Part shown: piece after piece, positions 1 through 64,000 of the stretch
How positions within the stretch are numbered: position 1 is the first letter of the stretch
How the letters are laid out: every line of letters starts with the position of its first letter
Assembly (NCBI GenBank): GCA_002699145.1
Contig: PABK01000061.1
Span: forward strand, 196,130-260,129
Direction of reading: 5' to 3'
DNA length: 64,000 nt
From: Halioglobus sp.
Lineage (GTDB): Bacteria > Pseudomonadota > Gammaproteobacteria > Pseudomonadales > Halieaceae
Notes under the pieces: model-generated
Databases searched by the model: none
What the model was told of the DNA's origin: nothing
Seen by the model: only the letters and a program-made list of their open reading frames with translations
Translations under genes and position numbers: made by a program

Positions 1-205
1 TCACACTTCCCGCTAAACTAGCAGAAACTACTTTCGGTAATTTGCCACATAAATCAAGGTATTGGACTAGGCTCAGGGGGCAGTGTCGCCCTGCCCGGGC
101 GGCATGGAAAATGCGTAACGGCGGCACACTCTGACAACCAACTTGTTTGTCGGCGGCCCGGCAACTCGCTGCAGTCATTCAGGGAAGAATAAAGGCAGTC
201 AAGCT
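1..205 (+). other. upstream region of the giant autotransporter gene
   Basis: No gene is visible here. An in-frame TTG lies at 143, but the ATG at 206 is the better start because an AAAGG stretch sits about 10 bases upstream of it. I could not identify a convincing -35/-10 pair. The region probably contains the promoter and leader of the autotransporter gene. Confidence 0.5.
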
Positions 206-3200
206 ATGTGGTACCCCCTCGCCCGGCGCATGATGCAAGCGCGCGTCACGCTTTCCGTGACACAGTGTGCTTCTTACACGTCCCGTCACACAGCCCGTCA
301 CACAGCCAGCGACACACCCAGTGGCACAGCCAGCGACTGTCGAGGCAGAGGCCTGCGGCCGCGAGTCGCCGCCGCCTGTGTGGCGCTGGCGGCAAGCAGC
401 CTCGGTTGGCAGTCCGGGGCCCTCGCCTGTGGTGCGCCTCTGGCGTCCTCCAGCAGCGTGGTCGGCGACGAGGTCACCAACCCGGTGAATACCTCGGAGT
501 GTTTCATTGTGCGCTCCCGGGTCACCTACGAGTTTGCCGGCTTTGACGATGACGATGTCGGCGGCAACGCCGAGGACGTGGCCTACGTGTTGGGTAATGG
601 CGGCGAACTGGTGCTGGTGGCCACGGCCCCGGACGATTTTGTATTCCAGATTGTCGATGGCGCACCCCAGACCGAACTGTTCCAGGTCAAGGAGAGCCTC
701 GGCGCCGTGGTCACCCTCTACCCGGCGGGTGGCGACATGGACGATGTCTCGGCCTACAGCGTGCAGCAGTCCTTCGACGTGTCCCCGGAAGAGCCGGGCG
801 CAGAGGACCCGATTTCGCCTCCGCCCCTGTCGGGCAACCCCGAGGACCCGCTGGTGCTCAGCTATAGCGGCCCCGACGGCAAGAACGGCCGCAGTGGCTT
901 CCTGTTTGGCGGCGGCAGCGACGCGGGCGATGGCGGCGCAGGCCCCGACGTCGACGTGACCATCGGCCCGAGCACCCTGAACGTCGATGTCACCTACGAC
1001 CCCGACGCGGTACCGAACATATTCGGCGTCGACCTGACCAGTATCTTCGATACCCAGTTCGACCTCAACGGTGTGCCGGTCGACTCGATTCTGTCGACGG
1101 CCACCACGACCCCCGGCGTCGAGGTGGCCAGCATCGGCGGCGATGGCGGCAAGGGCGGCAACTCCAATTCCATTTTCGGCGGCGGTGGTAACGGCGGTCT
1201 CGGCGCCCAGGGCGGCGACCTCGACGTGACCAACAACGTCAACATCAAGACGACCAGAAGCGATTCCCAGGGCATCTTCGCGATCAGCGCCAGCGGCAAG
1301 GGTGGCGACGGCGGCTCCGGCGGCCTGATCACCGGCGGTGGCGGCTCCGGCGGCGCCTCCCTGCAGGGCGGCAGGGTCGACGTCAGGAACAACGGCTCCA
1401 TCGAGACGGGCGTGTTGCGCGACGACGGCACGGTCGCCACCGGCACCGCTTTTCGCATCGAGTATGTCGAGGGTATCCCGACGCCGGTGCTCAAGACAGA
1501 GACCGATGGCCAGTCATCCCACGGCATCCAGGTGCTCAGCACCGGGGGCGCGGGTGGCCGCGGCGGGCAGACCTTCGGCCTGATTATCGGCCAGGGCGGC
1601 ACCGGTGGGAACGCGGGCGACGCCAACGAAGTGAGCGTGATCAACAGCGGCGATGGCCTGATTACGGTCCGCGGCGATTACGCCAGCGGCATCATCGCCC
1701 AGAGCATCGGCGGTGCCGGTGGTGACGGCGGCGGCGCGATCGCGCTGTTTGCACTGGCCGGGCGTTCCGGCGCCGGCGGCGACGGCGGCCGTGTCACCGT
1801 GACCAACGCCGGCGACATCCAGACCGGCGGCGTACTCCGTGCCGGCGATATCAGCGGGCGTGACCGCACGACCGGCGGTGTCGGCATCATCGCCCAGAGT
1901 ATCGGTGGCGGCGGCGGCACCGCCGGTAACGCCGCGGGCCTGTTCGGTCGCGGCGGTGAAGCGGCGCTGGGCGGCAACGCGGACCGCGTCACGGTGAACA
2001 ACAGCGGCAGCATTCGCACCTTCGGCCATCGCTCCGATGGCATCCTCGCCCAGTCCATCGGCGGTGGCGGCGGTAACGCCGGCAACGCGGTAGGCGTGGT
2101 GGCGATCGGCGGCAAGGCCTCCACGGCGCGGGGTGGCGCCGGCGACCGGGTCACGGTCAATAACACCGGCTTCATCGAGACCTTCGGCGCGAGCAGCCGG
2201 GGTATCCTCGCCCAGTCCATCGGCGGGGGCGGCGGTAACGGTGGCAGTGGTACCGCCGGCGGTCTGTTTGTTGGTTTCAGCATGGGCGGTGACGGCGGTG
2301 CTGGCGGAGACGCCGATATCGTCACGATCGCGCTGGACAATCTCGCGGCCAGCGCCGATGACTCCGATGCGCGCATCGTGACGCACGGCGACAACTCCGA
2401 GGGCATCATCGCCCAGTCGATCGGTGGTGGCGGCGGTAACGGCGGCGATGCGTCGACCGGTGTGGTCGGCGCTTTCGGCGCGGTCGCGGTTGCCCTGGCC
2501 GGTGACGGCAGCGGCGGTGGCTCCGGCAAGGAAGTGACCCTCAGCGGCGCCGGCAGTATCGAAACCCATGGTGCGATGTCACACGGCGCGCTGTTGCAGA
2601 GTGTTGGCGGCGGCGGTGGCAACGGCGGGGTCAGCATCGCCGGCGCGGCCGCGGCCGGGCCGGTGGGCGGCTCGCTGGCGGTCTCGCTCGGCGGCAGCGG
2701 CGCCCAGGGCGGCGACGGTGGCAAGGTCTCGGTCGGCACTGACAGCAAGGCGGCGGACATCGATATCCGCACCAATGGCGACCAGTCCTTCGGCCTGGTG
2801 GCGCAGAGTGTCGGCGGTGGCGGCGGTAACGGTGGCACCTCGGTGTCGGGAGCTGTCAGCGCGGCCCTGGTCGGCGCCGTGGCGGCCACGGTCTCCATCG
2901 GCGGTGACGGCGGCGGGGGCGGTGACGGCGGCGATGTCGACGCCAATCTCAGCGGCTCGGTCACCACCACCGGCAGTCTTTCCGACGCCATCCTGCTGCA
3001 GAGCGTGGGCGGTGGCGGCGGGAACGGCGGCACCTCGGTCGCGGCCTCGGCGGCGCTGGCCGGCGGCGGCGCCGGTGCGCTCAACGTCGGCGTCGGTGGC
3101 GATGGCTCCAACGGGGGCGATGCCGGTGCGGTGGAGGCCGATCTCGATGTCGACGTGAGTACGCTGGGCGACGGCGCCGACGGCATCATCGTGCAGGCAG

Positions 3201-6200
3201 TGGGCGGCAGCGGCGGTAACGGCGGCCTGTCGGTCGCGGCGGGCGCGGCCGGGGGTGGCGCACTGGCGGCCTCCGTCTCGGTCGGCGTCGGCGGTTCAGC
3301 GGCCGGTGGCGGTCGCGGCGGCAAGGTGGAAACCGCCTACAGCGGCTCCCTCATCACCGGCGGCACCAACGCGACCGGTATCCTGGTGCAATCCGTTGGC
3401 GGCAGCGGTGGTAACGGCGGCGGCTCGGTGGCGGCCAGTCTCAGCGGTTCCGGTGGCGCCTCCGGCGCGATCAATGTCGGTGTGGGCGGCGATGGCGGTG
3501 CCGGCGGCGACGGTGGTGTGGCCAACGCCAACGAGTACTCGGTGACCTTGCGCACCGGGACGGAACGCGCCACCAGCATCCAGACGCTGCAGGACAATTC
3601 CTCCGCAATCATCGCCCAGAGCATCGGCGGCGGTGGCGGCAACGGCGGCTTCTCGGTCACCGCGGGCCTCGCCGCGGGCGCGGCCGGTGGCGGTGTGGCG
3701 AATGTCGGTCTGGGCGGCTCGGGCGAATTCGGCGGCGCCGGCAAGCGCGTGCTGGTCGAACACGATGGCAGCGTGGTGACCCGTGGCGATAACTCGACCG
3801 GCATCCTGGCGCAGTCCGTCGGCGGCGGCGGTGGTAACGGCGGCTTCTCCGTGGCGGCCGGCCTGGCCGGCGGTGGCGCCGCGGCGGGTACGGCGAACGT
3901 CTCGCTCGGCGGCAGTGGCGCGGGCGGCGGCGACGGCGGTGTCGACAACGCCGGGCTTGAATCGGTGCGTTTCGATGGCGCGGGCCAGGTGGAAACCTAT
4001 GGCAACAGTTCCTCGGGCATCGTGGTGCAGAGTATCGGCGGCGGCGGTGGCAACGGCGGCTTCTCCGTGGCGGCGGGTGCCGCGGCGGCCGGCAAGGGCG
4101 CCGGCAACGCGACGGTTGCCCTGGGCGGCGACGCCGGCCAGGGTGGCGACGGTCGACGCGTTACCGGGCTGTTCGACGGTACTATTTATACAGAAGGCGA
4201 TTTCTCCACCGGCATGCTGACGCAGTCGGTAGGTGGTGGCGGCGGTAACGGCGGCTTCAGCGTGGCCGGCAGCGCCTCGGCGGCGGGGACCGCCAGCGGC
4301 TCGGCCAACGTCAGCCTCGGCGGAGACGGCGGCGCCGGCGGTGATGGCGGCTTCAACGCGGTGGACCAGTGGTCCGTCGACTCCCGGACCTCCGGCCTGG
4401 TGCGCACCCTGGGTGACTTCGCGGCGGGCATCATCGCCCAGAGCATCGGTGGCGGTGGCGGTAACGGCGGCTTCTCGGTGGCGGCGGGCGCGGACGCTTC
4501 CGGCACGGCCTCGGGCAACGCCAATGTCAGCCTGGGTGGCTCGGGCGAAGGCGGCGGCCATGGCCGCCGTGTGCGCCTGGTGCACCAGGGCAGCGTCATG
4601 ACCGGCCGCGCGGCCGACCCGGAGGCGGCGGACGAACGCGATCGCAACCCGCTGGGCGGCTCCACCGGCATTCTCGCGCAATCCGTTGGCGGCGGCGGCG
4701 GTAACGCCGGCTTCTCGGTGGCCGCGGGCGCGGCGGGCGCGGGCACCGCGGCCGGTAACGCCAGTGTGTCACTGGGCGGCTCCGGCGGCGTGGGTGGCAA
4801 CGGCGGTATCGGCTGTGACGATCCCGACGACGACAGTTGCAACCAGGAAGATTACAACGACGTCACCTCGGTCTACCTGCAGACGCGGGCGGCGCCCGAT
4901 GGTGCGCCGAGCGAGGTCATTACCCTGAACGACTTCTCCGCGGGCATCGTTGCCCAGAGCATCGGCGGTGGCGGCGGTAATGGCGGCTTCTCGGTCGCCG
5001 CGGGCGCCGCGGGGGCCGGCAGCGCGGCCGGCAGCGCCAACGTCAGCCTGGGTGGCGGCGGCGGCAGCGGCGGCGCGGGCCGTCGGGTCGAGGCCGACAT
5101 CGAGTCCTCGGTCACGACCTTCGGCGATTTCTCCCAGGCGGTCACCGTGCAGTCGATTGGTGGCGGTGGCGGTAACGGGGGCTTCTCTGTCTCGGCCGGT
5201 GCGGCCGCGGCGAGCGCCGGCGCCGGTACCGTGGGCGTGAGCATCGGCGGCAGTGGCGCCGGTGGCGGTGACGCGGGCGACGTGGAGTCGCGCATGATCG
5301 GCGACATCACCACCGCCGGCAATGACTCCGGCGGGCTGCTGGTGCAGAGTGTCGGCGGTGGTGGCGGTAACGGCGGGCTGTCCGTGGCGGCCAGCGGCGC
5401 CATGGCCGGCCAGGCCGGCGGCGGCGCCTCGATCGGTCTCGGCGGGGCCGGTGGTGGCGGTGGCGCGCCCGGGTCGGCCACCTCCTACCTGCAGGGCGAT
5501 GTGTTTACCGCGGGTGAGCGGGCGGCCGGTGTCGTCGTGCAAAGCATGGGCGGCGGTGGCGGCAACGGCGGTGTGACCGTCACCGGCACGCTGACGGCTG
5601 GCGCCAGGGCCGCCGGTGGGGCCTCGGTGGGCCTCGGTGGCAGTGGCGGCGACGGCGGTGACGGCGGCGCTGTCGACAGCACCGTGCTCGGCAATGTCAT
5701 GACCGAACAACAGCAGTCCATCGGCGTGCTCGCGCAGTCGACCGGCGGTGGTGGCGGCAACGGCGGCGTGTCCGTGACCGGCGCGGTGGCCCTGGGCGAG
5801 GCGGCGGGCGCCGCCTCGGTCGGCCTCGGTGGTTCCGGCGGTGGCGGCGGCAGCGCCGGCGATGTGATCAACCGGGTGGTGGGCGACTTCGTCGTCACCG
5901 GCGGCGATAACTCCACGGGAGTCGTGGCGCAGGCCCTGGGCGGCGGTGGCGGTAACGGCGGCGTCTCTGTAGGCGCCGGACTCTCCATGGGCCGCAACAG
6001 TGGCAATGTGGCCGTGAGCATTGGCGGCGCCGGCGGTGGCGGCGGCGACGGCGGCGACGTCGACAACACGGTCGAGTCCGAAGTCCAGACATCGGGCCTG
6101 AATTCCGGCGGTATCCTGGCCCAGTCCCTCGGCGGTGGCGGCGGTAACGGCGGCGTCACCGTGGAGGCGGGCATCAACGCGAGCGCCAAGAGCGGCGGCG

Positions 6201-9200
6201 CGGTGGGTGTCGGCATCGGCGGCGCCGGCGGTGGCGGCGGCGACGGCGGCAGCGTCGTCAACCGCTTCGGTAGCGCGGAGCGCGCGGCCAACGGCGTGAG
6301 CGACATCATTACCGGCGGTGACAACGCCGCGGGTGTCGTGGCCCAGTCCCTGGGCGGCGGCGGCGGTAACGGCGGCGTCACGCTGCAGGGCGGTATGAAC
6401 TTCACCGGCGAGAGCGGCGGCTCCGTCGGCGTCGGTATCGGCGGTTCGGGCGGTGACGGCGGCGACGCCTTCGTCAAGGACGGCCGCGATGAGAGCGGCA
6501 GCGACGAGGCGTACACGATCGAGGAACGCAACGCCAACGTGGTGGTCGGCAACGCGGTATTTGGCACGGTAACGACCAGCGGCGCACGCTCCACCGCCAT
6601 CCTGGCGCAGGCGCTGGGTGGCGGCGGCGGTAACGGCGGTATGTCCGTGAGCGGTGGTCTCAACGTGAGCGGCAAGAGCGGCGGTTCGCTGGGCGTGGGC
6701 CTGGGCGGCTCCGGCGGTGGCGGCGGTCACGCAGGTTTCGTCGACAACTACGTCGAGGCGGATGTGCGCACCGGTTTCGTAGACGCTGACGACGCGCGCT
6801 TCGGCGACGAATCCAGCGGCATTGTCGCCCAGTCCATCGGCGGTGGCGGCGGCAACGGCGGCATGAACATCAGCGGCAACATCAACCTGAGCAAGGACTC
6901 GGGCGGTGCGCTGGGTGTCGGTATCGGCGGCGCCGGTGGCGACGCCAGCGACGGCGGTCGCGTGCGCAACGAGGTGATCGGCACGGTCGCGACATCAGGC
7001 GATGACGCGCGCGGCGTGCTCGCCCAGTCCGTGGGCGGCGGTGGCGGTAATGGCGGCATGAACATCACGGTGGTCGGCTCTGGCAGCATGAAATCCTCCG
7101 GCGCACTGGGCGTCGGCATCGGCGGCGCCGGCGGCGAGGGCGGCGATGGTTACCTCGTCGAGAACAGCTTCACCGGCTGGGTACTCACACTCGGCAAGCG
7201 TTCCGACGGCATCGTCGTCCAGTCGGTCGGCGGCGGTGGCGGTAATGGCGGCATGAACATCGAAGGCGGCATGTCTTTCGCCAAGGAGAAAGCCGGCGCC
7301 CTGGGTGTCGGCATCGGCGGCGCCGGAGGCGGTGGCGGTGACGGCGGGGCGGTCAGCAACAACGTCGTGGCCGACGTCGAGACCTTCGAACTCGGCTCCA
7401 TGGGGATTCTCGCCCAGTCCGTCGGCGGTGGTGGCGGTAACGGCGGCATGAACATCACCGGCGGCGTCACCGGCACGGCCGGCGGTGGCGACGACGGCAA
7501 GTCCGGCTCCATCTCCGTGGGTATCGGCGGCTTTGGCGGTGACGGCGGCGATGGCGGCGATGTCATCAACAACGTGCGCAAGGACGCCGGCTTCGTGGTC
7601 ACGCGCGGCGTGGATTCTTCCGCGATTGTCGGGCAAAGCCTTGGCGGCGGCGGCGGTAATGGCGGCATGAATATCACCGGTGGCGCCAACTTCACCACCA
7701 ACGGCTCCGGCGGCACGGTCGGTGTCGGTATCGGCGGGTTCGGCGGTGGCGGCGGTGATGCCGCGTCGGTCTCGTCCATTGTCGACATGGCGATGATCTG
7801 GACCGGCGGTGACCGCTCGGTCGGCGTCGCGGCGCAATCCATCGGCGGTGGCGGTGGCAACGGCGGCATGAACATCCAGGGCTCGCTGAACTACACCGAC
7901 AATTCCGGTGGCAGTATCGGCGTCGGGATCGGCGGTTTCGGTGGCGACGGCGGCAATTCCGGCGACACGCTCAGCGCAGACGGCGGCACCGTGGTCGACC
8001 TCGCTGTGACCGCGGACATCATGACCAGCGGTTCCAGTTCGCACGGCGTCGTGGCGCAAAGCGTCGCCGGCGGCGGCGGTAACGGCGGGCTGAACATTTC
8101 GGGCGGCGTCAGCATCAGCTCCGACAAGAGCAGCAATGCGGCCTCTATCGGTATCGGTGGTTTCGGCGGTGGCGGCGGCGACGCACTGGGCAAGGTCAGG
8201 CTGGCCTACGAGGGCACCATCAACCGCGCCTGGGAAGACGACGCGCCCTATATCGATGAGGACGTCGAGGGCTCCCACGGCATCCTCGCCCAGTCCCTGG
8301 GTGGTGGTGGCGGCAACGGCGGTCTCAATATTGCCGGTGCGTTTTCCTACAGCAACAGCTCGTCCTCGGGCGGGGGTTCCAGTTCCGGGGGTGGTTCCGA
8401 CTCGGGCAGCGGCAATGCGCTGGTGGTCGGTATCGGCGGTTTTGGCGGCGACGGCGGCCGTGCCGACGAGGTCGATGTCACGGTGACCGGGGGCAACAGC
8501 ATTACCGGTCACGGCGACAACGGCTCGGGTATTTTCGCCCAGAGCCTGGGCGGGTCCGGCGGCAACGGTGGCATCAACGTCAGCGGCGCCTTCACCTCGT
8601 CTTCCCCGGTGGTCTTCGGCATGGGCGGTTTCGGCGGCCAGGCCGGTCGCGCCGGCAAGGTCACGGTGGTCGCCGACACGGACATCTACGCGGCGGGCGA
8701 GCGCTCCACGGGAATTATCGCCCAGTCCATCGGTGGTGGCGGCGGCAACGGCGGCCTGAATATTTCCGGTGGCGCCAACTTCAGCAAGCAGGACAGTCCG
8801 TCCTCCCTGGTCTTCGGCATCGGCGGGTTCGCCGGTGACGGCAACGAGGCGGACGATGTCCTGGTCGACCACACGGGCAGCATTCGCACCATCGGTGAGC
8901 TGGCCCACGGCATCCTGGCCCAGAGCCTCGGCGGCGGTGGCGGCAACGGCGGTATCAACGTCTCTATCGGTATCAGCGCCAGCGACGAGGAGAAGAAAAA
9001 GAACCGCGGCTACTCGATGGTCGGCGGCATCGGGGGTTTTGGCGGTGAGGGCGCCCGACCCGGCGACGTGGCCGTCTACTCGGACGGCGACATCCGCACC
9101 ACCGGCAAGGACGCGCGCGGCATCTTCGCCCAGTCGGTCGGCGGCGGTGGCGGCACCGGCGGCGCCAATGTGACCTCTAACATCACACGCGGCGCCTCGC

Positions 9201-12200
9201 CGCTGTCACTGGCGATCGGCGGCTTCGGCGGCGACGGCAGCGACGCCGGCGACGTCTCCGTCTATCGCGCGCGCGATCTCGCCTTCGCGGGGGCGATTGT
9301 CACCGACGGTGAGGGCGCGCACGGCATCGAGGCTTCCAGTATCGGCGGTGGCGGCGGTGACGCCGGCATGAACTTCGCATTTACCTACACCACAGCCGGC
9401 GACGACGGCGATTCATCCAGTTCGTCCGGGTCATCCAGCTCCGGGTCCTCGTCGAGCTCCGGCGGTGCGAGCTCCAGTTCGGGTTCCAGCAGTTCGGGTT
9501 CCAGTAGCTCAGGATCCAGCAGCGGCTCGGCGTCGAGCAGCAGCGGTGGTTCCGGCAGTGATCGCGCGGCGCCGACGCACCCGGGTGTCGACAGCTCGGT
9601 CATCCCCCGTTACAACGCGGTGCTGGATGAGCTCGAGTGCCGACAGCGCGGTGGCGCGAGCTGCGACGGTGCCTCCAGTTCGTCGGGCAGCTCCGGCAGT
9701 TCCTCCGGCAGCTCGTCCGGGAGTTCTTCCGGGAGTTCCTCCGGGAGTTCCAGTGACGGCGAGAGCCAGCCCGAGGCCTACGCCGCGCAGATCCTGATCG
9801 GCGGCAACGGCGGCGGCTCCGGTGACGGCGGCGCCGTGGTGGTCGAGAACCACAGCGACATCACCACCAGCGGCAAGCGCAGCCACGGCGTCTTCGCCCA
9901 GAGTATCGGCGGTGGCGGCGGCAACGCGTCCTTCAATGTCGGCTACTCGAAAGCGGCTGAGGTCGACAAGAGCCTGAACGTCGCCATTGGCGGCGGCACC
10001 GAGGGCGGCGGCACCGGCGGTACGGTTGACGTGGTTCACGTCGGTGATGTCGCCACCGCGGGCGATGACTCCATCGGCGTCTTCGCGCAGTCCGTCGGCG
10101 GCGGCGGCGGTAACGTCGGCTTCGACAAACTCTCCGATACCAATACGACGGACGTGCTGTCGTTCTCCCTGGGCCGTTCCGGCGGCGCGGGTGGCGAGGG
10201 CGGCGCCGTGACGGTCAACGCGAGCGGCAATATCTCCACCGTGGGCGCACGCTCACACGGTATCCTCGCGCAGAGCGTCGGCAACGGGGGCGGCAACAGC
10301 TCGTCGACGTCGGTCGGCGCGACGCTCAGCAGTTCCGAATCCTCGTCCGGCAGCGCGGACAGCGGTTCGGATTCCAGCGGCTCGACACCAGCACGCAGCT
10401 TCAAGCTGTCCATCGGTGTGGGCGGGGCGGCCGGCGGTGACGCCGACACCGTGGACGTGATCTCCGCGGGCACCATCGCCACGCAGGGTGAGGGCGCGCA
10501 CGGTATCTTCGCCCAGTCCGTCGGCGGCGGTGGCGGTAACGGCGGCAGCGCCTCCACCAAGGCCGGTACGGACAAGTCCGCCTCGGCAAACGAGTTCTAC
10601 GGTCTCGCCCTGGGCGGCAGCGGTGGTGTCGGTGGTGTCGGCAAGGCGGTCACGGTCAGCAGCGATTCGGTCATCTCGACGCTCGCCAGGGGCGCCATCG
10701 GTATTCTCGCCCAGAGCGTGGGCGGCGGTGGCGGCACCGGCGGTGCGGTGAATTCCAGCGCCAACCTGCAGAACAACGGCAGCATCAGCATCAATGTTGG
10801 CGGCAGCGGCGGCAGTGGCGCCGTCGGCGGCGACATCGAGGTCAGCAGCAACGAGGTGATCGTCACCCGCGGCGAAGGCTCCCACGGTGTGCTCGCGCAG
10901 AGCATTGGCGGTGGCGGCGGTAACGCGGGCATGACCACCGGGAAGCTGAAAACCGCCGGTAATGGCGGCAGGACCAACTTCGCGCTGAATGTCGGCGGCG
11001 GTGGCGGCGACGCCGCGTCCTTCGCCGGCGATGTCAGCGTCACCAATACCTCCGGCGTGGAAACCTTCGGCGATCGCGCCTACGGCCTGTTTGCCCAGAG
11101 CGTGGGTGGCGGTGGCGGTAACGCCGCCAAGGTCACCGGCGGTATCACGGGCGGCGACGGCGGCGCCTCGAGCAGTTCCGGCAGCTCGAGCGGTGGCTCC
11201 GGCTCGTCCTCCGGCGGCAACCGTGACTTCTCGCTGGCGATTGGCGGCGGCGGTGGTAGCGGCGGGCGCGGCGGTGATGTCACCGTGCGCAATATTGACC
11301 AGGGCGACGACCCGGTCAGCGGCCTGATCGTGACCCGGGGCGAGGCCAGCCACGCGATTATCGCCATGAGTATCGGTGGCGGTGGCGGCACCGGCAGCGC
11401 CATCGAGAACAACAACGAGGCGAAGACCGACGGCAGCACCCGCGCCCTCTCGATCGGTGGCGCCGGCAGCGATGGCGGCAGCGGCGGGACGGTGCTGGTG
11501 GAGAACAGCGGCCGTATCATCACCTTCGGTGATCGCTCCCACGGCGTTCTCGCCCAGAGCATCGGCGGCGGTGGCGGTAACGCCGAGGAAGTGGTGACCA
11601 ACAGCAAGCGGCCGCAGGGACAGACCGGCCAGGCGATCGCCATCGGTGGCGCCGGTGGCACGGGCAACACCGGCGGCGATGTGACGGTGCTCAACTCGGG
11701 CACCATCACGACTTTCGGTGAAGCCTCTTACGGCATCCTCGCGCAGAGTATCGGCGGCGGCGGCGGCAACGGCGCCAGCGCCAAAGGCAACGCGAAAACC
11801 TCCCGTGAGGAACGCGCCAACAGCTCGATCACCAACGATATCGGTATCGGCGGTAACGGCGGAGTCGGCGGCGACAGTGGTGACGTGCTGGTGGATCACA
11901 CCGGCGCCATCACCATCGAGGGCGACAACAGCTACGGCATCTACGCCCAGAGCGTCTCCGGCGGTGGCGGCACCCTGGGGCAGTCGCTGGGCCACCCGGT
12001 CACCAGCAACGTGCTCAGTGTGGTGAGCATGCTGCTTGGCGGCAGCGCGGCCGACGGTGAGGCCGGCGACGTGACCGTCAACGCCACAGGCGACATCAAC
12101 GTGTCCGGCGACAACAGCCACGCGCTGTTCCAGCAATCGGTCAATGGCGGCGGCGGCGCCGTGGAAGTGTTCCTCGACGTTACGGAAGAGGGCGTGGCTT

Positions 12201-15200
12201 TCAGTGAGGACAGTGTCGACCTGCCGGCAAACCCCTCCGTGTTGCAGCAGTACCAGCAGATGGCCGTGGACTTTGCCAAGCAACTGGGCGGCGACCTGCT
12301 CGCCAATGCCGTGGGCAGCGAGATCGGCTACAAGCAGAAAGGCAATGTCGAGGCGACCGGTACGGCCGCAACGGGCAGCACCACGCAGTCCATTGGCGGT
12401 GGCGGTGGCCACGCCTTCATCGATCTCGATCACTACCGTGGCCAGCAGGTCACGGCGCGGATTGACCAGGGCGGCAAGGACATTACCGACAGCGCCGGCG
12501 GCGACGTGAGCGGGGAACGCGAGGGCGACGTCATGCTGGTCGCCGACAGCGGCACCGGCATCGGTGTGCAGTCCATCGGTGGCGGTGGCGGCAGCAGCGT
12601 GGCCGGCTTCAATGGCCGTGAGGTTCCCGCCAGGCCCGAGCGAGTGCCTGCACAAGCGGATGCGGGCCTGGCGGCGCCGACGCTGGCGCGTGCGGCTGCG
12701 CCTGTCCCGGAGGCGCTGCTCGCGCCCGCGGCGGTCGACCCGGTCATTCCCGGGCGCACGCCGGGGGTGGCGGTGCGCAGCCGCTTCGGCAGCGACGGCG
12801 GCAGCGACAACCACGGCGGCGTGATCGACCTGGTGACCGCCGGCGACCTGGTGTCGCGTGGCGGGGGCGTGGTGGGTGTGCTGTTGCAGAGCATCGGCGC
12901 GGGCGGTGGCGACAGCCGCCTGTCCGGTGTTGATCGCCTGGCAACGACGCTGGGCGGCGGCAACGGCGCCAGCGGTGACGGCAGCGATGTGGCGCTGGCT
13001 AACCGGGGTGCGGTGTCGGTCCAGGGCCGCAACGCGCTGGGTATTGTCATGCAGAGTATCGGCGGTGGCGGTGGCCTGCAGTTGTCGGACGCACGGCGAC
13101 TGGACGTCGACCTGAGCGACGACAACGAGGGTGACGGCGGCGATATCAGCCTGTACCAGGCGGGCCGGGTTTCGGCCAGCGGCATTGAATCCTACGGCCT
13201 GCTGGCGCAGAGCCTCGGTGGCGGCGGCGGTGTCGTCAACCGCGCTTTCCTGGGCGCGGCGGGCGGCATTGGCGTGGCGGGCGACCTGACGATCGACGCG
13301 CTGAGCGGCGCGAGTGCCTTCGGCGATCGCGGCGTGGGTCTGTATGTGCAGAGCGAGGCTCGCGAGGGTGCGGGCAACCTGGACCTGTTTGTCGACGGAT
13401 CGCTGTACGCCGATGGCGAGTCGGGAGCGGGCCTGGTGGGCATTTCGCGTTCCAGCGACGGTGACGCCGGCACCCTGGACCTGGACCTGCGTGCCGGCGC
13501 AACCGCCAACGCGGTGCTGGCCACGGGTATCAGCCTGCTGTCAGGCGGCAATCAACGCGCGGGCGACATCGATGTCAACGTGCGCGGCCGCCTGGAAGCG
13601 GTGGGTGAGGAGGCCAGCGGTGTCGTGGCGAGCAGCGTGGCGCAGCACGGCGCCGGTGACCTCGACGTCGGCCTGCAGAGCACGGTGCTGGCCGACGGTG
13701 ACGCCTCTCGCGGCGTGGTGCTGGAGTCAACGGCCGGTTCCACGGCGGGGCGTATCGACCTGGATCTCGATGGCGCCCTGGGCGCTTATGGCGAAGGAGC
13801 CAGCGGTATTGAAGCGCGCTCCAGGGGCGGCAGCCTCGGCGGCAGAATCCGCCTGGCGGTGGGCGAGCAACTGGAGGCGATCGGCGACGCGGTCAGCGCG
13901 CTGCTGGCGCACTCCGAGGGCGCGGGCGTGGCGGGCGATGTGTCTGCCGGGCTGGGCGGCGACCTGCTGCTGCAGGGTCAGTCGGCCAGCGGCCTGGACC
14001 TGCTGAGCAAGGCACGCCTGCGCGCCGGGGATATCCTGGCGTCGTTTGGCAGTTCACTGCTGATGCTGGGTGAGGAGGCGCGCGGTGCGCTGCTGCAATC
14101 CCTGTCGAATACGCAGGCGGGTGATCTCGGTGTGAGCGTGGCGGGAGACCTGCTGGCCGAGGGAGGCGGCCTCACAGCGGTCGAGGCCCTCAGCGAAAGC
14201 GCCGGCGTCGCCGGCGCGATCGACGCCTCCGTGGCTGGCCTGACGTCGATCACGGGTGAGGGCGCCCGCGGCCTGATACTGAGTAGCCTGGGCGGGCAGC
14301 GCTCGGGCGATATCAGCGCCGGGTTTGGCGGTGACCTGTTGCTGTACGGTGACGGCGTCAGCGGGCTCGAGGTGGTGAGTGCCGCCAGCGAGGCCGATGA
14401 ACCGGTGTTGCCGGCAGTCCTCGCGGCGAGCAACGACGCGCCGGCGGGCACGGCGGGCACGGCGGGCGATATCGACGTGAGCCTGGGGGGCCTGACGCTG
14501 GTTGACGGCGATAGCGGCAGCGGCGCCGACCTGCTGAGCAAAGGGGGCGAGCGCGCCGGGGATGTGACGGTCGCAGCGGCCGGCGATATCCTTGCGTTTG
14601 GTGACTCGGCCCGGGGTCTGCGTGCCCGCAGCGTGGCGGCAAACGATGCCGGCGCGGTGAGCCTGTCGGTTGCGGGCGGCGCCGGCGCCTACGGTGACGG
14701 CGCGTCTGCGCTGGAGTTGCGCTCGGTCGGGGCACGCTCGGCGGGCGCGGTCAGCGCGCGTGTCGACAGCACGCTGGAAGCTGCGGGTGACGCGGTCCGC
14801 GCGCTGGTGGCGAGCAGTCAGTCCGATGGCGTGGCAGGCGACGTCGACGTGGCGCTGGGCGGTAACGTGGTCAGCGAGGGCGCGAATGCGCGCACGGTCG
14901 CGGCGCGCAGTGAGGGTCTTGCCGGGTCCGGTGATGTCAGCGTTGAGGTGGCGGGCATTGCCTCGGCACTGGGTGACGGCGTGGTCGTGGTCAGTGCCTC
15001 GAGCCTGTCAGGCGAGGGTGCGGCTGGCGCGATCGACCTGTCCCTGGGTGACGACGTGGTGGCCGAGGGAACGGGTAGCCGCGCTATCCTGGCGCGCAGC
15101 AGTGGCGCGACCGGCGCGGGTGATATCACCGTGCAGACCGCCGGCAATGTCTCGGCGCTGGGCGCGGGCGGTATTGCGATCAGTGCGCAGAGCCTGGCGG

Positions 15201-16960
15201 GCGGTGCGGATGTGCGCATCGTGACAGCGGCGGAGCACCAGGTGTACGCCGGTGCGGGCGGCATCGCGGTGCGCATGGACACGGGCGCCCTGAGCGACAA
15301 CGTACTGGAGGCCAACGGTGAGCTGTTCACGGCCGACGGGCTGCTGGGCAACGTGGTGTTGGCGACCGACGGCAACGATACGGTGCTCAACAACGGGCTG
15401 TTCTATGGCCAGTTCAACCTGGGTAAAGGCCGCAACCGCTTCGTCAACAACGGCGAGCTGATTGCCGGCCCCCGGCTGGTGGCCGGCGGTCCCGGCGGGC
15501 AGCTGAGCAATGACGGCGTGCTCTACCTGGGCGAGACGGGCGAGGCCCGGTCGGTGGCCCTGGACGGCAGTTTCCTGCAGGGCGCGGGCGGCGTCGCGAT
15601 CGCCGAGATCGACCTGGCCAGCGGTGCGGCGGACCAGCTCCTGGCCAGCGGCACCGCCAGCCTGGACGGCGAGGTGCGTGTGGCGCTGATGTCCCTGGAC
15701 CAGATCACGGCCGGCGAGACGCGCTATGTGCTGTTCAGCGGCGAGCAGGGCCTGACGGATGAGGGGATCGAACTGATCACCGCGCCCTCGCTGGTCATCG
15801 ACTACCGCCTGGATAGCAGCTCCGGCACCGAGGCGTTCCTTGCGTACAACGTCGACTTCTCACCGGCGGGCCTGGAGACGAGCCCGGGCAGTGTGGGGAG
15901 TTACCTGAACTCGGCGCTGTCGGCAGGTGTCTCGCCGGCGTTGTCGGATCTGGCGTTGCTGCTGGTAAGCCTGAACGACCTGTCGCTGTACAACTCGGTC
16001 CTGGCGGATCTCGCGCCGGACTTCTACGCGGAGCAGCAGGTACAGGTGGTGCGCAGCGGGCAGTACTTCGCGGACCGGCTGTTGAGCTGCAAGCAGGTGG
16101 GCGGTGACTATCGCTTCACTGCGGAGGGCACCTGCGCCTGGATCGAGGCGGGCCGGGAGGAGATGGAACGCGACGTGGGCGGTACGACTGGCGATGTTGA
16201 CTTCGACACCGACCGCTTTGCGCTGGGCGGCCAGTTCGCCTTCGCTGAGCACTGGTATGCCGGATTTGCCGCGGCGCGTGACGATACCAACGGTGACGGC
16301 CAGTTCGGCGGCTGGCAATCGGATACGGATACCACGCACATCGGTGCGGCGCTGAAGTACCAGCCCGGCGCCCTGAAGCTGGCGGCGGTACTGGCGTACG
16401 GCTGGAGCGAGGCGGAGACGACCCGCAGGGGTTTCGTGACCGAGGCGTTCCAGGCCAAATCGGATCGCGACAGCACGCTGTGGTCGGGTCTGCTGCGCGG
16501 TTCCTGGGACTTCGAGTTGGGCAACGGCTACCTGCGCCCCGCGCTGGATGTGGGTCTGACCTACCTCGATACAGACGATGCGACGGAGCAGGGCGCGGAT
16601 GCGCTGGGCCTGGAGCTGGCGGGTGATGATGACACCTACACCTGGGTGCGGCCGAACGTGGAGGCGGGCCTTGAAGTACCGTTTGCGAAGGAGTCGCTGC
16701 TGCGCTTCTACGGACGCCTGGGCCTGCAGCACTACCTGTCCGACGAGGAGACCAGCATCAGCGCGGGCCTGGCCGGTGCGGGTGCGGTCGACGCGTCGAT
16801 GACAACCGCGGCGGACCTCGGCCAGGATGGCTGGCAGGGCCTGATCGGTGTCGATGCGCTGCTGAAGAACGGCATGACGGTACAGTTGCAGTACCGTCGC
16901 GAGGATGCCGACGACCTGACGGTGGATGCGGCGCAGCTGAAATTCTCGATGCCGTTCTGA
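206..16960 (+). CDS. giant glycine-rich repeat autotransporter (type V secretion), about 5,584 aa
   Basis: Probably a surface-displayed or released adhesin-like protein that crosses the outer membrane through its own C-terminal barrel. A long, Thr/Arg-rich n-region (about 50 residues) precedes a hydrophobic segment (VAAACVALAASSLGW) and a likely signal-peptidase site after GALA. Residues about 440-4,340 carry roughly 55 repeats containing variants of GILAQSIGGGGGNGG. Residues about 4,389-5,000 are a regular 31-residue repeat array without glycine runs. Residues about 5,310-5,584 alternate polar and aromatic strands and end in Phe (KFSMPF), as autotransporter barrels do. Ser/Gly linkers occur near residues 3,070-3,120 and 3,157-3,188. 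The gene stands alone: no two-partner or type I secretion gene is adjacent, and a terminator follows directly. Alternative starts are ATG 230 or 233. Family assignment is secure; the ligand or function is unknown. Confidence 0.9.
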   Translation: MWYPLARRMMQARVTLSVTQCASYTSRHTARHTASDTPSGTASDCRGRGLRPRVAAACVALAASSLGWQSGALACGAPLASSSSVVGDEVTNPVNTSECFIVRSRVTYEFAGFDDDDVGGNAEDVAYVLGNGGELVLVATAPDDFVFQIVDGAPQTELFQVKESLGAVVTLYPAGGDMDDVSAYSVQQSFDVSPEEPGAEDPISPPPLSGNPEDPLVLSYSGPDGKNGRSGFLFGGGSDAGDGGAGPDVDVTIGPSTLNVDVTYDPDAVPNIFGVDLTSIFDTQFDLNGVPVDSILSTATTTPGVEVASIGGDGGKGGNSNSIFGGGGNGGLGAQGGDLDVTNNVNIKTTRSDSQGIFAISASGKGGDGGSGGLITGGGGSGGASLQGGRVDVRNNGSIETGVLRDDGTVATGTAFRIEYVEGIPTPVLKTETDGQSSHGIQVLSTGGAGGRGGQTFGLIIGQGGTGGNAGDANEVSVINSGDGLITVRGDYASGIIAQSIGGAGGDGGGAIALFALAGRSGAGGDGGRVTVTNAGDIQTGGVLRAGDISGRDRTTGGVGIIAQSIGGGGGTAGNAAGLFGRGGEAALGGNADRVTVNNSGSIRTFGHRSDGILAQSIGGGGGNAGNAVGVVAIGGKASTARGGAGDRVTVNNTGFIETFGASSRGILAQSIGGGGGNGGSGTAGGLFVGFSMGGDGGAGGDADIVTIALDNLAASADDSDARIVTHGDNSEGIIAQSIGGGGGNGGDASTGVVGAFGAVAVALAGDGSGGGSGKEVTLSGAGSIETHGAMSHGALLQSVGGGGGNGGVSIAGAAAAGPVGGSLAVSLGGSGAQGGDGGKVSVGTDSKAADIDIRTNGDQSFGLVAQSVGGGGGNGGTSVSGAVSAALVGAVAATVSIGGDGGGGGDGGDVDANLSGSVTTTGSLSDAILLQSVGGGGGNGGTSVAASAALAGGGAGALNVGVGGDGSNGGDAGAVEADLDVDVSTLGDGADGIIVQAVGGSGGNGGLSVAAGAAGGGALAASVSVGVGGSAAGGGRGGKVETAYSGSLITGGTNATGILVQSVGGSGGNGGGSVAASLSGSGGASGAINVGVGGDGGAGGDGGVANANEYSVTLRTGTERATSIQTLQDNSSAIIAQSIGGGGGNGGFSVTAGLAAGAAGGGVANVGLGGSGEFGGAGKRVLVEHDGSVVTRGDNSTGILAQSVGGGGGNGGFSVAAGLAGGGAAAGTANVSLGGSGAGGGDGGVDNAGLESVRFDGAGQVETYGNSSSGIVVQSIGGGGGNGGFSVAAGAAAAGKGAGNATVALGGDAGQGGDGRRVTGLFDGTIYTEGDFSTGMLTQSVGGGGGNGGFSVAGSASAAGTASGSANVSLGGDGGAGGDGGFNAVDQWSVDSRTSGLVRTLGDFAAGIIAQSIGGGGGNGGFSVAAGADASGTASGNANVSLGGSGEGGGHGRRVRLVHQGSVMTGRAADPEAADERDRNPLGGSTGILAQSVGGGGGNAGFSVAAGAAGAGTAAGNASVSLGGSGGVGGNGGIGCDDPDDDSCNQEDYNDVTSVYLQTRAAPDGAPSEVITLNDFSAGIVAQSIGGGGGNGGFSVAAGAAGAGSAAGSANVSLGGGGGSGGAGRRVEADIESSVTTFGDFSQAVTVQSIGGGGGNGGFSVSAGAAAASAGAGTVGVSIGGSGAGGGDAGDVESRMIGDITTAGNDSGGLLVQSVGGGGGNGGLSVAASGAMAGQAGGGASIGLGGAGGGGGAPGSATSYLQGDVFTAGERAAGVVVQSMGGGGGNGGVTVTGTLTAGARAAGGASVGLGGSGGDGGDGGAVDSTVLGNVMTEQQQSIGVLAQSTGGGGGNGGVSVTGAVALGEAAGAASVGLGGSGGGGGSAGDVINRVVGDFVVTGGDNSTGVVAQALGGGGGNGGVSVGAGLSMGRNSGNVAVSIGGAGGGGGDGGDVDNTVESEVQTSGLNSGGILAQSLGGGGGNGGVTVEAGINASAKSGGAVGVGIGGAGGGGGDGGSVVNRFGSAERAANGVSDIITGGDNAAGVVAQSLGGGGGNGGVTLQGGMNFTGESGGSVGVGIGGSGGDGGDAFVKDGRDESGSDEAYTIEERNANVVVGNAVFGTVTTSGARSTAILAQALGGGGGNGGMSVSGGLNVSGKSGGSLGVGLGGSGGGGGHAGFVDNYVEADVRTGFVDADDARFGDESSGIVAQSIGGGGGNGGMNISGNINLSKDSGGALGVGIGGAGGDASDGGRVRNEVIGTVATSGDDARGVLAQSVGGGGGNGGMNITVVGSGSMKSSGALGVGIGGAGGEGGDGYLVENSFTGWVLTLGKRSDGIVVQSVGGGGGNGGMNIEGGMSFAKEKAGALGVGIGGAGGGGGDGGAVSNNVVADVETFELGSMGILAQSVGGGGGNGGMNITGGVTGTAGGGDDGKSGSISVGIGGFGGDGGDGGDVINNVRKDAGFVVTRGVDSSAIVGQSLGGGGGNGGMNITGGANFTTNGSGGTVGVGIGGFGGGGGDAASVSSIVDMAMIWTGGDRSVGVAAQSIGGGGGNGGMNIQGSLNYTDNSGGSIGVGIGGFGGDGGNSGDTLSADGGTVVDLAVTADIMTSGSSSHGVVAQSVAGGGGNGGLNISGGVSISSDKSSNAASIGIGGFGGGGGDALGKVRLAYEGTINRAWEDDAPYIDEDVEGSHGILAQSLGGGGGNGGLNIAGAFSYSNSSSSGGGSSSGGGSDSGSGNALVVGIGGFGGDGGRADEVDVTVTGGNSITGHGDNGSGIFAQSLGGSGGNGGINVSGAFTSSSPVVFGMGGFGGQAGRAGKVTVVADTDIYAAGERSTGIIAQSIGGGGGNGGLNISGGANFSKQDSPSSLVFGIGGFAGDGNEADDVLVDHTGSIRTIGELAHGILAQSLGGGGGNGGINVSIGISASDEEKKKNRGYSMVGGIGGFGGEGARPGDVAVYSDGDIRTTGKDARGIFAQSVGGGGGTGGANVTSNITRGASPLSLAIGGFGGDGSDAGDVSVYRARDLAFAGAIVTDGEGAHGIEASSIGGGGGDAGMNFAFTYTTAGDDGDSSSSSGSSSSGSSSSSGGASSSSGSSSSGSSSSGSSSGSASSSSGGSGSDRAAPTHPGVDSSVIPRYNAVLDELECRQRGGASCDGASSSSGSSGSSSGSSSGSSSGSSSGSSSDGESQPEAYAAQILIGGNGGGSGDGGAVVVENHSDITTSGKRSHGVFAQSIGGGGGNASFNVGYSKAAEVDKSLNVAIGGGTEGGGTGGTVDVVHVGDVATAGDDSIGVFAQSVGGGGGNVGFDKLSDTNTTDVLSFSLGRSGGAGGEGGAVTVNASGNISTVGARSHGILAQSVGNGGGNSSSTSVGATLSSSESSSGSADSGSDSSGSTPARSFKLSIGVGGAAGGDADTVDVISAGTIATQGEGAHGIFAQSVGGGGGNGGSASTKAGTDKSASANEFYGLALGGSGGVGGVGKAVTVSSDSVISTLARGAIGILAQSVGGGGGTGGAVNSSANLQNNGSISINVGGSGGSGAVGGDIEVSSNEVIVTRGEGSHGVLAQSIGGGGGNAGMTTGKLKTAGNGGRTNFALNVGGGGGDAASFAGDVSVTNTSGVETFGDRAYGLFAQSVGGGGGNAAKVTGGITGGDGGASSSSGSSSGGSGSSSGGNRDFSLAIGGGGGSGGRGGDVTVRNIDQGDDPVSGLIVTRGEASHAIIAMSIGGGGGTGSAIENNNEAKTDGSTRALSIGGAGSDGGSGGTVLVENSGRIITFGDRSHGVLAQSIGGGGGNAEEVVTNSKRPQGQTGQAIAIGGAGGTGNTGGDVTVLNSGTITTFGEASYGILAQSIGGGGGNGASAKGNAKTSREERANSSITNDIGIGGNGGVGGDSGDVLVDHTGAITIEGDNSYGIYAQSVSGGGGTLGQSLGHPVTSNVLSVVSMLLGGSAADGEAGDVTVNATGDINVSGDNSHALFQQSVNGGGGAVEVFLDVTEEGVAFSEDSVDLPANPSVLQQYQQMAVDFAKQLGGDLLANAVGSEIGYKQKGNVEATGTAATGSTTQSIGGGGGHAFIDLDHYRGQQVTARIDQGGKDITDSAGGDVSGEREGDVMLVADSGTGIGVQSIGGGGGSSVAGFNGREVPARPERVPAQADAGLAAPTLARAAAPVPEALLAPAAVDPVIPGRTPGVAVRSRFGSDGGSDNHGGVIDLVTAGDLVSRGGGVVGVLLQSIGAGGGDSRLSGVDRLATTLGGGNGASGDGSDVALANRGAVSVQGRNALGIVMQSIGGGGGLQLSDARRLDVDLSDDNEGDGGDISLYQAGRVSASGIESYGLLAQSLGGGGGVVNRAFLGAAGGIGVAGDLTIDALSGASAFGDRGVGLYVQSEAREGAGNLDLFVDGSLYADGESGAGLVGISRSSDGDAGTLDLDLRAGATANAVLATGISLLSGGNQRAGDIDVNVRGRLEAVGEEASGVVASSVAQHGAGDLDVGLQSTVLADGDASRGVVLESTAGSTAGRIDLDLDGALGAYGEGASGIEARSRGGSLGGRIRLAVGEQLEAIGDAVSALLAHSEGAGVAGDVSAGLGGDLLLQGQSASGLDLLSKARLRAGDILASFGSSLLMLGEEARGALLQSLSNTQAGDLGVSVAGDLLAEGGGLTAVEALSESAGVAGAIDASVAGLTSITGEGARGLILSSLGGQRSGDISAGFGGDLLLYGDGVSGLEVVSAASEADEPVLPAVLAASNDAPAGTAGTAGDIDVSLGGLTLVDGDSGSGADLLSKGGERAGDVTVAAAGDILAFGDSARGLRARSVAANDAGAVSLSVAGGAGAYGDGASALELRSVGARSAGAVSARVDSTLEAAGDAVRALVASSQSDGVAGDVDVALGGNVVSEGANARTVAARSEGLAGSGDVSVEVAGIASALGDGVVVVSASSLSGEGAAGAIDLSLGDDVVAEGTGSRAILARSSGATGAGDITVQTAGNVSALGAGGIAISAQSLAGGADVRIVTAAEHQVYAGAGGIAVRMDTGALSDNVLEANGELFTADGLLGNVVLATDGNDTVLNNGLFYGQFNLGKGRNRFVNNGELIAGPRLVAGGPGGQLSNDGVLYLGETGEARSVALDGSFLQGAGGVAIAEIDLASGAADQLLASGTASLDGEVRVALMSLDQITAGETRYVLFSGEQGLTDEGIELITAPSLVIDYRLDSSSGTEAFLAYNVDFSPAGLETSPGSVGSYLNSALSAGVSPALSDLALLLVSLNDLSLYNSVLADLAPDFYAEQQVQVVRSGQYFADRLLSCKQVGGDYRFTAEGTCAWIEAGREEMERDVGGTTGDVDFDTDRFALGGQFAFAEHWYAGFAAARDDTNGDGQFGGWQSDTDTTHIGAALKYQPGALKLAAVLAYGWSEAETTRRGFVTEAFQAKSDRDSTLWSGLLRGSWDFELGNGYLRPALDVGLTYLDTDDATEQGADALGLELAGDDDTYTWVRPNVEAGLEVPFAKESLLRFYGRLGLQHYLSDEETSISAGLAGAGAVDASMTTAADLGQDGWQGLIGVDALLKNGMTVQLQYRREDADDLTVDAAQLKFSMPF
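282..305 (+). repeat. 12-bp exact tandem repeat in the signal-peptide n-region
   Basis: CCCGTCACACAG occurs twice in tandem (282-293 and 294-305), followed to about 337 by degenerate copies containing GACACA and GGCACAG. It encodes the RHTARHTASDT part of the unusually long n-region. The period is a multiple of three, so changes in copy number would keep the frame. Confidence 0.7.
1530..13230 (+). repeat. about 55 glycine-rich repeats of the autotransporter passenger
   Basis: Each unit holds a beta-strand-like core (pattern V-x-N-x-G-x-I-x-T-x-G followed by S-x-GILAQS) and then a glycine run such as IGGGGGNGG. A variable loop of 20-45 residues, rich in Gly, Ala and Ser, leads into the next unit. 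I counted about 55 copies of the QS(I/V/L)GGGGG element or close variants by eye. Unit length ranges roughly from 50 to 75 residues. Units differ in the loop class that follows: GFSVAAG in the first third, GMNI in the middle, shorter or irregular loops later. This suggests block-wise duplication within the gene. Confidence 0.85.
9411..9765 (+). repeat. paired Ser/Gly linkers flanking a Cys-containing island
   Basis: Two low-complexity segments (about 9,411-9,560 and 9,671-9,760) encode runs of SSSSG or SSGSSSG. Between them lies a short non-repeat segment with an Arg, a Pro pair and two cysteines (ELECRQRGGASC). Smaller Ser-rich tracts recur near 8,350-8,410, 10,325-10,390 and 11,165-11,220. 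Such linkers are usually flexible spacers; here they interrupt the beta-repeat array. Confidence 0.75.
13370..15205 (+). repeat. 19-unit array of a 31-residue (93-bp) repeat
   Basis: Downstream of the glycine-rich part the passenger becomes a regular array. Each unit begins with AGD or AG-x, has alternating hydrophobic residues (for example IDVNV), then a Gly, an L-x-A-x-G step, a small residue, and a terminal S-rich turn. Nine consecutive units from 13,466 are each exactly 31 residues. One unit is expanded by about 22 residues (a Pro/Ala/Thr stretch near 14,390-14,460). The pattern fits one or more coils of a beta-solenoid per unit. It aligns with the core of the glycine-rich units minus their Gly loop. 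Confidence 0.8.
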
Positions 16961-17002
16961 ACGGGCGCGGCGCCGCTCACACGGCGTTGCAGCCAGCCCT
17001 GG

Positions 17003-17026
17003 AAAGCCCGCCCTGTGCGGGCTTTT
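17003..17026 (+). terminator. Rho-independent terminator after the autotransporter gene
   Basis: AAAGCCCGC (17003-17011) pairs with GCGGGCTTT (17017-17025) around the loop CCTGT, and the stem ends in a short T run. It lies 42 bases after the stop codon, so the giant gene is probably transcribed on its own. Confidence 0.85.
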
Positions 17027-17099
17027 CATTTTCAGGTGGACTACACTTCAGCAACACGACCGCTGTCTTGAATCTGCACCACCGCGAGGAGGACACACG

Positions 17100-17471
17100 A
17101 TGATCGGCTACGTGACACTGGGCGCCAACGACTTCGAAGGCACCGCGCGCTTCTACGACGAATTGCTGGCCCTGTGTGGCGCCAGCCGGCTCATGGAGTT
17201 ACCCGAGGGCTTTATACTCTGGGGCGCCAACTTCGACGACGCCGGCCTGGCGCTGGCCAGGCCCTACAACCAGCAGGCGGCCACCGTGGGCAACGGGGTA
17301 ATGGCCGCGATCCGCACGAATTCCACGCAAGAGGTCGACGCGCTGTACGCGAAGGCGTTGGAGCTTGGCGGAACCGACGAGGGCGCACCCGGTCCGCGCG
17401 GCGAGGGTTTCTATGCGGGCTATTTCCGCGACCCTGAGGGGAACAAGCTGAACGCCTTCGCGCTGGTGTAA
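17100..17471 (+). CDS. VOC (glyoxalase/bleomycin-resistance fold) protein, 123 aa
   Basis: A single vicinal-oxygen-chelate module with the usual start (MIGYVTLGANDFEGTARFYD) and the usual end (GYFRDPEGNKLNAF). A strong ribosome site, GAGGAGG, lies 7 bases before the ATG. Members of this family act as dioxygenases, lyases or resistance proteins, and the sequence does not show which. The expected first metal ligand (His) is not present in the first strand (YVTLGAND), so it may be a non-metal or atypical member. It follows the autotransporter terminator and has no obvious operon partner. Confidence 0.8.
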   Translation: MIGYVTLGANDFEGTARFYDELLALCGASRLMELPEGFILWGANFDDAGLALARPYNQQAATVGNGVMAAIRTNSTQEVDALYAKALELGGTDEGAPGPRGEGFYAGYFRDPEGNKLNAFALV

Positions 17472-17698
17472 CGGCCGCCATAGGCAAGTTACCGGCAGGC
17501 TGTCTGGCGGTCGTTGCTTTAATCGACAATCTGCCCGTAGTGCCTCTGCTATCGGCTCCGTGACCGGAGTCCGCCTACGTGATGACGCCGAGTGGTGGCG
17601 GTCCCGGGTTTTTGCTGCGCTACCGTGCGTTGCTGTTTGGCATCCAGGGCACGCATTTACATACCTGCCATGGCTATTGCCGTCGACAGCAGCAAATT

Positions 17699-18937
17699 CT
17701 ACAGTTCAGGATCGAAACTGATAGGCATCTCTCGAATGCCGCTGATGAAATAGGAGCGCATATACTTGATGTCTCCAGCGAACCTGGGGTTGCGCATCCT
17801 GGGAAGAATTTCTTCCAACATGATCTGGATCTCCAGCTTTGCCAGATGCATGCCCAGACAAAAGTGACTGCCCGTACCGAATGAGCGCAAATCCCGAGAT
17901 AACCCCTTGTGCCGCAGAGCTCGGGTGACATCAAACTGCATTGCATCTTCACCGAACACGTTCTCATCGTGATTCACTGTGTGATAATGAAGCAGAACCT
18001 TATCACCTCGACGAATCAGTTTCCCGGATAATTCAATGTCTTTCATTGCCGTACGTTTCATGCAGGTAAATGAGGTGTTGTAGCGGACGATCTCGTCGAC
18101 TGCGTTGGGAATTTCGCCAGGATTGTCTTTGAGCCACTGCAGCTGTTCCGGGTGTTCGATGAGCAATCTCATGGCGTGACTGATTGCCGTTCGGGTGCTC
18201 TCGTTGCCTGCGGTAATCACCATCAGAAACATCCACATGAACTCGTCGTCGGTGAGGGGCTGGCCGTCGATTTTCCCTCGTAGCAACGCTCCTGATACCG
18301 TATCTTTTGGCTCACTTGTCCAGCGATGTTTGAGTTCTCTGGCATATTCCAGCAGTTCGGCTGCAGCGGCTTGACCAGCCTCTTCACCCTCGGAAGCGTC
18401 CGGATCATCGGCAAACATCATGGTATTGGTCCACTCGAAAATCTTCTGGCGGTCTTGCGCCGGTACATCCAGTAAGTACAGGATGGCGTACAAGGGCAGT
18501 TCAGACGCCACGTCTTTCACAAACTCACAATGCCCTTTGGACGCAACTTGATCGACAACCAGCCGGGCATGTTTTTTCAGGAAGGGTATGTATTGTTTAA
18601 CTGACGCGGGTGTGAAAGCGTCACGAACAACCTTGCGCATTTTCATGTGCCGGGGGTCATCCATATTGATCAGCATATTGGCGTAAATGCCGTCCACAAT
18701 CGTCTGGTCATGCTCCATTGGCAGGGCGCTGCGCGCTTGGGAGGAAAACAGGTCCGGCCGCCGCTCTATAAAGTCCAATTCCTTTCGACGGGTCACCATC
18801 CAGTAGGGTACACCTGTGATCGGGTCATCCATATAGATCAGCGAATCGCGATCCCTCAGCTCCCGCAGGGAGTCATAGGGCATGCCATCCGTGAATACAT
18901 CCGGGTCTAGTATGTTGCTGATTGGGCACTTTGACAT
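17699..18937 (-). CDS. cytochrome P450, 412 aa
   Basis: Soluble bacterial class P450 that would hydroxylate a hydrophobic substrate using electrons from a ferredoxin not encoded here. The I-helix motif AGNESTRTAISH supplies the acid and Thr pair. The haem loop FGTGSHFCLGMHLAKLE places the axial cysteine at about residue 360. GGGGAGGAAG lies just upstream of the ATG. The gene starts 30 bases after the stop of the MDR oxidoreductase gene (upstream in transcription), so the two are probably one operon controlled by the divergent AraC gene. It is clearly paralogous to the P450 at 57259-58515: both begin with LDPD and DDPITGVPYW and end with MPI and FDPE. Local GC is lower than elsewhere in the window. 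Confidence 0.92.
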   Translation of the reverse strand: MSKCPISNILDPDVFTDGMPYDSLRELRDRDSLIYMDDPITGVPYWMVTRRKELDFIERRPDLFSSQARSALPMEHDQTIVDGIYANMLINMDDPRHMKMRKVVRDAFTPASVKQYIPFLKKHARLVVDQVASKGHCEFVKDVASELPLYAILYLLDVPAQDRQKIFEWTNTMMFADDPDASEGEEAGQAAAAELLEYARELKHRWTSEPKDTVSGALLRGKIDGQPLTDDEFMWMFLMVITAGNESTRTAISHAMRLLIEHPEQLQWLKDNPGEIPNAVDEIVRYNTSFTCMKRTAMKDIELSGKLIRRGDKVLLHYHTVNHDENVFGEDAMQFDVTRALRHKGLSRDLRSFGTGSHFCLGMHLAKLEIQIMLEEILPRMRNPRFAGDIKYMRSYFISGIREMPISFDPEL

Positions 18938-18967
18938 ATCTTCCTCCCCTACGGCCTATCGCGGTGC

Positions 18968-20005
18968 TCAGTGGTCGAGAACTACAATGGAACGTCCTAC
19001 CGAAGTACGACTTTCGATCGCGTCAAATACATCAGGCAAAGCGTTGAACGTGACCTGTTGTCCAACAACCGCTCGAATTTTTTTCTTTGCAAACAGTGTG
19101 AGAATCTCCTCATGCATGGCTACCCCTGAGCTATGCGACGGGAAGTTCAATCCTGTCAGTTTCCTGAACTCTATGGGGTCATCGACATAGGCGTGACATA
19201 CGCCACACAGGGAAAAATTGCCAAACAGTAGCGGCCTGGGGGTAATGGCGCTTTCGTCTTCGGCTTCGATACCGGAAGCAAAACCAAGGATCATCAAGCG
19301 GCCGTTAAAAGCCAGGCAACGCAGGGAATCCTCGGTTACCGCACCACCCACGCTGTCAAGAATAATGTCTGCGCCACGGCCCTCGGTCAGCACGTTTACC
19401 TCATCGGCAAAATCAGACGTCCTGTAGTTGATCAGGTTGTCGGCACCCAGCTCCTGGCAAAGTGCCAGCTTCTGGTCAGATCCAGCTGTCACAATCACGC
19501 GGGCCCCGGCATTCTTGGCCAGTTGAATGGCTGCGGACCCAACCCCACCTGCTGCCGCGTGTATCAGTGCAGTCTCGCCAGGCTGAAGTTTGCCGCGTTC
19601 AAACAGGGCCAGGCTCGCCAGGTGGAAGGGATAGTAGAGCGACGCGGCTTCAGCGACATCAATATGGCCAGGCATCTCGAAAGTCATTGCTGTGGGGCAT
19701 ACCGCATACTCGGCATAGCCTCCAAATGCGCCATCGGGAATGGTACACACCCGCTTGCCCAACCAGTTCTCAGCGCCTTCACCACAAGACTCGACATGCC
19801 CCAGCACCTCCATACCCGGCACAAAAGGCAACGGCGGTTTCACGGTCCTGTATCTACCATGGATGCCGTCCAGATCATTGAAGTTGATAGCGATCGCCTC
19901 AACCCTGACGAGAATCTGATGTGGAGCCGGAGTCGGGACAGCTATCTCGCCAAGCTTCAGGACCTCACCCGGTCGTCCGTACTCATGCACCTGCCATGCT
20001 TGCAT
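18968..20005 (-). CDS. quinone-oxidoreductase-type MDR dehydrogenase, 345 aa
   Basis: Medium-chain dehydrogenase/reductase of the NADPH:quinone oxidoreductase group. It has a GroES-like N-terminal half (PGMEVLGHV, GGYAEY) and a Rossmann domain with AAAGGVGSAAIQLAK, which normally binds NADPH. No zinc-ligand cysteines of the alcohol dehydrogenase type are evident. The frame is open for another 44 codons upstream, but homologues begin at the equivalent of MQAWQVHEYG, so ATG 20005 is preferred. It is the first gene of the MDR-P450 pair and could reduce an enone or ketone made by, or leading to, the P450 step. Confidence 0.85.
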   Translation of the reverse strand: MQAWQVHEYGRPGEVLKLGEIAVPTPAPHQILVRVEAIAINFNDLDGIHGRYRTVKPPLPFVPGMEVLGHVESCGEGAENWLGKRVCTIPDGAFGGYAEYAVCPTAMTFEMPGHIDVAEAASLYYPFHLASLALFERGKLQPGETALIHAAAGGVGSAAIQLAKNAGARVIVTAGSDQKLALCQELGADNLINYRTSDFADEVNVLTEGRGADIILDSVGGAVTEDSLRCLAFNGRLMILGFASGIEAEDESAITPRPLLFGNFSLCGVCHAYVDDPIEFRKLTGLNFPSHSSGVAMHEEILTLFAKKKIRAVVGQQVTFNALPDVFDAIESRTSVGRSIVVLDH

Positions 20006-20158
20006 TGTTTTCACTTCATGCACCCTTAGTCGATGGTCTGACGGATATCCGCCCTTTTGGCCCGGTCCTGCCTGCCTATAGCTGACTGACGGACAACGGG
20101 TCTTGGTTAGGCTGGATTCAGTCATTGGTAGATACAATGATCCTTGCGGATAGTGTCT

Positions 20159-20188
20159 TTAACAACTAGTATTCTCGCAGATTATATT
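20159..20188 (+). promoter_or_regulatory. candidate sigma-70 promoter of the AraC gene
   Basis: TTAACA (20159-20164), an 18-base spacer and TATATT (20183-20188) each match the sigma-70 hexamers at five of six positions. The predicted start of transcription falls less than 12 bases before the ATG at 20204, so the message would be nearly leaderless. It lies in the divergent region between the AraC and MDR genes. Confidence 0.5.
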
Positions 20189-20203
20189 AGGATATTTGCA
20201 AAT

Positions 20204-21298
20204 ATGGATTCCAGGCAGGTGGCCCTTACCTTGCTGAAGGGAGTTTCAGGGCGCCCGCTCAGCGCACAGGAGATTGACAGCGCTGCATCACATTTTGCCG
20301 AGGGCCCGACATCTATCGATGCTCCGTTGTTTGTGCGCTTGTTCAATACACTGATTGCTCAACTGGATGAGCACCCGGCTATGCGGCGATTGGCGCGTAG
20401 ATACAGTGCGCGTCTGAATGCGCCCCACTTTGAAACTTCTGAGGCGGCCGAGAGATTCATACGCCGCTATATTGACGCACTGGATCCCCAACTTTTTCTC
20501 GCCACTGGTATAACCGCAGGCTACGCTCAGCGGGGAGCACTCAACTCCTATGAGACAGTGGCCGGACGATCGGTAAGCACCGATTACTGGACACTGATTT
20601 TCACTCTGGAAGGGAAAGGGGTGCTGGATATAGGTACGAGAAAACACAGCCTGGTTTTTGGAGATCTGGTCCTTTTTGAACCTGGTGCTGCGCCGCTGTA
20701 TTACCCGGACCGCGGCTCGAATATTTGGGGTCATTACTGGCTTGTATTCCAGGATGTTCGACACTGGAAACCCTGGCTGCAATGGCCAAAGCTAAGCGCG
20801 CATACTCTCCATGTAAGGGCCGATAGGGCAACAGCAGAAGCTGTCGAGAAAGCCTTCAGCACCCTTTGCCGGTGCCTGGCGGATGGGTCCTCCGTTAGTA
20901 ACGATCTCGCAAACAATCTAGTCGAACAGATCATCCTGCATGGCTGTACTCTTGCAACAGCATCCACCCATATTGGTTGTGATCAGCGGATTACGAAGGC
21001 CCAGAGCTATATTGAAGAAAACTTCAGCAAATCGTTCACGCTCAAAGACGTGGCCGAGCATGTGAACCTGTCTGTTGCAGGGCTGGCCCGATTGTTCAAG
21101 CAGGAAACAGGCACCACAGTACTCAACTGGCGCGACGAGAAAAGAATGATGACGTCTGTACATTTGCTTGAACATACTGAACTCTCGATAGGAGCTATCG
21201 CAGACAGCGTTGGCTATGCCGACTCAAATTTCTTTGCTACAAAATTCAGAACGATGTTTGACTGCAGTCCAACGCAGTACCGGAAGTCTCATCAGTAA
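20204..21298 (+). CDS. AraC-family transcription regulator, 364 aa
   Basis: The C-terminal 100 residues form the two helix-turn-helix motifs of the AraC family (FTLKDVAEHVNLSVAGLARLFKQ and IGAIADSVGYADSNFFATKF, then SPTQYRKS). A cupin-like sensing domain precedes it (EGKGVLDIG, HSLVFGDLVLFEPG). An N-terminal segment of about 100 helical residues is not typical of the short sugar regulators. A TTG at 20144 also opens the frame; ATG 20204 is preferred. It is divergent from the MDR-P450 operon, the usual layout of an activator and its target. Confidence 0.88.
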   Translation: MDSRQVALTLLKGVSGRPLSAQEIDSAASHFAEGPTSIDAPLFVRLFNTLIAQLDEHPAMRRLARRYSARLNAPHFETSEAAERFIRRYIDALDPQLFLATGITAGYAQRGALNSYETVAGRSVSTDYWTLIFTLEGKGVLDIGTRKHSLVFGDLVLFEPGAAPLYYPDRGSNIWGHYWLVFQDVRHWKPWLQWPKLSAHTLHVRADRATAEAVEKAFSTLCRCLADGSSVSNDLANNLVEQIILHGCTLATASTHIGCDQRITKAQSYIEENFSKSFTLKDVAEHVNLSVAGLARLFKQETGTTVLNWRDEKRMMTSVHLLEHTELSIGAIADSVGYADSNFFATKFRTMFDCSPTQYRKSHQ

Positions 21299-21604
21299 AT
21301 CGGGATGACTTTCATCTATCCAGGCTGAATTCGCCACATCGGTAGGTCACCCGGCCCAACGGGTCCTCCCTGAGGTGTGAGCAGATGAGGCAACGATGCG
21401 AACTACTGGTGGGCAGGAGTTCCCAGCCGTGATGAGCGTTGCAGGCATAGGGCCAGCACGTCGCCTTCCGGCCGGGGCCAGCGCGGTTCGTCGACATAGC
21501 CAAAGGGGCCGTGGCCATGTCTCACATATCCGGGTGGGCGGCGGGCGGTGGATTCACGGCAGTGTTCCTCGGCCAGGTGAGGCAGGCTGCGAAGATTAGA
21601 TAAT
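21299..21604. other. 306-bp gap with no convincing gene
   Basis: Between the AraC stop and the lipoprotein stop no ORF shows start signals or a recognisable family. A 68-codon minus-strand frame (21312-21518) is His/Cys rich near its end (HRCLICSH), and another minus frame runs into it from 21782. They could be decayed remnants of an older gene. No terminal inverted repeats are visible. Confidence 0.35.
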
Positions 21605-22039
21605 TCATTCGAGCACGCTCGCCGCGCGCTCGGCGAGCACCGCTGCCTGCCGTTGGAGCGTGTCGAGTTCCCAGGCGCGCAGGGCCGCAGGATCCAGTGT
21701 GCCGCAGGTGTCGGCCATCACGCAGTAGCTGCGTGCTTCGAAGGGGTCGTCGTCCGAATAGCACGCCTGGCCCGCCGGGCAACTGCCGGGTGTGCAGTCA
21801 AAGGCGCCGGAACAGGTGTTTGGTGAGAGTCGGGTGCCGTCCGGGCAGGTGAGTGTCCAGCGGGAAAGGCATTGGTGGGCGCAGTCGTGCGAGGCGGTGA
21901 AGCCACTGCCGCGGATCTGGCAGGCTGTGCCTGCCGGATGTCCGCAGCCCGAGAGCGCGATTGACAGTGCAAGAGCCAGGCCCTGCACCAGGCGTCGTGC
22001 TGGCGGGACCTGCGGATGCTTTGGAAATATCTGGCGCAT
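21605..22039 (-). CDS. small Cys-rich lipoprotein, 144 aa
   Basis: A signal peptide with a hydrophobic core (LVQGLALALSIALSGC) ends in a lipobox with the lipidated cysteine at residue 32. The mature part has many cysteines in a compact pattern (CQIRG, CAHQC, LTCPDG, CSGAFDCTPGSCPAGQAC), which suggests a disulfide-bonded periplasmic or surface domain. ATG 22039 is chosen because it places the signal at the N-terminus and has AGGA upstream. A longer frame opens at 22159. It lies 116 bases downstream of the subtilase and is probably co-transcribed. No family is recognised. Confidence 0.7.
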   Translation of the reverse strand: MRQIFPKHPQVPPARRLVQGLALALSIALSGCGHPAGTACQIRGSGFTASHDCAHQCLSRWTLTCPDGTRLSPNTCSGAFDCTPGSCPAGQACYSDDDPFEARSYCVMADTCGTLDPAALRAWELDTLQRQAAVLAERAASVLE

Positions 22040-22155
22040 GTAGAGTATCCTGCCGGACCGCAGGGTCGGCGTACAGCCTTTCATAGGGCGTGGGGCCGAC
22101 AAGCGCTTGTCGAGCAGAAATAGGCCATATACAGGTCGGTCACTGGCGCCGGCCG

Positions 22156-25100
22156 TCACTTCAGTTTCATTTCAAACCAGTGCGTGCGAGTCTGCCCGTT
22201 GCCATGGGTAACCGTGAGGCGAATGGTCCAGCGTGGTGCTTCGCGCAGTTCGCTGGCCGACACCTCCGCGAGAACGCCTGAGCGTACCGGGGACCCTAGG
22301 GCCTTGCCGATGCGGCGCCAGCGCTCGGGCGACTCGCCCTCGCCGATCTCCACCACAGCGGACTCGAAGCGGTCCGCGTCGGCGGTGCCGATGAACGCCA
22401 CCACCACTTCGCCGTCTTTCTGCACCGGCTGCGGCTGCTGTATCAACGCCTCGATAAAAAAGTCGGGTGACAGGGACAGCGCCGCCGCTGCGTCGAGCAG
22501 GCCGTAACCGGTGAGCGGGTCCACGCCGGGCTTGCCAAGGTCGGCAGCCGACTGCAGCAGCATGCGCCTCACGCTCGCCGCATCCAGTTCCGGGGAATAG
22601 GCGCGGATCAGCGAGGCCACCCCGGCGACGAAGGGCGCGGCAAAGGATGTACCCGAGACATGGTAGAGAATACGCCTGTCGCCCACGATGTTGTCACCCG
22701 GTTGGTAATCCGCGGAGGCAAAGGCCAGCGGATCGGTGTAGCGCGCGCGCAACGACAGGATATTGGAGCCGGGTGCGGCGATGTCCACCGGGGCGCCCCA
22801 GTTCGAGTAGGCCGCCCTTGCGTCACCCGGCGCCAGCGCGGCGACGGTGATAACGTTGTCCAGCGCGGCCGGCCAGACCCCCGCTGCGTCCGTGCCGTCA
22901 TTACCGGCGGCCACCACGACCAGTACATCGTTCTCCTGCGCGTAAATGATGGCGGCCTGCTCGGTCTCCGAGAACGCGTGGCCGCCCATGCTGATATTGA
23001 TCACCTTCGCGCCGTTTCGCACCGCGTAGGATACGCCGGCGGCGATATCGACGCTGCTGCCCAGGCCGTGGTAGTTGGTGACCTTGATCGGCATGATGCG
23101 CGCCCAGGGGTTCACGCCCGCAATACCGATGCCGTTGTTTGGCACGGCGCCGATGATACCCGCGACAATCGTGCCGTGGCCGGCGGCGTCCCGGGTATCG
23201 CTATTGTTGTGGATGAAGTTCCAGCCGTTCACGTCATCGACCAGCCCGTTGTCGTCGTCGTCGATACCGTTGTCCGGCGTTTCGCCGCTATTGCGCCAGA
23301 CCATACCCTGCAGGTCCGGGTGGTCCGCGTCCAGGCCACTGTCGATAACCGCGACGGTGACGGGTGTGGGGTCGGCGCCCCTGCCGCGGTCCGCGCTGTA
23401 GAGCCCGATGCGTTTCAGTCCCCAGAGGTCCTCGACACCCTGCGCGAAACTGCCAGTGGAGGTAAAGTAGGGCTCGTTGGGGGCCTGCAGCGGGGACAGC
23501 ACATTGCGTATCGCTCCGCGATCGCCGAATCGAGCCGGCCCTGGAAGCCAGCGGAGCGTTGGAGTGATGTTCCAGTCGTCGGCCTGCCCGGCGCCGGCTA
23601 CCGCTACTGAAGCGGGCATATCGATACAATCCGGGTGCACGCCTGTAGCGGGCGCCGGCGGTTCGTCGTCAAACCCACCGGACCTGAGCTCCAGATGATA
23701 TTCGAGTACGGCGTCGTAGCGGCAGGCGCCATTGATGATGGATGTCTGCAGATAGGGGCGGTAGGTGAAACTCAGTGGGCTGGATGGCTCAGGCTTATCG
23801 CTACGCAAACACTTCCACCTGAAATTCTCATCGTAGCGGAATTTTGCATCAATCATGTCAAAGAGCGCATTCATGCGCTTTTCCCTGATCGCGTTTGCCT
23901 TTAGTGCTTCCAGATACATCCTCTGCAGGTATTCCAGCTCATGCGCCTCTGCCTCCATCGCCTTCGCACACTCCGGGTTCGCGCCGGTTGCCTCCCGTAT
24001 CGGGCTTGCCGAATTGACAGCGCCCTGCGCACCGCCGCCCGGAGGCTCGGCATCCGGTTTGCGGCAGCCATCGATGACGAGCGCATCGCGACGGCGCTTT
24101 GCGTCCAGGAGATCCTTGCGCTCGCGACGCATCTTGTCGATAAGGTCCAGCTCCTGGGCCTCCCAGGCGTCTGGAAAATCGAGCTTCATCTCGTTGTCGA
24201 GACTTAACTTTTTATACTCCGCCTCGGTTTTCGCCAGATCTGCCTCGCGCTCCCTGATCAGCTGCTCAAGTTTTTTCAGGGCTTGCGCGCAGTCCTCTTT
24301 ACTCTCGGTATTGCCCAGGCCCGCGATGCCGAAATTGTCCATGTTGGTCGCGGGCGCGAGCTCGGGTTCGGGATCAGGTGCAACTTGCGACGTTGCCGTG
24401 TCCGGCTCTTGCCGACAATGCTTGCTAAAGCACTGCTTGAGCTCGACCAGCAGCGCATCAAATTCCTGCCTGCTCTCGAGATAAAACTGCCCTCGCCGCA
24501 GTAACTCATCGATGGCGACGGGCACCACCTTCCGCTTTGCCCGTTTCGCCTTTTCAGCCGCCTCTTGCTCCTGCATTTCCGCCTTTGTTATTGCGTTGAA
24601 CTCGTCGCCAATGCGGTCCATGCTAGACAGTGCGCGTTCTATAAGAGGTTGGCACTTCCGTGGAATTGGGCGGCAGGGAGGCTCTTGCAGGAACGCTTGC
24701 AGCGCGATCCAGGATCCCAACATATCCTCGCGCGCCTCATTCTGGCCCATCTCTTCTGCCTCGAGCCCCAGTTGCGCTTCGCCACCGCCCTCGGCGGGTT
24801 TGAATCCGGCCGGCACCCCCGGGCCGCCTGCGCCACCCCCGGTCGCCTTGCAGTGCTCCGACTCGCACTGCTCTAGCGCTTGCAGCAGAAACGGCAGGTT
24901 GGCGACCGCGCTGTTGTAGTCTTGCGCCGGCACGACAAATTTTGCTCTGAATTCAGTCTGTAGCTCGTCCAGGCCGTTCGCCAGCTCTTCATCGCAATGG
25001 GGCTGAATTTCAAATCCCGGCTCCGGATGAAATACGGTGTAGTCGTTTAGCAGTATCGCATCCAACCAGTGCCCTGTGGGATCATCGACAGTGGGGTAAT

Positions 25101-25914
25101 CCCGGCTAATGCCAGAGTAGCAGGCGAAGTGGGCCTCCAGTAGCGGAACGCCGAGGAAGTTTGAGATCGCTTGCCCCATTTGCAGTCCGGACACGCCTGA
25201 GGCGGTATTGCACTGGGTCAGTGCCACGTTGGCGGTGGTGCAAAGATAGTTCCTCAGCTTGCCGAGTTTCTCCAGGGTGCGCTGCTGGCGCTGGTCTACA
25301 CCGGCTAGTTCGTTGGGAACCCCCGCGACATCACCTTCGCGGTAGGACACCATTACCTCGCCGAACTTCACCTCACCTTCACGGCCATGCTGCACCAGCC
25401 GCAGGTAGTCCAGGCAGTCCCGGCACACCCCGTTCCTGTCGATGGGCTTCCTGAGGTTCTCGTCTATCTGCCGGATGAGGTCGTCCGTATCCTCGAACCG
25501 CCTGTGATCCGGGATCACGCCCAACTCGTTTTCAGGCACCGTGCCCCGTGCACCACCGGTATAGGCGAAGTGCATCCGCTTTTTCTCGCCGTCCTTACAC
25601 TCGGTCTCCTGCTCCCCGGCGCAGCCGGCCAGCTCCATTGCCGTGCAGCGCATGTTGTATTCGCCGATCAATGCATTGAGTGCTGCCGCATACTCCTGCG
25701 CCAGCTGGTTGCCATAGCCGACACGGCGGGCCTTCAGGGCACACAGGACATGGTCGCATCGGGCCTCCTCGCGTTCCCGAACAACCGGCACGGGGTCCAT
25801 GGGGCACGCGAAGTCTGGCCGCCAGGTCCCGGCATCGGCAGCGTCCAGCGACAGTACCGCCACGGCCTGCGTTGACAGCAGTAGGGCAGACAGGAATCTC
25901 CGTGTGAGGCGCAT
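22156..25914 (-). CDS. exported subtilisin-like (S8) serine protease with a large Cys-rich helical N-terminal region, 1,252 aa
   Basis: The signal peptide (RFLSALLLSTQAVAVLS) is followed by about 780 residues of charged, helix-prone sequence. This stretch contains paired cysteines (CDHVLC, CRDC, CESEHC, CFSKHC) and a coiled-coil-like stretch near 540-615. The protease domain occupies about 850-1,120 with Asp858 (VAVIDSG), His913 (AGHGT), Asn1005 (AAGND) and Ser1090 (SGTSFAAP), plus an Asp-rich loop (IDDDDNGLVDD) as in calcium-binding subtilases. About 130 C-terminal residues form a beta-rich tail. ATG 25914 has GGGAGAG upstream; a TTG six codons earlier is less likely. The catalytic triad is complete. 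The N-terminal half is unlike a normal propeptide in length. Confidence 0.88.
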   Translation of the reverse strand: MRLTRRFLSALLLSTQAVAVLSLDAADAGTWRPDFACPMDPVPVVREREEARCDHVLCALKARRVGYGNQLAQEYAAALNALIGEYNMRCTAMELAGCAGEQETECKDGEKKRMHFAYTGGARGTVPENELGVIPDHRRFEDTDDLIRQIDENLRKPIDRNGVCRDCLDYLRLVQHGREGEVKFGEVMVSYREGDVAGVPNELAGVDQRQQRTLEKLGKLRNYLCTTANVALTQCNTASGVSGLQMGQAISNFLGVPLLEAHFACYSGISRDYPTVDDPTGHWLDAILLNDYTVFHPEPGFEIQPHCDEELANGLDELQTEFRAKFVVPAQDYNSAVANLPFLLQALEQCESEHCKATGGGAGGPGVPAGFKPAEGGGEAQLGLEAEEMGQNEAREDMLGSWIALQAFLQEPPCRPIPRKCQPLIERALSSMDRIGDEFNAITKAEMQEQEAAEKAKRAKRKVVPVAIDELLRRGQFYLESRQEFDALLVELKQCFSKHCRQEPDTATSQVAPDPEPELAPATNMDNFGIAGLGNTESKEDCAQALKKLEQLIREREADLAKTEAEYKKLSLDNEMKLDFPDAWEAQELDLIDKMRRERKDLLDAKRRRDALVIDGCRKPDAEPPGGGAQGAVNSASPIREATGANPECAKAMEAEAHELEYLQRMYLEALKANAIREKRMNALFDMIDAKFRYDENFRWKCLRSDKPEPSSPLSFTYRPYLQTSIINGACRYDAVLEYHLELRSGGFDDEPPAPATGVHPDCIDMPASVAVAGAGQADDWNITPTLRWLPGPARFGDRGAIRNVLSPLQAPNEPYFTSTGSFAQGVEDLWGLKRIGLYSADRGRGADPTPVTVAVIDSGLDADHPDLQGMVWRNSGETPDNGIDDDDNGLVDDVNGWNFIHNNSDTRDAAGHGTIVAGIIGAVPNNGIGIAGVNPWARIMPIKVTNYHGLGSSVDIAAGVSYAVRNGAKVINISMGGHAFSETEQAAIIYAQENDVLVVVAAGNDGTDAAGVWPAALDNVITVAALAPGDARAAYSNWGAPVDIAAPGSNILSLRARYTDPLAFASADYQPGDNIVGDRRILYHVSGTSFAAPFVAGVASLIRAYSPELDAASVRRMLLQSAADLGKPGVDPLTGYGLLDAAAALSLSPDFFIEALIQQPQPVQKDGEVVVAFIGTADADRFESAVVEIGEGESPERWRRIGKALGSPVRSGVLAEVSASELREAPRWTIRLTVTHGNGQTRTHWFEMKLK

Positions 25915-26038
25915 CAGGCTCTCCCTGGGCAAAAAAGGCTCCCATCCGGGCGTGCAGCGGGCGGGAGATCACGGGTCCATGACAGGACTAACCCCTAGTA
26001 AAGCCCCGGATTCGCGATAAATCCAGCAGGCGCCGAGA

Positions 26039-26905
26039 TCACCCAAGCACGACCGTCTTGTTGCCGTTCAGAAAGACCCGGTGTTCGGCCTGGTAGCGGA
26101 CCGCCTTGGCGAGCACCAGCCGCTCGATATCCCTGCCCACCGCCACCAGCTCCGACGGTGTCATGCGATGGTCGACCCGTTCGACGCCCTGTTCGATAAT
26201 TGGCCCTTCATCGAGGTCGGCGGTGACATAGTGCGCCGTCGCGCCAATCAGTTTCACGCCGTGTTCGTGCGCCTGGTGGTAGGGGCGTGCACCTTTGAAA
26301 CTCGGCAGGAAGGAGTGATGAATGTTGATGATCCGGTCGGGCAGTGCGCGGCAGAACTGTGGCGTGAGGATCTGCATGTAGCGGGCCAGCACAATGAAGT
26401 CGATGTTGCGTTCCTGGATTTCATCCAGCAGGCGCTGTTCTTCTTCCGTTTTATTGCCTGCACTGATGGGCCGATGCATGAACTCGATACCGCTGCGTTG
26501 CGCGATCGGCTGCGCGTCGGGGTGATTGGAGACGATAAGCTGGATGTCGATGGGCAGCTCGCCGTTCTCCATGCGGTAAATCAGGTCCACGAGGCAGTGA
26601 TCCAGTTTGGACACCATGACCAGTACACGGGGCGGTCTGCTGCAGGGTTGAAACCGGGCTTGCATCTGGTGGGTTGCGGCGAGGCCGTCGAACTCGCGCT
26701 CGAGTTCCTCGAGTTTTCCCTCGCCGGCAAAATGGATACGCATGAAAAACCGGCCGCTGTCGGGATCGGAGAACTGGTCGCTGTCGAGAATGTCGCACTG
26801 ATGCTCGAACAGCCACCGGGAAATGGCATGAACCAGCCCGAGTTTGTCCGGGCATGAAACGGTGAGGATGAATTCCGACAACTGACTTTGGTCCGGTGAT
26901 GGCAT
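26039..26905 (-). CDS. purU: formyltetrahydrofolate deformylase PurU, 288 aa
   Basis: Hydrolyses 10-formyltetrahydrofolate to formate and tetrahydrofolate, balancing the one-carbon pool in the cytosol. An N-terminal ACT domain (FILTVSCPDKLGLVHAISRW) is joined to a formyltransferase-like domain. The catalytic features are visible: IINIHHSFLPSFKGARPYHQ with the His and Asn, and HYVTADLDEGPIIEQ with the Asp. The length matches the family. The start lies 9 bases after the stop of the PEP-CTERM frame. That frame probably ends earlier in nature, so purU may have its own promoter between the terminator at 26987 and its ATG. Confidence 0.95.
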   Translation of the reverse strand: MPSPDQSQLSEFILTVSCPDKLGLVHAISRWLFEHQCDILDSDQFSDPDSGRFFMRIHFAGEGKLEELEREFDGLAATHQMQARFQPCSRPPRVLVMVSKLDHCLVDLIYRMENGELPIDIQLIVSNHPDAQPIAQRSGIEFMHRPISAGNKTEEEQRLLDEIQERNIDFIVLARYMQILTPQFCRALPDRIINIHHSFLPSFKGARPYHQAHEHGVKLIGATAHYVTADLDEGPIIEQGVERVDHRMTPSELVAVGRDIERLVLAKAVRYQAEHRVFLNGNKTVVLG

Positions 26906-26914
26906 GGCCAGATT

Positions 26915-27814
26915 CTAACCCATGGCGGGCGCGATTGGCGGGCGAGCTTGCCAGGCCGCTGAAGGCGACCGTTCGGGAGGAATAAAAAAAAGCCCACCGG
27001 AGTGGGCTTTTTGCAGCGGGTCCCCGTTCAGGCGCGCTTTGCGCCTTCCCGCCAAACCCAGACCGGCGAGCGTGAGCCCTACCAGTGCGAGTGTGGCAGG
27101 GGCCGGCACCTCGGCAGCCGTGTACTCGACCGTGATCGAGCCGCTCCACAAGCCGTCGTTCCACATGCTGCAGAAGTTCTCGGTGGTGCCCTCGGTGTAG
27201 GTGCATTTTCCGCTCAACACGTTCGCCGCGTTGCTCAGCTCGAAGGACACCGGGGAGGTGCCGGTGAAATCACCCAGGGAGAAACTGTCGAGGTCGAGCA
27301 GGCCGGAAAAATCAATCGCACCGGAGTTGTACTGCTGCTCACAGGACTGGCTGCCGCCGCCAGGGTTGCTGCAGGACAGGGAGACGGAATCCGAGGCCAT
27401 CACCGAGTCGCCAGACGGGTCGACGAGAGACAGGGTGAACAGCGTGGAAAAATTACCTTCCACATCCGCGCCATCGAGATATCCCAGCGGGAAGATTAAG
27501 AACCAGTCGTAATACTCATCGCTCGCCGACACGCCGGAACGCTGCGTAACGGAGCCGCTGTAGCTGATTTTTACCCCGCCCAGTTGAAATCCGGGGTTCG
27601 CGGCGGGGTCCCAGCGGGAAAAATTGAGAATGCTGGACTCGGTAAACGTCCCACTGACGGGGTCCTCCTGGTTGGTTTGAATGGAGTTGTTGTCGATGTT
27701 GTCCAGTGTGAAGTTCTGCGTCTCGGAAATCACCAGGGCGCTGGCCGGAAAAGACAGCCCCGCCAGGCCCATGAACCCGAACAGTGCGTTGCGCATTGAT
27801 CTCAATTTGAGCAT
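26915..27814 (-). CDS. PEP-CTERM sorting-domain protein with an apparent 3' frameshift
   Basis: Exported protein of the exosortase pathway. An N-terminal signal (ALFGFMGLAGLSFPASA) precedes about 190 Ser/Asp/Gly-rich beta-type residues of unknown function. The C-terminal anchor is VPAPATLALVGLTLAGLGL followed by GRRKA. ATG 27814 has AAGGA upstream. Normally the protein stops a few residues after the Arg cluster. Here the frame continues for 40 residues, straight through the terminator hairpin at 26987-27012, up to TAG at 26915. A one-base shift would give a stop at 27028-27030, 15 bases before the hairpin. A single-base insertion, or a sequencing error, is therefore likely. The exosortase itself is not in the window. 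Confidence 0.85.
   Translation of the reverse strand: MLKLRSMRNALFGFMGLAGLSFPASALVISETQNFTLDNIDNNSIQTNQEDPVSGTFTESSILNFSRWDPAANPGFQLGGVKISYSGSVTQRSGVSASDEYYDWFLIFPLGYLDGADVEGNFSTLFTLSLVDPSGDSVMASDSVSLSCSNPGGGSQSCEQQYNSGAIDFSGLLDLDSFSLGDFTGTSPVSFELSNAANVLSGKCTYTEGTTENFCSMWNDGLWSGSITVEYTAAEVPAPATLALVGLTLAGLGLAGRRKARLNGDPLQKAHSGGLFFIPPERSPSAAWQARPPIAPAMG
26987..27012 (-). terminator. Rho-independent terminator of the PEP-CTERM gene
   Basis: On the minus strand, an 11-bp stem (GCCCAC pairing with GTGGGC, extended by A/T pairs) with a four-base loop is followed by a run of eight T. It lies inside the annotated PEP-CTERM frame but just past the out-of-frame stop at 27028, which argues that the natural gene end is there. 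Confidence 0.85.
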
Positions 27815-28046
27815 TGTTGTTACATCCTTTGTATAGATTTTGATCGTTTTATTGTGCCCACGTGCCTGCCAGTGACCACGAAGTTTGTAATAGCAAACTT
27901 TGTACCAGATATAGAAAATCAATGAGTTACGTTACTCTTGGCTAGCGTTTTCCCGCGCGGTGTAAATTTTTCTGACATGTTGTCCGCGGCGCCCGTCCCC
28001 TGGGCTGTTCACCGGGGTGCACCGCGGTGTGACATCACTTGATCGG

Positions 28047-28068
28047 CCAGGGCCCTTGCGGGCCCTGG
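28047..28068 (-). terminator. hairpin downstream of the S41 peptidase gene
   Basis: CCAGGGCCC and GGGCCCTGG form a 9-bp stem closed by a GCAA loop on the minus strand, 24 bases after the peptidase stop. There is no T tract, so it is a weak terminator or an mRNA 3' end stabiliser. The rest of 27815-28091 holds only the PEP-CTERM leader. Confidence 0.5.
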
Positions 28069-28091
28069 TTGTGGCAACAGCGCCGCCAGCG

Positions 28092-29579
28092 TCACTGCGT
28101 CAGCAGGGCGTGGGCCGCCTCCAGTCCCGAGTCCTCCTCCGCTTCCAGGTCCCGGGCGGTGGCGAAGGGGACTTCGATGGCGACCGGTATGCCACTGTCC
28201 TCGAACCATTCCCCCGAGGGCGTTGTCAGGCGCTCGTTGGACAGCCAGACATCGATGCCGCCGGGCAACTGCTTGATCAGCACATCGGAGAGAATCCCCT
28301 GGGTGTTGCCGCCCATGAGCACCACGTGGGGCAGTTCCCTGAGCATCATGACCAGGCTTTCCGCGGCGCTGGCGGTATCGGCGCTGGTCAGTACGGCGAC
28401 CGGTTTCAGGTAGGGGTTCCCGGCGGGGGCGATCACCCGCGCCTCGGGCTCGGAAAAGCTCGAACCCTCGCGCACCTGGCGGTACTGCAAGGTGCGCTCG
28501 GTATCCAGGAAGCGGCGAACCACCAGGCCCGCGGCGAAGTCGAGACCGCCGCCGTTCAGGCGCAAATCGAAAATCAGCGCGTCGGTGTTGGCCAGCGCCG
28601 CCATGGCCTGGTCGAGGGCGTTCTCCAGCGCCGTGTACTCCGCCTCTTCGTCGTAGTCCTCGATATTGGCCTGGTCGCCGGAGAAGCCGATGAAGCTGTC
28701 GAGCATCAGCACGCCGATATTGTCCGGGGCGATGTACCAGCTCAGTTTATCGTTGGCGGCCTGGTCCAGGGTGCCGGGCAGGGCGTAGTGCTGGCGGATC
28801 GCGCGCACCCGCTGGTTCTGCCCCTCCATATAGGCGACGTACTGCTGCTGCTTCGCCTCGCTGTCGACGGCCCCGTTGGCGTCGACCCATTGCTGGTGAA
28901 ACCGTTCGTTGAGCGTGGGGTGGCCGTTGAAGCTCGCCAACGCCTGGTCCGCAATGAATACCTTGACGTGAGCGTCGCGCAGCGGGCGAATCGCCTCGGC
29001 GAGGGTCAGGAAGAGGGTTTCCTGGTCACTGGCGGATGTGAGGCCATCCCTGAGGCTGGCGGTATTGGCAGCCCAGTCGACGCCCTTGAGATCGAAGGAG
29101 AGGTAGTACTCCTGGAAGATCTGTGCGAAATAGTCAAAATCCCGCAGGGCGTCGGCGCTGTAGCCGCCCTGGCCCTGTTGGGCAACGGGACTGGCGCAGC
29201 TGGCGGGCAGGCTGTCCTGGCGCCGGTACTCCGGGCCGCGGTAGTCCAGGCCCAGGTAGGTGAGGGAGACCCTGATGGACTGGCCATCCGCCGAGAGCGT
29301 CCAGTTTTCATCGCGCAGGTCCGCGTCGCTGACGCCGCTTTCTTCATCGCTGAGCAGGCAGAAATCGGTGCTGTAGTCGTAGCTGCGCACCCGGCTGCCC
29401 TCGATCGCCAGGACCTGGCCGTAGCCGGCGGCGGTCCAGATGCCCTGGAATGCGCCGCCGCTGCCGCTCTGCCCGTTGTTGTTGCCGCCACCGTCCCCGC
29501 CGCCACAGGCGGCCAGTGTCAGGCTGAGGGCTAGCGTGCCAAGGGCGGTGGATAGTGTCGAATGTGACTTGTTGCGCAT
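28092..29579 (-). CDS. S41-family peptidase lipoprotein, 495 aa
   Basis: Predicted periplasmic lipoprotein: signal SLTLAAC with the lipidated cysteine at residue 25, followed by a Gly/Asn linker. The mature region holds an N-terminal helical part (FDYFAQIFQEYYLSFDLKGVDW) and the tail-specific-protease core ALIFDLRLNGGG. The likely nucleophile region is LTSADTASAAES and the following loop is GGNTQGILSD. The Lys of the CtpA type is not obvious, so it looks closer to the tricorn/IRBP-like S41 group. No PDZ domain is evident. AAGGAG precedes the ATG. Substrate unknown. Confidence 0.85.
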   Translation of the reverse strand: MRNKSHSTLSTALGTLALSLTLAACGGGDGGGNNNGQSGSGGAFQGIWTAAGYGQVLAIEGSRVRSYDYSTDFCLLSDEESGVSDADLRDENWTLSADGQSIRVSLTYLGLDYRGPEYRRQDSLPASCASPVAQQGQGGYSADALRDFDYFAQIFQEYYLSFDLKGVDWAANTASLRDGLTSASDQETLFLTLAEAIRPLRDAHVKVFIADQALASFNGHPTLNERFHQQWVDANGAVDSEAKQQQYVAYMEGQNQRVRAIRQHYALPGTLDQAANDKLSWYIAPDNIGVLMLDSFIGFSGDQANIEDYDEEAEYTALENALDQAMAALANTDALIFDLRLNGGGLDFAAGLVVRRFLDTERTLQYRQVREGSSFSEPEARVIAPAGNPYLKPVAVLTSADTASAAESLVMMLRELPHVVLMGGNTQGILSDVLIKQLPGGIDVWLSNERLTTPSGEWFEDSGIPVAIEVPFATARDLEAEEDSGLEAAHALLTQ

Positions 29580-29801
29580 GGGGAGCTCCTTGTCGTCAGG
29601 GTTGGGGCCACGGCTGTGGTGATGCCAGGGAATAGTGCGCCCCGCCCCCCGGCGGGTCGTCCTCCATGATCTATCCGTACGTCCGGACCGATCGGGAAGG
29701 CCCCGGAATTACTGGCCTGCGGACGGTTCTATCCGTCAGGACGCCCCGGGCGGCGGCATCTGGCAACGTCCCCGGCCAGGTGCTGAGACAGGAGCTGGCC
29801 G

Positions 29802-29987
29802 ATGAAAAAGATCCGTCATGACAACGAGCAGGGCCCGCTGTCGGCGTGCCTGGAAAGGGTGGCCTGGAGCTTTGCCTGGGTGGGGCTGCTGTGGCTGGTG
29901 GCCTGGCTGGCCTACTGCGTTTGCGCCGGTGACAGCGGCTGTGGGCCCCTGTTCAGCGATTCTGCTGCCGGTACTGGCTCGGGGTGA
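29802..29987 (+). CDS. possible small single-span membrane protein, 61 aa
   Basis: ATG 29802 has ACAGGAG about 8 bases upstream. The product has a charged N-terminus (MKKIRHDNEQ), then one hydrophobic span (VAWSFAWVGLLWLVAWLAYC) and a short Gly/Ser tail. Its last 35 bases overlap, on the opposite strand, the end of the AraC gene. No family is recognised. The ribosome site, positive N-terminus and clean single span argue that it is real, but it is short and could be chance in GC-rich DNA. Confidence 0.45.
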   Translation: MKKIRHDNEQGPLSACLERVAWSFAWVGLLWLVAWLAYCVCAGDSGCGPLFSDSAAGTGSG

Positions 29988-31161
29988 GCTGGCAGTGCTT
30001 CCTGAACGCCGTGTAGAAGGCGGACTTGGAGTTGAAGCCCGAGGCCATCGCGATGTCGAGAATGGTGCTGTCGCTGTCCCGCAGTGCTCGCCTGGCGGAC
30101 TCGATGCGGTAACCATTCACATAGTCGAAGAAATTCTGCTGCCGCTGCTCGTTGATAGTCTGGGAGAGATAGTGGGTGGAGACGCCCAGCTGTTGCGCGA
30201 GTTGGGGCAGGGAGAGCCGACCGTCGAGGTAGGGTTTTTGCTCCCGCATGAGCGTCTCCAGTTCATCCATGAGCGCAAGGCTCAGGTCGGGTGACAGGGA
30301 GGAGTTGCGGTACTTGGCGGCTTCCTCCGCGCCGGGTTCGACCGCCACAGGCGGCTGCGGTGCCGGCTCCATCGCGGCAGCGGGGGCATCCTGGCTGCTG
30401 CGTTGCGCGAAGATACTGGGCTGCCTGAGCCCCATAAAGCCCATGCTGTAGATCAGCGCCAGCATGCTGAGGCTGAGCAATTGATCGACGGCGTCATACA
30501 CATCGAAGTAGTTGCTCAGGAATTCCTTGAACAACCAGATGCCGTAGATGTAGGCGGTGCCGATAATCAGCAGGCGCAGCCAGTTCAGGTCGATGCGCTC
30601 GGTGTAGGAGTAGGTATCGCCGATGCGGCGGCGGTGCTCCTTGAGGCAGCGCAGCGACAGGGCGAGATAGATGGTGAGATGGACGATGAACAGGCTCACC
30701 TCCACGTCGTGCTGCAGCCAGTGCCAGATACTGTACCCCAGCGTGGTCTCCACCGAGGGCTCGGTCAGCAGGAGTTCGTACTGGCGCCGCGGGGGCAGCA
30801 GGAGGACGGGCAGTGTCAGCGCAACATGCAGGGCAGCGGGCAGGAAATGCAGCCACTGGCGGCCGCGCAGGGGGTAGCGCCCCGGCTCGCAGATCTCGCG
30901 GGTGTAGAGGTAGAGCATGGGGCCGAAGAAGAATTCCTTCGGCCAGATCAGCACGCGCAGCCAGGGCTGGTTCACACTCAGCCCGCTGCTGTCGAGCATG
31001 GCATCGCCCAGTGAGCTGGCATAGGCGAGGGTGAGCAGGCCCAGGTAGACGTTTGCCTTGCGGCTGCCGCGGCGGCTGCTGAACAGCGCCAGCGCCAGGA
31101 ATACGCCCTGGGCCAGGCCGAGCAGGTACAGAATAGGCAGGATGAGCGGCTGCAGGTCCAT
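29953..31161 (-). CDS. membrane-anchored AraC-family regulator, 402 aa
   Basis: About seven hydrophobic spans fill residues 1-255 (from LILPILYLLGLAQGVFLALAL to LLSLSMLALIYSMGFMGL). A Pro/Ala linker and an AraC DNA-binding domain at the C-terminus follow (LSLPQLAQQLGVSTHYLSQ, ILDIAMASGFNSKSAFYTAF, LTPSQYR). This architecture is known for membrane-bound regulators that may sense envelope or lipophilic signals. The start codon is preceded by an 11-base poly-C tract in place of a ribosome site. Its target is not apparent from the context. Confidence 0.88.
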   Translation of the reverse strand: MDLQPLILPILYLLGLAQGVFLALALFSSRRGSRKANVYLGLLTLAYASSLGDAMLDSSGLSVNQPWLRVLIWPKEFFFGPMLYLYTREICEPGRYPLRGRQWLHFLPAALHVALTLPVLLLPPRRQYELLLTEPSVETTLGYSIWHWLQHDVEVSLFIVHLTIYLALSLRCLKEHRRRIGDTYSYTERIDLNWLRLLIIGTAYIYGIWLFKEFLSNYFDVYDAVDQLLSLSMLALIYSMGFMGLRQPSIFAQRSSQDAPAAAMEPAPQPPVAVEPGAEEAAKYRNSSLSPDLSLALMDELETLMREQKPYLDGRLSLPQLAQQLGVSTHYLSQTINEQRQQNFFDYVNGYRIESARRALRDSDSTILDIAMASGFNSKSAFYTAFRKHCQLTPSQYRQQNR

Positions 31162-31164
31162 GGC

Positions 31165-31175
31165 GGGGGGGGGGG
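31165..31175 (-). repeat. 11-base homopolymer (poly-C on the coding strand) next to the AraC start codon
   Basis: Eleven consecutive G on the plus strand, read as C11 then GCC then ATG on the coding strand. It occupies the place where the Shine-Dalgarno sequence should be. Tracts of this length are prone to slipped-strand changes and to sequencing error. Confidence 0.8.
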
Positions 31176-31464
31176 TGCAAAAACCTGCGATTGTACGGCG
31201 CGCAGCGGGCGCTGCCTAGCGCCAGCCCGGCAACCGCGGCCCACCTGCGTGCCGCGCCGGCATCGAGTGCCCCGGCCGGGAGGCGTCGAAGCCGGGGCTT
31301 TCTCCACGCGTCCCATAAAAATCTAATAAAAACAATTGGCTATGATTTTGGCTCCGGTGGTGGCCTGGTCGCCTCGCGCAGCCAGCGGGGCTCAAGGCGG
31401 GCTGAAATTTGCTACACTGCGTCGCTTGCACCCATTCCCCTACAGCACGGAGACCGAACCCGTC
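31176..31464. other. divergent intergenic region between AraC and VOC genes
   Basis: No gene is visible. It contains an AT-rich patch at about 31316-31355, unusual for this GC-rich window, with a TATGAT hexamer that could be the -10 of the VOC gene. No matching -35 was found. Frames crossing it lack ribosome sites. Confidence 0.35.
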
Positions 31465-31944
31465 ATGTCAGACAGACCCTTCAATATTCTTGGCATCCAG
31501 CAGATCGCCGTCGGCGGCCTGGACAAATCGCGCCTGCGCCACTTCTGGGTGGACACGCTGGGCCTGAGCTACGCCAGCACCTTCAAGAGTGAGAAAGAGA
31601 ATGTCGACGAGGACATCTGCGAGGCAGGTAGCGGCCCCCTCAAGGTCGAGGTCGACCTCATGCAACCGCTGGACCCGGAGAAAAAGCCCAAGGTGCACGA
31701 ACCGGCCCTGAATCACGTCGGGCTCTGGGTGGACAACCTGGCCGCTGCCGTGGACTGGCTGACCGCGCAGGGCGTGCGTTTCACCCCGGGCGGCATCCGT
31801 GCAGGCGCCGCGGGCCACGACGTCTGTTTCATCCATCCCAAGGGCAATGACGAGTTCCCGATCGGTTCGGAGGGCGTGCTGGTGGAACTGGTCCAGGCGC
31901 CGTCGGAAGTGATCGACGCGTTCGCTACCCTGGCCAGGGCCTGA
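31465..31944 (+). CDS. VOC protein, methylmalonyl-CoA-epimerase-like, 159 aa
   Basis: Two half-modules of the VOC fold. The second ([20 protein letters not shown], then [13 protein letters not shown] and GVLVELVQ) resembles methylmalonyl-CoA epimerase. The usual first-strand metal ligand His is replaced by Gln ([11 protein letters not shown]), while the later His and Glu ligands are present. ATG 31465 is chosen over an upstream ATG at 31336 because family members begin just before this first strand. The neighbouring B12 mutase operon, facing it 34 bases away, supports an acyl-CoA epimerase role. That is context plus resemblance, not proof; a glyoxalase or dioxygenase is the alternative. Confidence 0.7.
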
Positions 31945-31978
31945 GGTCCGGCGGGACAGGTGCCGGGCCTGGGAGACG

Positions 31979-32929
31979 TCACTCTTCCTGTACCGGGGAA
32001 AGTCGATGTACCAGCAACCGGGCCGCCTCGTAGGGATCAATCTGGCGCGCCTCAACTGCGGACAATACCTCGGCATCAGCCCGCTCCATGGCGATGCGCA
32101 GCATTTCCTCGCCCATCAGGGCCAATGCCTGCGCGCGCTCCCGCCGCCCCGACATGCGCGCGAACTCACCACTGTCGCGCAACTTGCTGCCATGTCGATC
32201 CGTCGCATCAATAATCCCGGCAATACCCTCATCCCTGGTTGCCACGGCCGGTAGCAGCGGCGGTGACCAGTCGAAGGCATCCGCGGGCCGGGCCTCCTCC
32301 CGCAGGTGCAGCATCAGCTCGAACTGTTGCCGGGTTGCCTCATAGCCTTCACGATCGGCCTTGTTGATCACAAACACATCGCCCACTTCCATGAGTCCGG
32401 CCTTGATGGCCTGCACTTCATCACCAAGGCCCGGCACGCCAATGATGATGGTGGTGTGGGCGAGCGCAACGATGTCGATCTCATCCTGCCCGACACCAAC
32501 GGTTTCGACAAAGATGACGTCGTAACCCATGGCATCCAGAATAAGGCAGGTATCGTGCGTGGAACGCGACAATCCCCCCGCGTGTCCGCGCGTGCCGACG
32601 GAACGAATGAAGACACCCGGGTCCAGTGTGTGGCGCGCCATGCGTACGCGGTCACCCAGAATTGCGCCGCCGCTGAAGGGGCTGGTGGGATCGATGGCCA
32701 CGACGCCAACGCGCCGTCCCCGGCGTCGCTGCTCGGTGATCATGGCATTGGCCAGGGTGGATTTACCGGCGCCGGGTGGGCCGGTAACGCCAATGATTTG
32801 CGCCCGGCCGGTGTGGGGAAAAACGCTGGACAGCACTTGCGCACCGCGTCGGTCGCGATCGTCCAGCCAACGGATAGCACGGGCGCCCGCCAGCACGTTG
32901 CCGGAGAGCAGTTCCCTGGCCACATCCAT
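31979..32929 (-). CDS. meaB: MeaB/ArgK-type GTPase chaperone of a B12 mutase, 316 aa
   Basis: G3E-family GTPase that loads and protects adenosylcobalamin in acyl-CoA mutases. Visible motifs: Walker A GVTGPPGAGKST, the switch region IDPTSPFSGGAILGDR, VETVGVGQDE and the guanine-specificity motif NKAD. Its ATG at 32929 overlaps the stop of the B12-subunit gene as TGATG, showing translational coupling. The frame is open 11 codons further upstream, but the overlap start fits the same pattern as the gene before it. Last gene of the mutase operon. Confidence 0.93.
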   Translation of the reverse strand: MDVARELLSGNVLAGARAIRWLDDRDRRGAQVLSSVFPHTGRAQIIGVTGPPGAGKSTLANAMITEQRRRGRRVGVVAIDPTSPFSGGAILGDRVRMARHTLDPGVFIRSVGTRGHAGGLSRSTHDTCLILDAMGYDVIFVETVGVGQDEIDIVALAHTTIIIGVPGLGDEVQAIKAGLMEVGDVFVINKADREGYEATRQQFELMLHLREEARPADAFDWSPPLLPAVATRDEGIAGIIDATDRHGSKLRDSGEFARMSGRRERAQALALMGEEMLRIAMERADAEVLSAVEARQIDPYEAARLLVHRLSPVQEE

Positions 32930-33354
32930 CAGTCGCGCTCTTCCCGCCGGGTGGCGCGCCACTGGTTCAGGTATGCCACGATGTCACGGGTATCCGCTCC
33001 CATGGTGAATATCCGGTCGACTCCGGCCTCTTCGAGAAGCGGCCTGTCCTCCTCGGGAATCACTCCTCCGGCGAGCAGCAGTTTGTCACCGGCCCCCGCT
33101 TCGCGCAGCAGTCGCGCAAGTGTGGGCAGGCTGCGGGTATGCCCTGCCGACAGGGTGGAGACGCCCACGACATCCACATCTTCCTGGATGGCTGCACTGG
33201 CAACCATTGCCGGGGTCTGCTTGAGACCAGTGAAAATAACCTCCATGCCCGCCTCGCGCAGCGCGTGGGCGATGACTGTCACGCCAACAGTGTGCGTATC
33301 CATGCCCAGCTTGGCCAGCAACACGCGCAGAGGCCGCTCCTCGATTGGCTGCAT
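32929..33354 (-). CDS. B12-binding small subunit of an acyl-CoA mutase, 141 aa
   Basis: Stand-alone cobalamin-binding domain. The signature is complete: DTHTVG (the D-x-H-x-x-G motif whose His replaces the lower base of cobalamin), GVSTLSAGH and LLAGGVIPEED. It pairs with the separately encoded catalytic subunit, as in isobutyryl-CoA and 2-hydroxyisobutyryl-CoA mutases, rather than being fused as in most methylmalonyl-CoA mutases. It overlaps its neighbours on both sides by TGATG. Confidence 0.93.
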   Translation of the reverse strand: MQPIEERPLRVLLAKLGMDTHTVGVTVIAHALREAGMEVIFTGLKQTPAMVASAAIQEDVDVVGVSTLSAGHTRSLPTLARLLREAGAGDKLLLAGGVIPEEDRPLLEEAGVDRIFTMGADTRDIVAYLNQWRATRREERD

Positions 33355-35093
33355 CAGATACCCCCGAGTTGGCTGTCGGCCCTGTGTTGACCAAAGACAT
33401 CGCGCATTGCGGAACAGATTTCCCCGTGGGTGGCGTAGGTTCGCACTGCATCCAGGCAGGGCGGCACCATGTTGTCGCCACTTCGCGCGGCCTCACGGAC
33501 TTTCTCCAGCGCGCGGTCTACCGCCTCCTGGTCGCGGCGTGCACGCAGGTCCCGTACTTTGCTGATCTGCTCCGCTTCCACGCTGTCGTCGAGCCGGAAG
33601 ATATCGATCTGGCGTTTCTCTTCGGCCAGTTTCAGGTGGTTCACACCCACCCACTTGCGGCGGCCCTCTTCCAGGTCGCGGTTGCGTTCGTACTGCTCGC
33701 GTCCCAGGGCGCGCTGGAAGTAGCCGCTCTCTATCGCCTTGAGGGCGCCGCCCATGTCGAAAATCTTTTCCATTTCGGCAAAGGCGGCGGTTTCCATCTG
33801 CTTGGTGAGAGTCTCCACATAGTAGGAGCCGGCCAGTGGGTCAATGGTTTCGGCAACGCCGGTTTCGTGTGCGACGATGTGTTGCATGGCCGCTCCAACC
33901 CTGATCGCCTCCTCAGCGGGCAGGGAGTGGGCCTCGTCGTGCAGCGGGGTAGTCATGCTTTCGCCCGCGCCACCCAGCGCGCAGGCGGTGGCCATAATAG
34001 CCAGTCGTCCGATGTTATTGAGCGGCTGTTGCAATGTAAGCGCAGTGGTAGTGGGCGATGTCATCATGCGAATTTTCATCGCCTCGGGCGTGGTGGCGCC
34101 GTAGCGTTCACGCATCAGTCTTGCCCAGCACTTGCGGAAGGCGCGTAGTTTGCAAACGCCTTCGAAAAAATCCATATCGACATTGATCACGAAGTGGAAG
34201 TATGGCGCCACCGTGTCGATATCCAGTCCGCGCTGTAAGGTGGCGTCAATGTAGGCGCAGGCAATGGACAGGCTGAACGCAATTTCCTGAACCGGGTTGG
34301 CTTTCGCCGGTTGCAATTGTGCGGCGATGATGGAGATGGGTGCCCAGTTCGGATGATGCCGAATGATGTACTCGATGCAATCGGTAGCCAACCGCAGGCC
34401 GTCTTGCGGGGGATAGATATAGCGGCCGACACAGGTGTACTCTATGAGAATACCGTTGACGATATGCAGTACGAGGTCCTTTGGGTCTACGCCCTTCTTT
34501 TCCAGCGCGGCGATGATCATGGCCAGGTTAACCGGCTGCGGCGCATTGCACACGCTCATCAGGTACTTGAGCTGGTCAAAGGGCAGGTCGAAGGCCTGCT
34601 CCAGGTCTTCCAGGCTGTCCAGTGCCATACCCGCCCGGCCCACCTCGCCCTCGACCAGCGGGTCATCGCTGTCGTAGCCATTGGTGGTCGCCAGATCGTA
34701 TTCCAGGATCAGGCCCGACAAGCCCTGATCCAGCATATAGCGCGCGCGTTTGGACCACTCCTCGCCCTTGCCGAAACCGGTTACCTGGGTCATGGTCCAG
34801 AAATCGCTGCGATGGCCATTGGGTATGGTGCCGCGGGTGTACGGATACTCTCCGGGGAAGCCCAGGTCTTTCATGTAGTCGAAATCAACGGCTTCCAGGT
34901 CCGCCGGCGTATACAGCGGATTGATTGACCATTTCAGCGCCTGGGTGACAAATTCTTCCCGTCGTTCGGGGTTGGCATTGACGTAGGGTCCACGGGTGTC
35001 GTTCTGCCAGCGCTCAGCTTCTGCAGCAATGGCGTCCTCGTTAACGCCGGAGCGCGTCGGGTTTGCAGTGCTGTGAGCAGACTCATCATTCAT
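33354..35093 (-). CDS. acyl-CoA mutase large subunit, divergent, 579 aa
   Basis: TIM-barrel catalytic subunit of the methylmalonyl-CoA mutase superfamily (EYPYTRGTIP, GYDSDDPLVEGEVG, TSPTTTALTLQQPLNNIGR, ALGGAGES). It would carry out a radical 1,2-rearrangement of an acyl-CoA with adenosylcobalamin. A gapless alignment recalled against Propionibacterium methylmalonyl-CoA mutase puts His94 at the Tyr89 position, Val222 at Arg207 and Gln259 at the otherwise conserved His244. So it lacks the carboxylate clamp and the active-site His. It is probably not a methylmalonyl-CoA enzyme despite its likely automatic annotation. Start: ATG 35093 with GGGTGA upstream; GTG 35102 is possible. First gene of a three-gene coupled operon, divergent from DUF1214. 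Confidence 0.88.
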   Translation of the reverse strand: MNDESAHSTANPTRSGVNEDAIAAEAERWQNDTRGPYVNANPERREEFVTQALKWSINPLYTPADLEAVDFDYMKDLGFPGEYPYTRGTIPNGHRSDFWTMTQVTGFGKGEEWSKRARYMLDQGLSGLILEYDLATTNGYDSDDPLVEGEVGRAGMALDSLEDLEQAFDLPFDQLKYLMSVCNAPQPVNLAMIIAALEKKGVDPKDLVLHIVNGILIEYTCVGRYIYPPQDGLRLATDCIEYIIRHHPNWAPISIIAAQLQPAKANPVQEIAFSLSIACAYIDATLQRGLDIDTVAPYFHFVINVDMDFFEGVCKLRAFRKCWARLMRERYGATTPEAMKIRMMTSPTTTALTLQQPLNNIGRLAIMATACALGGAGESMTTPLHDEAHSLPAEEAIRVGAAMQHIVAHETGVAETIDPLAGSYYVETLTKQMETAAFAEMEKIFDMGGALKAIESGYFQRALGREQYERNRDLEEGRRKWVGVNHLKLAEEKRQIDIFRLDDSVEAEQISKVRDLRARRDQEAVDRALEKVREAARSGDNMVPPCLDAVRTYATHGEICSAMRDVFGQHRADSQLGGI

Positions 35094-35250
35094 CGCTATC
35101 ACCCATGATTTTTATCCTGCGGCAAGGGTAAAGAATGCGGCAACGGACAGGATGGTTCAAGTGTTCATGCCGTACCACGCCGTACGGTCATGCGGCTAAG
35201 AGGCACTTTGGCTATCATGTACATTCAACCCGTCAGCGGAAGATTCGACA

Positions 35251-36393
35251 ATGTCTTACGATAGTAGCGCGAAGACGCCCGATCAGGGCATCCTGGACGG
35301 TAGCCTGTGGGCCAGGTTCTGCGAAGAACTGAAGGCCGCAGGCGACGTCGTCCTGCAGGCGCAGACACCACCAGACCTGATGAATCGTGCGGAAGGCTTT
35401 CGCTACCTCACCCGGCTGCTGCGGGCAGGGCTCGACAGCTATGTCGAGTCAAGCGATCCCCGTTTTCCACGTTTTTTTCAACTGGCCAACGAGACCATCA
35501 AGATCGGCAACGACAACCCGGATAACATCTACCACAACGCCAATGTGGATGGCAGCCTGGACTATAAACTCAAGGGGAATCGCGGCACCGTGGATTACCT
35601 GAGTTTTGGTACCAAGGCCGGCAGCTACGCAACCACAGGCTCCATGGAACCCACCGGGCAGTTGGAGGCGGCTGACCTGGCGCTGGATGACAACGGCGAT
35701 TTCGAGATCATACTTAGCAGCCGGCCTCACGCAGGCAACTGGTTGCCGATGCGCGAAGACAGTGAGAGCCTGATCGTGCGGCAGACTTTTGGGGATCGCA
35801 GCAGGGAACGCGCCGCCACCTATAGTATTGAGTGTGTGAGCCCCCGGGCGGACGACAGTATCGACCCGGCTGCCTTCGCCGGACAGTTAATGCGCAGTGC
35901 CGGGTTCGTCAAGAATACTGCAGACCTGTTTGTCCAGTGGATGGACCGTTACAGTGCCCATATCAACCGGCTGCCCGCCGATGACCAGGCGCGCTGCCAA
36001 CGCGCCGGCGGTGACTCGTCCATTTATTACCTGCAAAGTTACTGGAAACTGGCTCCGGATGAGGCATTGCTGATCCATGCGCGCGATATCCCAAAGTGCA
36101 GAACCTGGAACTTTCAGCTCTCCAACTACTGGATGGAGTCGCTGGACTACCGCTACCACCGCGTGTGTGTGAATAAACACACGGCAGCCTATAACAGTGA
36201 CGGTTCTGTCACCGTGGTCGTTGCACACAGCGATCCGGGAGATGATTGCCCCAACTGGCTGACGACCGCCGGGCACGACCAGGGCGGCATGCTGTGGCGT
36301 TGGGTAGAGGCCGATGCACACCCGCCAGTAGAGTGTCGCGTGGTAAAATTCGCCGAGCTGCTGGCGGAACTGAAAGTAGAGCACGCGCGGTGA
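35251..36393 (+). CDS. DUF1214-domain protein, 380 aa
   Basis: The C-terminal part (CRTWNFQLSNYWMESLDY, then HSDPGDDCPNWLTTAGHDQGGMLWRW) matches the DUF1214 family, beta-rich proteins of unknown biochemistry often found near steroid and lipid catabolism genes. No signal peptide is seen, so it is probably cytosolic. GGAAG precedes the ATG. Its stop overlaps the start of the sulfotransferase gene (GTGA), so the two are translated together. It is divergent from the mutase operon with 157 bases between them. Confidence 0.8.
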   Translation: MSYDSSAKTPDQGILDGSLWARFCEELKAAGDVVLQAQTPPDLMNRAEGFRYLTRLLRAGLDSYVESSDPRFPRFFQLANETIKIGNDNPDNIYHNANVDGSLDYKLKGNRGTVDYLSFGTKAGSYATTGSMEPTGQLEAADLALDDNGDFEIILSSRPHAGNWLPMREDSESLIVRQTFGDRSRERAATYSIECVSPRADDSIDPAAFAGQLMRSAGFVKNTADLFVQWMDRYSAHINRLPADDQARCQRAGGDSSIYYLQSYWKLAPDEALLIHARDIPKCRTWNFQLSNYWMESLDYRYHRVCVNKHTAAYNSDGSVTVVVAHSDPGDDCPNWLTTAGHDQGGMLWRWVEADAHPPVECRVVKFAELLAELKVEHAR

Positions 36394-37571
36394 GTGACAG
36401 TTCTTCGGCCATCGGCGAGGTGACACTCGACAGCGAGGCCATGCTCGCCCAGGCCCGCGCACAGACTGGTCTTGGTAATTTTGGTTGTGAATCATTTCTC
36501 CCGGCGTTTGAATGTCTGGTCGCTTCGCTCAACGCCCAGGCGGACCTCAATCCGCTGGGCCGGCTCCTGCAGTATCAACGGATACTGAACAGCCTTCAAA
36601 ACCGTCTGCGCATGGAAGCCTGGATCGAACAGTACCCGGAGATACTGCAGGAGCAACTGGCTCCTCCTGTTTGCATCGTCGGTCTAACCCGCACCGGCAC
36701 AACAATGCTGCATCGTATTCTCGCTGCCGACAAGCGCTTCCACGCCCCGCTGTGGTATGAAGTACGCAACCCGGCGCCTTACATGAACTGGCAGCCCGAT
36801 GAGCCTGACCAGCGTATCGTGGAGGCGCGCGCAGAAGTGGCCGCGCTGCTGGACGCCAATCCCGAGATCGCGTCGATTCACCCGATGGACCCGACAGGGG
36901 CGGACGAGGAAATCCTGCTGCTGGAGCACAGTTTCTACAGCTACGTGCCCAATTCCTTTTCCCACGTGCCGGACTATGGCCAGTTTGTAGCTGAGGCCGA
37001 CAACACCCCCGCCTACGAGTATCTGCGGCGGCAATTACAGTTTTTGCAGTGGCAGAAGAGGCGCCGAGGAGATAGCGCCGAGCGCTGGTTACTGAAGGCG
37101 CCGCACCATCTACATTTTATGTCCACGCTGTTGCGGGTTTTTCCTGACATCCAGATAGTGGCGACTCACCGGGATCCGGTGGTGAGCATTCCCTCCACTG
37201 CGAGCCTGTACTACAACCTGTGGTTAACCGGGAACCCGCACGCCGACAAACATGTGGTGGGGCAGGAAGTGCTCGATGTGTTCTCCCGGGGCACCCGGCA
37301 CACCATGGATGTTCGCGCCACGGCGGATACACAGTTCTGTGATGTGCACTTCGAGGATACGGTGGCAAGGCCGCGGCAGGTCATCGAGAAAATCTACGCG
37401 TTTATCGCTATGGATCTCACGCCGCAGGCGCTGGAGGCGATGGACAGGCACCGCGATGAGAACCGGCGCAGTGACCGCCCGGCGCATGCCTACACACTGT
37501 CTGAGTACAATTACACCGAAAAGGGTATTCGCAGCAGATTTGCGGACTATTGTGCCCGGTTTATCGACTAG
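36390..37571 (+). CDS. sulfotransferase-family protein, 393 aa
   Basis: PAPS-dependent sulfotransferase fold. The 5'-phosphosulfate loop is VGLTRTGTTMLHRIL and the 3'-phosphate-binding segment is ATHRDPVVSIPST. A general Lys/His context appears in LLKAPHHLHF. The frame is open from 36246, but GTG 36390 overlaps the preceding stop as GTGA and is the natural start. Proteins of this type in marine bacteria sulfate small alcohols, lipids or sterols; the acceptor is not predictable. Coupled to DUF1214. Confidence 0.85.
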   Translation: MSDSSSAIGEVTLDSEAMLAQARAQTGLGNFGCESFLPAFECLVASLNAQADLNPLGRLLQYQRILNSLQNRLRMEAWIEQYPEILQEQLAPPVCIVGLTRTGTTMLHRILAADKRFHAPLWYEVRNPAPYMNWQPDEPDQRIVEARAEVAALLDANPEIASIHPMDPTGADEEILLLEHSFYSYVPNSFSHVPDYGQFVAEADNTPAYEYLRRQLQFLQWQKRRRGDSAERWLLKAPHHLHFMSTLLRVFPDIQIVATHRDPVVSIPSTASLYYNLWLTGNPHADKHVVGQEVLDVFSRGTRHTMDVRATADTQFCDVHFEDTVARPRQVIEKIYAFIAMDLTPQALEAMDRHRDENRRSDRPAHAYTLSEYNYTEKGIRSRFADYCARFID

Positions 37572-37939
37572 CCCAGGCCCGTATGCCCGGAAGTTTGCCT
37601 CTCGAGCCAGCGGCAAGCCAGGGGGTGTGTAGATTGCACCGCCGGACAGTTGCTTCGCTGCCGCCGGCGGGCAGCGCCAGACAGGGGGTCCACCTATAAC
37701 GCCGTGCCGTATTCCAGGGCCAGTACTCCCAGCTGGCCGCGGCTTTTCCATCGGGGCTGCGAAAGCTGCTGTGAGGTGGGGTATCCACGCCACGCGGCTG
37801 TTCCGACTGAATCCCCAGGCAAGCCCCGGGTCCAATGTGTCCTGGCGCCGGGTGCCAGCTTCTCGAGATAGTGAACGGATATCGCGCCAAATGCGGTATG
37901 ATACGCGGCCCCACCACGCCCTCCCGCACAGGAATCCCC
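37572..37939 (+). other. 368-bp region upstream of the helicase gene
   Basis: No supported gene. A TATGAT hexamer at 37897-37902 lies 38 bases before the helicase ATG and could be a -10 element, though no good -35 is visible. The GC-rich first half contains short inverted repeats that may end the sulfotransferase transcript. Long leaders are common in cold-shock-regulated DEAD-box helicase genes. Confidence 0.4.
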
Positions 37940-39715
37940 ATGTCATCCGAAAACACGGTAAGCCGCTTTGCTGAACTGGGCTTGCCGAAAGCGCTGATGC
38001 GCGCCCTGGAGGAGGTCGGCTACGAAACGCCGTCTCCTATCCAGGCTATGACCATTCCGTACCTGCTGGACGGGCGCGACCTGCTTGGCCAGGCGCAGAC
38101 CGGCACCGGCAAGACCGCCGCTTTCGCCCTGCCACTGCTGGCGAGGCTGGACCTGAAGCGCAAATCACCACAGGTATTGGTACTGGCCCCCACCCGCGAG
38201 CTTGCGATCCAGGTTGCGGAGGCATTCCAGCGCTACGCGGCGCACCTGAAGGGGTTTCACGTGCTGCCAATCTACGGTGGCCAGGACTACCGCATCCAGT
38301 TGCGCGGACTGCAGCGCGGCGCCCAGGTCATCGTCGGTACCCCGGGCCGTATCATGGACCATATGAAGCGCGGTTCGCTCAAGCTCGACGATTTGCAATG
38401 CCTGGTGCTGGACGAGGCGGATGAAATGCTGCGTATGGGGTTTATCGAGGACGTCGAATGGGTGCTGGAGAAGACGCCGGATACGAGGCAACTGGCGCTG
38501 TTCTCGGCCACCATGCCCGAGGCGATCAAGCGCATAACACGCAACTACCTGAAGGACCCCGCGGAGGTCCTCATTGAGGTCAAACAGAGGACAGCTGAGA
38601 CGATTCGCCAGCGGGTCTGGATGGTATCGGGCCTGCATAAACTGGACGCACTGACCCGTATCCTGGAAGTGGAAGAATACGACGGCATGATCATTTTCGT
38701 GCGCACCCGGATAGCCACGGTCGAACTGTCCGAGAAACTCAACGCACGCGGCTACGCGGCCGCCGCCCTGAATGGCGATATCGCGCAGGCCCAGCGGGAA
38801 AAAACCGTGGAGAGCTTGAAAAGGGGCCAGCTCGATATCCTGGTGGCCACCGACGTGGCTGCCCGGGGACTGGACGTGGAGCGGATTTCCCATGTGCTGA
38901 ACTACGATATTCCCTACGACGTCGAAGCGTACGTGCACCGGATAGGTCGCACGGGCCGGGCCGGCAGGCAGGGCGACGCCATCCTGTTCGCGGCGAATCG
39001 CGAGCGGCGCCTGCTGCGCGCCATTGAGAAATCCACGGGCCAGGCTATCGAAAAGATGGAGCTGCCCAGTGCAGAGGATGTGACGGATACGCGCGTCAAG
39101 CGTTTCAAGGCGAAAATATCCGCAACGCTGGACAGCACCGACGAGCTGGATAAATTTCGTGGCCTGGTAGAGCAGTATCAACAGGAATACGGCGTGCCCG
39201 TCATAGAAGTTGCCGCAGCCCTGGCGGCGATGGCCCAGCACAAGCAGCCCCTGTTCGCGAAGGAGAAGTTACGTAAGTCCCCGGAGCGCAGGCAGGAAGA
39301 GCGCGAGAAGCGTCGCGACAAGGAACGCAGGCGAGAAGCCAGCCCGGTTCCCGAGGGCTCTCGCCGCCCCTCCGCCGGCGCAAGGGATGTTCCGACGCCG
39401 GACAAGGGTATGGAACGATTTCGCCTGGAGGTCGGGTACAACCATGGCGTCAAGCCGGGCAATATCGTCGGTGCAATTGCCAACGAGGCGGAGATCGATG
39501 CCGAGTACATCGGAAGGATCGAGATCTATGACGATCACGCCACTGTCGACCTGCCCGAGGGTATGCCCAGGGAAACGTTCCAGCACCTGAGGAATGTCTG
39601 GGTTTCCGGCCAACGGTTACAGATCAGCCGGCTGGAGGATGGGAAATCGCGTGGACGCAAGTCCGCTTCCGGCAAGCGCCAGTCCGCGACTGGGCGGAAG
39701 GATCCGTCCACATAG
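37940..39715 (+). CDS. deaD: DEAD-box ATP-dependent RNA helicase, DeaD/CsdA type, 591 aa
   Basis: Unwinds RNA during ribosome assembly and mRNA decay, particularly in the cold. All motifs are present: Q motif (YETPSPIQ), AQTGTGKT, PTRELAIQ, TPGR, DEAD, SAT, VATDVAARGLD and HRIGRTGRAGR. After the core comes a basic, Arg/Lys/Glu-rich linker (about residues 430-485), then a DbpA/CsdA-like RNA-binding domain (MERFRLEVGYNHGVKPGNIV) and a basic tail. ATG 37940 has AGGA upstream; an earlier in-frame ATG at 37835 lacks one. It stands alone and converges with the FAD oxidoreductase gene. Confidence 0.93.
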   Translation: MSSENTVSRFAELGLPKALMRALEEVGYETPSPIQAMTIPYLLDGRDLLGQAQTGTGKTAAFALPLLARLDLKRKSPQVLVLAPTRELAIQVAEAFQRYAAHLKGFHVLPIYGGQDYRIQLRGLQRGAQVIVGTPGRIMDHMKRGSLKLDDLQCLVLDEADEMLRMGFIEDVEWVLEKTPDTRQLALFSATMPEAIKRITRNYLKDPAEVLIEVKQRTAETIRQRVWMVSGLHKLDALTRILEVEEYDGMIIFVRTRIATVELSEKLNARGYAAAALNGDIAQAQREKTVESLKRGQLDILVATDVAARGLDVERISHVLNYDIPYDVEAYVHRIGRTGRAGRQGDAILFAANRERRLLRAIEKSTGQAIEKMELPSAEDVTDTRVKRFKAKISATLDSTDELDKFRGLVEQYQQEYGVPVIEVAAALAAMAQHKQPLFAKEKLRKSPERRQEEREKRRDKERRREASPVPEGSRRPSAGARDVPTPDKGMERFRLEVGYNHGVKPGNIVGAIANEAEIDAEYIGRIEIYDDHATVDLPEGMPRETFQHLRNVWVSGQRLQISRLEDGKSRGRKSASGKRQSATGRKDPST

Positions 39716-39758
39716 CACCCGCTGCGCGGGCTGCCGGGCGTTCTGTCCGGGCAGTCCC

Positions 39759-40982
39759 CTACCCGGCAGCGATCTCCCCGGCAAGCGCATGCGCCAGCCA
39801 CGGGGCAGTGCTGTATTTCCCCGTGTCCACGGAATAGTACGTCCCCAGCCGGCTCACACCGAAGCGGTCGCGGCGGTGTAGGGTGGAGCCTGGACTGGAC
39901 AGCGGACCGCGGCCCTGCGCGACGACCCAGCCGCCGCCGACCCGGGTCTCCACGCTGGACGCCAGTATTTCCCCGACTCCCGATAGGATGGCGGACAAGT
40001 TTTCCCCAGTCGCTTTTTCGACCGCGTCGTGGTCCAGGGCAAGAGCAAGAGTCTCTTCACCAACGGGCGAGGGGGCGTCGCTTTCGTGAACCAGGCCCGC
40101 CGGGTACCAGGACAGGTAGAAATCCCGGCCGTTGTAGTTCTTGATATCGCCGAATGGCCCGACCCCCAACACGGCGCTGGGTGTATCCAGTGGCTTGCCC
40201 GTCCTGACAAAAAGCGCCAGTCGATAGCGGGCCGACCATTCGGCGGGGGGCGCCAGTCCTGCCGCGCTGTCGATGGCCAGGCGGCCATGCCACAGCGCAT
40301 TGACCACGCAGTCGAATGTCTCGCTGTTTTCTGCCGTGACGACCTGCCAGCGTCCGGTCGTGCCGTCGTGCCGGCGCACCGTGTCCACGCGTTCGTCCAT
40401 GCGCTGTTCGATACCTGCCTGGGCAGCGACCGCCGCGCACAACTGGTCGGCAAACCAGTGGGTGTGCACGGAGCGCTCGGGTACCCTGAATCCTGCGCTG
40501 ACCCACGCGGGGTCGGCGATAGCGGCCAGTTCGGCGGATGACAACTGCTGCGTTGACCTGCCCCTGAGATCACACAGGTAATCGCTGGCATCATCGCTGT
40601 GCTTCAGCAACTCGTCGACGGACAGGTAGTAGGCGCGAGCCTGGTCCGCACCCACAACGGAGTCGCGGTGTATAAGGAAGACATCGTCGTTGCCCGTGAC
40701 CTGTCCGCTCAGGTCCTGTTCGAGAAGCTCTTGCATCAGGGGCCTGAAGGCGAGTCCACCGGGCAGCACGTGTCTTGCGGTGGCCAGGGAACTGTCGGCG
40801 CCGTACAGGTAGCCCAGGTGTATCTTGCCTTCGTTCCAACGGCTGGCGCCTTCCATTGGCGCGCGCCGCATATCGAAAAGGCTGACCGGGATACCCTTGC
40901 GCGCCAGGAACAGTGCGATACAGCAACCCGTGATGCCGGCTCCGAGAACGGCAACGCGCCGGCGCCTCGCATCCCTAGTCAT
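39759..40982 (-). CDS. FAD-dependent oxidoreductase (DAO fold), 407 aa
   Basis: An N-terminal dinucleotide-binding motif (VAVLGAGITGCCIALFLARKG) is followed by RWNEGKIHLGYLYGAD, a hallmark of a DAO-related subgroup found in sugar and polysaccharide loci. The FAD-closing segment near the end is less clear. The ATG at 40982 overlaps the end of the glycosyltransferase gene by 8 bases, so the two are coupled. Likely role: oxidation of a sugar, amino or hydroxy group on the product made by the upstream genes. The substrate is not known. Confidence 0.8.
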   Translation of the reverse strand: MTRDARRRRVAVLGAGITGCCIALFLARKGIPVSLFDMRRAPMEGASRWNEGKIHLGYLYGADSSLATARHVLPGGLAFRPLMQELLEQDLSGQVTGNDDVFLIHRDSVVGADQARAYYLSVDELLKHSDDASDYLCDLRGRSTQQLSSAELAAIADPAWVSAGFRVPERSVHTHWFADQLCAAVAAQAGIEQRMDERVDTVRRHDGTTGRWQVVTAENSETFDCVVNALWHGRLAIDSAAGLAPPAEWSARYRLALFVRTGKPLDTPSAVLGVGPFGDIKNYNGRDFYLSWYPAGLVHESDAPSPVGEETLALALDHDAVEKATGENLSAILSGVGEILASSVETRVGGGWVVAQGRGPLSSPGSTLHRRDRFGVSRLGTYYSVDTGKYSTAPWLAHALAGEIAAG

Positions 40983-41976
40983 AGAAGCCTTGCGCCATGC
41001 AGAAGGCGTATCGGTCCCTGGCCAGTGTCTCCAGCGGTTCGCCGTAACCGGCCAGCGCTGCCGGTGTGTCAGGGTCGGCAAACAGCGGGTGGAACTCGGC
41101 GGGCGTCGAAAACAGCGCCTCGCCGTAGGTCTGCGCCAGTCCCTGCATCGCGGGAAAGGCGTGTAAAAACAGGGCGAAACGCAGGGCCCTGCAATCCCGC
41201 TCGCTGTCTGCAAGCTGTTGTATAAGCTCAAGGCGTGTATCGATATTGGCGCGCCAACCGCTGACGGCGTCCGCAGGCGGCAACTGTTTCCAGCCATCGG
41301 TGAGCCCGCCCGGGCGGTTGTTCCAGCGCATGTAGAGGACTTCCGTTACGTGCTGCAACGGCCCCGCGGCCACCATGTCCATCAGGAAGGGTTCATTGGC
41401 CCAGAATCCGGCGGCGGCGTCCGTGGGAAGGCGCAGGTGGCCTGCGCGGTCGCTGCGCAGCATGGCGCGCAGTGGCGAGCCGCGCTCCAGGCTCAACATC
41501 AATGTCAGCAATCGCTGCAGCAGGTCGCCGGTGTAGGCGGGGCCGCTGGAAATTCGTTGTGTGGCGCCGAACTGGCACAGATCGCAGTAGGCCCCGGCAG
41601 ATGTTGCGTGGCGCGCCAGGGTATCCAGCAGCACCTGCGTGTACTGCGGGAGGAGTATATCGTCGTGGAAATAAATAAAGAAAAACGGTGTATCCACGCG
41701 TTCGATGAGAAAGTTGACGTTGCCGGCCCAGCCCAGGCGGGACGCCTGACTGTGCAGTACGACCCGTGGATCGCGTTCCGCGTGGCGACGCACGATACCG
41801 GCCGTGTCGTCGCTGCCCGCGTCTACCGAAACGTGTATTGCCAGTCGGTTAAAGGTCTGGCCACGGGCGAAATGCAGGGTGCGATCGATAAACGCCTCGG
41901 CCATGTACGCGGGTATCAGTACCGAGACCTCGGCACGACCTGCCAGTTTGCGCAGTCGCGACAGCATTGCCGTCAC
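40975..41976 (-). CDS. family-2 glycosyltransferase, 333 aa
   Basis: GT-A fold: VSVLIPAYMAEAFIDRTL, then HVSVDAGSDDTAGIVRRH, and a metal-binding HDD in FFIYFHDDILLP. No transmembrane segment is seen, so it is cytosolic or peripheral. The GTG at 41976 overlaps the WxcM-like stop as GTGA and has GAGG 6 bases before it. An ATG three codons later is the alternative. Third gene of the PhyH-WxcM-GT-FAD operon. Confidence 0.85.
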   Translation of the reverse strand: MTAMLSRLRKLAGRAEVSVLIPAYMAEAFIDRTLHFARGQTFNRLAIHVSVDAGSDDTAGIVRRHAERDPRVVLHSQASRLGWAGNVNFLIERVDTPFFFIYFHDDILLPQYTQVLLDTLARHATSAGAYCDLCQFGATQRISSGPAYTGDLLQRLLTLMLSLERGSPLRAMLRSDRAGHLRLPTDAAAGFWANEPFLMDMVAAGPLQHVTEVLYMRWNNRPGGLTDGWKQLPPADAVSGWRANIDTRLELIQQLADSERDCRALRFALFLHAFPAMQGLAQTYGEALFSTPAEFHPLFADPDTPAALAGYGEPLETLARDRYAFCMAQGFYD

Positions 41977-42389
41977 TGAGCCTCGCGCAGGTAGTTGGCG
42001 GGGTCGAAGAGGGTATCGCTCAGCACCAGAATGGAGGGCTGCTCGCCGCGATAGGTCTGGCTGGACCAGACCGGCGCTGTAATCAGCAGTGCGTTGTTGT
42101 TCGCGTCCAGCGTCGCGCTGGCACGGTCGCCGCCCAGGCTCATCGCGACATCTATCGTGCCGCTGATCCTCAGCAGCAGCTGTCTTCCGCTGCGGTGTGC
42201 GTGTCCGCCCCGGACCGCGCCGTCTTTTCCATTGACCAGGAAGGCGTGCACGGGGGTAAAGCCCAGGGCGTCGAAGGCGATGGGCACCAGCGTGCCGCGT
42301 TCGTCGGACAATCCCTCCATGAGGAAATGCCGTGCCTTGCCATCGAGATAGTCGATCACCCGCCACAAACTCCTGTCGGCAACTGGCAT
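41973..42389 (-). CDS. WxcM-like/FdtA-type sugar cupin, 138 aa
   Basis: Small cupin of the group that includes dTDP-4-oxo-6-deoxyglucose 3,4-oxoisomerases (FdtA, QdtA) and WxcM domains. The RGGHAHRSGRQLLLRISG motif gives the catalytic His pair. The end (ILVLSDTLFDPANYLRE) is typical, including the conserved Y near the C-terminus. It implies a nucleotide-activated deoxy-sugar or a sugar-amide intermediate. It lies 13 bases after PhyH; a short dyad TGACAG-TG-CTGTCA (42392-42405) spans the junction. Confidence 0.85.
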   Translation of the reverse strand: MPVADRSLWRVIDYLDGKARHFLMEGLSDERGTLVPIAFDALGFTPVHAFLVNGKDGAVRGGHAHRSGRQLLLRISGTIDVAMSLGGDRASATLDANNNALLITAPVWSSQTYRGEQPSILVLSDTLFDPANYLREAQ

Positions 42390-42402
42390 ATTGACAGTGC
42401 TG

Positions 42403-43140
42403 TCATACGGCGCCGCCGGGCGCCGGCGCGTGGGGGTTCAGGCCCAGCGTGTCGCGCCCCCGCACCAGTTGCACGCCATAACTCTGGTTCCTGCGCCGCG
42501 GCCTCTCCAGGTCGACCAGCACATCCGGTGTGATGTAGTTCACCGCCAGGGCAATGCGCGACCGGGTCTGGGGGTTGCCGCCGGAGCGGTGCAGCAGCCA
42601 GGCGTCGAAGAGGAAAAACTCGCCGCGGCGCAGCACCAGGGGAATGGCTCCGCTGATGTCAACACCATCGATGTCGGCCTTGTGGTGAAAACGCCCGGTT
42701 CCCTCCGATGGCAGCTGTGCCAGTTGTACATGATTCGATCCCGGTACGACATAGACACAACCGTTACCCTCGTGCACGTCTTCCAGCGCGATCCAGGCCG
42801 ATACACAGTGTCGCGGCTCGATCGCCCAGAACGGCGCGTCCTGGTGCCAGGGCACCTGGCTGCCGCCGGCGACCCGGTTGAAGTAGCGGGTGTGCCAGAG
42901 CAAAAGGTCCGGCCCCAGCAGGGCGGCAACCCTCTCTACAATTGCCGCCTGTTTGCAGATAGCGTAAGTCAGCGGGTCGTCCAGGTGGCGGTCGACAGCC
43001 GGGTCCTTCGCAGGTGACGGGCCTGCAAGCAAGGACCTGACGACCTCCAGTTCCGGCAATTGCAACGGGTGGGGATTGTCATGCCTGAACGTCAGGAATC
43101 CGTTTTGCTGGAAATCCCCGATCTCGCCTGCAGTCAGCAC
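42403..43140 (-). CDS. PhyH-family Fe(II)/2-oxoglutarate dioxygenase, 245 aa
   Basis: Hydroxylase of the phytanoyl-CoA dioxygenase family. The iron ligands are visible: WHQDAPFW (His-x-Asp) and the distal His in LLHRSGGN, with Arg in RSRIAL for 2-oxoglutarate. The length is normal. Linkage with a glycosyltransferase, sugar cupin and FAD enzyme suggests tailoring of a secondary metabolite or glycan rather than fatty-acid alpha-oxidation. A TATACT about 30 bases upstream could be its -10. Confidence 0.88.
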   Translation of the reverse strand: MLTAGEIGDFQQNGFLTFRHDNPHPLQLPELEVVRSLLAGPSPAKDPAVDRHLDDPLTYAICKQAAIVERVAALLGPDLLLWHTRYFNRVAGGSQVPWHQDAPFWAIEPRHCVSAWIALEDVHEGNGCVYVVPGSNHVQLAQLPSEGTGRFHHKADIDGVDISGAIPLVLRRGEFFLFDAWLLHRSGGNPQTRSRIALAVNYITPDVLVDLERPRRRNQSYGVQLVRGRDTLGLNPHAPAPGGAV

Positions 43141-43306
43141 AGCGCTTACCGAATGGTTTCAATAACGCCAGTATAAAATGAATGCGCGTAACAGGATAGC
43201 TTGGCGCGGTGTCGGGATGCCGCCGGCGATTGTCTTTATCTGGCGCTGCGTGGCGCCGGGAGTGGCCTGTATCGCCGTCGGAGCTGTTGCCCTGTTGCCG
43301 TCGCCG

Positions 43307-44116
43307 CTATATCTCGTCGACGTAGGTATCGGTGCCGGGGATGGTGGGAATGAAGGGCGCGGCGTAGACGATGTCGGCAATCCCGTGGGCCAGCAACTGG
43401 GCTGACAGGGAGTCGGTAAAGGACTGCCAGCATTGCTGCGGCGGCGCATCGAAAAAGTGCAGCAGCAGGCGCCTGCGCGCCATGACCTCGTCTGCCACGC
43501 GCGGCACGTAAGCGGGCACCGCCTCGGGCAGGGGCTGTGGTGCAAGGCAGAGAGACATGGCGCAATCGCTGTCCCTCAGGGAGGTCTGCAGCGCGGCGGT
43601 CAGGCCTGCACAATGATCTCCTTGAGTGGCGCCGTTGCCGGGCGCTGTGTGAAGATCGATAAAGCTGAGGCCCAGTCCACTGAAAGGATGCTCCAGGGCC
43701 AGTTCCGCAGGTACCCCGTCTTTATCGCGAAAGGCGCCGAACTCGAAACGATAGAATCCGCTGGAGATGTTGTCGCGAGGTGGATCCATACGCCGTTGCG
43801 CGTGCAACTGGTGTACCTGGGCGATAGACCATTGCAGGGCCTCCTCATAGCGGCCGTCTACGATCCAGTAGCTGGCCAGGAACGAGCCCTCGCCGATATC
43901 AGCGGTGATCGGGGTGTGCTGCGGAAACCGCAGGTTCTTCAGCGCGCGCGTCGCTACCCAGCGCCGGCCGGAGAAAAAATTCTCCCCGAGCATGCAGCCC
44001 GCGTAGAAGTGGTCGCGTTCGTACCAGCGATTGAGCTCCTTCGCGTTGCCCTCTACGGGTTCCAGCAGCGTGAGCAGGACACTGCCCAGCCTGATTTCTG
44101 GTATATCCCGGGTCAT
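43307..44116 (-). CDS. uncharacterised protein, 269 aa
   Basis: No family is recognised with confidence. The N-terminal part (LLTLLEPVEGNAKELNRWYERDHFYAGCM) looks like a ferredoxin-like alpha/beta-barrel subunit of the EthD kind. There may be a second similar module in the C-terminal half (RRLLLHFFDAPPQQCWQSF), so it could be an internal duplication. ATG 44116 is preferred; a TTG at 44173 also opens the frame. It lies 118 bases downstream of the luciferase-like monooxygenase gene and may be co-transcribed with it. Confidence 0.6.
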   Translation of the reverse strand: MTRDIPEIRLGSVLLTLLEPVEGNAKELNRWYERDHFYAGCMLGENFFSGRRWVATRALKNLRFPQHTPITADIGEGSFLASYWIVDGRYEEALQWSIAQVHQLHAQRRMDPPRDNISSGFYRFEFGAFRDKDGVPAELALEHPFSGLGLSFIDLHTAPGNGATQGDHCAGLTAALQTSLRDSDCAMSLCLAPQPLPEAVPAYVPRVADEVMARRRLLLHFFDAPPQQCWQSFTDSLSAQLLAHGIADIVYAAPFIPTIPGTDTYVDEI

Positions 44117-44234
44117 TCCTGGATTACCCCATTCCGGTGTGATGGCAACAACGCCCCACCACTGCCTCAACAACTACCGAGTGTACACGCGGCCTGAACG
44201 CCAGCGAATAGCGCCTGTAAATCGCCCGCGGGCG

Positions 44235-45335
44235 CTAGAACCCCGTTCCCACCGGTGACGGTGTGAACCAGGGATCGTGCGCGTCGAAGTAGTCCGCGCG
44301 CCTGACCTTGCGATAAGCGTCCAGCAGGTCCCCGACCTGCCGCGGCAGGCTGCCGTGAATGAGTACGCCGTCCGCTCCCGAGTCGAACTGTTCGTTAAGG
44401 CGTTGCGCACAGTGATCAGCGCTGCCCACCGCGGCGGACGTGGGTATCCAGTGGTCGGGAAACAGTGAGGTCACCTCCGCAGTTTCATAACGGGTAAAGT
44501 CCTGGTCGGCGGATTTGCCGCCAGCGAACAGTGGATGCTCGCGGATCTCCGACAACAGCGATGGGTCCCAGTCGTTCACCTTGAACATCAACTCGCCATA
44601 GCCGGGCATCTGGATGTAGGTCAACAAGCGCGCAGGCCCGATGGCGAGGGCTTCTTCCTCACTCTGGTCGGCTGCGGTCACCAGCGTCGCCCAGACCTTG
44701 CAGGCATTGCGATCCCTGCCGGCGTTCTCGGCGGCGTCACGTACGATTTTCGCCGATGCGGCAAGCGCCTGGTCGGTCAGGAACGGGTGCAGCAGTACAC
44801 CGTCGTAGTGGCGGCCTGCCAGCGCGAGTGTTTTCGGTCCCAGAGCCCCGAGGAGCAGCGGTGGTGCGTTTTGCGGCGGCTCCTTGATGAACAGGTAGGG
44901 AAAGTTGCCCAGTGAATTTTCACCGGAGAATGAGCCGTTGTTCCACAGGCTGCGCAGGACTTCAGGCGCCTCGCGCAATCCCTGCAGGTTAGCGCGTTTC
45001 GCTCCGAAAACATCGTACAGCCTGTCAAAGCCACGACCAAATCCCATGGCAAACCGGTTGCCGGATAGGTGGCTCATGGTTGCGCCGAAGGAGCAGAGCT
45101 CCATCGGGTGATGCGTGGGATAGTTCATCAGGCCCGTGGCTATCTTTATCCTGGAAGTTATGGCCGCCGCGGCGCCGCAAAGGACCTCGACGTTCTTGTA
45201 GTCGTACCGCTCTGCCGGCCAGATCGAACCGATGCCCAACCGCTCGGCCAGGGGGACCTCCTCGAGGGTTCGCTGCGGGTCGTTGATACGCCCTGGCAGG
45301 GTGTAGATGCCTAGCTCTGGAAATTCCTGGCCCAT
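44235..45335 (-). CDS. luciferase-like (LLM) flavin/F420 oxidoreductase, 366 aa
   Basis: TIM-barrel luciferase-like protein: ELGIYTLPGRINDPQRTLEE, ERLGIGSIWPAERYDYKN, KIATGLMNYPTHHPMELCSFGATMSHLSGNRFAMGFGRG. Either FMNH2 or F420 could be the cofactor. AGGAG lies 8-9 bases upstream of ATG 45335; the frame is open 22 codons earlier without a ribosome site. It is divergent from the SDR gene. Confidence 0.85.
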   Translation of the reverse strand: MGQEFPELGIYTLPGRINDPQRTLEEVPLAERLGIGSIWPAERYDYKNVEVLCGAAAAITSRIKIATGLMNYPTHHPMELCSFGATMSHLSGNRFAMGFGRGFDRLYDVFGAKRANLQGLREAPEVLRSLWNNGSFSGENSLGNFPYLFIKEPPQNAPPLLLGALGPKTLALAGRHYDGVLLHPFLTDQALAASAKIVRDAAENAGRDRNACKVWATLVTAADQSEEEALAIGPARLLTYIQMPGYGELMFKVNDWDPSLLSEIREHPLFAGGKSADQDFTRYETAEVTSLFPDHWIPTSAAVGSADHCAQRLNEQFDSGADGVLIHGSLPRQVGDLLDAYRKVRRADYFDAHDPWFTPSPVGTGF

Positions 45336-45752
45336 GAAGACTGCTCCTCGAAAAAGTGTCAGGCGCTGTGCCTGCTGGGGGACATGGCCGTGTGCGTTCA
45401 ATACGGCCTGGTCGCGTCTGGTAACGCCAGGCGTTGCAGTGCGCGCAAGCGAGTGCGCAAAATCCTATCACAGCTTTTTTGCGTGTATGAAGGGTTGTAC
45501 GCAACTTCTGTGGTCCAGGTGTTGTGTCCGCCCTTGCAATGAACGAAAAGGACAGACGATTGAATCCTGGTGCACATGTTTTTACTTCTCAGGTGGCTTG
45601 AAATATCACACCAGGGGTGCGCGGGTTGTTGCCGATTTAGTCTGTACGTTCGAACCCGGCCGGTACCGTGATGTTGTATAGTCTAACAGCGCGAGACTGG
45701 CGACGGTGCAGCTACCGCCGCCCTGAAAATGCAGAATAAACAGGAAAAAGTT
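45336..45752. other. 417-bp divergent intergenic region (LLM / SDR)
   Basis: No gene is visible. TATAGT lies near 45675 and may be part of the SDR promoter, followed by a 70-base leader. No strong inverted repeat was found. Confidence 0.35.
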
Positions 45753-46520
45753 ATGAGCAGACTCAAAGACAAGGTGGCGTTGATCAGCGGCGCCGCATCC
45801 GGGATCGGTCATTCGACAGCGCTGCGTTTCGCCGAGGAGGGCGCTGCGGTGGTCGGTTTCGACCTGAACGCGGCGGGCGAAGGCTGGCAAGCTATTGCGG
45901 CCTGCGCTGCCGACTGCGATTTCCATACTGGCGATGTCACCTGTGAAGGCGATGTCATGGCAGCGGTAGAGCAGGTCACGGCAAAGTTCGGTCGCATCGA
46001 TATCCTGGTCAATGCGGCAGGAGTATCAAGCTACGGTGCGACGACGGACGTGGACGAGGAAGAGTGGGATCGCGTGATGAATATCAACGTGAAGGGCAGC
46101 TTCCTCTTCGCCAAGCACGTCGCCAGGGTCATGCAACAACAGCAGTCGGGTAGCATCGTGCATATCGCCAGTGTCGAAGGCATGGACGGTATCAACGGGC
46201 AGTTGAGTTATGGCACTTCCAAAGGCGCCGTGATCCAGATGACGCGCAACATGGCTGCGGACCTGGCGCAGAGCGGCGTGCGGGTAAACTGCGTCTGTCC
46301 CGGCGCCATCGAAACCCCGTTGACCGCCGCGCTCAGGGACGACAGCATGAAAGCAATCAAGCAGCAGATGGAAGCCGAGCACCTGATGGGCCGCTTCGGC
46401 GAGCCCGTCGAGATTGCCAATGCGATTCTGTTCCTGGCCTCCGACGAGGCGTCCTTTGTCACCGGACACCCCCTGGTTGTGGACGGTGGCTGGACGGCGG
46501 GTACCGTACTGGCACTGTAG
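45753..46520 (+). CDS. short-chain dehydrogenase/reductase (SDR), 255 aa
   Basis: Classical SDR with the cofactor motif SGAASGIG, an acidic residue after strand 2 (FDLN) indicating NAD(H), and NAAGVSS. The catalytic Ser is in HIASVEG and the Tyr and Lys in YGTSKG. The C-terminal FVTGHPLVVDGGWTAG is typical. AGGA precedes ATG 45753. It converges with the decarboxylase gene with only 9 bases between the stops. Oxidises an alcohol of unknown identity. Confidence 0.92.
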   Translation: MSRLKDKVALISGAASGIGHSTALRFAEEGAAVVGFDLNAAGEGWQAIAACAADCDFHTGDVTCEGDVMAAVEQVTAKFGRIDILVNAAGVSSYGATTDVDEEEWDRVMNINVKGSFLFAKHVARVMQQQQSGSIVHIASVEGMDGINGQLSYGTSKGAVIQMTRNMAADLAQSGVRVNCVCPGAIETPLTAALRDDSMKAIKQQMEAEHLMGRFGEPVEIANAILFLASDEASFVTGHPLVVDGGWTAGTVLAL

Positions 46521-46529
46521 ATCGGCTGC

Positions 46530-48203
46530 TCAGGACCCCAGCAATTGGGTAAAGACGTCGAACACCGCGGACACATCGCGGGCATCCAGGTGCAGTTCGA
46601 TGAGCAGCGGGCCTGGCCCGGCGTATGAATCGGCGACGAGCAGGGCGGCTTCCAGGTCGCCCTCGGTCCGTACCTCCAGGCTGTGACAGCCGGGAATCAC
46701 TTCCGCCAGCTTGTGGTAGTGCCACTGTGGTATGTCGTTGAACTCGCCATCATGGATAAGGCGTTCGACGGTATAGCCCTGGTTGTTGAGCACGAAAACG
46801 ATGGTCGGCTTCCGGTAACGGGCCAGTGTCGACAGCTCCTGGATAGTCGTCAATAGCGAACCGTCGCCCTCCAGGGCGATGACCCGCTGCGCCAGTTTGG
46901 GCGCGAAGCTGGCGCCCACCGCCGCGCCGAAACACATGCCCATGGATGCCCAGTAGGGTGTGGTGATGCTGATGTTGCCCTCTTGCAACTGGAAGTTGGC
47001 GGCATTGATGCCCGCGCTGGTGTCGGCCGCGACGACATCACCCGGGCGGATGAAATGCACCAGGCGTTGATAGAAGCGGGTACTGGAAAGGGCTGCGTGT
47101 TCTTCCGGCTCGAAAGGCTCGGCCGTGGAGTAGAAAAAGGATTTGACCGGCTGTGCGGGATAACGCAGGCCATCAGTCGGTTGCATCTGCCGTTCCAGTT
47201 CGGCGATGAAGTCCCCCAGCGGAATGCTTTCATGTACCTCACCATGCACTACTGCCTCGTTCTCGCGTACGAAAACGGTTTGCTCGCGCTGTAGCCGTGA
47301 AGTACCGATACCCATATTCATGTCTGTTTCGTGTGCGCCGATGAACAGCACGATGTCGGCTGTCTCGACGTAGTTGCGCATATCCTCGGGTGAAATCGCA
47401 CCCATATACAGACCCAGGCAGCTCTCCAGTTTTTCGATGTAACCGGCTTTGCCGAACATCATGGAGGCCACGGGCAAACCGGTTTTCTCGATAAACGAGC
47501 AAAAGCGGGACTGCAGGTTGAATCGTTCGATTTCGTGCCCGGCACAGACCACTGCGCGTTCGGCGCTGACAATCGCGGCCACCACTTCGCCTGCCAGCGA
47601 AGAGACCCGGGCGTCGGCGCGCCGGGAGCCAGGCGCCGGTATGACCAGGGGTTGCGGTATGCGACTCACGGCCTGCTGTAAATCCAGCGGCACTTCCAGG
47701 TAAACAGGTTTACGCCTGGCCAGGCAGGTTGTAATCGCTTCGTCAATGCGCTCGGGGGCTGTCACGGGATCGTCGAGCAGTACCGCCGCGGCGGTGACCC
47801 CGGTCATCATCTGCAATGGTGCGCGGTAGTTCGCGGGAATGGTGTGGTGCATCTTTGGTTGTTTGTCGAATGCGGCCATGCGTGGCCCCCCGGAGATGAT
47901 GACCACGGGAACGTCTTCGGCATAGGCGCCGGCCACGGCGTTGATAATACTGAGCGGGCCGACGCCGCCGGTCACCACAGCCGCCCCTGCACCCTGCACC
48001 CTGGCATAGCCGTCGGCGGCGTAACCGGCATTCAGTTCGTTACAACAGCCCACATAATCGAGTTTCGAGGCGCTTAGGTGTTCCAGCAAAGGCATGATGA
48101 AGTCGCCTGGAACGCCGAACACGTGCTCGATGCCGATCTCACCCAGGCGTTTAAGCAGGTAGTCAGCGAGCAGGAAAGTATGTGCGTCCGCGGTGCGTGT
48201 CAT
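46530..48203 (-). CDS. thiamine-diphosphate-dependent 2-oxo-acid decarboxylase (PDC/IPDC family), 557 aa
   Basis: Non-oxidative decarboxylase producing an aldehyde from a 2-oxo acid. The PDC-type N-terminal motif CCNELNAGYAADGYAR carries the catalytic Glu and the HH pair (PKMHHTIP) is present. The ThDP/Mg site is EGDGSLL with LNNQGYTVERLIH. The PDC/IPDC pattern is complete, so it should be active; aromatic or branched 2-oxo acids are as likely as pyruvate. It starts 21 bases after the nitrilase stop, so they form an operon. Confidence 0.9.
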   Translation of the reverse strand: MTRTADAHTFLLADYLLKRLGEIGIEHVFGVPGDFIMPLLEHLSASKLDYVGCCNELNAGYAADGYARVQGAGAAVVTGGVGPLSIINAVAGAYAEDVPVVIISGGPRMAAFDKQPKMHHTIPANYRAPLQMMTGVTAAAVLLDDPVTAPERIDEAITTCLARRKPVYLEVPLDLQQAVSRIPQPLVIPAPGSRRADARVSSLAGEVVAAIVSAERAVVCAGHEIERFNLQSRFCSFIEKTGLPVASMMFGKAGYIEKLESCLGLYMGAISPEDMRNYVETADIVLFIGAHETDMNMGIGTSRLQREQTVFVRENEAVVHGEVHESIPLGDFIAELERQMQPTDGLRYPAQPVKSFFYSTAEPFEPEEHAALSSTRFYQRLVHFIRPGDVVAADTSAGINAANFQLQEGNISITTPYWASMGMCFGAAVGASFAPKLAQRVIALEGDGSLLTTIQELSTLARYRKPTIVFVLNNQGYTVERLIHDGEFNDIPQWHYHKLAEVIPGCHSLEVRTEGDLEAALLVADSYAGPGPLLIELHLDARDVSAVFDVFTQLLGS

Positions 48204-48224
48204 CAGCGGCTACAACTCCTGTTA

Positions 48225-49193
48225 TCAGGCGCCGTGGACGAGGTTGCTGAACTCGTCCGCAATCAGTTCCGAGGTGGCCGAAAGCCTGCCTGCGCGCCAG
48301 TCGCGCCAGGGAAATATCGATTCCCAGCGGTGTAGTTTCTCGAAGCTGACCGTGGCGGAAATCAGTTGTTCGTCCTGGCCGGCAACGGCGTAGGGACGGG
48401 CGAAGGCGGGGAAGTCCGGCCCGGCGATGACGCTGTTGCCGGCGAAATTGCCGCTGCGTGTGGCTTCCACTTCGCCTGCCGCGTAACTCTCTGCCCTGGG
48501 TGCGCCGGCCACCTGGTTTGCGCTGACGGTATACACGCAGTTTTCCTGCGCCCGGGTACAGGTGACCGCGAGCATGTTATCGCGTTTGTAGGGGCCGTTG
48601 AACGAGGCGCAGGTGTTGAGAATTACCCGCGCACCTTTCAGCGCCATGATGCGTGTCGGTTCCGGGTTGAACCAGAAATCGTAGCAGATAATCACTCCGA
48701 CGGGGCCGAAGCGGGTTTCGAATACCGGCAGTGACCTACCCGGTTTGAAGGTAATCCCTTCGGTGACCCAGGGCAATGTTCCCAGGTGCACTTTGCGATA
48801 CGTGCCCTGGATGCCTTCCGGGCCGACGAATGCCGAGGCGTTGTACAGTACCGATGGGTCGTCCGCGTCGCGCTCTATCATGCCGAAGGCGACGTACAGG
48901 TCCAGTTCCCGCGCGAGTGCCGCCACGCGTTCGGTGGACGGGCCGGGTACGGTCTCGGCCAGGCCCGCGTGGTAATCACAGTGATCGGCGCCCTCCCTGC
49001 AGGGAACACAGCCGCCGCAGCCGGTAAGCGCTTCTTCCGGGAAGGCGAGTATGTTGACTCCCTGTGCCGCGGCCTCGCGCATGTTCGTTTCGATTTTCGC
49101 CAGGTTGGCGGCCTTGTCACCGGGGGTGCAGGTGAAGTTCACCGCACCGAGAGTGACGAATTTTTCGTAGCGGGCGTAGCGTTCGGGAATCAT
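48225..49193 (-). CDS. nitrilase-superfamily carbon-nitrogen hydrolase with a Cys cluster, 322 aa
   Basis: Catalytic Glu53 (FPEEALTG), Lys134 (YRKVHLG) and Cys170 (GVIICYDFWFNPE) form the complete triad. Directly after the Glu there is an unusual Cys-rich stretch: C59, C62, C65 and C72, then H75, in CGGCVPCREGADHCDYH. This is not normal for nitrilases and looks like a possible metal site. AAGGAG lies upstream of ATG 49193; the long upstream extension of the frame lacks such a site. It is the first gene of a pair with the decarboxylase. Substrate (amide, nitrile or carbamoyl) unknown. Confidence 0.88.
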   Translation of the reverse strand: MIPERYARYEKFVTLGAVNFTCTPGDKAANLAKIETNMREAAAQGVNILAFPEEALTGCGGCVPCREGADHCDYHAGLAETVPGPSTERVAALARELDLYVAFGMIERDADDPSVLYNASAFVGPEGIQGTYRKVHLGTLPWVTEGITFKPGRSLPVFETRFGPVGVIICYDFWFNPEPTRIMALKGARVILNTCASFNGPYKRDNMLAVTCTRAQENCVYTVSANQVAGAPRAESYAAGEVEATRSGNFAGNSVIAGPDFPAFARPYAVAGQDEQLISATVSFEKLHRWESIFPWRDWRAGRLSATSELIADEFSNLVHGA

Positions 49194-49654
49194 GGCTGGC
49201 TCCTTGTTGACCTGCCCGGCGCAGGGACCGGGCAACGCGCGGATGCGTTGGCGCATACGCGGCGAGCGGATTGGTCTGTTGTTTTCAGCTAGTCTAACCG
49301 CTTTTCCACGCGGTGGAAGTCTCCCGCGGGCGAATGCGAAGGGGGACCCGGGAGCCCGGTCCGTACGGCCGCCAGACGATTGACTGTGCAGGACCATCGA
49401 TGACTACTTATGACAATTACCATGGCGGGGAAAATCGTTTACGCTGAATCTGGCTAACGCGGATGTGTATGCCGGATGGCTCCGGTGCCGTCCTCGAAGC
49501 CTGTGTATGGCCTGTATTTGCAGGATTTCAGATTCCAGGGCGCCCTGGTATGAATGACCGGGTGAAGCCGGTTCGAATGCGGCGCTATACTGCTGGGACA
49601 GCGGTAGCCAGGAAGAGTCCTGGCGCCGGATAACGATAAGTATCGAGGTAGCAC
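49194..49654. other. 461-bp divergent intergenic region (nitrilase / TonB receptor)
   Basis: No gene is visible. TATACT at 49586-49591 may be the receptor's -10 element. A dyad CCAGGA-AGAG-TCCTGG (49608-49623) follows it in the leader, before the GAGG ribosome site. It could be an operator or an mRNA hairpin. Confidence 0.45.
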
Positions 49655-51955
49655 ATGAAGTTTCGCACTGGTATTTCCCTCACCTCCGCCGCCACCATCC
49701 TGCTGCTGACAGCTCCCGTACAGGCGCAAAGGAGTAGCCCGGGGCTGATTCTGGAGGAAGTGATTGTGACGGCCACCAAGCGGGAGGAGAACCTGCAGGA
49801 TGTTCCCGTGGCGGTAACCGCGCTGTCGGCGGACAGCATCAAGGAAGCGCAGATTCACTCCTCCGCGCAGCTCACACAACTGGTGCCCTCGCTGACCCTG
49901 CAAAGGGGGTCGGACTCCCGCGAGTCTTCCTTCAACATTCGCGGCGTCGGTACGCAGTCCTTCAGTATCGGTACGGAGCCCAGCGTCTCCACCATGCTGG
50001 ACGGCGTGGTGATGGGGCGCTCCGGCCAGGCTTTCATGGAACTGATGGATATCCAGCGGGTGGAGGTGCTGCGCGGCCCACAGGGCACCCTGTTCGGCAA
50101 GAACTCGACGGCGGGTGTGGTGCATATCATTACGAAGCAGCCCAGCGATGAGCACTCTGGCGAGATCATGGCCATGGCGCAGAGCGATGAAGAGTATCGC
50201 GCCGGCTTCACTGTCTCCGGTCCATTGACTTCCGACCTGGGATACCGCCTGACCGCCTCGGGGAACGACCTGGACGATTACACCAAGAACTTCTATGACG
50301 GCGAGGACTACAACGGGTACCACAACTGGACGGCGCGCGGAAAGCTGCGCTGGGCGCCTACCGATGACCTGGACTTCACCCTGTCCGCGGACTACGGCGA
50401 CCAGGAGTGCAAGTGCACCGTGGCCCCGATAGGTTACCTCGAGCCATGGGACGGGAACGAGGAGGAGGTGCAGGACATCCTCGACCTGATATCCCCGGTG
50501 GTGCCCTCGGATGACAACACCGAGGTGAACATCAACAACGTACCCAAGTCGGAGTCCGACCAGTGGGGCACCTCCCTGGAGGCCAACTGGGCGCTCGGCG
50601 ACTACACCCTGACCTCCATCACGGCGGCGCGTGCGTACGATATCGACGGTAACAGCAATGACGACTACGATGGTCAGCCGATTACCGTCATCGGGCTGAG
50701 CCAAACCGGCGACACCAGCCAGGACCAGTTCACCCAGGAGTTGCGCATTACCTCGCCGGACGAGGGGCCGGTGACCTACGTGGCGGGGCTGTACTATTTC
50801 GACCAGAGCGTGGACAGGAAGTTTGAGCGGAGCCTGTCCTCCGGTACCGGCGCCCTTATCTCCAGCGGCGTGGCAAGCTTCACCGCCGACACCACCAACT
50901 GGGCGGCCTTTGGCGAGGCTATATGGGCATTTTCCGACGCCTGGCGGCTTGTGTTTGGCGGCCGCTACACCAACGATGACGTGAGTTTCGATTACCGCCG
51001 CTCCCGTGACGGTCTGCCCATCGGTATTCCCGACCCTGTCGACCCGTCCTCGGGTTCGACGGATGAGGACGATTTTTCCGGCAAGCTGGCCCTGCAGTGG
51101 GATTTCAACGCGGACAGCATGGCCTACCTGACCTATGCCCAGGGCTACAAGGGTCCCGCTTTCGACCTGACCTTCGAATCCGATCCGGAGACGCAGGACC
51201 GGGTGGACCCCGAGACCTCCGACTCCTGGGAGCTGGGCATGAAAAGTACCTGGTTTGACGGTCGCGCCATGCTGAACGCGGCGGTGTTCTACTCGAAGTA
51301 CGATGATTTCCAGGCGGAGGGATTTTTCGATTCCGACGGTCTTCCCAATTGCCCGCCGGACAACCTCACCTGCGACCCGGATGACGATCCCGGGGCGTTT
51401 ATCCTGATCAACGCGGGCAAGGTGACCACCCAGGGCGTCGAGCTGGACTTCCAGGCCGCGCTAACCGAAAACCTCCGTATCACGGGCGGGCTGTCCTATA
51501 TCGATACAAAGATCGACGAGTACCCCAATGGTCCGTGCAGTAACGGCCAGACCTATCGTGAGGAATGTGACCTGTCGCAAGACCTGTCCGGTGGCGAACT
51601 GCCGTACACGCCGGAATGGAAGGGCAACCTGACCGCCAGCTATTTCTGGACGAGGGACAGCCTGTTTGACGTGGTGTTTATCGGTGCAATGCACGGCCAG
51701 GATGAAGTGCAGTATTCGCTCGCCCAGGACAAGTACGCCATTGGCGACGCCTATACGATCTTTGATGCATCGGTGGTGTTCAAGGATCATTCCGAGCGCT
51801 GGGAAGCGACGCTTTTCGTCAAGAACCTGACCGATGAATTTTACGTCGCGAACATTCGTTCGATGAACGGTGTGTTTATTCCCAACGCCTACCAGCACAC
51901 CTACTCAAATGCGGCCGAGCGCCGCTACGGACTGGAAATGCGCTACCGCTGGTAG
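49655..51955 (+). CDS. TonB-dependent outer-membrane receptor, 766 aa
   Basis: The signal peptide (ATILLLTAPVQAQ) leads to a TonB box/plug start (EEVIVTATKREENLQDVPVAVT). The plug has the usual FNIRGVGTQ and RVEVLRGPQGTLFGKNSTAGV. The rest is a 22-strand-type barrel ending in YGLEMRYRW with an aromatic C-terminus. It probably imports a hydrophobic or carbohydrate nutrient used by the neighbouring catabolic genes; it is not obviously a siderophore receptor. GAGG precedes the ATG. It converges with the acetoacetate-decarboxylase-like gene. Confidence 0.93.
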   Translation: MKFRTGISLTSAATILLLTAPVQAQRSSPGLILEEVIVTATKREENLQDVPVAVTALSADSIKEAQIHSSAQLTQLVPSLTLQRGSDSRESSFNIRGVGTQSFSIGTEPSVSTMLDGVVMGRSGQAFMELMDIQRVEVLRGPQGTLFGKNSTAGVVHIITKQPSDEHSGEIMAMAQSDEEYRAGFTVSGPLTSDLGYRLTASGNDLDDYTKNFYDGEDYNGYHNWTARGKLRWAPTDDLDFTLSADYGDQECKCTVAPIGYLEPWDGNEEEVQDILDLISPVVPSDDNTEVNINNVPKSESDQWGTSLEANWALGDYTLTSITAARAYDIDGNSNDDYDGQPITVIGLSQTGDTSQDQFTQELRITSPDEGPVTYVAGLYYFDQSVDRKFERSLSSGTGALISSGVASFTADTTNWAAFGEAIWAFSDAWRLVFGGRYTNDDVSFDYRRSRDGLPIGIPDPVDPSSGSTDEDDFSGKLALQWDFNADSMAYLTYAQGYKGPAFDLTFESDPETQDRVDPETSDSWELGMKSTWFDGRAMLNAAVFYSKYDDFQAEGFFDSDGLPNCPPDNLTCDPDDDPGAFILINAGKVTTQGVELDFQAALTENLRITGGLSYIDTKIDEYPNGPCSNGQTYREECDLSQDLSGGELPYTPEWKGNLTASYFWTRDSLFDVVFIGAMHGQDEVQYSLAQDKYAIGDAYTIFDASVVFKDHSERWEATLFVKNLTDEFYVANIRSMNGVFIPNAYQHTYSNAAERRYGLEMRYRW

Positions 51956-51970
51956 CCGCTGGGAGGGGCT

Positions 51971-51992
51971 GGCCGACCCGGCCGGGTCGGCC
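51971..51992. terminator. 22-bp perfect palindrome between convergent genes
   Basis: GGCCGACCCGG and its exact reverse complement meet without a loop between the TonB-receptor stop (51955) and the next gene's stop (52006). It probably acts as a bidirectional terminator, but the T tract on either side is poor, so this is tentative. Confidence 0.5.
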
Positions 51993-52005
51993 AATTCGTC
52001 GGTCG

Positions 52006-52707
52006 TTAAAGTTTGACGCTGGGCCCGAAGCTGCCCTGCATGTGCTCCGTCCAGGCAGAGAGAATGGGCTCCGCACTGTCCAGGCCCAGCGAGCGCAGCT
52101 CGTCCGCCAGCGGGTGATCGCCCAGTTCGAGCACTACACCATCACCGCCCGGGAGAGCCTGTTCGCCGCTGCCGCCGCGCGTAAACTCGTTCTGGTGCGG
52201 CACCCCTTCGATCAACGTGTAGCCGACGGCCGGTGACAGCTCGGAAGCGCTGTCGCCGCCGCGCGGAACAGTTAGTGTCAGCACGTGCTTGTTGTCCATG
52301 CTGAGCTTGCAGGTCGCGTTGTTGTCGCCGTAGGAAAAATCGATCTCCTCAACCGTTTTCGGGAATCCCCAGATCTTGAACCCGGCCTCGCAGGTGAAGC
52401 TCTGGTTGACGGGGAGTTTGTGGATGTAGGAGCCGACTTCCGCTTCCGGTTGTCCTTTCGGTCGCACGAAGAAGATGATCCCCACCTCGTCGTAATCGCC
52501 GAGGTCGTTGTCCCGGTAGTCGACAACCACGATCGTCAGTTGGGTCTGGCCGGGGGCGGCCTCGGCTACTTCGAACGCATCCGGAATCAGCGCCTGGGCT
52601 TTATCACTGTCGACCATGTACATCGCGGTGCCGGAGGACGCGTCGCGAACGACGGCGGGAATCCTGACCTCCTGGCCCTGGATGGTGAACTGGGTTTGAC
52701 TGGTCAT
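52006..52707 (-). CDS. acetoacetate-decarboxylase-family protein, 233 aa
   Basis: ADC fold. GSYIHKLPVNQSFTCEAGFK precedes IWGFPKTVEEIDF, where the Lys after GFP is at the position of the Schiff-base lysine region of acetoacetate decarboxylase (GYPKK). A second Lys is absent, so the pKa-lowering partner may be missing. Homologues act as aldolases, dehydratases or unknown decarboxylases. Start: ATG 52707, 8 bases after AAGGAG; ATG 52713 is too close to it. Last gene of the minus-strand block. Confidence 0.8.
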   Translation of the reverse strand: MTSQTQFTIQGQEVRIPAVVRDASSGTAMYMVDSDKAQALIPDAFEVAEAAPGQTQLTIVVVDYRDNDLGDYDEVGIIFFVRPKGQPEAEVGSYIHKLPVNQSFTCEAGFKIWGFPKTVEEIDFSYGDNNATCKLSMDNKHVLTLTVPRGGDSASELSPAVGYTLIEGVPHQNEFTRGGSGEQALPGGDGVVLELGDHPLADELRSLGLDSAEPILSAWTEHMQGSFGPSVKL

Positions 52708-52788
52708 GCTCATGTCTCCTTGTTGTCGGCCTCTGCGCACCGGGAAATGGGAAGGGTTGATGCTCCCACGCAATAGTCTCGGCTGTAC

Positions 52789-53298
52789 TTAGCTGGCTTT
52801 TTGCGCGAACTCTTCGGTGTATTTCTTGAAGCGCCGGAACATCCACTGGTTGGCCATACGCATAATGGGGCGCGTCAGCGCATCGCTCCACTTCGGTCCC
52901 CCTCGCTTCTCCATCGCCATGTACCAGACTACCCTGCAGGTGCCGTCACCGAGATCGGTCACGCGGTAGTCCTCGAGGAATTTTTCCGGGTTCTCCTTGC
53001 TGCACCCCAGGAAGGTAAAGGCCATGCGTTTGCCTGGCTCCCAGGCGATGAATTCCTCATAGCCATTCATATCGCCCATCATGTACACGGTGCGCGTGGT
53101 GCCGATGCCGAAAGGTTTGGGAGAGGTCCACTCCACCCGCTGGATCGGCAGCGCCCAGACCGTCCAGGCGACCTCGTCCTCAAACACTTCGAATATCTGT
53201 TCCGGTGTGGCCCTGACCACGACTTCCGAGCGGTAGACGTTTTTGCTCTGCTCGAGAAATTCCAGGCCTACCGGGGTGCACTCAAAGTAGTCGCTCAT
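52789..53298 (-). CDS. SRPBCC/START-type ligand-binding protein, 169 aa
   Basis: Helix-grip fold: VYRSEVVVRATPEQIFEVFED, WTSPKPFGIGTTRTVYMMG, then a long C-terminal helix (RPIMRMANQWMFRRFKKYTEEF). These proteins bind hydrophobic ligands or act as cyclases or hydrolases. AGGAG lies 6 bases before the ATG. It sits between the transporter and the ADC-like gene and could be a carrier for the same substrate. Confidence 0.82.
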   Translation of the reverse strand: MSDYFECTPVGLEFLEQSKNVYRSEVVVRATPEQIFEVFEDEVAWTVWALPIQRVEWTSPKPFGIGTTRTVYMMGDMNGYEEFIAWEPGKRMAFTFLGCSKENPEKFLEDYRVTDLGDGTCRVVWYMAMEKRGGPKWSDALTRPIMRMANQWMFRRFKKYTEEFAQKAS

Positions 53299-53420
53299 GG
53301 TTTACTCCTGTTCAGAAGAGAGTGGATACACGCATTATGCATGAGGTATGTATACGGTGAATGGTGTAATACACGGGCGAAAGACGGGTCTCGCGCCCGG
53401 TAAACAGCTGCCTGGCCGGG

Positions 53421-54767
53421 TCAAGCGGCTTCGCTGGCGCGCACATCGAGTTCTGCCCGAATCCTGGTGTACTCCTCGGCGGTCAGGCTGAAGCGCGTAA
53501 ATGCTGCCGCGCCGAGGAGGAAGCATACCAGGGGCAGGCCTCCCATCAGTAACACGATCGTCTGCTTGACCAGTTCTGTCTGTTCGGCCACGTTGGGCTG
53601 GAAATCGGACCATTCCAGCGCAAACCCCACCATGGCGACCATGATGCCGGCGCCGAGCTTGTTCATGAAACTCCAGCCGGCGAAATAGGCGCCTTCTTTC
53701 CGCTCCCCGGTGTGGTATTCATCGCTATCGATAATCTCGGATTTCAGCGAGTAGCCCAGCACATTGGCGCAACTGGAGGATCCGCCGGCAAGTAGAGAGC
53801 TGATAGCCATCAGGTGCCAGTCACCTTCGCCGATCAGCAGGACCAGCCCATAGCCCACACCACAGCCTATGAAGGACCAGAAGATCAGCTTGCGCTTGTC
53901 GAAATGTCCGGCCAGCCATATCCAGCCGGGCACCATTGCCAGGCCGGCAAACATGTTGATAGCCATGAACAGGGGCAGGATATCGCCCATCAGCAGTACG
54001 TATTCCACCAAAAACGGCAGCAGCACGCCGATGCCGCCAACGCCGATAGCGTCGATGAACACGATCATCAACAGCAGTCGCGCGTGTGGATTCACCAGCA
54101 CGTCGCGAATCGCCCGGTACGGGTTTGCGCCGCCGCGCCCCTGGAAGGCGGCGCGTTCAGGCGGCAACAGCGATACGCCGGTGAAAATCAGTACCAGGGT
54201 CAGTAAACCCAGCGCATAGGCCATTGCCGTCGCATACGCCGTGCCCTGGCTTACCAGGTAGGTGCCGAGCGTTCCCGCTACCAGCATACCCGCGATGCGC
54301 ATCAACTGGCGTACGCCAAACACCCTGTTGCGCTCGTTGGGCAGCAGTGTGATCTCCGCGCCCAGCGCCATATGCGGTACGTCAAACATGGTATAGGCGG
54401 TGTAGAAGCCGATGACAGCAACGCCGATCCAGAGGCTCAACTGGTAACCCTGGAGTGACTCGGGCGGGGCCCACGCCATGATGCCAAACACGGCCAGCAT
54501 CGGTGCAGCGGCCCGGATCCAGGGTTTGCGTCGGCCACTGGCCCGTCTGGTCCGGTCGCTGAGATTACCGATGAGCGGGTCCGAAACCGCATCCCAGAAC
54601 TTGGCCGCCAGGAAAATGGTACCGACCACCGCGGGCGAGGCGCCCAGGTCGTCCACCGCGTACTTCATGTACATGATCAACACCAGTACATAACCGTACA
54701 TCACCGGCATCGCCGAGAGTCCGTATCCGAACAGGACCTTGTTACTGAGCAATGCTGGCTGGTTCAC
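53421..54767 (-). CDS. GPH-type MFS cation symporter, 448 aa
   Basis: About twelve membrane spans. The MFS_2 (glycoside-pentoside-hexuronide) signature appears in FWDAVSDPLIGNLSDRTRRASGRRKPWI and the matching loop DVPHMALGAEITLLPNERNRVFGVRQ. Start GTG 54767 is preceded by GAGGG. In this block the cargo may be a steroid-like or terpenoid compound rather than a sugar; this is inference from the neighbours. Confidence 0.88.
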   Translation of the reverse strand: MNQPALLSNKVLFGYGLSAMPVMYGYVLVLIMYMKYAVDDLGASPAVVGTIFLAAKFWDAVSDPLIGNLSDRTRRASGRRKPWIRAAAPMLAVFGIMAWAPPESLQGYQLSLWIGVAVIGFYTAYTMFDVPHMALGAEITLLPNERNRVFGVRQLMRIAGMLVAGTLGTYLVSQGTAYATAMAYALGLLTLVLIFTGVSLLPPERAAFQGRGGANPYRAIRDVLVNPHARLLLMIVFIDAIGVGGIGVLLPFLVEYVLLMGDILPLFMAINMFAGLAMVPGWIWLAGHFDKRKLIFWSFIGCGVGYGLVLLIGEGDWHLMAISSLLAGGSSSCANVLGYSLKSEIIDSDEYHTGERKEGAYFAGWSFMNKLGAGIMVAMVGFALEWSDFQPNVAEQTELVKQTIVLLMGGLPLVCFLLGAAAFTRFSLTAEEYTRIRAELDVRASEAA

Positions 54768-54863
54768 TGGGTACCCTCAGTTTATAACGACGTGGCGTTC
54801 ACGCAGTGCCTGCTCGCGTGAACCTTGCAATGAATGCGAAATCGAGTAATGTGCATCCCGAAC

Positions 54864-55850
54864 TCAACCGGGTGACCCCGAAACAGGGTCCGCCAGTGGC
54901 GTTGACTCTGCGCGGGCGTGCCGTGTGGCCGAGCGCATTGGCGCGATGACCTCCTGGGCAAACCAGCTGCTCGCCTCCAGGTACTGGCTCCTGTCGTCAC
55001 AGGGCAGGCTGATGCTGATCCAGCTCACCCCCAGCGCCTGCAGTTGTTCGCACTGTTCGAGAATGGCCCCGGCATTCCAGTCCATGCCCGAATGCATATC
55101 GAGACCAAAGGGAATCATGCAGATATCCAGCGCGCGGTCGCGTTCAAAGCGCTGCTCCAGTCGCCGCAGGTCCGCGATCGCGCTGGCCAGCCCCTGCATG
55201 TCGGCCAACTCCCTGGTCCTGACATGGCTGGCGAACTTCCCCTTTACCGGGAAGGGAAGCCAGCCATCGCAGTACTGTGCGGCGCGGCGCATGGCCGCGG
55301 CGCTATTGCCGCCCATCCAGATAGGGGGGTGTGGCGCCTGTACGGGCCGGGGCAGGGCGGTGTTGCCGCCGGCGTAAAAGTGTTTGCCCTCGAAGCTGAA
55401 GGAGTTGCCGCTCCAGGCGAGCTTCATGGCCTGCAGCGCCTCTTCCATCAGCTGCCCGCGCTCCTGCAGTTCCACGCCGCAGGCGCGGAATTCCCCTTCG
55501 AGATACCCGGCGCCGACGCCCATGATCACACGGCCGGCGGAGACGGTGTCCAGACTGGCAATGGATTTCGCGACGATCAGTGGGTTGCGGTAGGGCAGTA
55601 CCAGGATATTGGTGAACAACTTCAGGGTGGTGGTGCAGCAGGCGGCGCAGCTTAGCGCCACGAACGGGTCGAAGCTGTGGTGGCCGCCCCTGGCCAGCCA
55701 GCGGTCGTCGGGCGCGGGGTGGTCGGTGACGAAAACGGCGTCAAAGCCGGCATCCTCGACATGCCGGGTGCACTCCGCGATGCCCTGCCCGGAGCAGAAC
55801 TGCTCTCCCAGGTCGACCCTGTCCAGGGGTAGTTGTACTGCAAACCGCAT
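54864..55850 (-). CDS. luciferase-like (LLM) oxidoreductase, TIGR03619-like, 328 aa
   Basis: Luciferase-like barrel: FVTDHPAPDDRWLARGGHHSFDP, then LFTNILVLPYRNPLIVAKS and GVGAGYLEGEFRACGV. These closely match the group usually annotated as F420-dependent. GGAGAG precedes the ATG. The promoter upstream contains an inverted repeat in its spacer. It is 96 bases upstream of the transporter, so it heads a probable operon with MFS, SRPBCC and ADC-like genes. Confidence 0.88.
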   Translation of the reverse strand: MRFAVQLPLDRVDLGEQFCSGQGIAECTRHVEDAGFDAVFVTDHPAPDDRWLARGGHHSFDPFVALSCAACCTTTLKLFTNILVLPYRNPLIVAKSIASLDTVSAGRVIMGVGAGYLEGEFRACGVELQERGQLMEEALQAMKLAWSGNSFSFEGKHFYAGGNTALPRPVQAPHPPIWMGGNSAAAMRRAAQYCDGWLPFPVKGKFASHVRTRELADMQGLASAIADLRRLEQRFERDRALDICMIPFGLDMHSGMDWNAGAILEQCEQLQALGVSWISISLPCDDRSQYLEASSWFAQEVIAPMRSATRHARAESTPLADPVSGSPG

Positions 55851-55861
55851 GGTGTCTCTCC

Positions 55862-55889
55862 TCTCGCTACACCCGTCTCGCTACACCCG
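55862..55889 (-). repeat. 14-bp exact tandem duplication next to the LLM ribosome site
   Basis: TCTCGCTACACCCG occurs twice head to tail (55862-55875 and 55876-55889), immediately upstream of the GGAGAG site on the minus strand. It is a recent-looking duplication in the leader. Confidence 0.75.
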
Positions 55890-55918
55890 GCCACCGGGGA
55901 ATGGCTCATCCCGGCTCA

Positions 55919-55947
55919 AGAGTAAACCAAGCGATTGCTTGGTACAA
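55919..55947 (-). promoter_or_regulatory. promoter with operator-like dyad in its spacer
   Basis: On the minus strand TTGTAC and TACTCT are separated by exactly 17 bases. The spacer is filled by the inverted repeat ACCAAGC-N4-GCTTGGT (55926-55943), the usual position and form of a TetR-type repressor site. A further ACCAAGC half-site lies near 56046-56052. Confidence 0.55.
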
Positions 55948-56128
55948 TGATGGGCGCGACGGTTTTGTCTGCCTGTCCCCGCGGCGCGTTGCGACAGGCT
56001 GTCGAGAAACAACAGTCTGCTGTAAACCGCTGTTGCGCAGGTTATAACCAAGCGAGCGCGCGAGCCCTGGCTAGGGTCGGTCGTCGGGCATGCATTCCTC
56101 GGCTGCTCCTGGTGTTCGCACACCGCCG

Positions 56129-57151
56129 CTATGGGCTCATCTGGGCGTGAAGATTGTTCTTGCGATAGACGCCGGGCGGCATACCGGTCCAGCGTTTGAA
56201 CGTCCGATTGAAGGCGCTGGAGTCGCCAAAGCCCATCAGGCTGGCCGTGGCGATCACACTCAGCTCCGGGCGATGCAGGTACTTGATGGCGGCGTTCTTG
56301 CGCAGATCATCCTTGAGCTGCTGGTAGCTGGTGCCTTCCTCGGCCAGTTTGCGCTGCAGGGTGGAGGGAGAGATATTCAGCATGTCCGAGATCTCTTCCC
56401 GGGTGGGAAACCCCTTGGTGAAGTCCGAGCCGATGATAAAGCGTATCTTTGCCATGATGCTCTTGAGATTGTTGCGCGACATGACCAGCAGTTCATAGGG
56501 CGCTTCTTCCAGCAGCTTGGTCAGGGACTCTACCGTCTGCACCACGGGTCGGCGCGCCTGGTCGGCCTGGAAACGCACCGAATTCCCATCCTGGTGGTAC
56601 TGCACCTCGCAGCCAAAGAGCACCCGGTAGACTTCGGGATCATTTTTGCGCGGCTCGCTGAGGCGGACTTCCCTGGGTTCGATGAACTGTCCGGACAGCC
56701 AGGACCACAGGCGCAGCAGGAAAGCGATGTCGTAGGCGTACACGGCTTCACTGTCACGCCCTGAAAAATGGATGACGATATCGTCGCCGCTGTGCGACAT
56801 ACTGAAACGCCATCCGGGATGACCGTAGTTGCGATAGAAGTCAGCCGTACACTGAATCGCGTTTTCCAGGCTGTTGCAGGACAGCAGGGCCAGGCACATC
56901 AGGCGTAAACCCGCTGTTGGCTCGGATCCGTCAACGGGCAGGCCAAACAGGTGGCACTGGGTGTGTAGTGCAACCCGCCTGAGAAGTTTGCAATAGCTCC
57001 TGGCCGGGACGCGCGCGTCATCCAGCACCGGATCGCGAGGATTGAAGGGTAAGTCCAATCCATCCAGTAGTTGACGTGTATCGACTCCTTTCTTTTCAGC
57101 CGAAAGCAGCAGGCTTCTGACAAAGTGCGCAGGAAAAGTTGCTTCAGTCAT
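56129..57151 (-). CDS. AraC-family regulator with N-terminal OruR/ArgR-type domain, 340 aa
   Basis: The N-terminal 200 residues match the Arabinose_bd-type sensing domain of the OruR group (LDDARVPARSYCKLLRRV, CNSLENAIQCTADFYRNYG). The C-terminal two helix-turn-helix motifs follow (FPTREEISDMLNISPSTLQRKL, IATASLMGFGDSSAFNRTF). It lies 107 bases downstream of the P450 gene, so it is probably co-transcribed with, or controls, the P450 block. Likely inducer: the substrate or a CoA-thioester intermediate. Confidence 0.88.
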   Translation of the reverse strand: MTEATFPAHFVRSLLLSAEKKGVDTRQLLDGLDLPFNPRDPVLDDARVPARSYCKLLRRVALHTQCHLFGLPVDGSEPTAGLRLMCLALLSCNSLENAIQCTADFYRNYGHPGWRFSMSHSGDDIVIHFSGRDSEAVYAYDIAFLLRLWSWLSGQFIEPREVRLSEPRKNDPEVYRVLFGCEVQYHQDGNSVRFQADQARRPVVQTVESLTKLLEEAPYELLVMSRNNLKSIMAKIRFIIGSDFTKGFPTREEISDMLNISPSTLQRKLAEEGTSYQQLKDDLRKNAAIKYLHRPELSVIATASLMGFGDSSAFNRTFKRWTGMPPGVYRKNNLHAQMSP

Positions 57152-57258
57152 AGCTCATCCCCAAAATTCGCAGTATCTATGAAGTAGGTCTGGACGGTTG
57201 CATCTGCCAAAACTGATCTGATGGAGGCCAGCAATTACGTGTGCGCAGGCACTGCAGA

Positions 57259-58515
57259 TCAACTGGCCGCTGTTGTTTCGGGATCAAATTTTATTGGCAT
57301 CGATTTGATCCCGTTGACGAAATAATCCCGTACGTACTGCACCGGGCCGGCAAACGTCGGGTTGCGCAGGCGCGGTAGTATCTCGTCGAACATCACACGC
57401 ATCTCCAGCCGGGCCAGGTGTGAGCCCAGGCAAAAATGCGTGCCGAAACCGAATGCACGGTGTTCCTTGTACAGGTCGGGCATGTCGACATAGCGCTCGA
57501 TATTGAAAGACATGGGGTCGTCGAAAACCCGCTCATCGCGATTGATGCCGTGCCAGAACAGGACGACCTTGTCGCCCTTCCTGATCATCTGTCCGCCGAC
57601 CTCCACATCGTCCATTGCCATGCGGCGCATCGCGAGGAAGGCGGCGTTGTAGCGCAGTATCTCCTCGCAGGCATAGGGAACGAGTTCCGGCTTGTCCAGC
57701 AGTAGCTGCAGTTGCTCCGGGTGTTCCATGAGCAGACGCATGCCATGGGCCGTGACCGAGCGGGTGCTTTCATTGCCGGCGGCAATCAGCATCAGGAAGA
57801 ACGCGGAGAATTCATCGGAAGTCAATTTCTCGTCATTGATCTTGCCGTCGAGCAGCGCACCGACGATATTGTTGAGCGGCTTTTCCGCGTGCTGGCGCGC
57901 CAGCTCGGCGGCGTACAGGTACATGTTGGCCGCGGCCTCGTGCGCCGCCTGCCGGTTGTCGTCGCCCTCGCTCATGGAATCGTCCTCGCGGAAGAACATG
58001 GCGTTGGTCCAGGCGAAGAACTGCTTGCGGTCTTCCCGGGGTACGCCACATAGCTCCAGAATCGCAATGAGTGGCAGCTCGGCGGCCACTTCTTCCACGA
58101 ACTCGCACTCGCCGCGGGGCGCCACCACATCGACGATTTCCTTCGCATACTGGCGAAACTTGGGTTCGTAGGAGCTGACCGTGGTGGGGCTGAACGCGTT
58201 GCGCGCAATTCGGCGCAGCTTGTTGTGCCTGGGCGGGTCCATATTCACCAGCATCAGGCGTTGCTGGCCCAGGTCGGTGTCATCTGTCTCGGTCGGTATC
58301 GCGGTGCGTTCCTCGCTGGAAAACAACAGGGGCTGTTTACAGATAAAGTCCACTTCTTCGCGACCCTGGATAGCCCAGTAGGGCACGCCGGTGATCGGGT
58401 CGTCTATCCTGACCACGCTTCCAGCTTTCTGGCGCACCTCCAGCATGGCCTGGTGGTGATTGCCATCTATGTACAGGTCCGGGTCCAAGAGATTGGTAAA
58501 TGGGCAACTGGACAT
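57259..58515 (-). CDS. cytochrome P450, 418 aa, paralogue of the one at 17.7 kb
   Basis: I-helix AAGNESTRSVTAHG and haem loop FGFGTHFCLGSHLARLE with the axial Cys at about residue 362. The N-terminus LLDPDLYIDG and DDPITGVPYW is shared with the first P450. GGGAGAG lies before ATG 58515; an open extension upstream lacks a site. The tetR gene ends 67 bases upstream and the AraC gene follows, so it is sandwiched between regulators. Electron-transfer partners are not in the window. Confidence 0.92.
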   Translation of the reverse strand: MSSCPFTNLLDPDLYIDGNHHQAMLEVRQKAGSVVRIDDPITGVPYWAIQGREEVDFICKQPLLFSSEERTAIPTETDDTDLGQQRLMLVNMDPPRHNKLRRIARNAFSPTTVSSYEPKFRQYAKEIVDVVAPRGECEFVEEVAAELPLIAILELCGVPREDRKQFFAWTNAMFFREDDSMSEGDDNRQAAHEAAANMYLYAAELARQHAEKPLNNIVGALLDGKINDEKLTSDEFSAFFLMLIAAGNESTRSVTAHGMRLLMEHPEQLQLLLDKPELVPYACEEILRYNAAFLAMRRMAMDDVEVGGQMIRKGDKVVLFWHGINRDERVFDDPMSFNIERYVDMPDLYKEHRAFGFGTHFCLGSHLARLEMRVMFDEILPRLRNPTFAGPVQYVRDYFVNGIKSMPIKFDPETTAAS

Positions 58516-58582
58516 GCTCTCTCCCGAAAAGTTTATGTACTGCTTATTTGCTATGCCGGTCGATGAAGGGTCGTCGGCACGG

Positions 58583-59302
58583 TTACCCTGTCGATAGCTT
58601 TCCTTCAAAGCATTCGAAATATATCTCCAGCGCCTCACGCAACTGCTCTTTTTCACTGGCGTGGTGATACAGGCAAAGGCCCATCAGGCCGCCCAGGAAA
58701 AATTTTCGCAGGCTTTCCGAACTGCGCGTCGTGACGATTTCTCCCGCCGCCTTGGCGTCGTCGAATACCTGCTGCAGGGCGGACAAAAGGGCGTAGGACT
58801 GATCGGACAGGCGCGGTTTGAGCTGGGGGTGCCGACGCAGTTCCACGGGAACGGCGGAGAGAAACGCGGTGGCCGCGGGATTGCTCTCATGCATGTCCGC
58901 CGACGCCTGCAGAATGCGTTGCAGGCGATCCCTGAAGCGGCGATTCTCGATCAGCGCGCTGCTGGTCCTGGGCACAAGGTCGGAATACACGTGTTCCAGC
59001 GTCGCGACGTACAGGGAGTCCTTGGAGTCGAAGTACTGGTAAATGGCGGAACCGGTGACGCCTGCTCCCCTGGCGACGGCGGCGAAGGTGGTGGCCGCGA
59101 AGCCCTTGTCGGTAAAACACTTCAGCGCACTGCGCAGGATGTTGCTGCGCGTCTCTCCGGGATTGCGCTGGGAGGGGCGTCCCACTTTCGACCTCGCCGG
59201 CGGCATCGCGGCGTGGTTCGGGACGCTCGTGTCCTGCGCTGTTTCGCCGCTGTCGTGTGCACTGGCGTCAGCCGGCGGGGCTTCCTGGTCGGTCCGGTTC
59301 AT
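58583..59302 (-). CDS. TetR/AcrR-family repressor, 239 aa
   Basis: A disordered, Pro/Ala-rich N-terminus of about 45 residues precedes the TetR helix-turn-helix (TDKGFAATTFAAVARGAGVTGSAIYQYFDSK). The C-terminal ligand domain has no named family. A 28-bp dyad lies 56 bases upstream, so autoregulation is likely. It heads the tetR-P450-araC unit and may also control the thiolase-aldehyde dehydrogenase-synthetase genes upstream. Confidence 0.9.
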   Translation of the reverse strand: MNRTDQEAPPADASAHDSGETAQDTSVPNHAAMPPARSKVGRPSQRNPGETRSNILRSALKCFTDKGFAATTFAAVARGAGVTGSAIYQYFDSKDSLYVATLEHVYSDLVPRTSSALIENRRFRDRLQRILQASADMHESNPAATAFLSAVPVELRRHPQLKPRLSDQSYALLSALQQVFDDAKAAGEIVTTRSSESLRKFFLGGLMGLCLYHHASEKEQLREALEIYFECFEGKLSTG

Positions 59303-59357
59303 GGCGATAGGGACGCTTCTTTATTTTTCAGGAAGGGTCGAGTGTACGCCCTAATAA

Positions 59358-59385
59358 TTAATTAATAAACATGTTAATTAATTAA
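59358..59385. promoter_or_regulatory. 28-bp palindromic TetR-type operator candidate
   Basis: A dyad centred on ACATGT (59369-59374), with flanking arms of AATTAATT type, pairs at 13 of 14 positions per arm. It stands out as pure A/T in a GC-rich context and is placed in the likely promoter of tetR. Confidence 0.65.
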
Positions 59386-59408
59386 AGTTTCGGCCAGTCG
59401 GGAAAATT

Positions 59409-59430
59409 GGCCCTCACGGGGGTGAGGGCC
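59409..59430 (-). terminator. terminator after the thiolase gene
   Basis: GGCCCTCAC pairs with GTGAGGGCC (9 bp, four-base loop), followed on the minus strand by AATTTT. It lies 57 bases after the thiolase stop and separates the synthetase-aldehyde dehydrogenase-thiolase transcript from tetR. Confidence 0.7.
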
Positions 59431-59486
59431 GGTTTACAGATAATGATGACTAACTATAGCAGCGGGGCATCCGCTGCCTGTGGGGG

Positions 59487-60677
<1,191 letters not shown>

Positions 60678-60754
60678 CTATGGGTTGGAAACCGACAATG
60701 ATAACGCAGCACTCGCCGTGGCCGTCGACCGGGCAGGCCGCTGCCCCGCAACAG

Positions 60755-62230
60755 CTAGTCTTGCGCGGTGTAGCCTGCGGGCAGGGTAATGGTCTTGTAC
60801 TCACAAAAGGCGTTCAGGCCCTCCGGCCCCAGTTCCCGCCCGATGCCCGACTGCTTGAAGCCGCCGAACGGGCTGTGGAAGTCCATGCCCTGGCCGTTGA
60901 CACCATAGGTGCCGGTGCGCACATGGCGCGCGATCTCGATTCCCCGCTCGATGTCGTCACACCACACCGACCCGGACAGGCCGTAGTCGGAGTCGTTGGC
61001 GATGGCGACGGCGTCCGCCTCATCCTTGTAGGGAATGACCACGAGCACCGGGCCGAAAATTTCCTCGCGGGCGATGCGCATATTGTTGTCGACACCGCTG
61101 AACACGGTCGGCTCGACGTACCAGCCCTGGTCCAGGCCCTGCGGACGTCCGCCGCCGGTGGCGACGGTTGCGCCTTCATCCCTGCCGAGTGCGATATAGC
61201 TTTCCACGCGCTCGCGCTGGCGGCTGGCGAACAGCGGGCCGACATCGCAGGTGTCATCCAGGGGGTCGCCGACCTTGAGTCCGCCGACCGCCGCCGCCAG
61301 GGCCTCGACGGTCTCCTGGTAGCGCTCGCGGGAGGCGAGAATCCGGGTCTGGGCGACGCAGGCCTGCCCGGTGTTCATGGTGGCGTGGGGCAGCAGCCCG
61401 GGAATCACGGTGTCCAGATCGCTGTCATCGAGAATGATAGCCGCGGACTTGCCGCCCAGTTCCAGGGTGCAGCGCTTGATCTGCTCCCCGCAGATGGCGC
61501 CGATTTTACGTCCGGCCGCCGTGCTGCCGGTAAAGGTCACCTTGTCGACAGCGGGATGGGACACCAGGTACTGGCCCACCTCGCGGTCCGCCGGCACGAT
61601 GTTCACGACACCCGGCGGGAATGCGGTGGTCGCCAGCGCTTCCGCCAGCGCGTAGGCGTCCAGTGGTGTTTCCGGCGCTGGTTTCAGCACCACGGTGCAG
61701 CCCGCTGCCAGCGCCGGGGCGAGCTTCAGCATGGTGGTGAACAGGGGCACGTTCCAGGGGGTGATGGCGGCGACGACACCGACGGCCTCCTGCCGCACCT
61801 TGACCGGCCCCAGCATGCCCTGGCGATCCTGTTCGAAGGGGTGGCTCGCTGCCAGGTCGGCATAGTAGTCCAGCACCATGATGGGAGCGAAGGTCTGGCC
61901 CGTGGTGGAAAAGGACATGGGGCAGCCCATTTCCCGGGTGATGATTCCGGCCATGCCGGGGATGTCGCCCTGCAGCGCCGCGGACAATTGCTTCATGCAG
62001 GCGGCGCGCTCCGCCGCGCTCATACGTGGCCAGGGGCCGTGGTCGAAGGCCTCGCGTGCCGCCGCCACGGCGGCGTCGACATCGGCCTGCCGTGCCGCCG
62101 GGACGGAGGCGATGACCTGTTCGCTGGCGGGTTCTATGACCTCGAAGGTGTCCGCGGAGGAGGGTGAGCGCCACTCATTGGCGATGAAGAATCGTTCGTG
62201 GCTTTTGACAGTAAAAGCTTGCTCGGTCAT
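60755..62230 (-). CDS. NAD(P)+-dependent aldehyde dehydrogenase, 491 aa
   Basis: ALDH fold: AITPWNVPLF (cofactor), TLELGGKSA with the catalytic Glu, and NTGQACVAQTR with the catalytic Cys, then EEIFGPVL. It converts an aldehyde to an acid before CoA activation. Start: ATG 62230; a GTG four codons upstream also opens the frame. It begins 17 bases after the synthetase stop, so these are co-transcribed. Confidence 0.93.
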   Translation of the reverse strand: MTEQAFTVKSHERFFIANEWRSPSSADTFEVIEPASEQVIASVPAARQADVDAAVAAAREAFDHGPWPRMSAAERAACMKQLSAALQGDIPGMAGIITREMGCPMSFSTTGQTFAPIMVLDYYADLAASHPFEQDRQGMLGPVKVRQEAVGVVAAITPWNVPLFTTMLKLAPALAAGCTVVLKPAPETPLDAYALAEALATTAFPPGVVNIVPADREVGQYLVSHPAVDKVTFTGSTAAGRKIGAICGEQIKRCTLELGGKSAAIILDDSDLDTVIPGLLPHATMNTGQACVAQTRILASRERYQETVEALAAAVGGLKVGDPLDDTCDVGPLFASRQRERVESYIALGRDEGATVATGGGRPQGLDQGWYVEPTVFSGVDNNMRIAREEIFGPVLVVIPYKDEADAVAIANDSDYGLSGSVWCDDIERGIEIARHVRTGTYGVNGQGMDFHSPFGGFKQSGIGRELGPEGLNAFCEYKTITLPAGYTAQD

Positions 62231-62247
62231 GGTTTTGGGCACCTTGG

Positions 62248-63876
62248 CTATGCAACTCGATGGCTTCCGGACAGGGCGATTTCCAGCGCCTTCGGGTAGG
62301 AAGGTTTGCCGCTGGGCGCCCGGGGTACTTCCTCTACGATATGCAATTCGCGTGGAATTTTATAGCCCGCGATGTGCTTGCGCGCCTCTTCCTGCGCCGC
62401 TTCGAGGCTGAGGTCAGCGCCGTTCCTGGTGGAAACGACGGCCGTTACCTTATTGCCAAAGCGCTCGTCGGGGGTCGCGACCACCAGGCAATCGTAGATA
62501 TCCGGGTGGGATTTCAGCGCCTGTTCCACTTCCTCGGGGAACACTTTTTCCCCGCCGGTATTGATACAGTTGGAACCGCGGCCGAAAACGGTGATGCTGT
62601 TGTCCTCTTCCAGGCAGGCCTCGTCGCCCACCAGCAGCCAGGTTTCGCCGTCCACGTCGACGAAGGTTTTGGCCGTCTTCACAGGATCGTTGTAGTAGCC
62701 GATGGGAATATAGCCGCTGCGGGCAAACACCCCGGACTCGCCCGGGGCGACGTGCCGGTATCCCTCCTCTTCGCTGCCGCTGATGACCGACATAAACTCG
62801 CTCTTGCGGACGTTGCCGAGACCCTTGCCCTGCTTGCCGCCGCCGTCCGCTCCCATGTTGCCGCTCTCGGAGGAGCCGAAGGAGTTCCTGATAATGACGT
62901 TGGGCAGCCGTTCACGGAAGGCGTCCTGCTTGCTCTGGGAGAACACGGCGCCGCCGGAACCAATGCTCAGGACGTTGCCCAGGTCCCAGCGGCCGGGGTG
63001 GGCGTCCAGGGCGTCCAGTAGCGGTGCCGCCATGGCGTCGCCGACAATGGCGATGGCATTCACTTTCTCCCGCTCGATGATATCCCACACGTTGGCGCCG
63101 ACCAGTGAGCGCTCGGGGTTCAGTACCACCGTGTTGCCGGCCAGCAGCAGGATGCAGGCGTACCACCAGCAGGAGCCGTGCATCAGTGGCGCCAGGGCGA
63201 TGCCGGTCACCGGGGCGCTCCTGATCTTCGTGGTGATCTGTTCAGGCGTGGTGATCGCCTGGTCCGGGTTCTGCGGGTCGCCGCCGCCCAGTGCGGCGAA
63301 AAAAACGTTCTTGTGCGGCCACATCACACCCTTGGGAAACCCGGTGGTGCCCCCGGTGTAGAGAATGAACAGGTCATCATCGGAGCGCTCGGCGAAATCG
63401 CGTTGCGGGCTCTGGCCGGTCACTGCGGACTCGTAGGCGATGGCGGAGATCGTTTCTGCAGCGAAGTCTGACCCGTCCTCGACGTAGATACAGGTGTGCA
63501 GTTTCGGTACGGCGGACTGGATCGAGGCGATGTGCGGGATGAACTCGCGATGGTGCACGCAGGCCACCATGTCAGCATTGTCGAAAATATAACTCAATTC
63601 CTCCTCGACATAGCGATAGTTGACATTGATGGGGACGGCCCTGAGCTTGAAGCACGCCAGCATCGCCTCTAGATACTCGTTGCAGTTGTACAGGTACAGG
63701 CCGACGTGGTCGCCCGCTGTAACACCGCGGGTGGCGAGAAAGTGGGCCAGCTGGTTGGCGCGTTGTTCCAGTTCGCCGTAGGTCGCGCGCTTCTCGCCGC
63801 AGATCAGCGCAAGGCGGTCCGGCACCTCGTCGGCGACCAGTTCGAACATATCCGCGATATTGAAATGTTTGTTCAT
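62248..63876 (-). CDS. AMP-forming acyl-CoA synthetase (FadD-like), 542 aa
   Basis: ANL superfamily: AMP-binding motif YTGGTTGFPKGVMW, then SFGSSESG, the hinge region FGRGSNCINTGGEK, and the C-terminal catalytic Lys in APSGKPSY. It activates a carboxylate to acyl-CoA. The YTGGTTGFPKGVMW form is shared with actinobacterial FadD3/FadD19-like steroid enzymes, which suggests a bulky acid, but this is a resemblance only. It lies 23 bases after the dehydrogenase gene that enters from the right end of the window. Confidence 0.92.
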   Translation of the reverse strand: MNKHFNIADMFELVADEVPDRLALICGEKRATYGELEQRANQLAHFLATRGVTAGDHVGLYLYNCNEYLEAMLACFKLRAVPINVNYRYVEEELSYIFDNADMVACVHHREFIPHIASIQSAVPKLHTCIYVEDGSDFAAETISAIAYESAVTGQSPQRDFAERSDDDLFILYTGGTTGFPKGVMWPHKNVFFAALGGGDPQNPDQAITTPEQITTKIRSAPVTGIALAPLMHGSCWWYACILLLAGNTVVLNPERSLVGANVWDIIEREKVNAIAIVGDAMAAPLLDALDAHPGRWDLGNVLSIGSGGAVFSQSKQDAFRERLPNVIIRNSFGSSESGNMGADGGGKQGKGLGNVRKSEFMSVISGSEEEGYRHVAPGESGVFARSGYIPIGYYNDPVKTAKTFVDVDGETWLLVGDEACLEEDNSITVFGRGSNCINTGGEKVFPEEVEQALKSHPDIYDCLVVATPDERFGNKVTAVVSTRNGADLSLEAAQEEARKHIAGYKIPRELHIVEEVPRAPSGKPSYPKALEIALSGSHRVA

Positions 63877-63899
63877 GCGCCAGCGCTCCAGGTGGTCTG

Positions 63900-64000
63900 T
63901 CAGGGAAAAACAATAACGCCGCGCGCATTGGCGTTGTTCTTGAGGTCCTCGAAGGCCTGTGGCGACTCGTCGATGGAGTAGGTGCGGGTCACCATGTCAT
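63900..64000 (-). CDS. C-terminus of an MDR alcohol dehydrogenase (partial)
   Basis: The last 32 residues (MVTRTYSIDESPQAFEDLK followed by NNANARGVIVFP) match the C-terminal end of zinc-type medium-chain alcohol dehydrogenases. The N-terminal part lies outside the window. Next to the synthetase and aldehyde dehydrogenase it supplies the alcohol-to-aldehyde step. Confidence 0.75.
   Translation of the reverse strand, partial: DMVTRTYSIDESPQAFEDLKNNANARGVIVFP

Follow-up and report, generated by a model that had tools for sequence, protein, structure and literature searches.

A putative B12-dependent mutase clade in which conserved substrate-site residues are replaced

Introduction

The window, which is the whole 64,000-nucleotide stretch of Halioglobus sp. 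DNA analysed here and sits on contig C4 of a 5.2-Mb genome, encodes a large subunit that the profile library names methylmalonyl-CoA mutase (MCM) or its family, with many of the residues around the substrate replaced. The locus raises the question of whether such a protein still works as a mutase and, if so, what kind of substrate it would hold. A 2010 review states that the enzymes known at that time share very similar substrate-binding sites because all of them bind CoA (PMC2847961). A search by title or abstract opening, with subscription journals mostly outside it, found, among the papers listed, no publication on a mutase clade of the present kind. The protein has the diagnostic residues neither of MCM nor of 2-hydroxyisobutyryl-CoA mutase (HCM) and is not an IcmF.

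Gene organization of the locus

The two mutase subunits and a MeaB-type chaperone are encoded on the same strand (Table 1). The small-subunit start codon overlaps with the stop codon of the large subunit in TGATG, and the listed ORFs of the small subunit and meaB have 34 bases in common. The large subunit matches PF01642 with 518 bits at residues 59-571, a match that spans the whole domain; it is a real large subunit of the MCM superfamily, as the preliminary description of this DNA had held. In the profile search, the small subunit scores 128 bits against the acyl-CoA mutase C-terminal domain and the GTPase 334 bits against MeaB; both keep their motifs, which bears out the earlier view that a B12 subunit and MeaB complete the operon. 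One study names Tyr89, His244, Lys604, Asp608, and His610 as active-site residues of 1req (PMC3205055), and the equivalents of Lys604, Asp608, and His610 are present in the small-subunit motif listed in Table 1.

The genes next to those of the mutase subunits encode MeaB, a VOC protein, an AraC-type regulator, a DUF1214 protein, and a sulfotransferase; no CoA ligase gene adjoins the operon. The mutase operon and DUF1214 gene probably share a promoter region in the intergenic stretch that separates them, and the true start of the sulfotransferase probably lies further inside its listed ORF. Two more large-subunit homologues occur in the same genome, both on contig C49. One of them, L001, has all the canonical MCM residues, and the other, L003, which we take to be ethylmalonyl-CoA mutase (ECM)-like, belongs to the same family as the window protein and differs from it in retaining Tyr89, Arg207, Tyr243, His244, and Gln197.

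Table 1. Features of the mutase locus in window coordinates.
Feature	Coordinates	Strand	Remarks
Mutase large (substrate) subunit	33354..35102	-	stop 33354; GTG start 35102; 582 aa
Mutase large subunit, alternative start	33354..35093	-	ATG 35093, the end given in the preliminary description; 579 aa
Small B12-binding subunit	32929..33354	-	141 aa; motif AKLGMDTHTVG
MeaB-type GTPase chaperone	31979..32962	-	327 aa; Walker A GPPGAGKS
Intergenic stretch between mutase operon and divergent DUF1214 gene	35103..35250
DUF1214 protein, divergent neighbour of mutase operon	35251..36393	+
Sulfotransferase_3 family protein	36246..37571	+	listed ORF overlaps DUF1214 gene
VOC/methylmalonyl-CoA-epimerase-like protein, convergent neighbour	31336..31944	+	44 bits vs family cut-off 115

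Replacement of conserved residues

Aligned with characterised mutases, the window protein shows Val, Val, and Gln where the canonical Tyr89, Arg207, and His244 would stand (MCM numbering, used below unless stated otherwise). The preliminary description had reported His at Tyr89, Val at Arg207, and Gln at His244. The last two were recovered by both HMMER and MAFFT, with Ala-Gln at Tyr243-His244, while the His proved to be a register error and was rejected, as its partner in the alignment is the Tyr of PTMY, which precedes Tyr89 by ten residues. Tyr89 itself was located with the Y89F mutant chain 5req, whose difference from 1req falls at WTIRQ(Y/F)AGF; the window there reads WTMTQV, with Val at the site. 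The earlier description had also missed a Glu in the column of the HCM acidic residue, which we take to be Asp117, and many further changes at conserved sites. Misalignment was rejected as a source of the changes, since HMMER and MAFFT concur at the key motifs. Counted from the GTG start, the window residues are Val107 (Tyr89), Glu134 (HCM Asp117), Val215 (Gln197), Val225 (Arg207), Ala261-Gln262 (Tyr243-His244), Tyr301 (Arg283), and His303 (Ser285).

The clade consists of 26 members, the window protein and 25 orthologues (73-90% identical to it, 22 of them in one identity comparison), and was compared with 66 other homologues. The alignment comprises 31 clade rows minus five repeat loci (L028, L029, L030, L031, and L035), and the main comparisons leave aside the window's own copies (L002, L027) and partial second matches (L059_2, L061_2). 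Gln197, Asp199, Lys202, and His244 are found in 66/66 of the other homologues and are Val, Gly, Ile, and Gln in 26/26 clade members. The Val, Val, and Gln at Tyr89, Arg207, and His244 run through all 26 members, so that none shows the MCM signature, and Ser114, Ser164, Arg207, Tyr243, Arg283, and Ser285 are likewise replaced in 26/26. Nearly invariant residues are lost in the clade as well: among the 66 others, Arg87 is conserved in 65, Ser114 in 63, Ser164 in 65, Thr195 in 65, Arg283 in 62, and Ser285 in 64. One identical new residue is shared by all 26 members at each of the sites 89, 114, 116, 164, 197, 199, 202, 207, 241, 243, 244, 283, 285, 287, and 330, and by 25 of the 26 at site 195.

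Such changes do not indicate general decay, because of the 103 sites that are at least 93% conserved in 61 other homologues, 72 are unchanged in the clade consensus and 31 differ. The clade retains Thr85, Arg326, and Glu370, and Arg98 (site 80) is invariant in it. Among the residues that we take to be the substrate contacts of P. shermanii MCM (two more, 75 and 78, precede the aligned reference), 10/11 are changed, compared with 58/163 other sites conserved at 80% or more (Fisher p = 4e-4). Variation within the clade is found at sites 79, 82, and 87, which in MCM presumably lie near the mouth that takes up the phosphates of CoA (site 82 is still Arg/Lys in 4/26), and the inner positions are invariant.

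Comparison with known mutases

The best solved relative of the large subunit is 4r3u_A, an HCM, with 386.7 bits; human MCM reaches ~302 bits and an MCM beta chain 103 bits. HcmAB of Aquincola tertiaricarbonis (4r3u), the best match in both sequence and fold, also consists of two subunits with a separate MeaB-type chaperone, and its residues at sites 89 and 116 are aliphatic and acidic, respectively, a pair that in the compared set occurs in the HCM group and the window clade only. Compared with HcmAB, the window protein has Glu for Asp117, Val for Gln208, and Ala-Gln for Tyr-His, is without the CoA-side residues and an adjoining ligase gene, and falls in a separate clade. The HCM signature, which we assume to be Ile90, Asp117, and Gln208 (columns read from 4r3u) with His at 244, reads Val, Glu, Val, and Gln in the window. 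According to one report, HCM operons carry an hcl ligase and usually a GntR regulator (PMC7176365), a layout that the genes adjoining the window operon do not follow.

P. shermanii MCM (1req) and human MMUT share the fold, the K-x3-DxHxxG motif, and Glu370 with the window system, whereas their Tyr89, Arg207, His244, Gln197, arginines 87 and 283, and tunnel serines are replaced in the window. IcmF, the isobutyryl-/pivalyl-CoA mutase (4xc6, 5cjw), belongs to the same family and uses the same cofactor, but it carries the B12, GTPase, and substrate domains on one polypeptide instead of having three genes, and the match is only 154 bits.

Tunnel and pocket

The side-chain volumes of the clade were summed and compared with those of 40 MCM-type sequences, over tunnel and pocket sites and with residue volumes that we assigned. 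The clade gains 474 Å3 in the tunnel (12 sites) and loses 329 Å3 in the pocket (12 sites). The corresponding tunnel/pocket changes are +20/-41 Å3 in the HCM group, +24/-212 Å3 in the Y243A group, +52/-213 Å3 in L048/L050, +173/-94 Å3 in the ECM-like L003, and +531/-142 Å3 in L040. Sequence by sequence, with the partial row L025 excluded, the tunnel sums of the clade (1635-1752) lie above those of 65/66 others (highest 1437) and below that of L040 (1795), and its pocket sums (1444-1448) lie below all 66 others (1547-1774). The small residues along the CoA path thus appear to have become large, and the cofactor-side pocket appears larger and less polar.

The changes fall on every second residue of the predicted strands 130-134, 180-184, 211-215, 254-259, 302-306, and 345-348, a spacing expected for residues that face the inside of a barrel. 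A structure model computed from 23 sequences has a fold that is recognised as this mutase family, with HCM first (4r3u, E 3.7e-30). With a pTM of 0.68 and a mean pLDDT of 62.6 that drops below 50 around parts of the site, the model is weak, and the narrowing of the tunnel is read from the sequences instead.

Phylogeny and distribution

In a FastTree phylogeny of 92 sequences and 559 columns, the clade is monophyletic (support 1.0) on a stem of 0.95 substitutions per site and lies outside all groups sampled; the nine-member HCM group is monophyletic and separate from it. The large-subunit tree therefore places the window mutase in none of the sampled subtypes, and together with the absent canonical residues this agrees with the earlier placement outside the known ones. 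L040 was set aside as a sister clade (support 0.946), since both branches are long and attraction is possible. It keeps His244 and Arg207 together with large tunnel residues and lies near ligase-like and thiolase-like ORFs (named by eye); its best relatives are 47% identical in 369 genomes of the class (at most three candidates scored per genome) and 45% in plasmids.

The clade is under purifying selection: dN/dS against the window is 0.05-0.15 in 7/8 orthologues, and dS is saturated in the eighth. The orthologues came from 23 loci on genome contigs, taken from the best 30 matches per search, and from plasmid matches. Twelve plasmid records match at 80-90% identity, of which two entered the clade set, and the other 414 lie below 60%. 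In the family, 5/140 genomes including the window's own carry the gene at 85% identity or more (the sixth match is 37%); it is found in its own genome and one other at 73% among 369 genomes from the class, and in its own genome only among 398 from the phylum, with at most three candidates scored per genome in the last two samples. Its carriers are thus few and scattered over Alpha- and Gammaproteobacteria.

The K-x3-DxHxxG motif is present in 24/24 linked small subunits, the window's included; in the genomes of L022 and L023, the small subunit is present and unlinked to the large one. A linked meaB was found in 23/26 loci and not in the locus DNA of L013, L022, and L023. A second large-subunit homologue (E<=1e-60) exists in 12 of the 15 host genomes, some of them draft MAGs, and none was found at that threshold in those of L016, L017, and L020.

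Genomic neighbourhood

Neighbours were counted at E<=1e-12 in the 25 orthologous loci, in up to 21.8 kb of DNA for most and ~41.7 kb for two; most genes outside the profile-tested ones were named by eye. Homologues of EthD occur near the mutase in 17/25 loci, of the AraC-type regulator in 14/25, of DUF1214 in 7/25, and of the sulfotransferase in 6/25; a Rieske oxygenase is found in 5/25 and a ketosteroid-dehydrogenase-like flavoprotein in 3/25. EthD was rejected as an essential partner, being absent (E<=1e-8) from the window's genome, L004's genome, and G127, whose mutase copy scores the same as L009. The window's VOC protein has no homologue in any of the 25 loci at E<=1e-12, and its gene is probably not part of the mutase system; a role as an epimerase partner, which would suggest a carboxylated substrate, was rejected on this count. 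The L020 locus contains a different VOC-type protein.

Some of the neighbours resemble enzymes of steroid or terpenoid breakdown. The Rieske protein of L010 matches the KshA C-terminal domain (196 bits), its closest solved relatives being 3-ketosteroid 9alpha-hydroxylases (177 bits, best other 78), and the flavoprotein of L020 matches 3-oxosteroid 1-dehydrogenase with 465 bits. On the plasmids of the tomato Sphingobium TomTYG65 and of S. herbicidovorans, the mutase is surrounded by a P450, a ferredoxin or instead of it a small hypothetical protein, an acyl-CoA dehydrogenase together with a phosphotransferase, dehydrogenases, and a TonB receptor; one dehydrogenase near the TomTYG65 mutase is named 3-alpha-hydroxysteroid dehydrogenase. 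The P450 beside the S. herbicidovorans mutase is closer to P450cam (camphor 5-monooxygenase, 224 bits) than to CYP125 (171 bits), a match that favours terpenoids over steroids. Sphingobium sp. RC1, described in the study naming TomTYG65, degrades tomatine and tomatidine, and the word mutase is absent from the main text of that study (PMC10653915); strain Chol11 (L026) degrades bile salts, and the word is likewise absent from the main texts of both reports on it (PMC8399759, PMC8540908).

Ketosteroid-dehydrogenase homologues are present in 17/17 tested mutase-bearing genomes or records, but also in 92/140 genomes of the family (64/78 of the good ones); a steroid link by co-occurrence was rejected, as the enzyme is common in the family anyway. 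It lies 5-23 kb from the mutase in 5/17 (L020, L016, L017, L033, and L034), a proximity that is suggestive, with two related pairs among the five cases. In the window's genome, both ketosteroid dehydrogenases found are on other contigs. Two P450s of the window, located at 17.7 and 57.3 kb, have CYP125 steroid C26-monooxygenases as their closest matches; 14-22 kb away, they are too far off to belong to the mutase operon. The steroid link is thus partial.

Proposed mechanism and alternative explanations

A selected clade in two bacterial classes with the CoA site replaced throughout implies a new reaction. We give an even chance to the reading, drawn from the residues and the weak model, that the window encodes a functional two-subunit adenosylcobalamin carbon-skeleton mutase whose substrate is bulky, probably hydroxylated, and held unlike the known acyl-CoAs. 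Judging by its motifs, the small subunit would bring the B12 cofactor to the large subunit, and MeaB would load and guard it. As elsewhere in the family, Co-C homolysis would yield the 5'-deoxyadenosyl radical, which would take a hydrogen from the substrate and so set off a 1,2 shift. The pantetheine path through the barrel would be narrowed by Ile114, Leu164, His195, Ile241, Tyr283, and His285, and the cofactor-side pocket would be enlarged and less polar through Val89, Val207, Ala243, Val287, and Ser330, where the main polar side chains, those of Glu116 and Gln244, would be available for a hydroxyl or carbonyl. With the pocket enlarged and the tunnel narrowed, the substrate is probably bulky, hydrophobic, and hydroxylated, a product of the oxygenases encoded near many orthologues, from steroid- or terpenoid-type catabolism.

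The preliminary description had proposed an unrecognised acyl-CoA. A place outside the sampled subtypes stands; the CoA thioester has become doubtful and is not a safe assumption, since the CoA side of the site is changed as well as the discriminating residues. Roughly a third of our expectation goes to a CoA thioester bound differently, roughly a third to a non-CoA substrate, and the rest elsewhere. The former, a tentative alternative, supposes a bulky acyl-CoA (for example steroid- or isoprenoid-derived, 2-hydroxy- or 2-methyl-branched) with its CoA on a shifted path and Glu116 standing in for the HCM Asp117. The status of HCM as the closest solved relative in both sequence and fold, the restricted pair at sites 89 and 116, the acyl-CoA dehydrogenase and phosphotransferase genes that adjoin the mutase in L005, L033, and L034, and the distant CYP125-like P450s favour it. 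It is opposed by the loss of Arg87, Ser114, Thr195 (25/26), Gln197, Arg283, and Ser285, by variation at 79, 82, and 87 around invariant inner sites, which does not resemble the pattern of a site that the phosphates of CoA hold, and by the missing adjoining CoA ligase gene, which HCM operons possess in the report cited above (PMC7176365). The preferred reading of a substrate held differently has to accommodate several observations that count against it: Thr85, Arg326, and Arg98 are retained, so that some CoA binding could survive; the acyl-CoA genes beside those three loci; a lesser pocket enlargement in other groups (-212 Å3 in the Y243A group, -213 Å3 in L048/L050); the partial steroid link; and the three loci in which no linked meaB was found. 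L040, with large tunnel residues yet His244 and Arg207, indicates that a filled tunnel need not mean loss of CoA.

Two further explanations carry little weight. Loss of catalytic residues is also a feature of the beta chains of heterodimeric MCMs, and with all the canonical acyl-binding residues gone the window protein could be a non-catalytic pseudo-enzyme of that type with a structural or regulatory role. We consider this improbable, as the replacements are invariant instead of scattered, the protein has its own B12 subunit with an intact motif, its match to HCM (387 bits) exceeds that to the beta chain (103 bits), and the three genomes named above (3/15, some draft MAGs) show no partner large subunit at E<=1e-60. 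Furthermore, two partial MutA-like fragments, covering 8/24 shown sites, have only Arg326 and Glu370 in common with the window. About as improbable is an ordinary protein of a known subtype (HCM/RCM, pivalyl-CoA mutase, ICM, or ECM) with drifted residues. The named anchors of the tree exclude RcmA and pivalyl-CoA mutase, which leaves it some room, but the clade stands outside HCM and the other sampled groups with full support and a long stem, and the four residues Gln197, Asp199, Lys202, and His244, kept in all 66 other homologues, are lost in it.

The non-CoA form of the proposal, in which the barrel is filled along the pantetheine path and a free bulky compound lies beside the cofactor, is possible but less likely than not. 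If true, a 1,2-acyl shift in a ketone whose alpha carbon is quaternary, for which the chemical Dowd-Beckwith ring expansion is a parallel, would open the quaternary methyl centres of steroids and terpenoids, and that step would need no oxygen. If the clade does catalyse a new reaction, it would offer a new starting point for rearranging carbon skeletons by radical chemistry, and it may supply a step that is missing from the aerobic degradation of bulky natural products. The 12 plasmid records annotate the gene as methylmalonyl-CoA mutase or its family, so that genome-based predictions of propionate or B12 metabolism would be wrong where the clade gene is the only mutase copy.

A further mutase large subunit with altered tunnel and mouth residues

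L040, a mutase large subunit from outside the clade, carries altered residues in the tunnel and at its mouth in our alignment (Thr82, Tyr87, Ile114, Leu195, Leu283, and Arg285; methylmalonyl-CoA mutase numbering), and retains Tyr89, Gln197, Arg207, Tyr243, and His244. It also has a B12 subunit of its own. Among the matches listed, the closest relatives of L040 reach 45–47% (47% in 369 genomes of the class and 45% in plasmids).

Genomic setting of the clade enzymes

No second large-subunit homologue was found at E ≤ 1e-60 in the genomes of three orthologous loci, L016, L017, and L020 (G895, G896, and G898, respectively); hence, the clade's enzyme may be the sole mutase of the family in these hosts. 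No small subunit adjoins the large subunit at the orthologous loci L022 and L023, and a small subunit, 75% identical, is located elsewhere in both genomes. The mutases of L022, from an uncultured gammaproteobacterium, and L023, from a record labeled as a Klebsiella pneumoniae MAG, form a tight group in the tree, and the latter label may be wrong.

The window also carries two genes for CYP125-like P450s and several further enzyme and receptor genes, listed below. On its plus strand, one uninterrupted open reading frame begins at position 143 and spans 5605 amino acids.

Locations of L040 and of the P450 and other genes in the window
Feature	Location	Strand	Genome
Mutase large subunit L040	L097 8702–10351	minus	G259
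CYP125-like P450, steroid C26-monooxygenase relative	window 17699–18937	minus	
CYP125-like P450, steroid C26-monooxygenase relative	window 57259–58656	minus	
Luciferase-like monooxygenases (two)	window, 44–56 kb		
TPP enzyme	window, 44–56 kb		
Acetoacetate-decarboxylase-like protein	window, 44–56 kb		
TonB receptor	window, 44–56 kb
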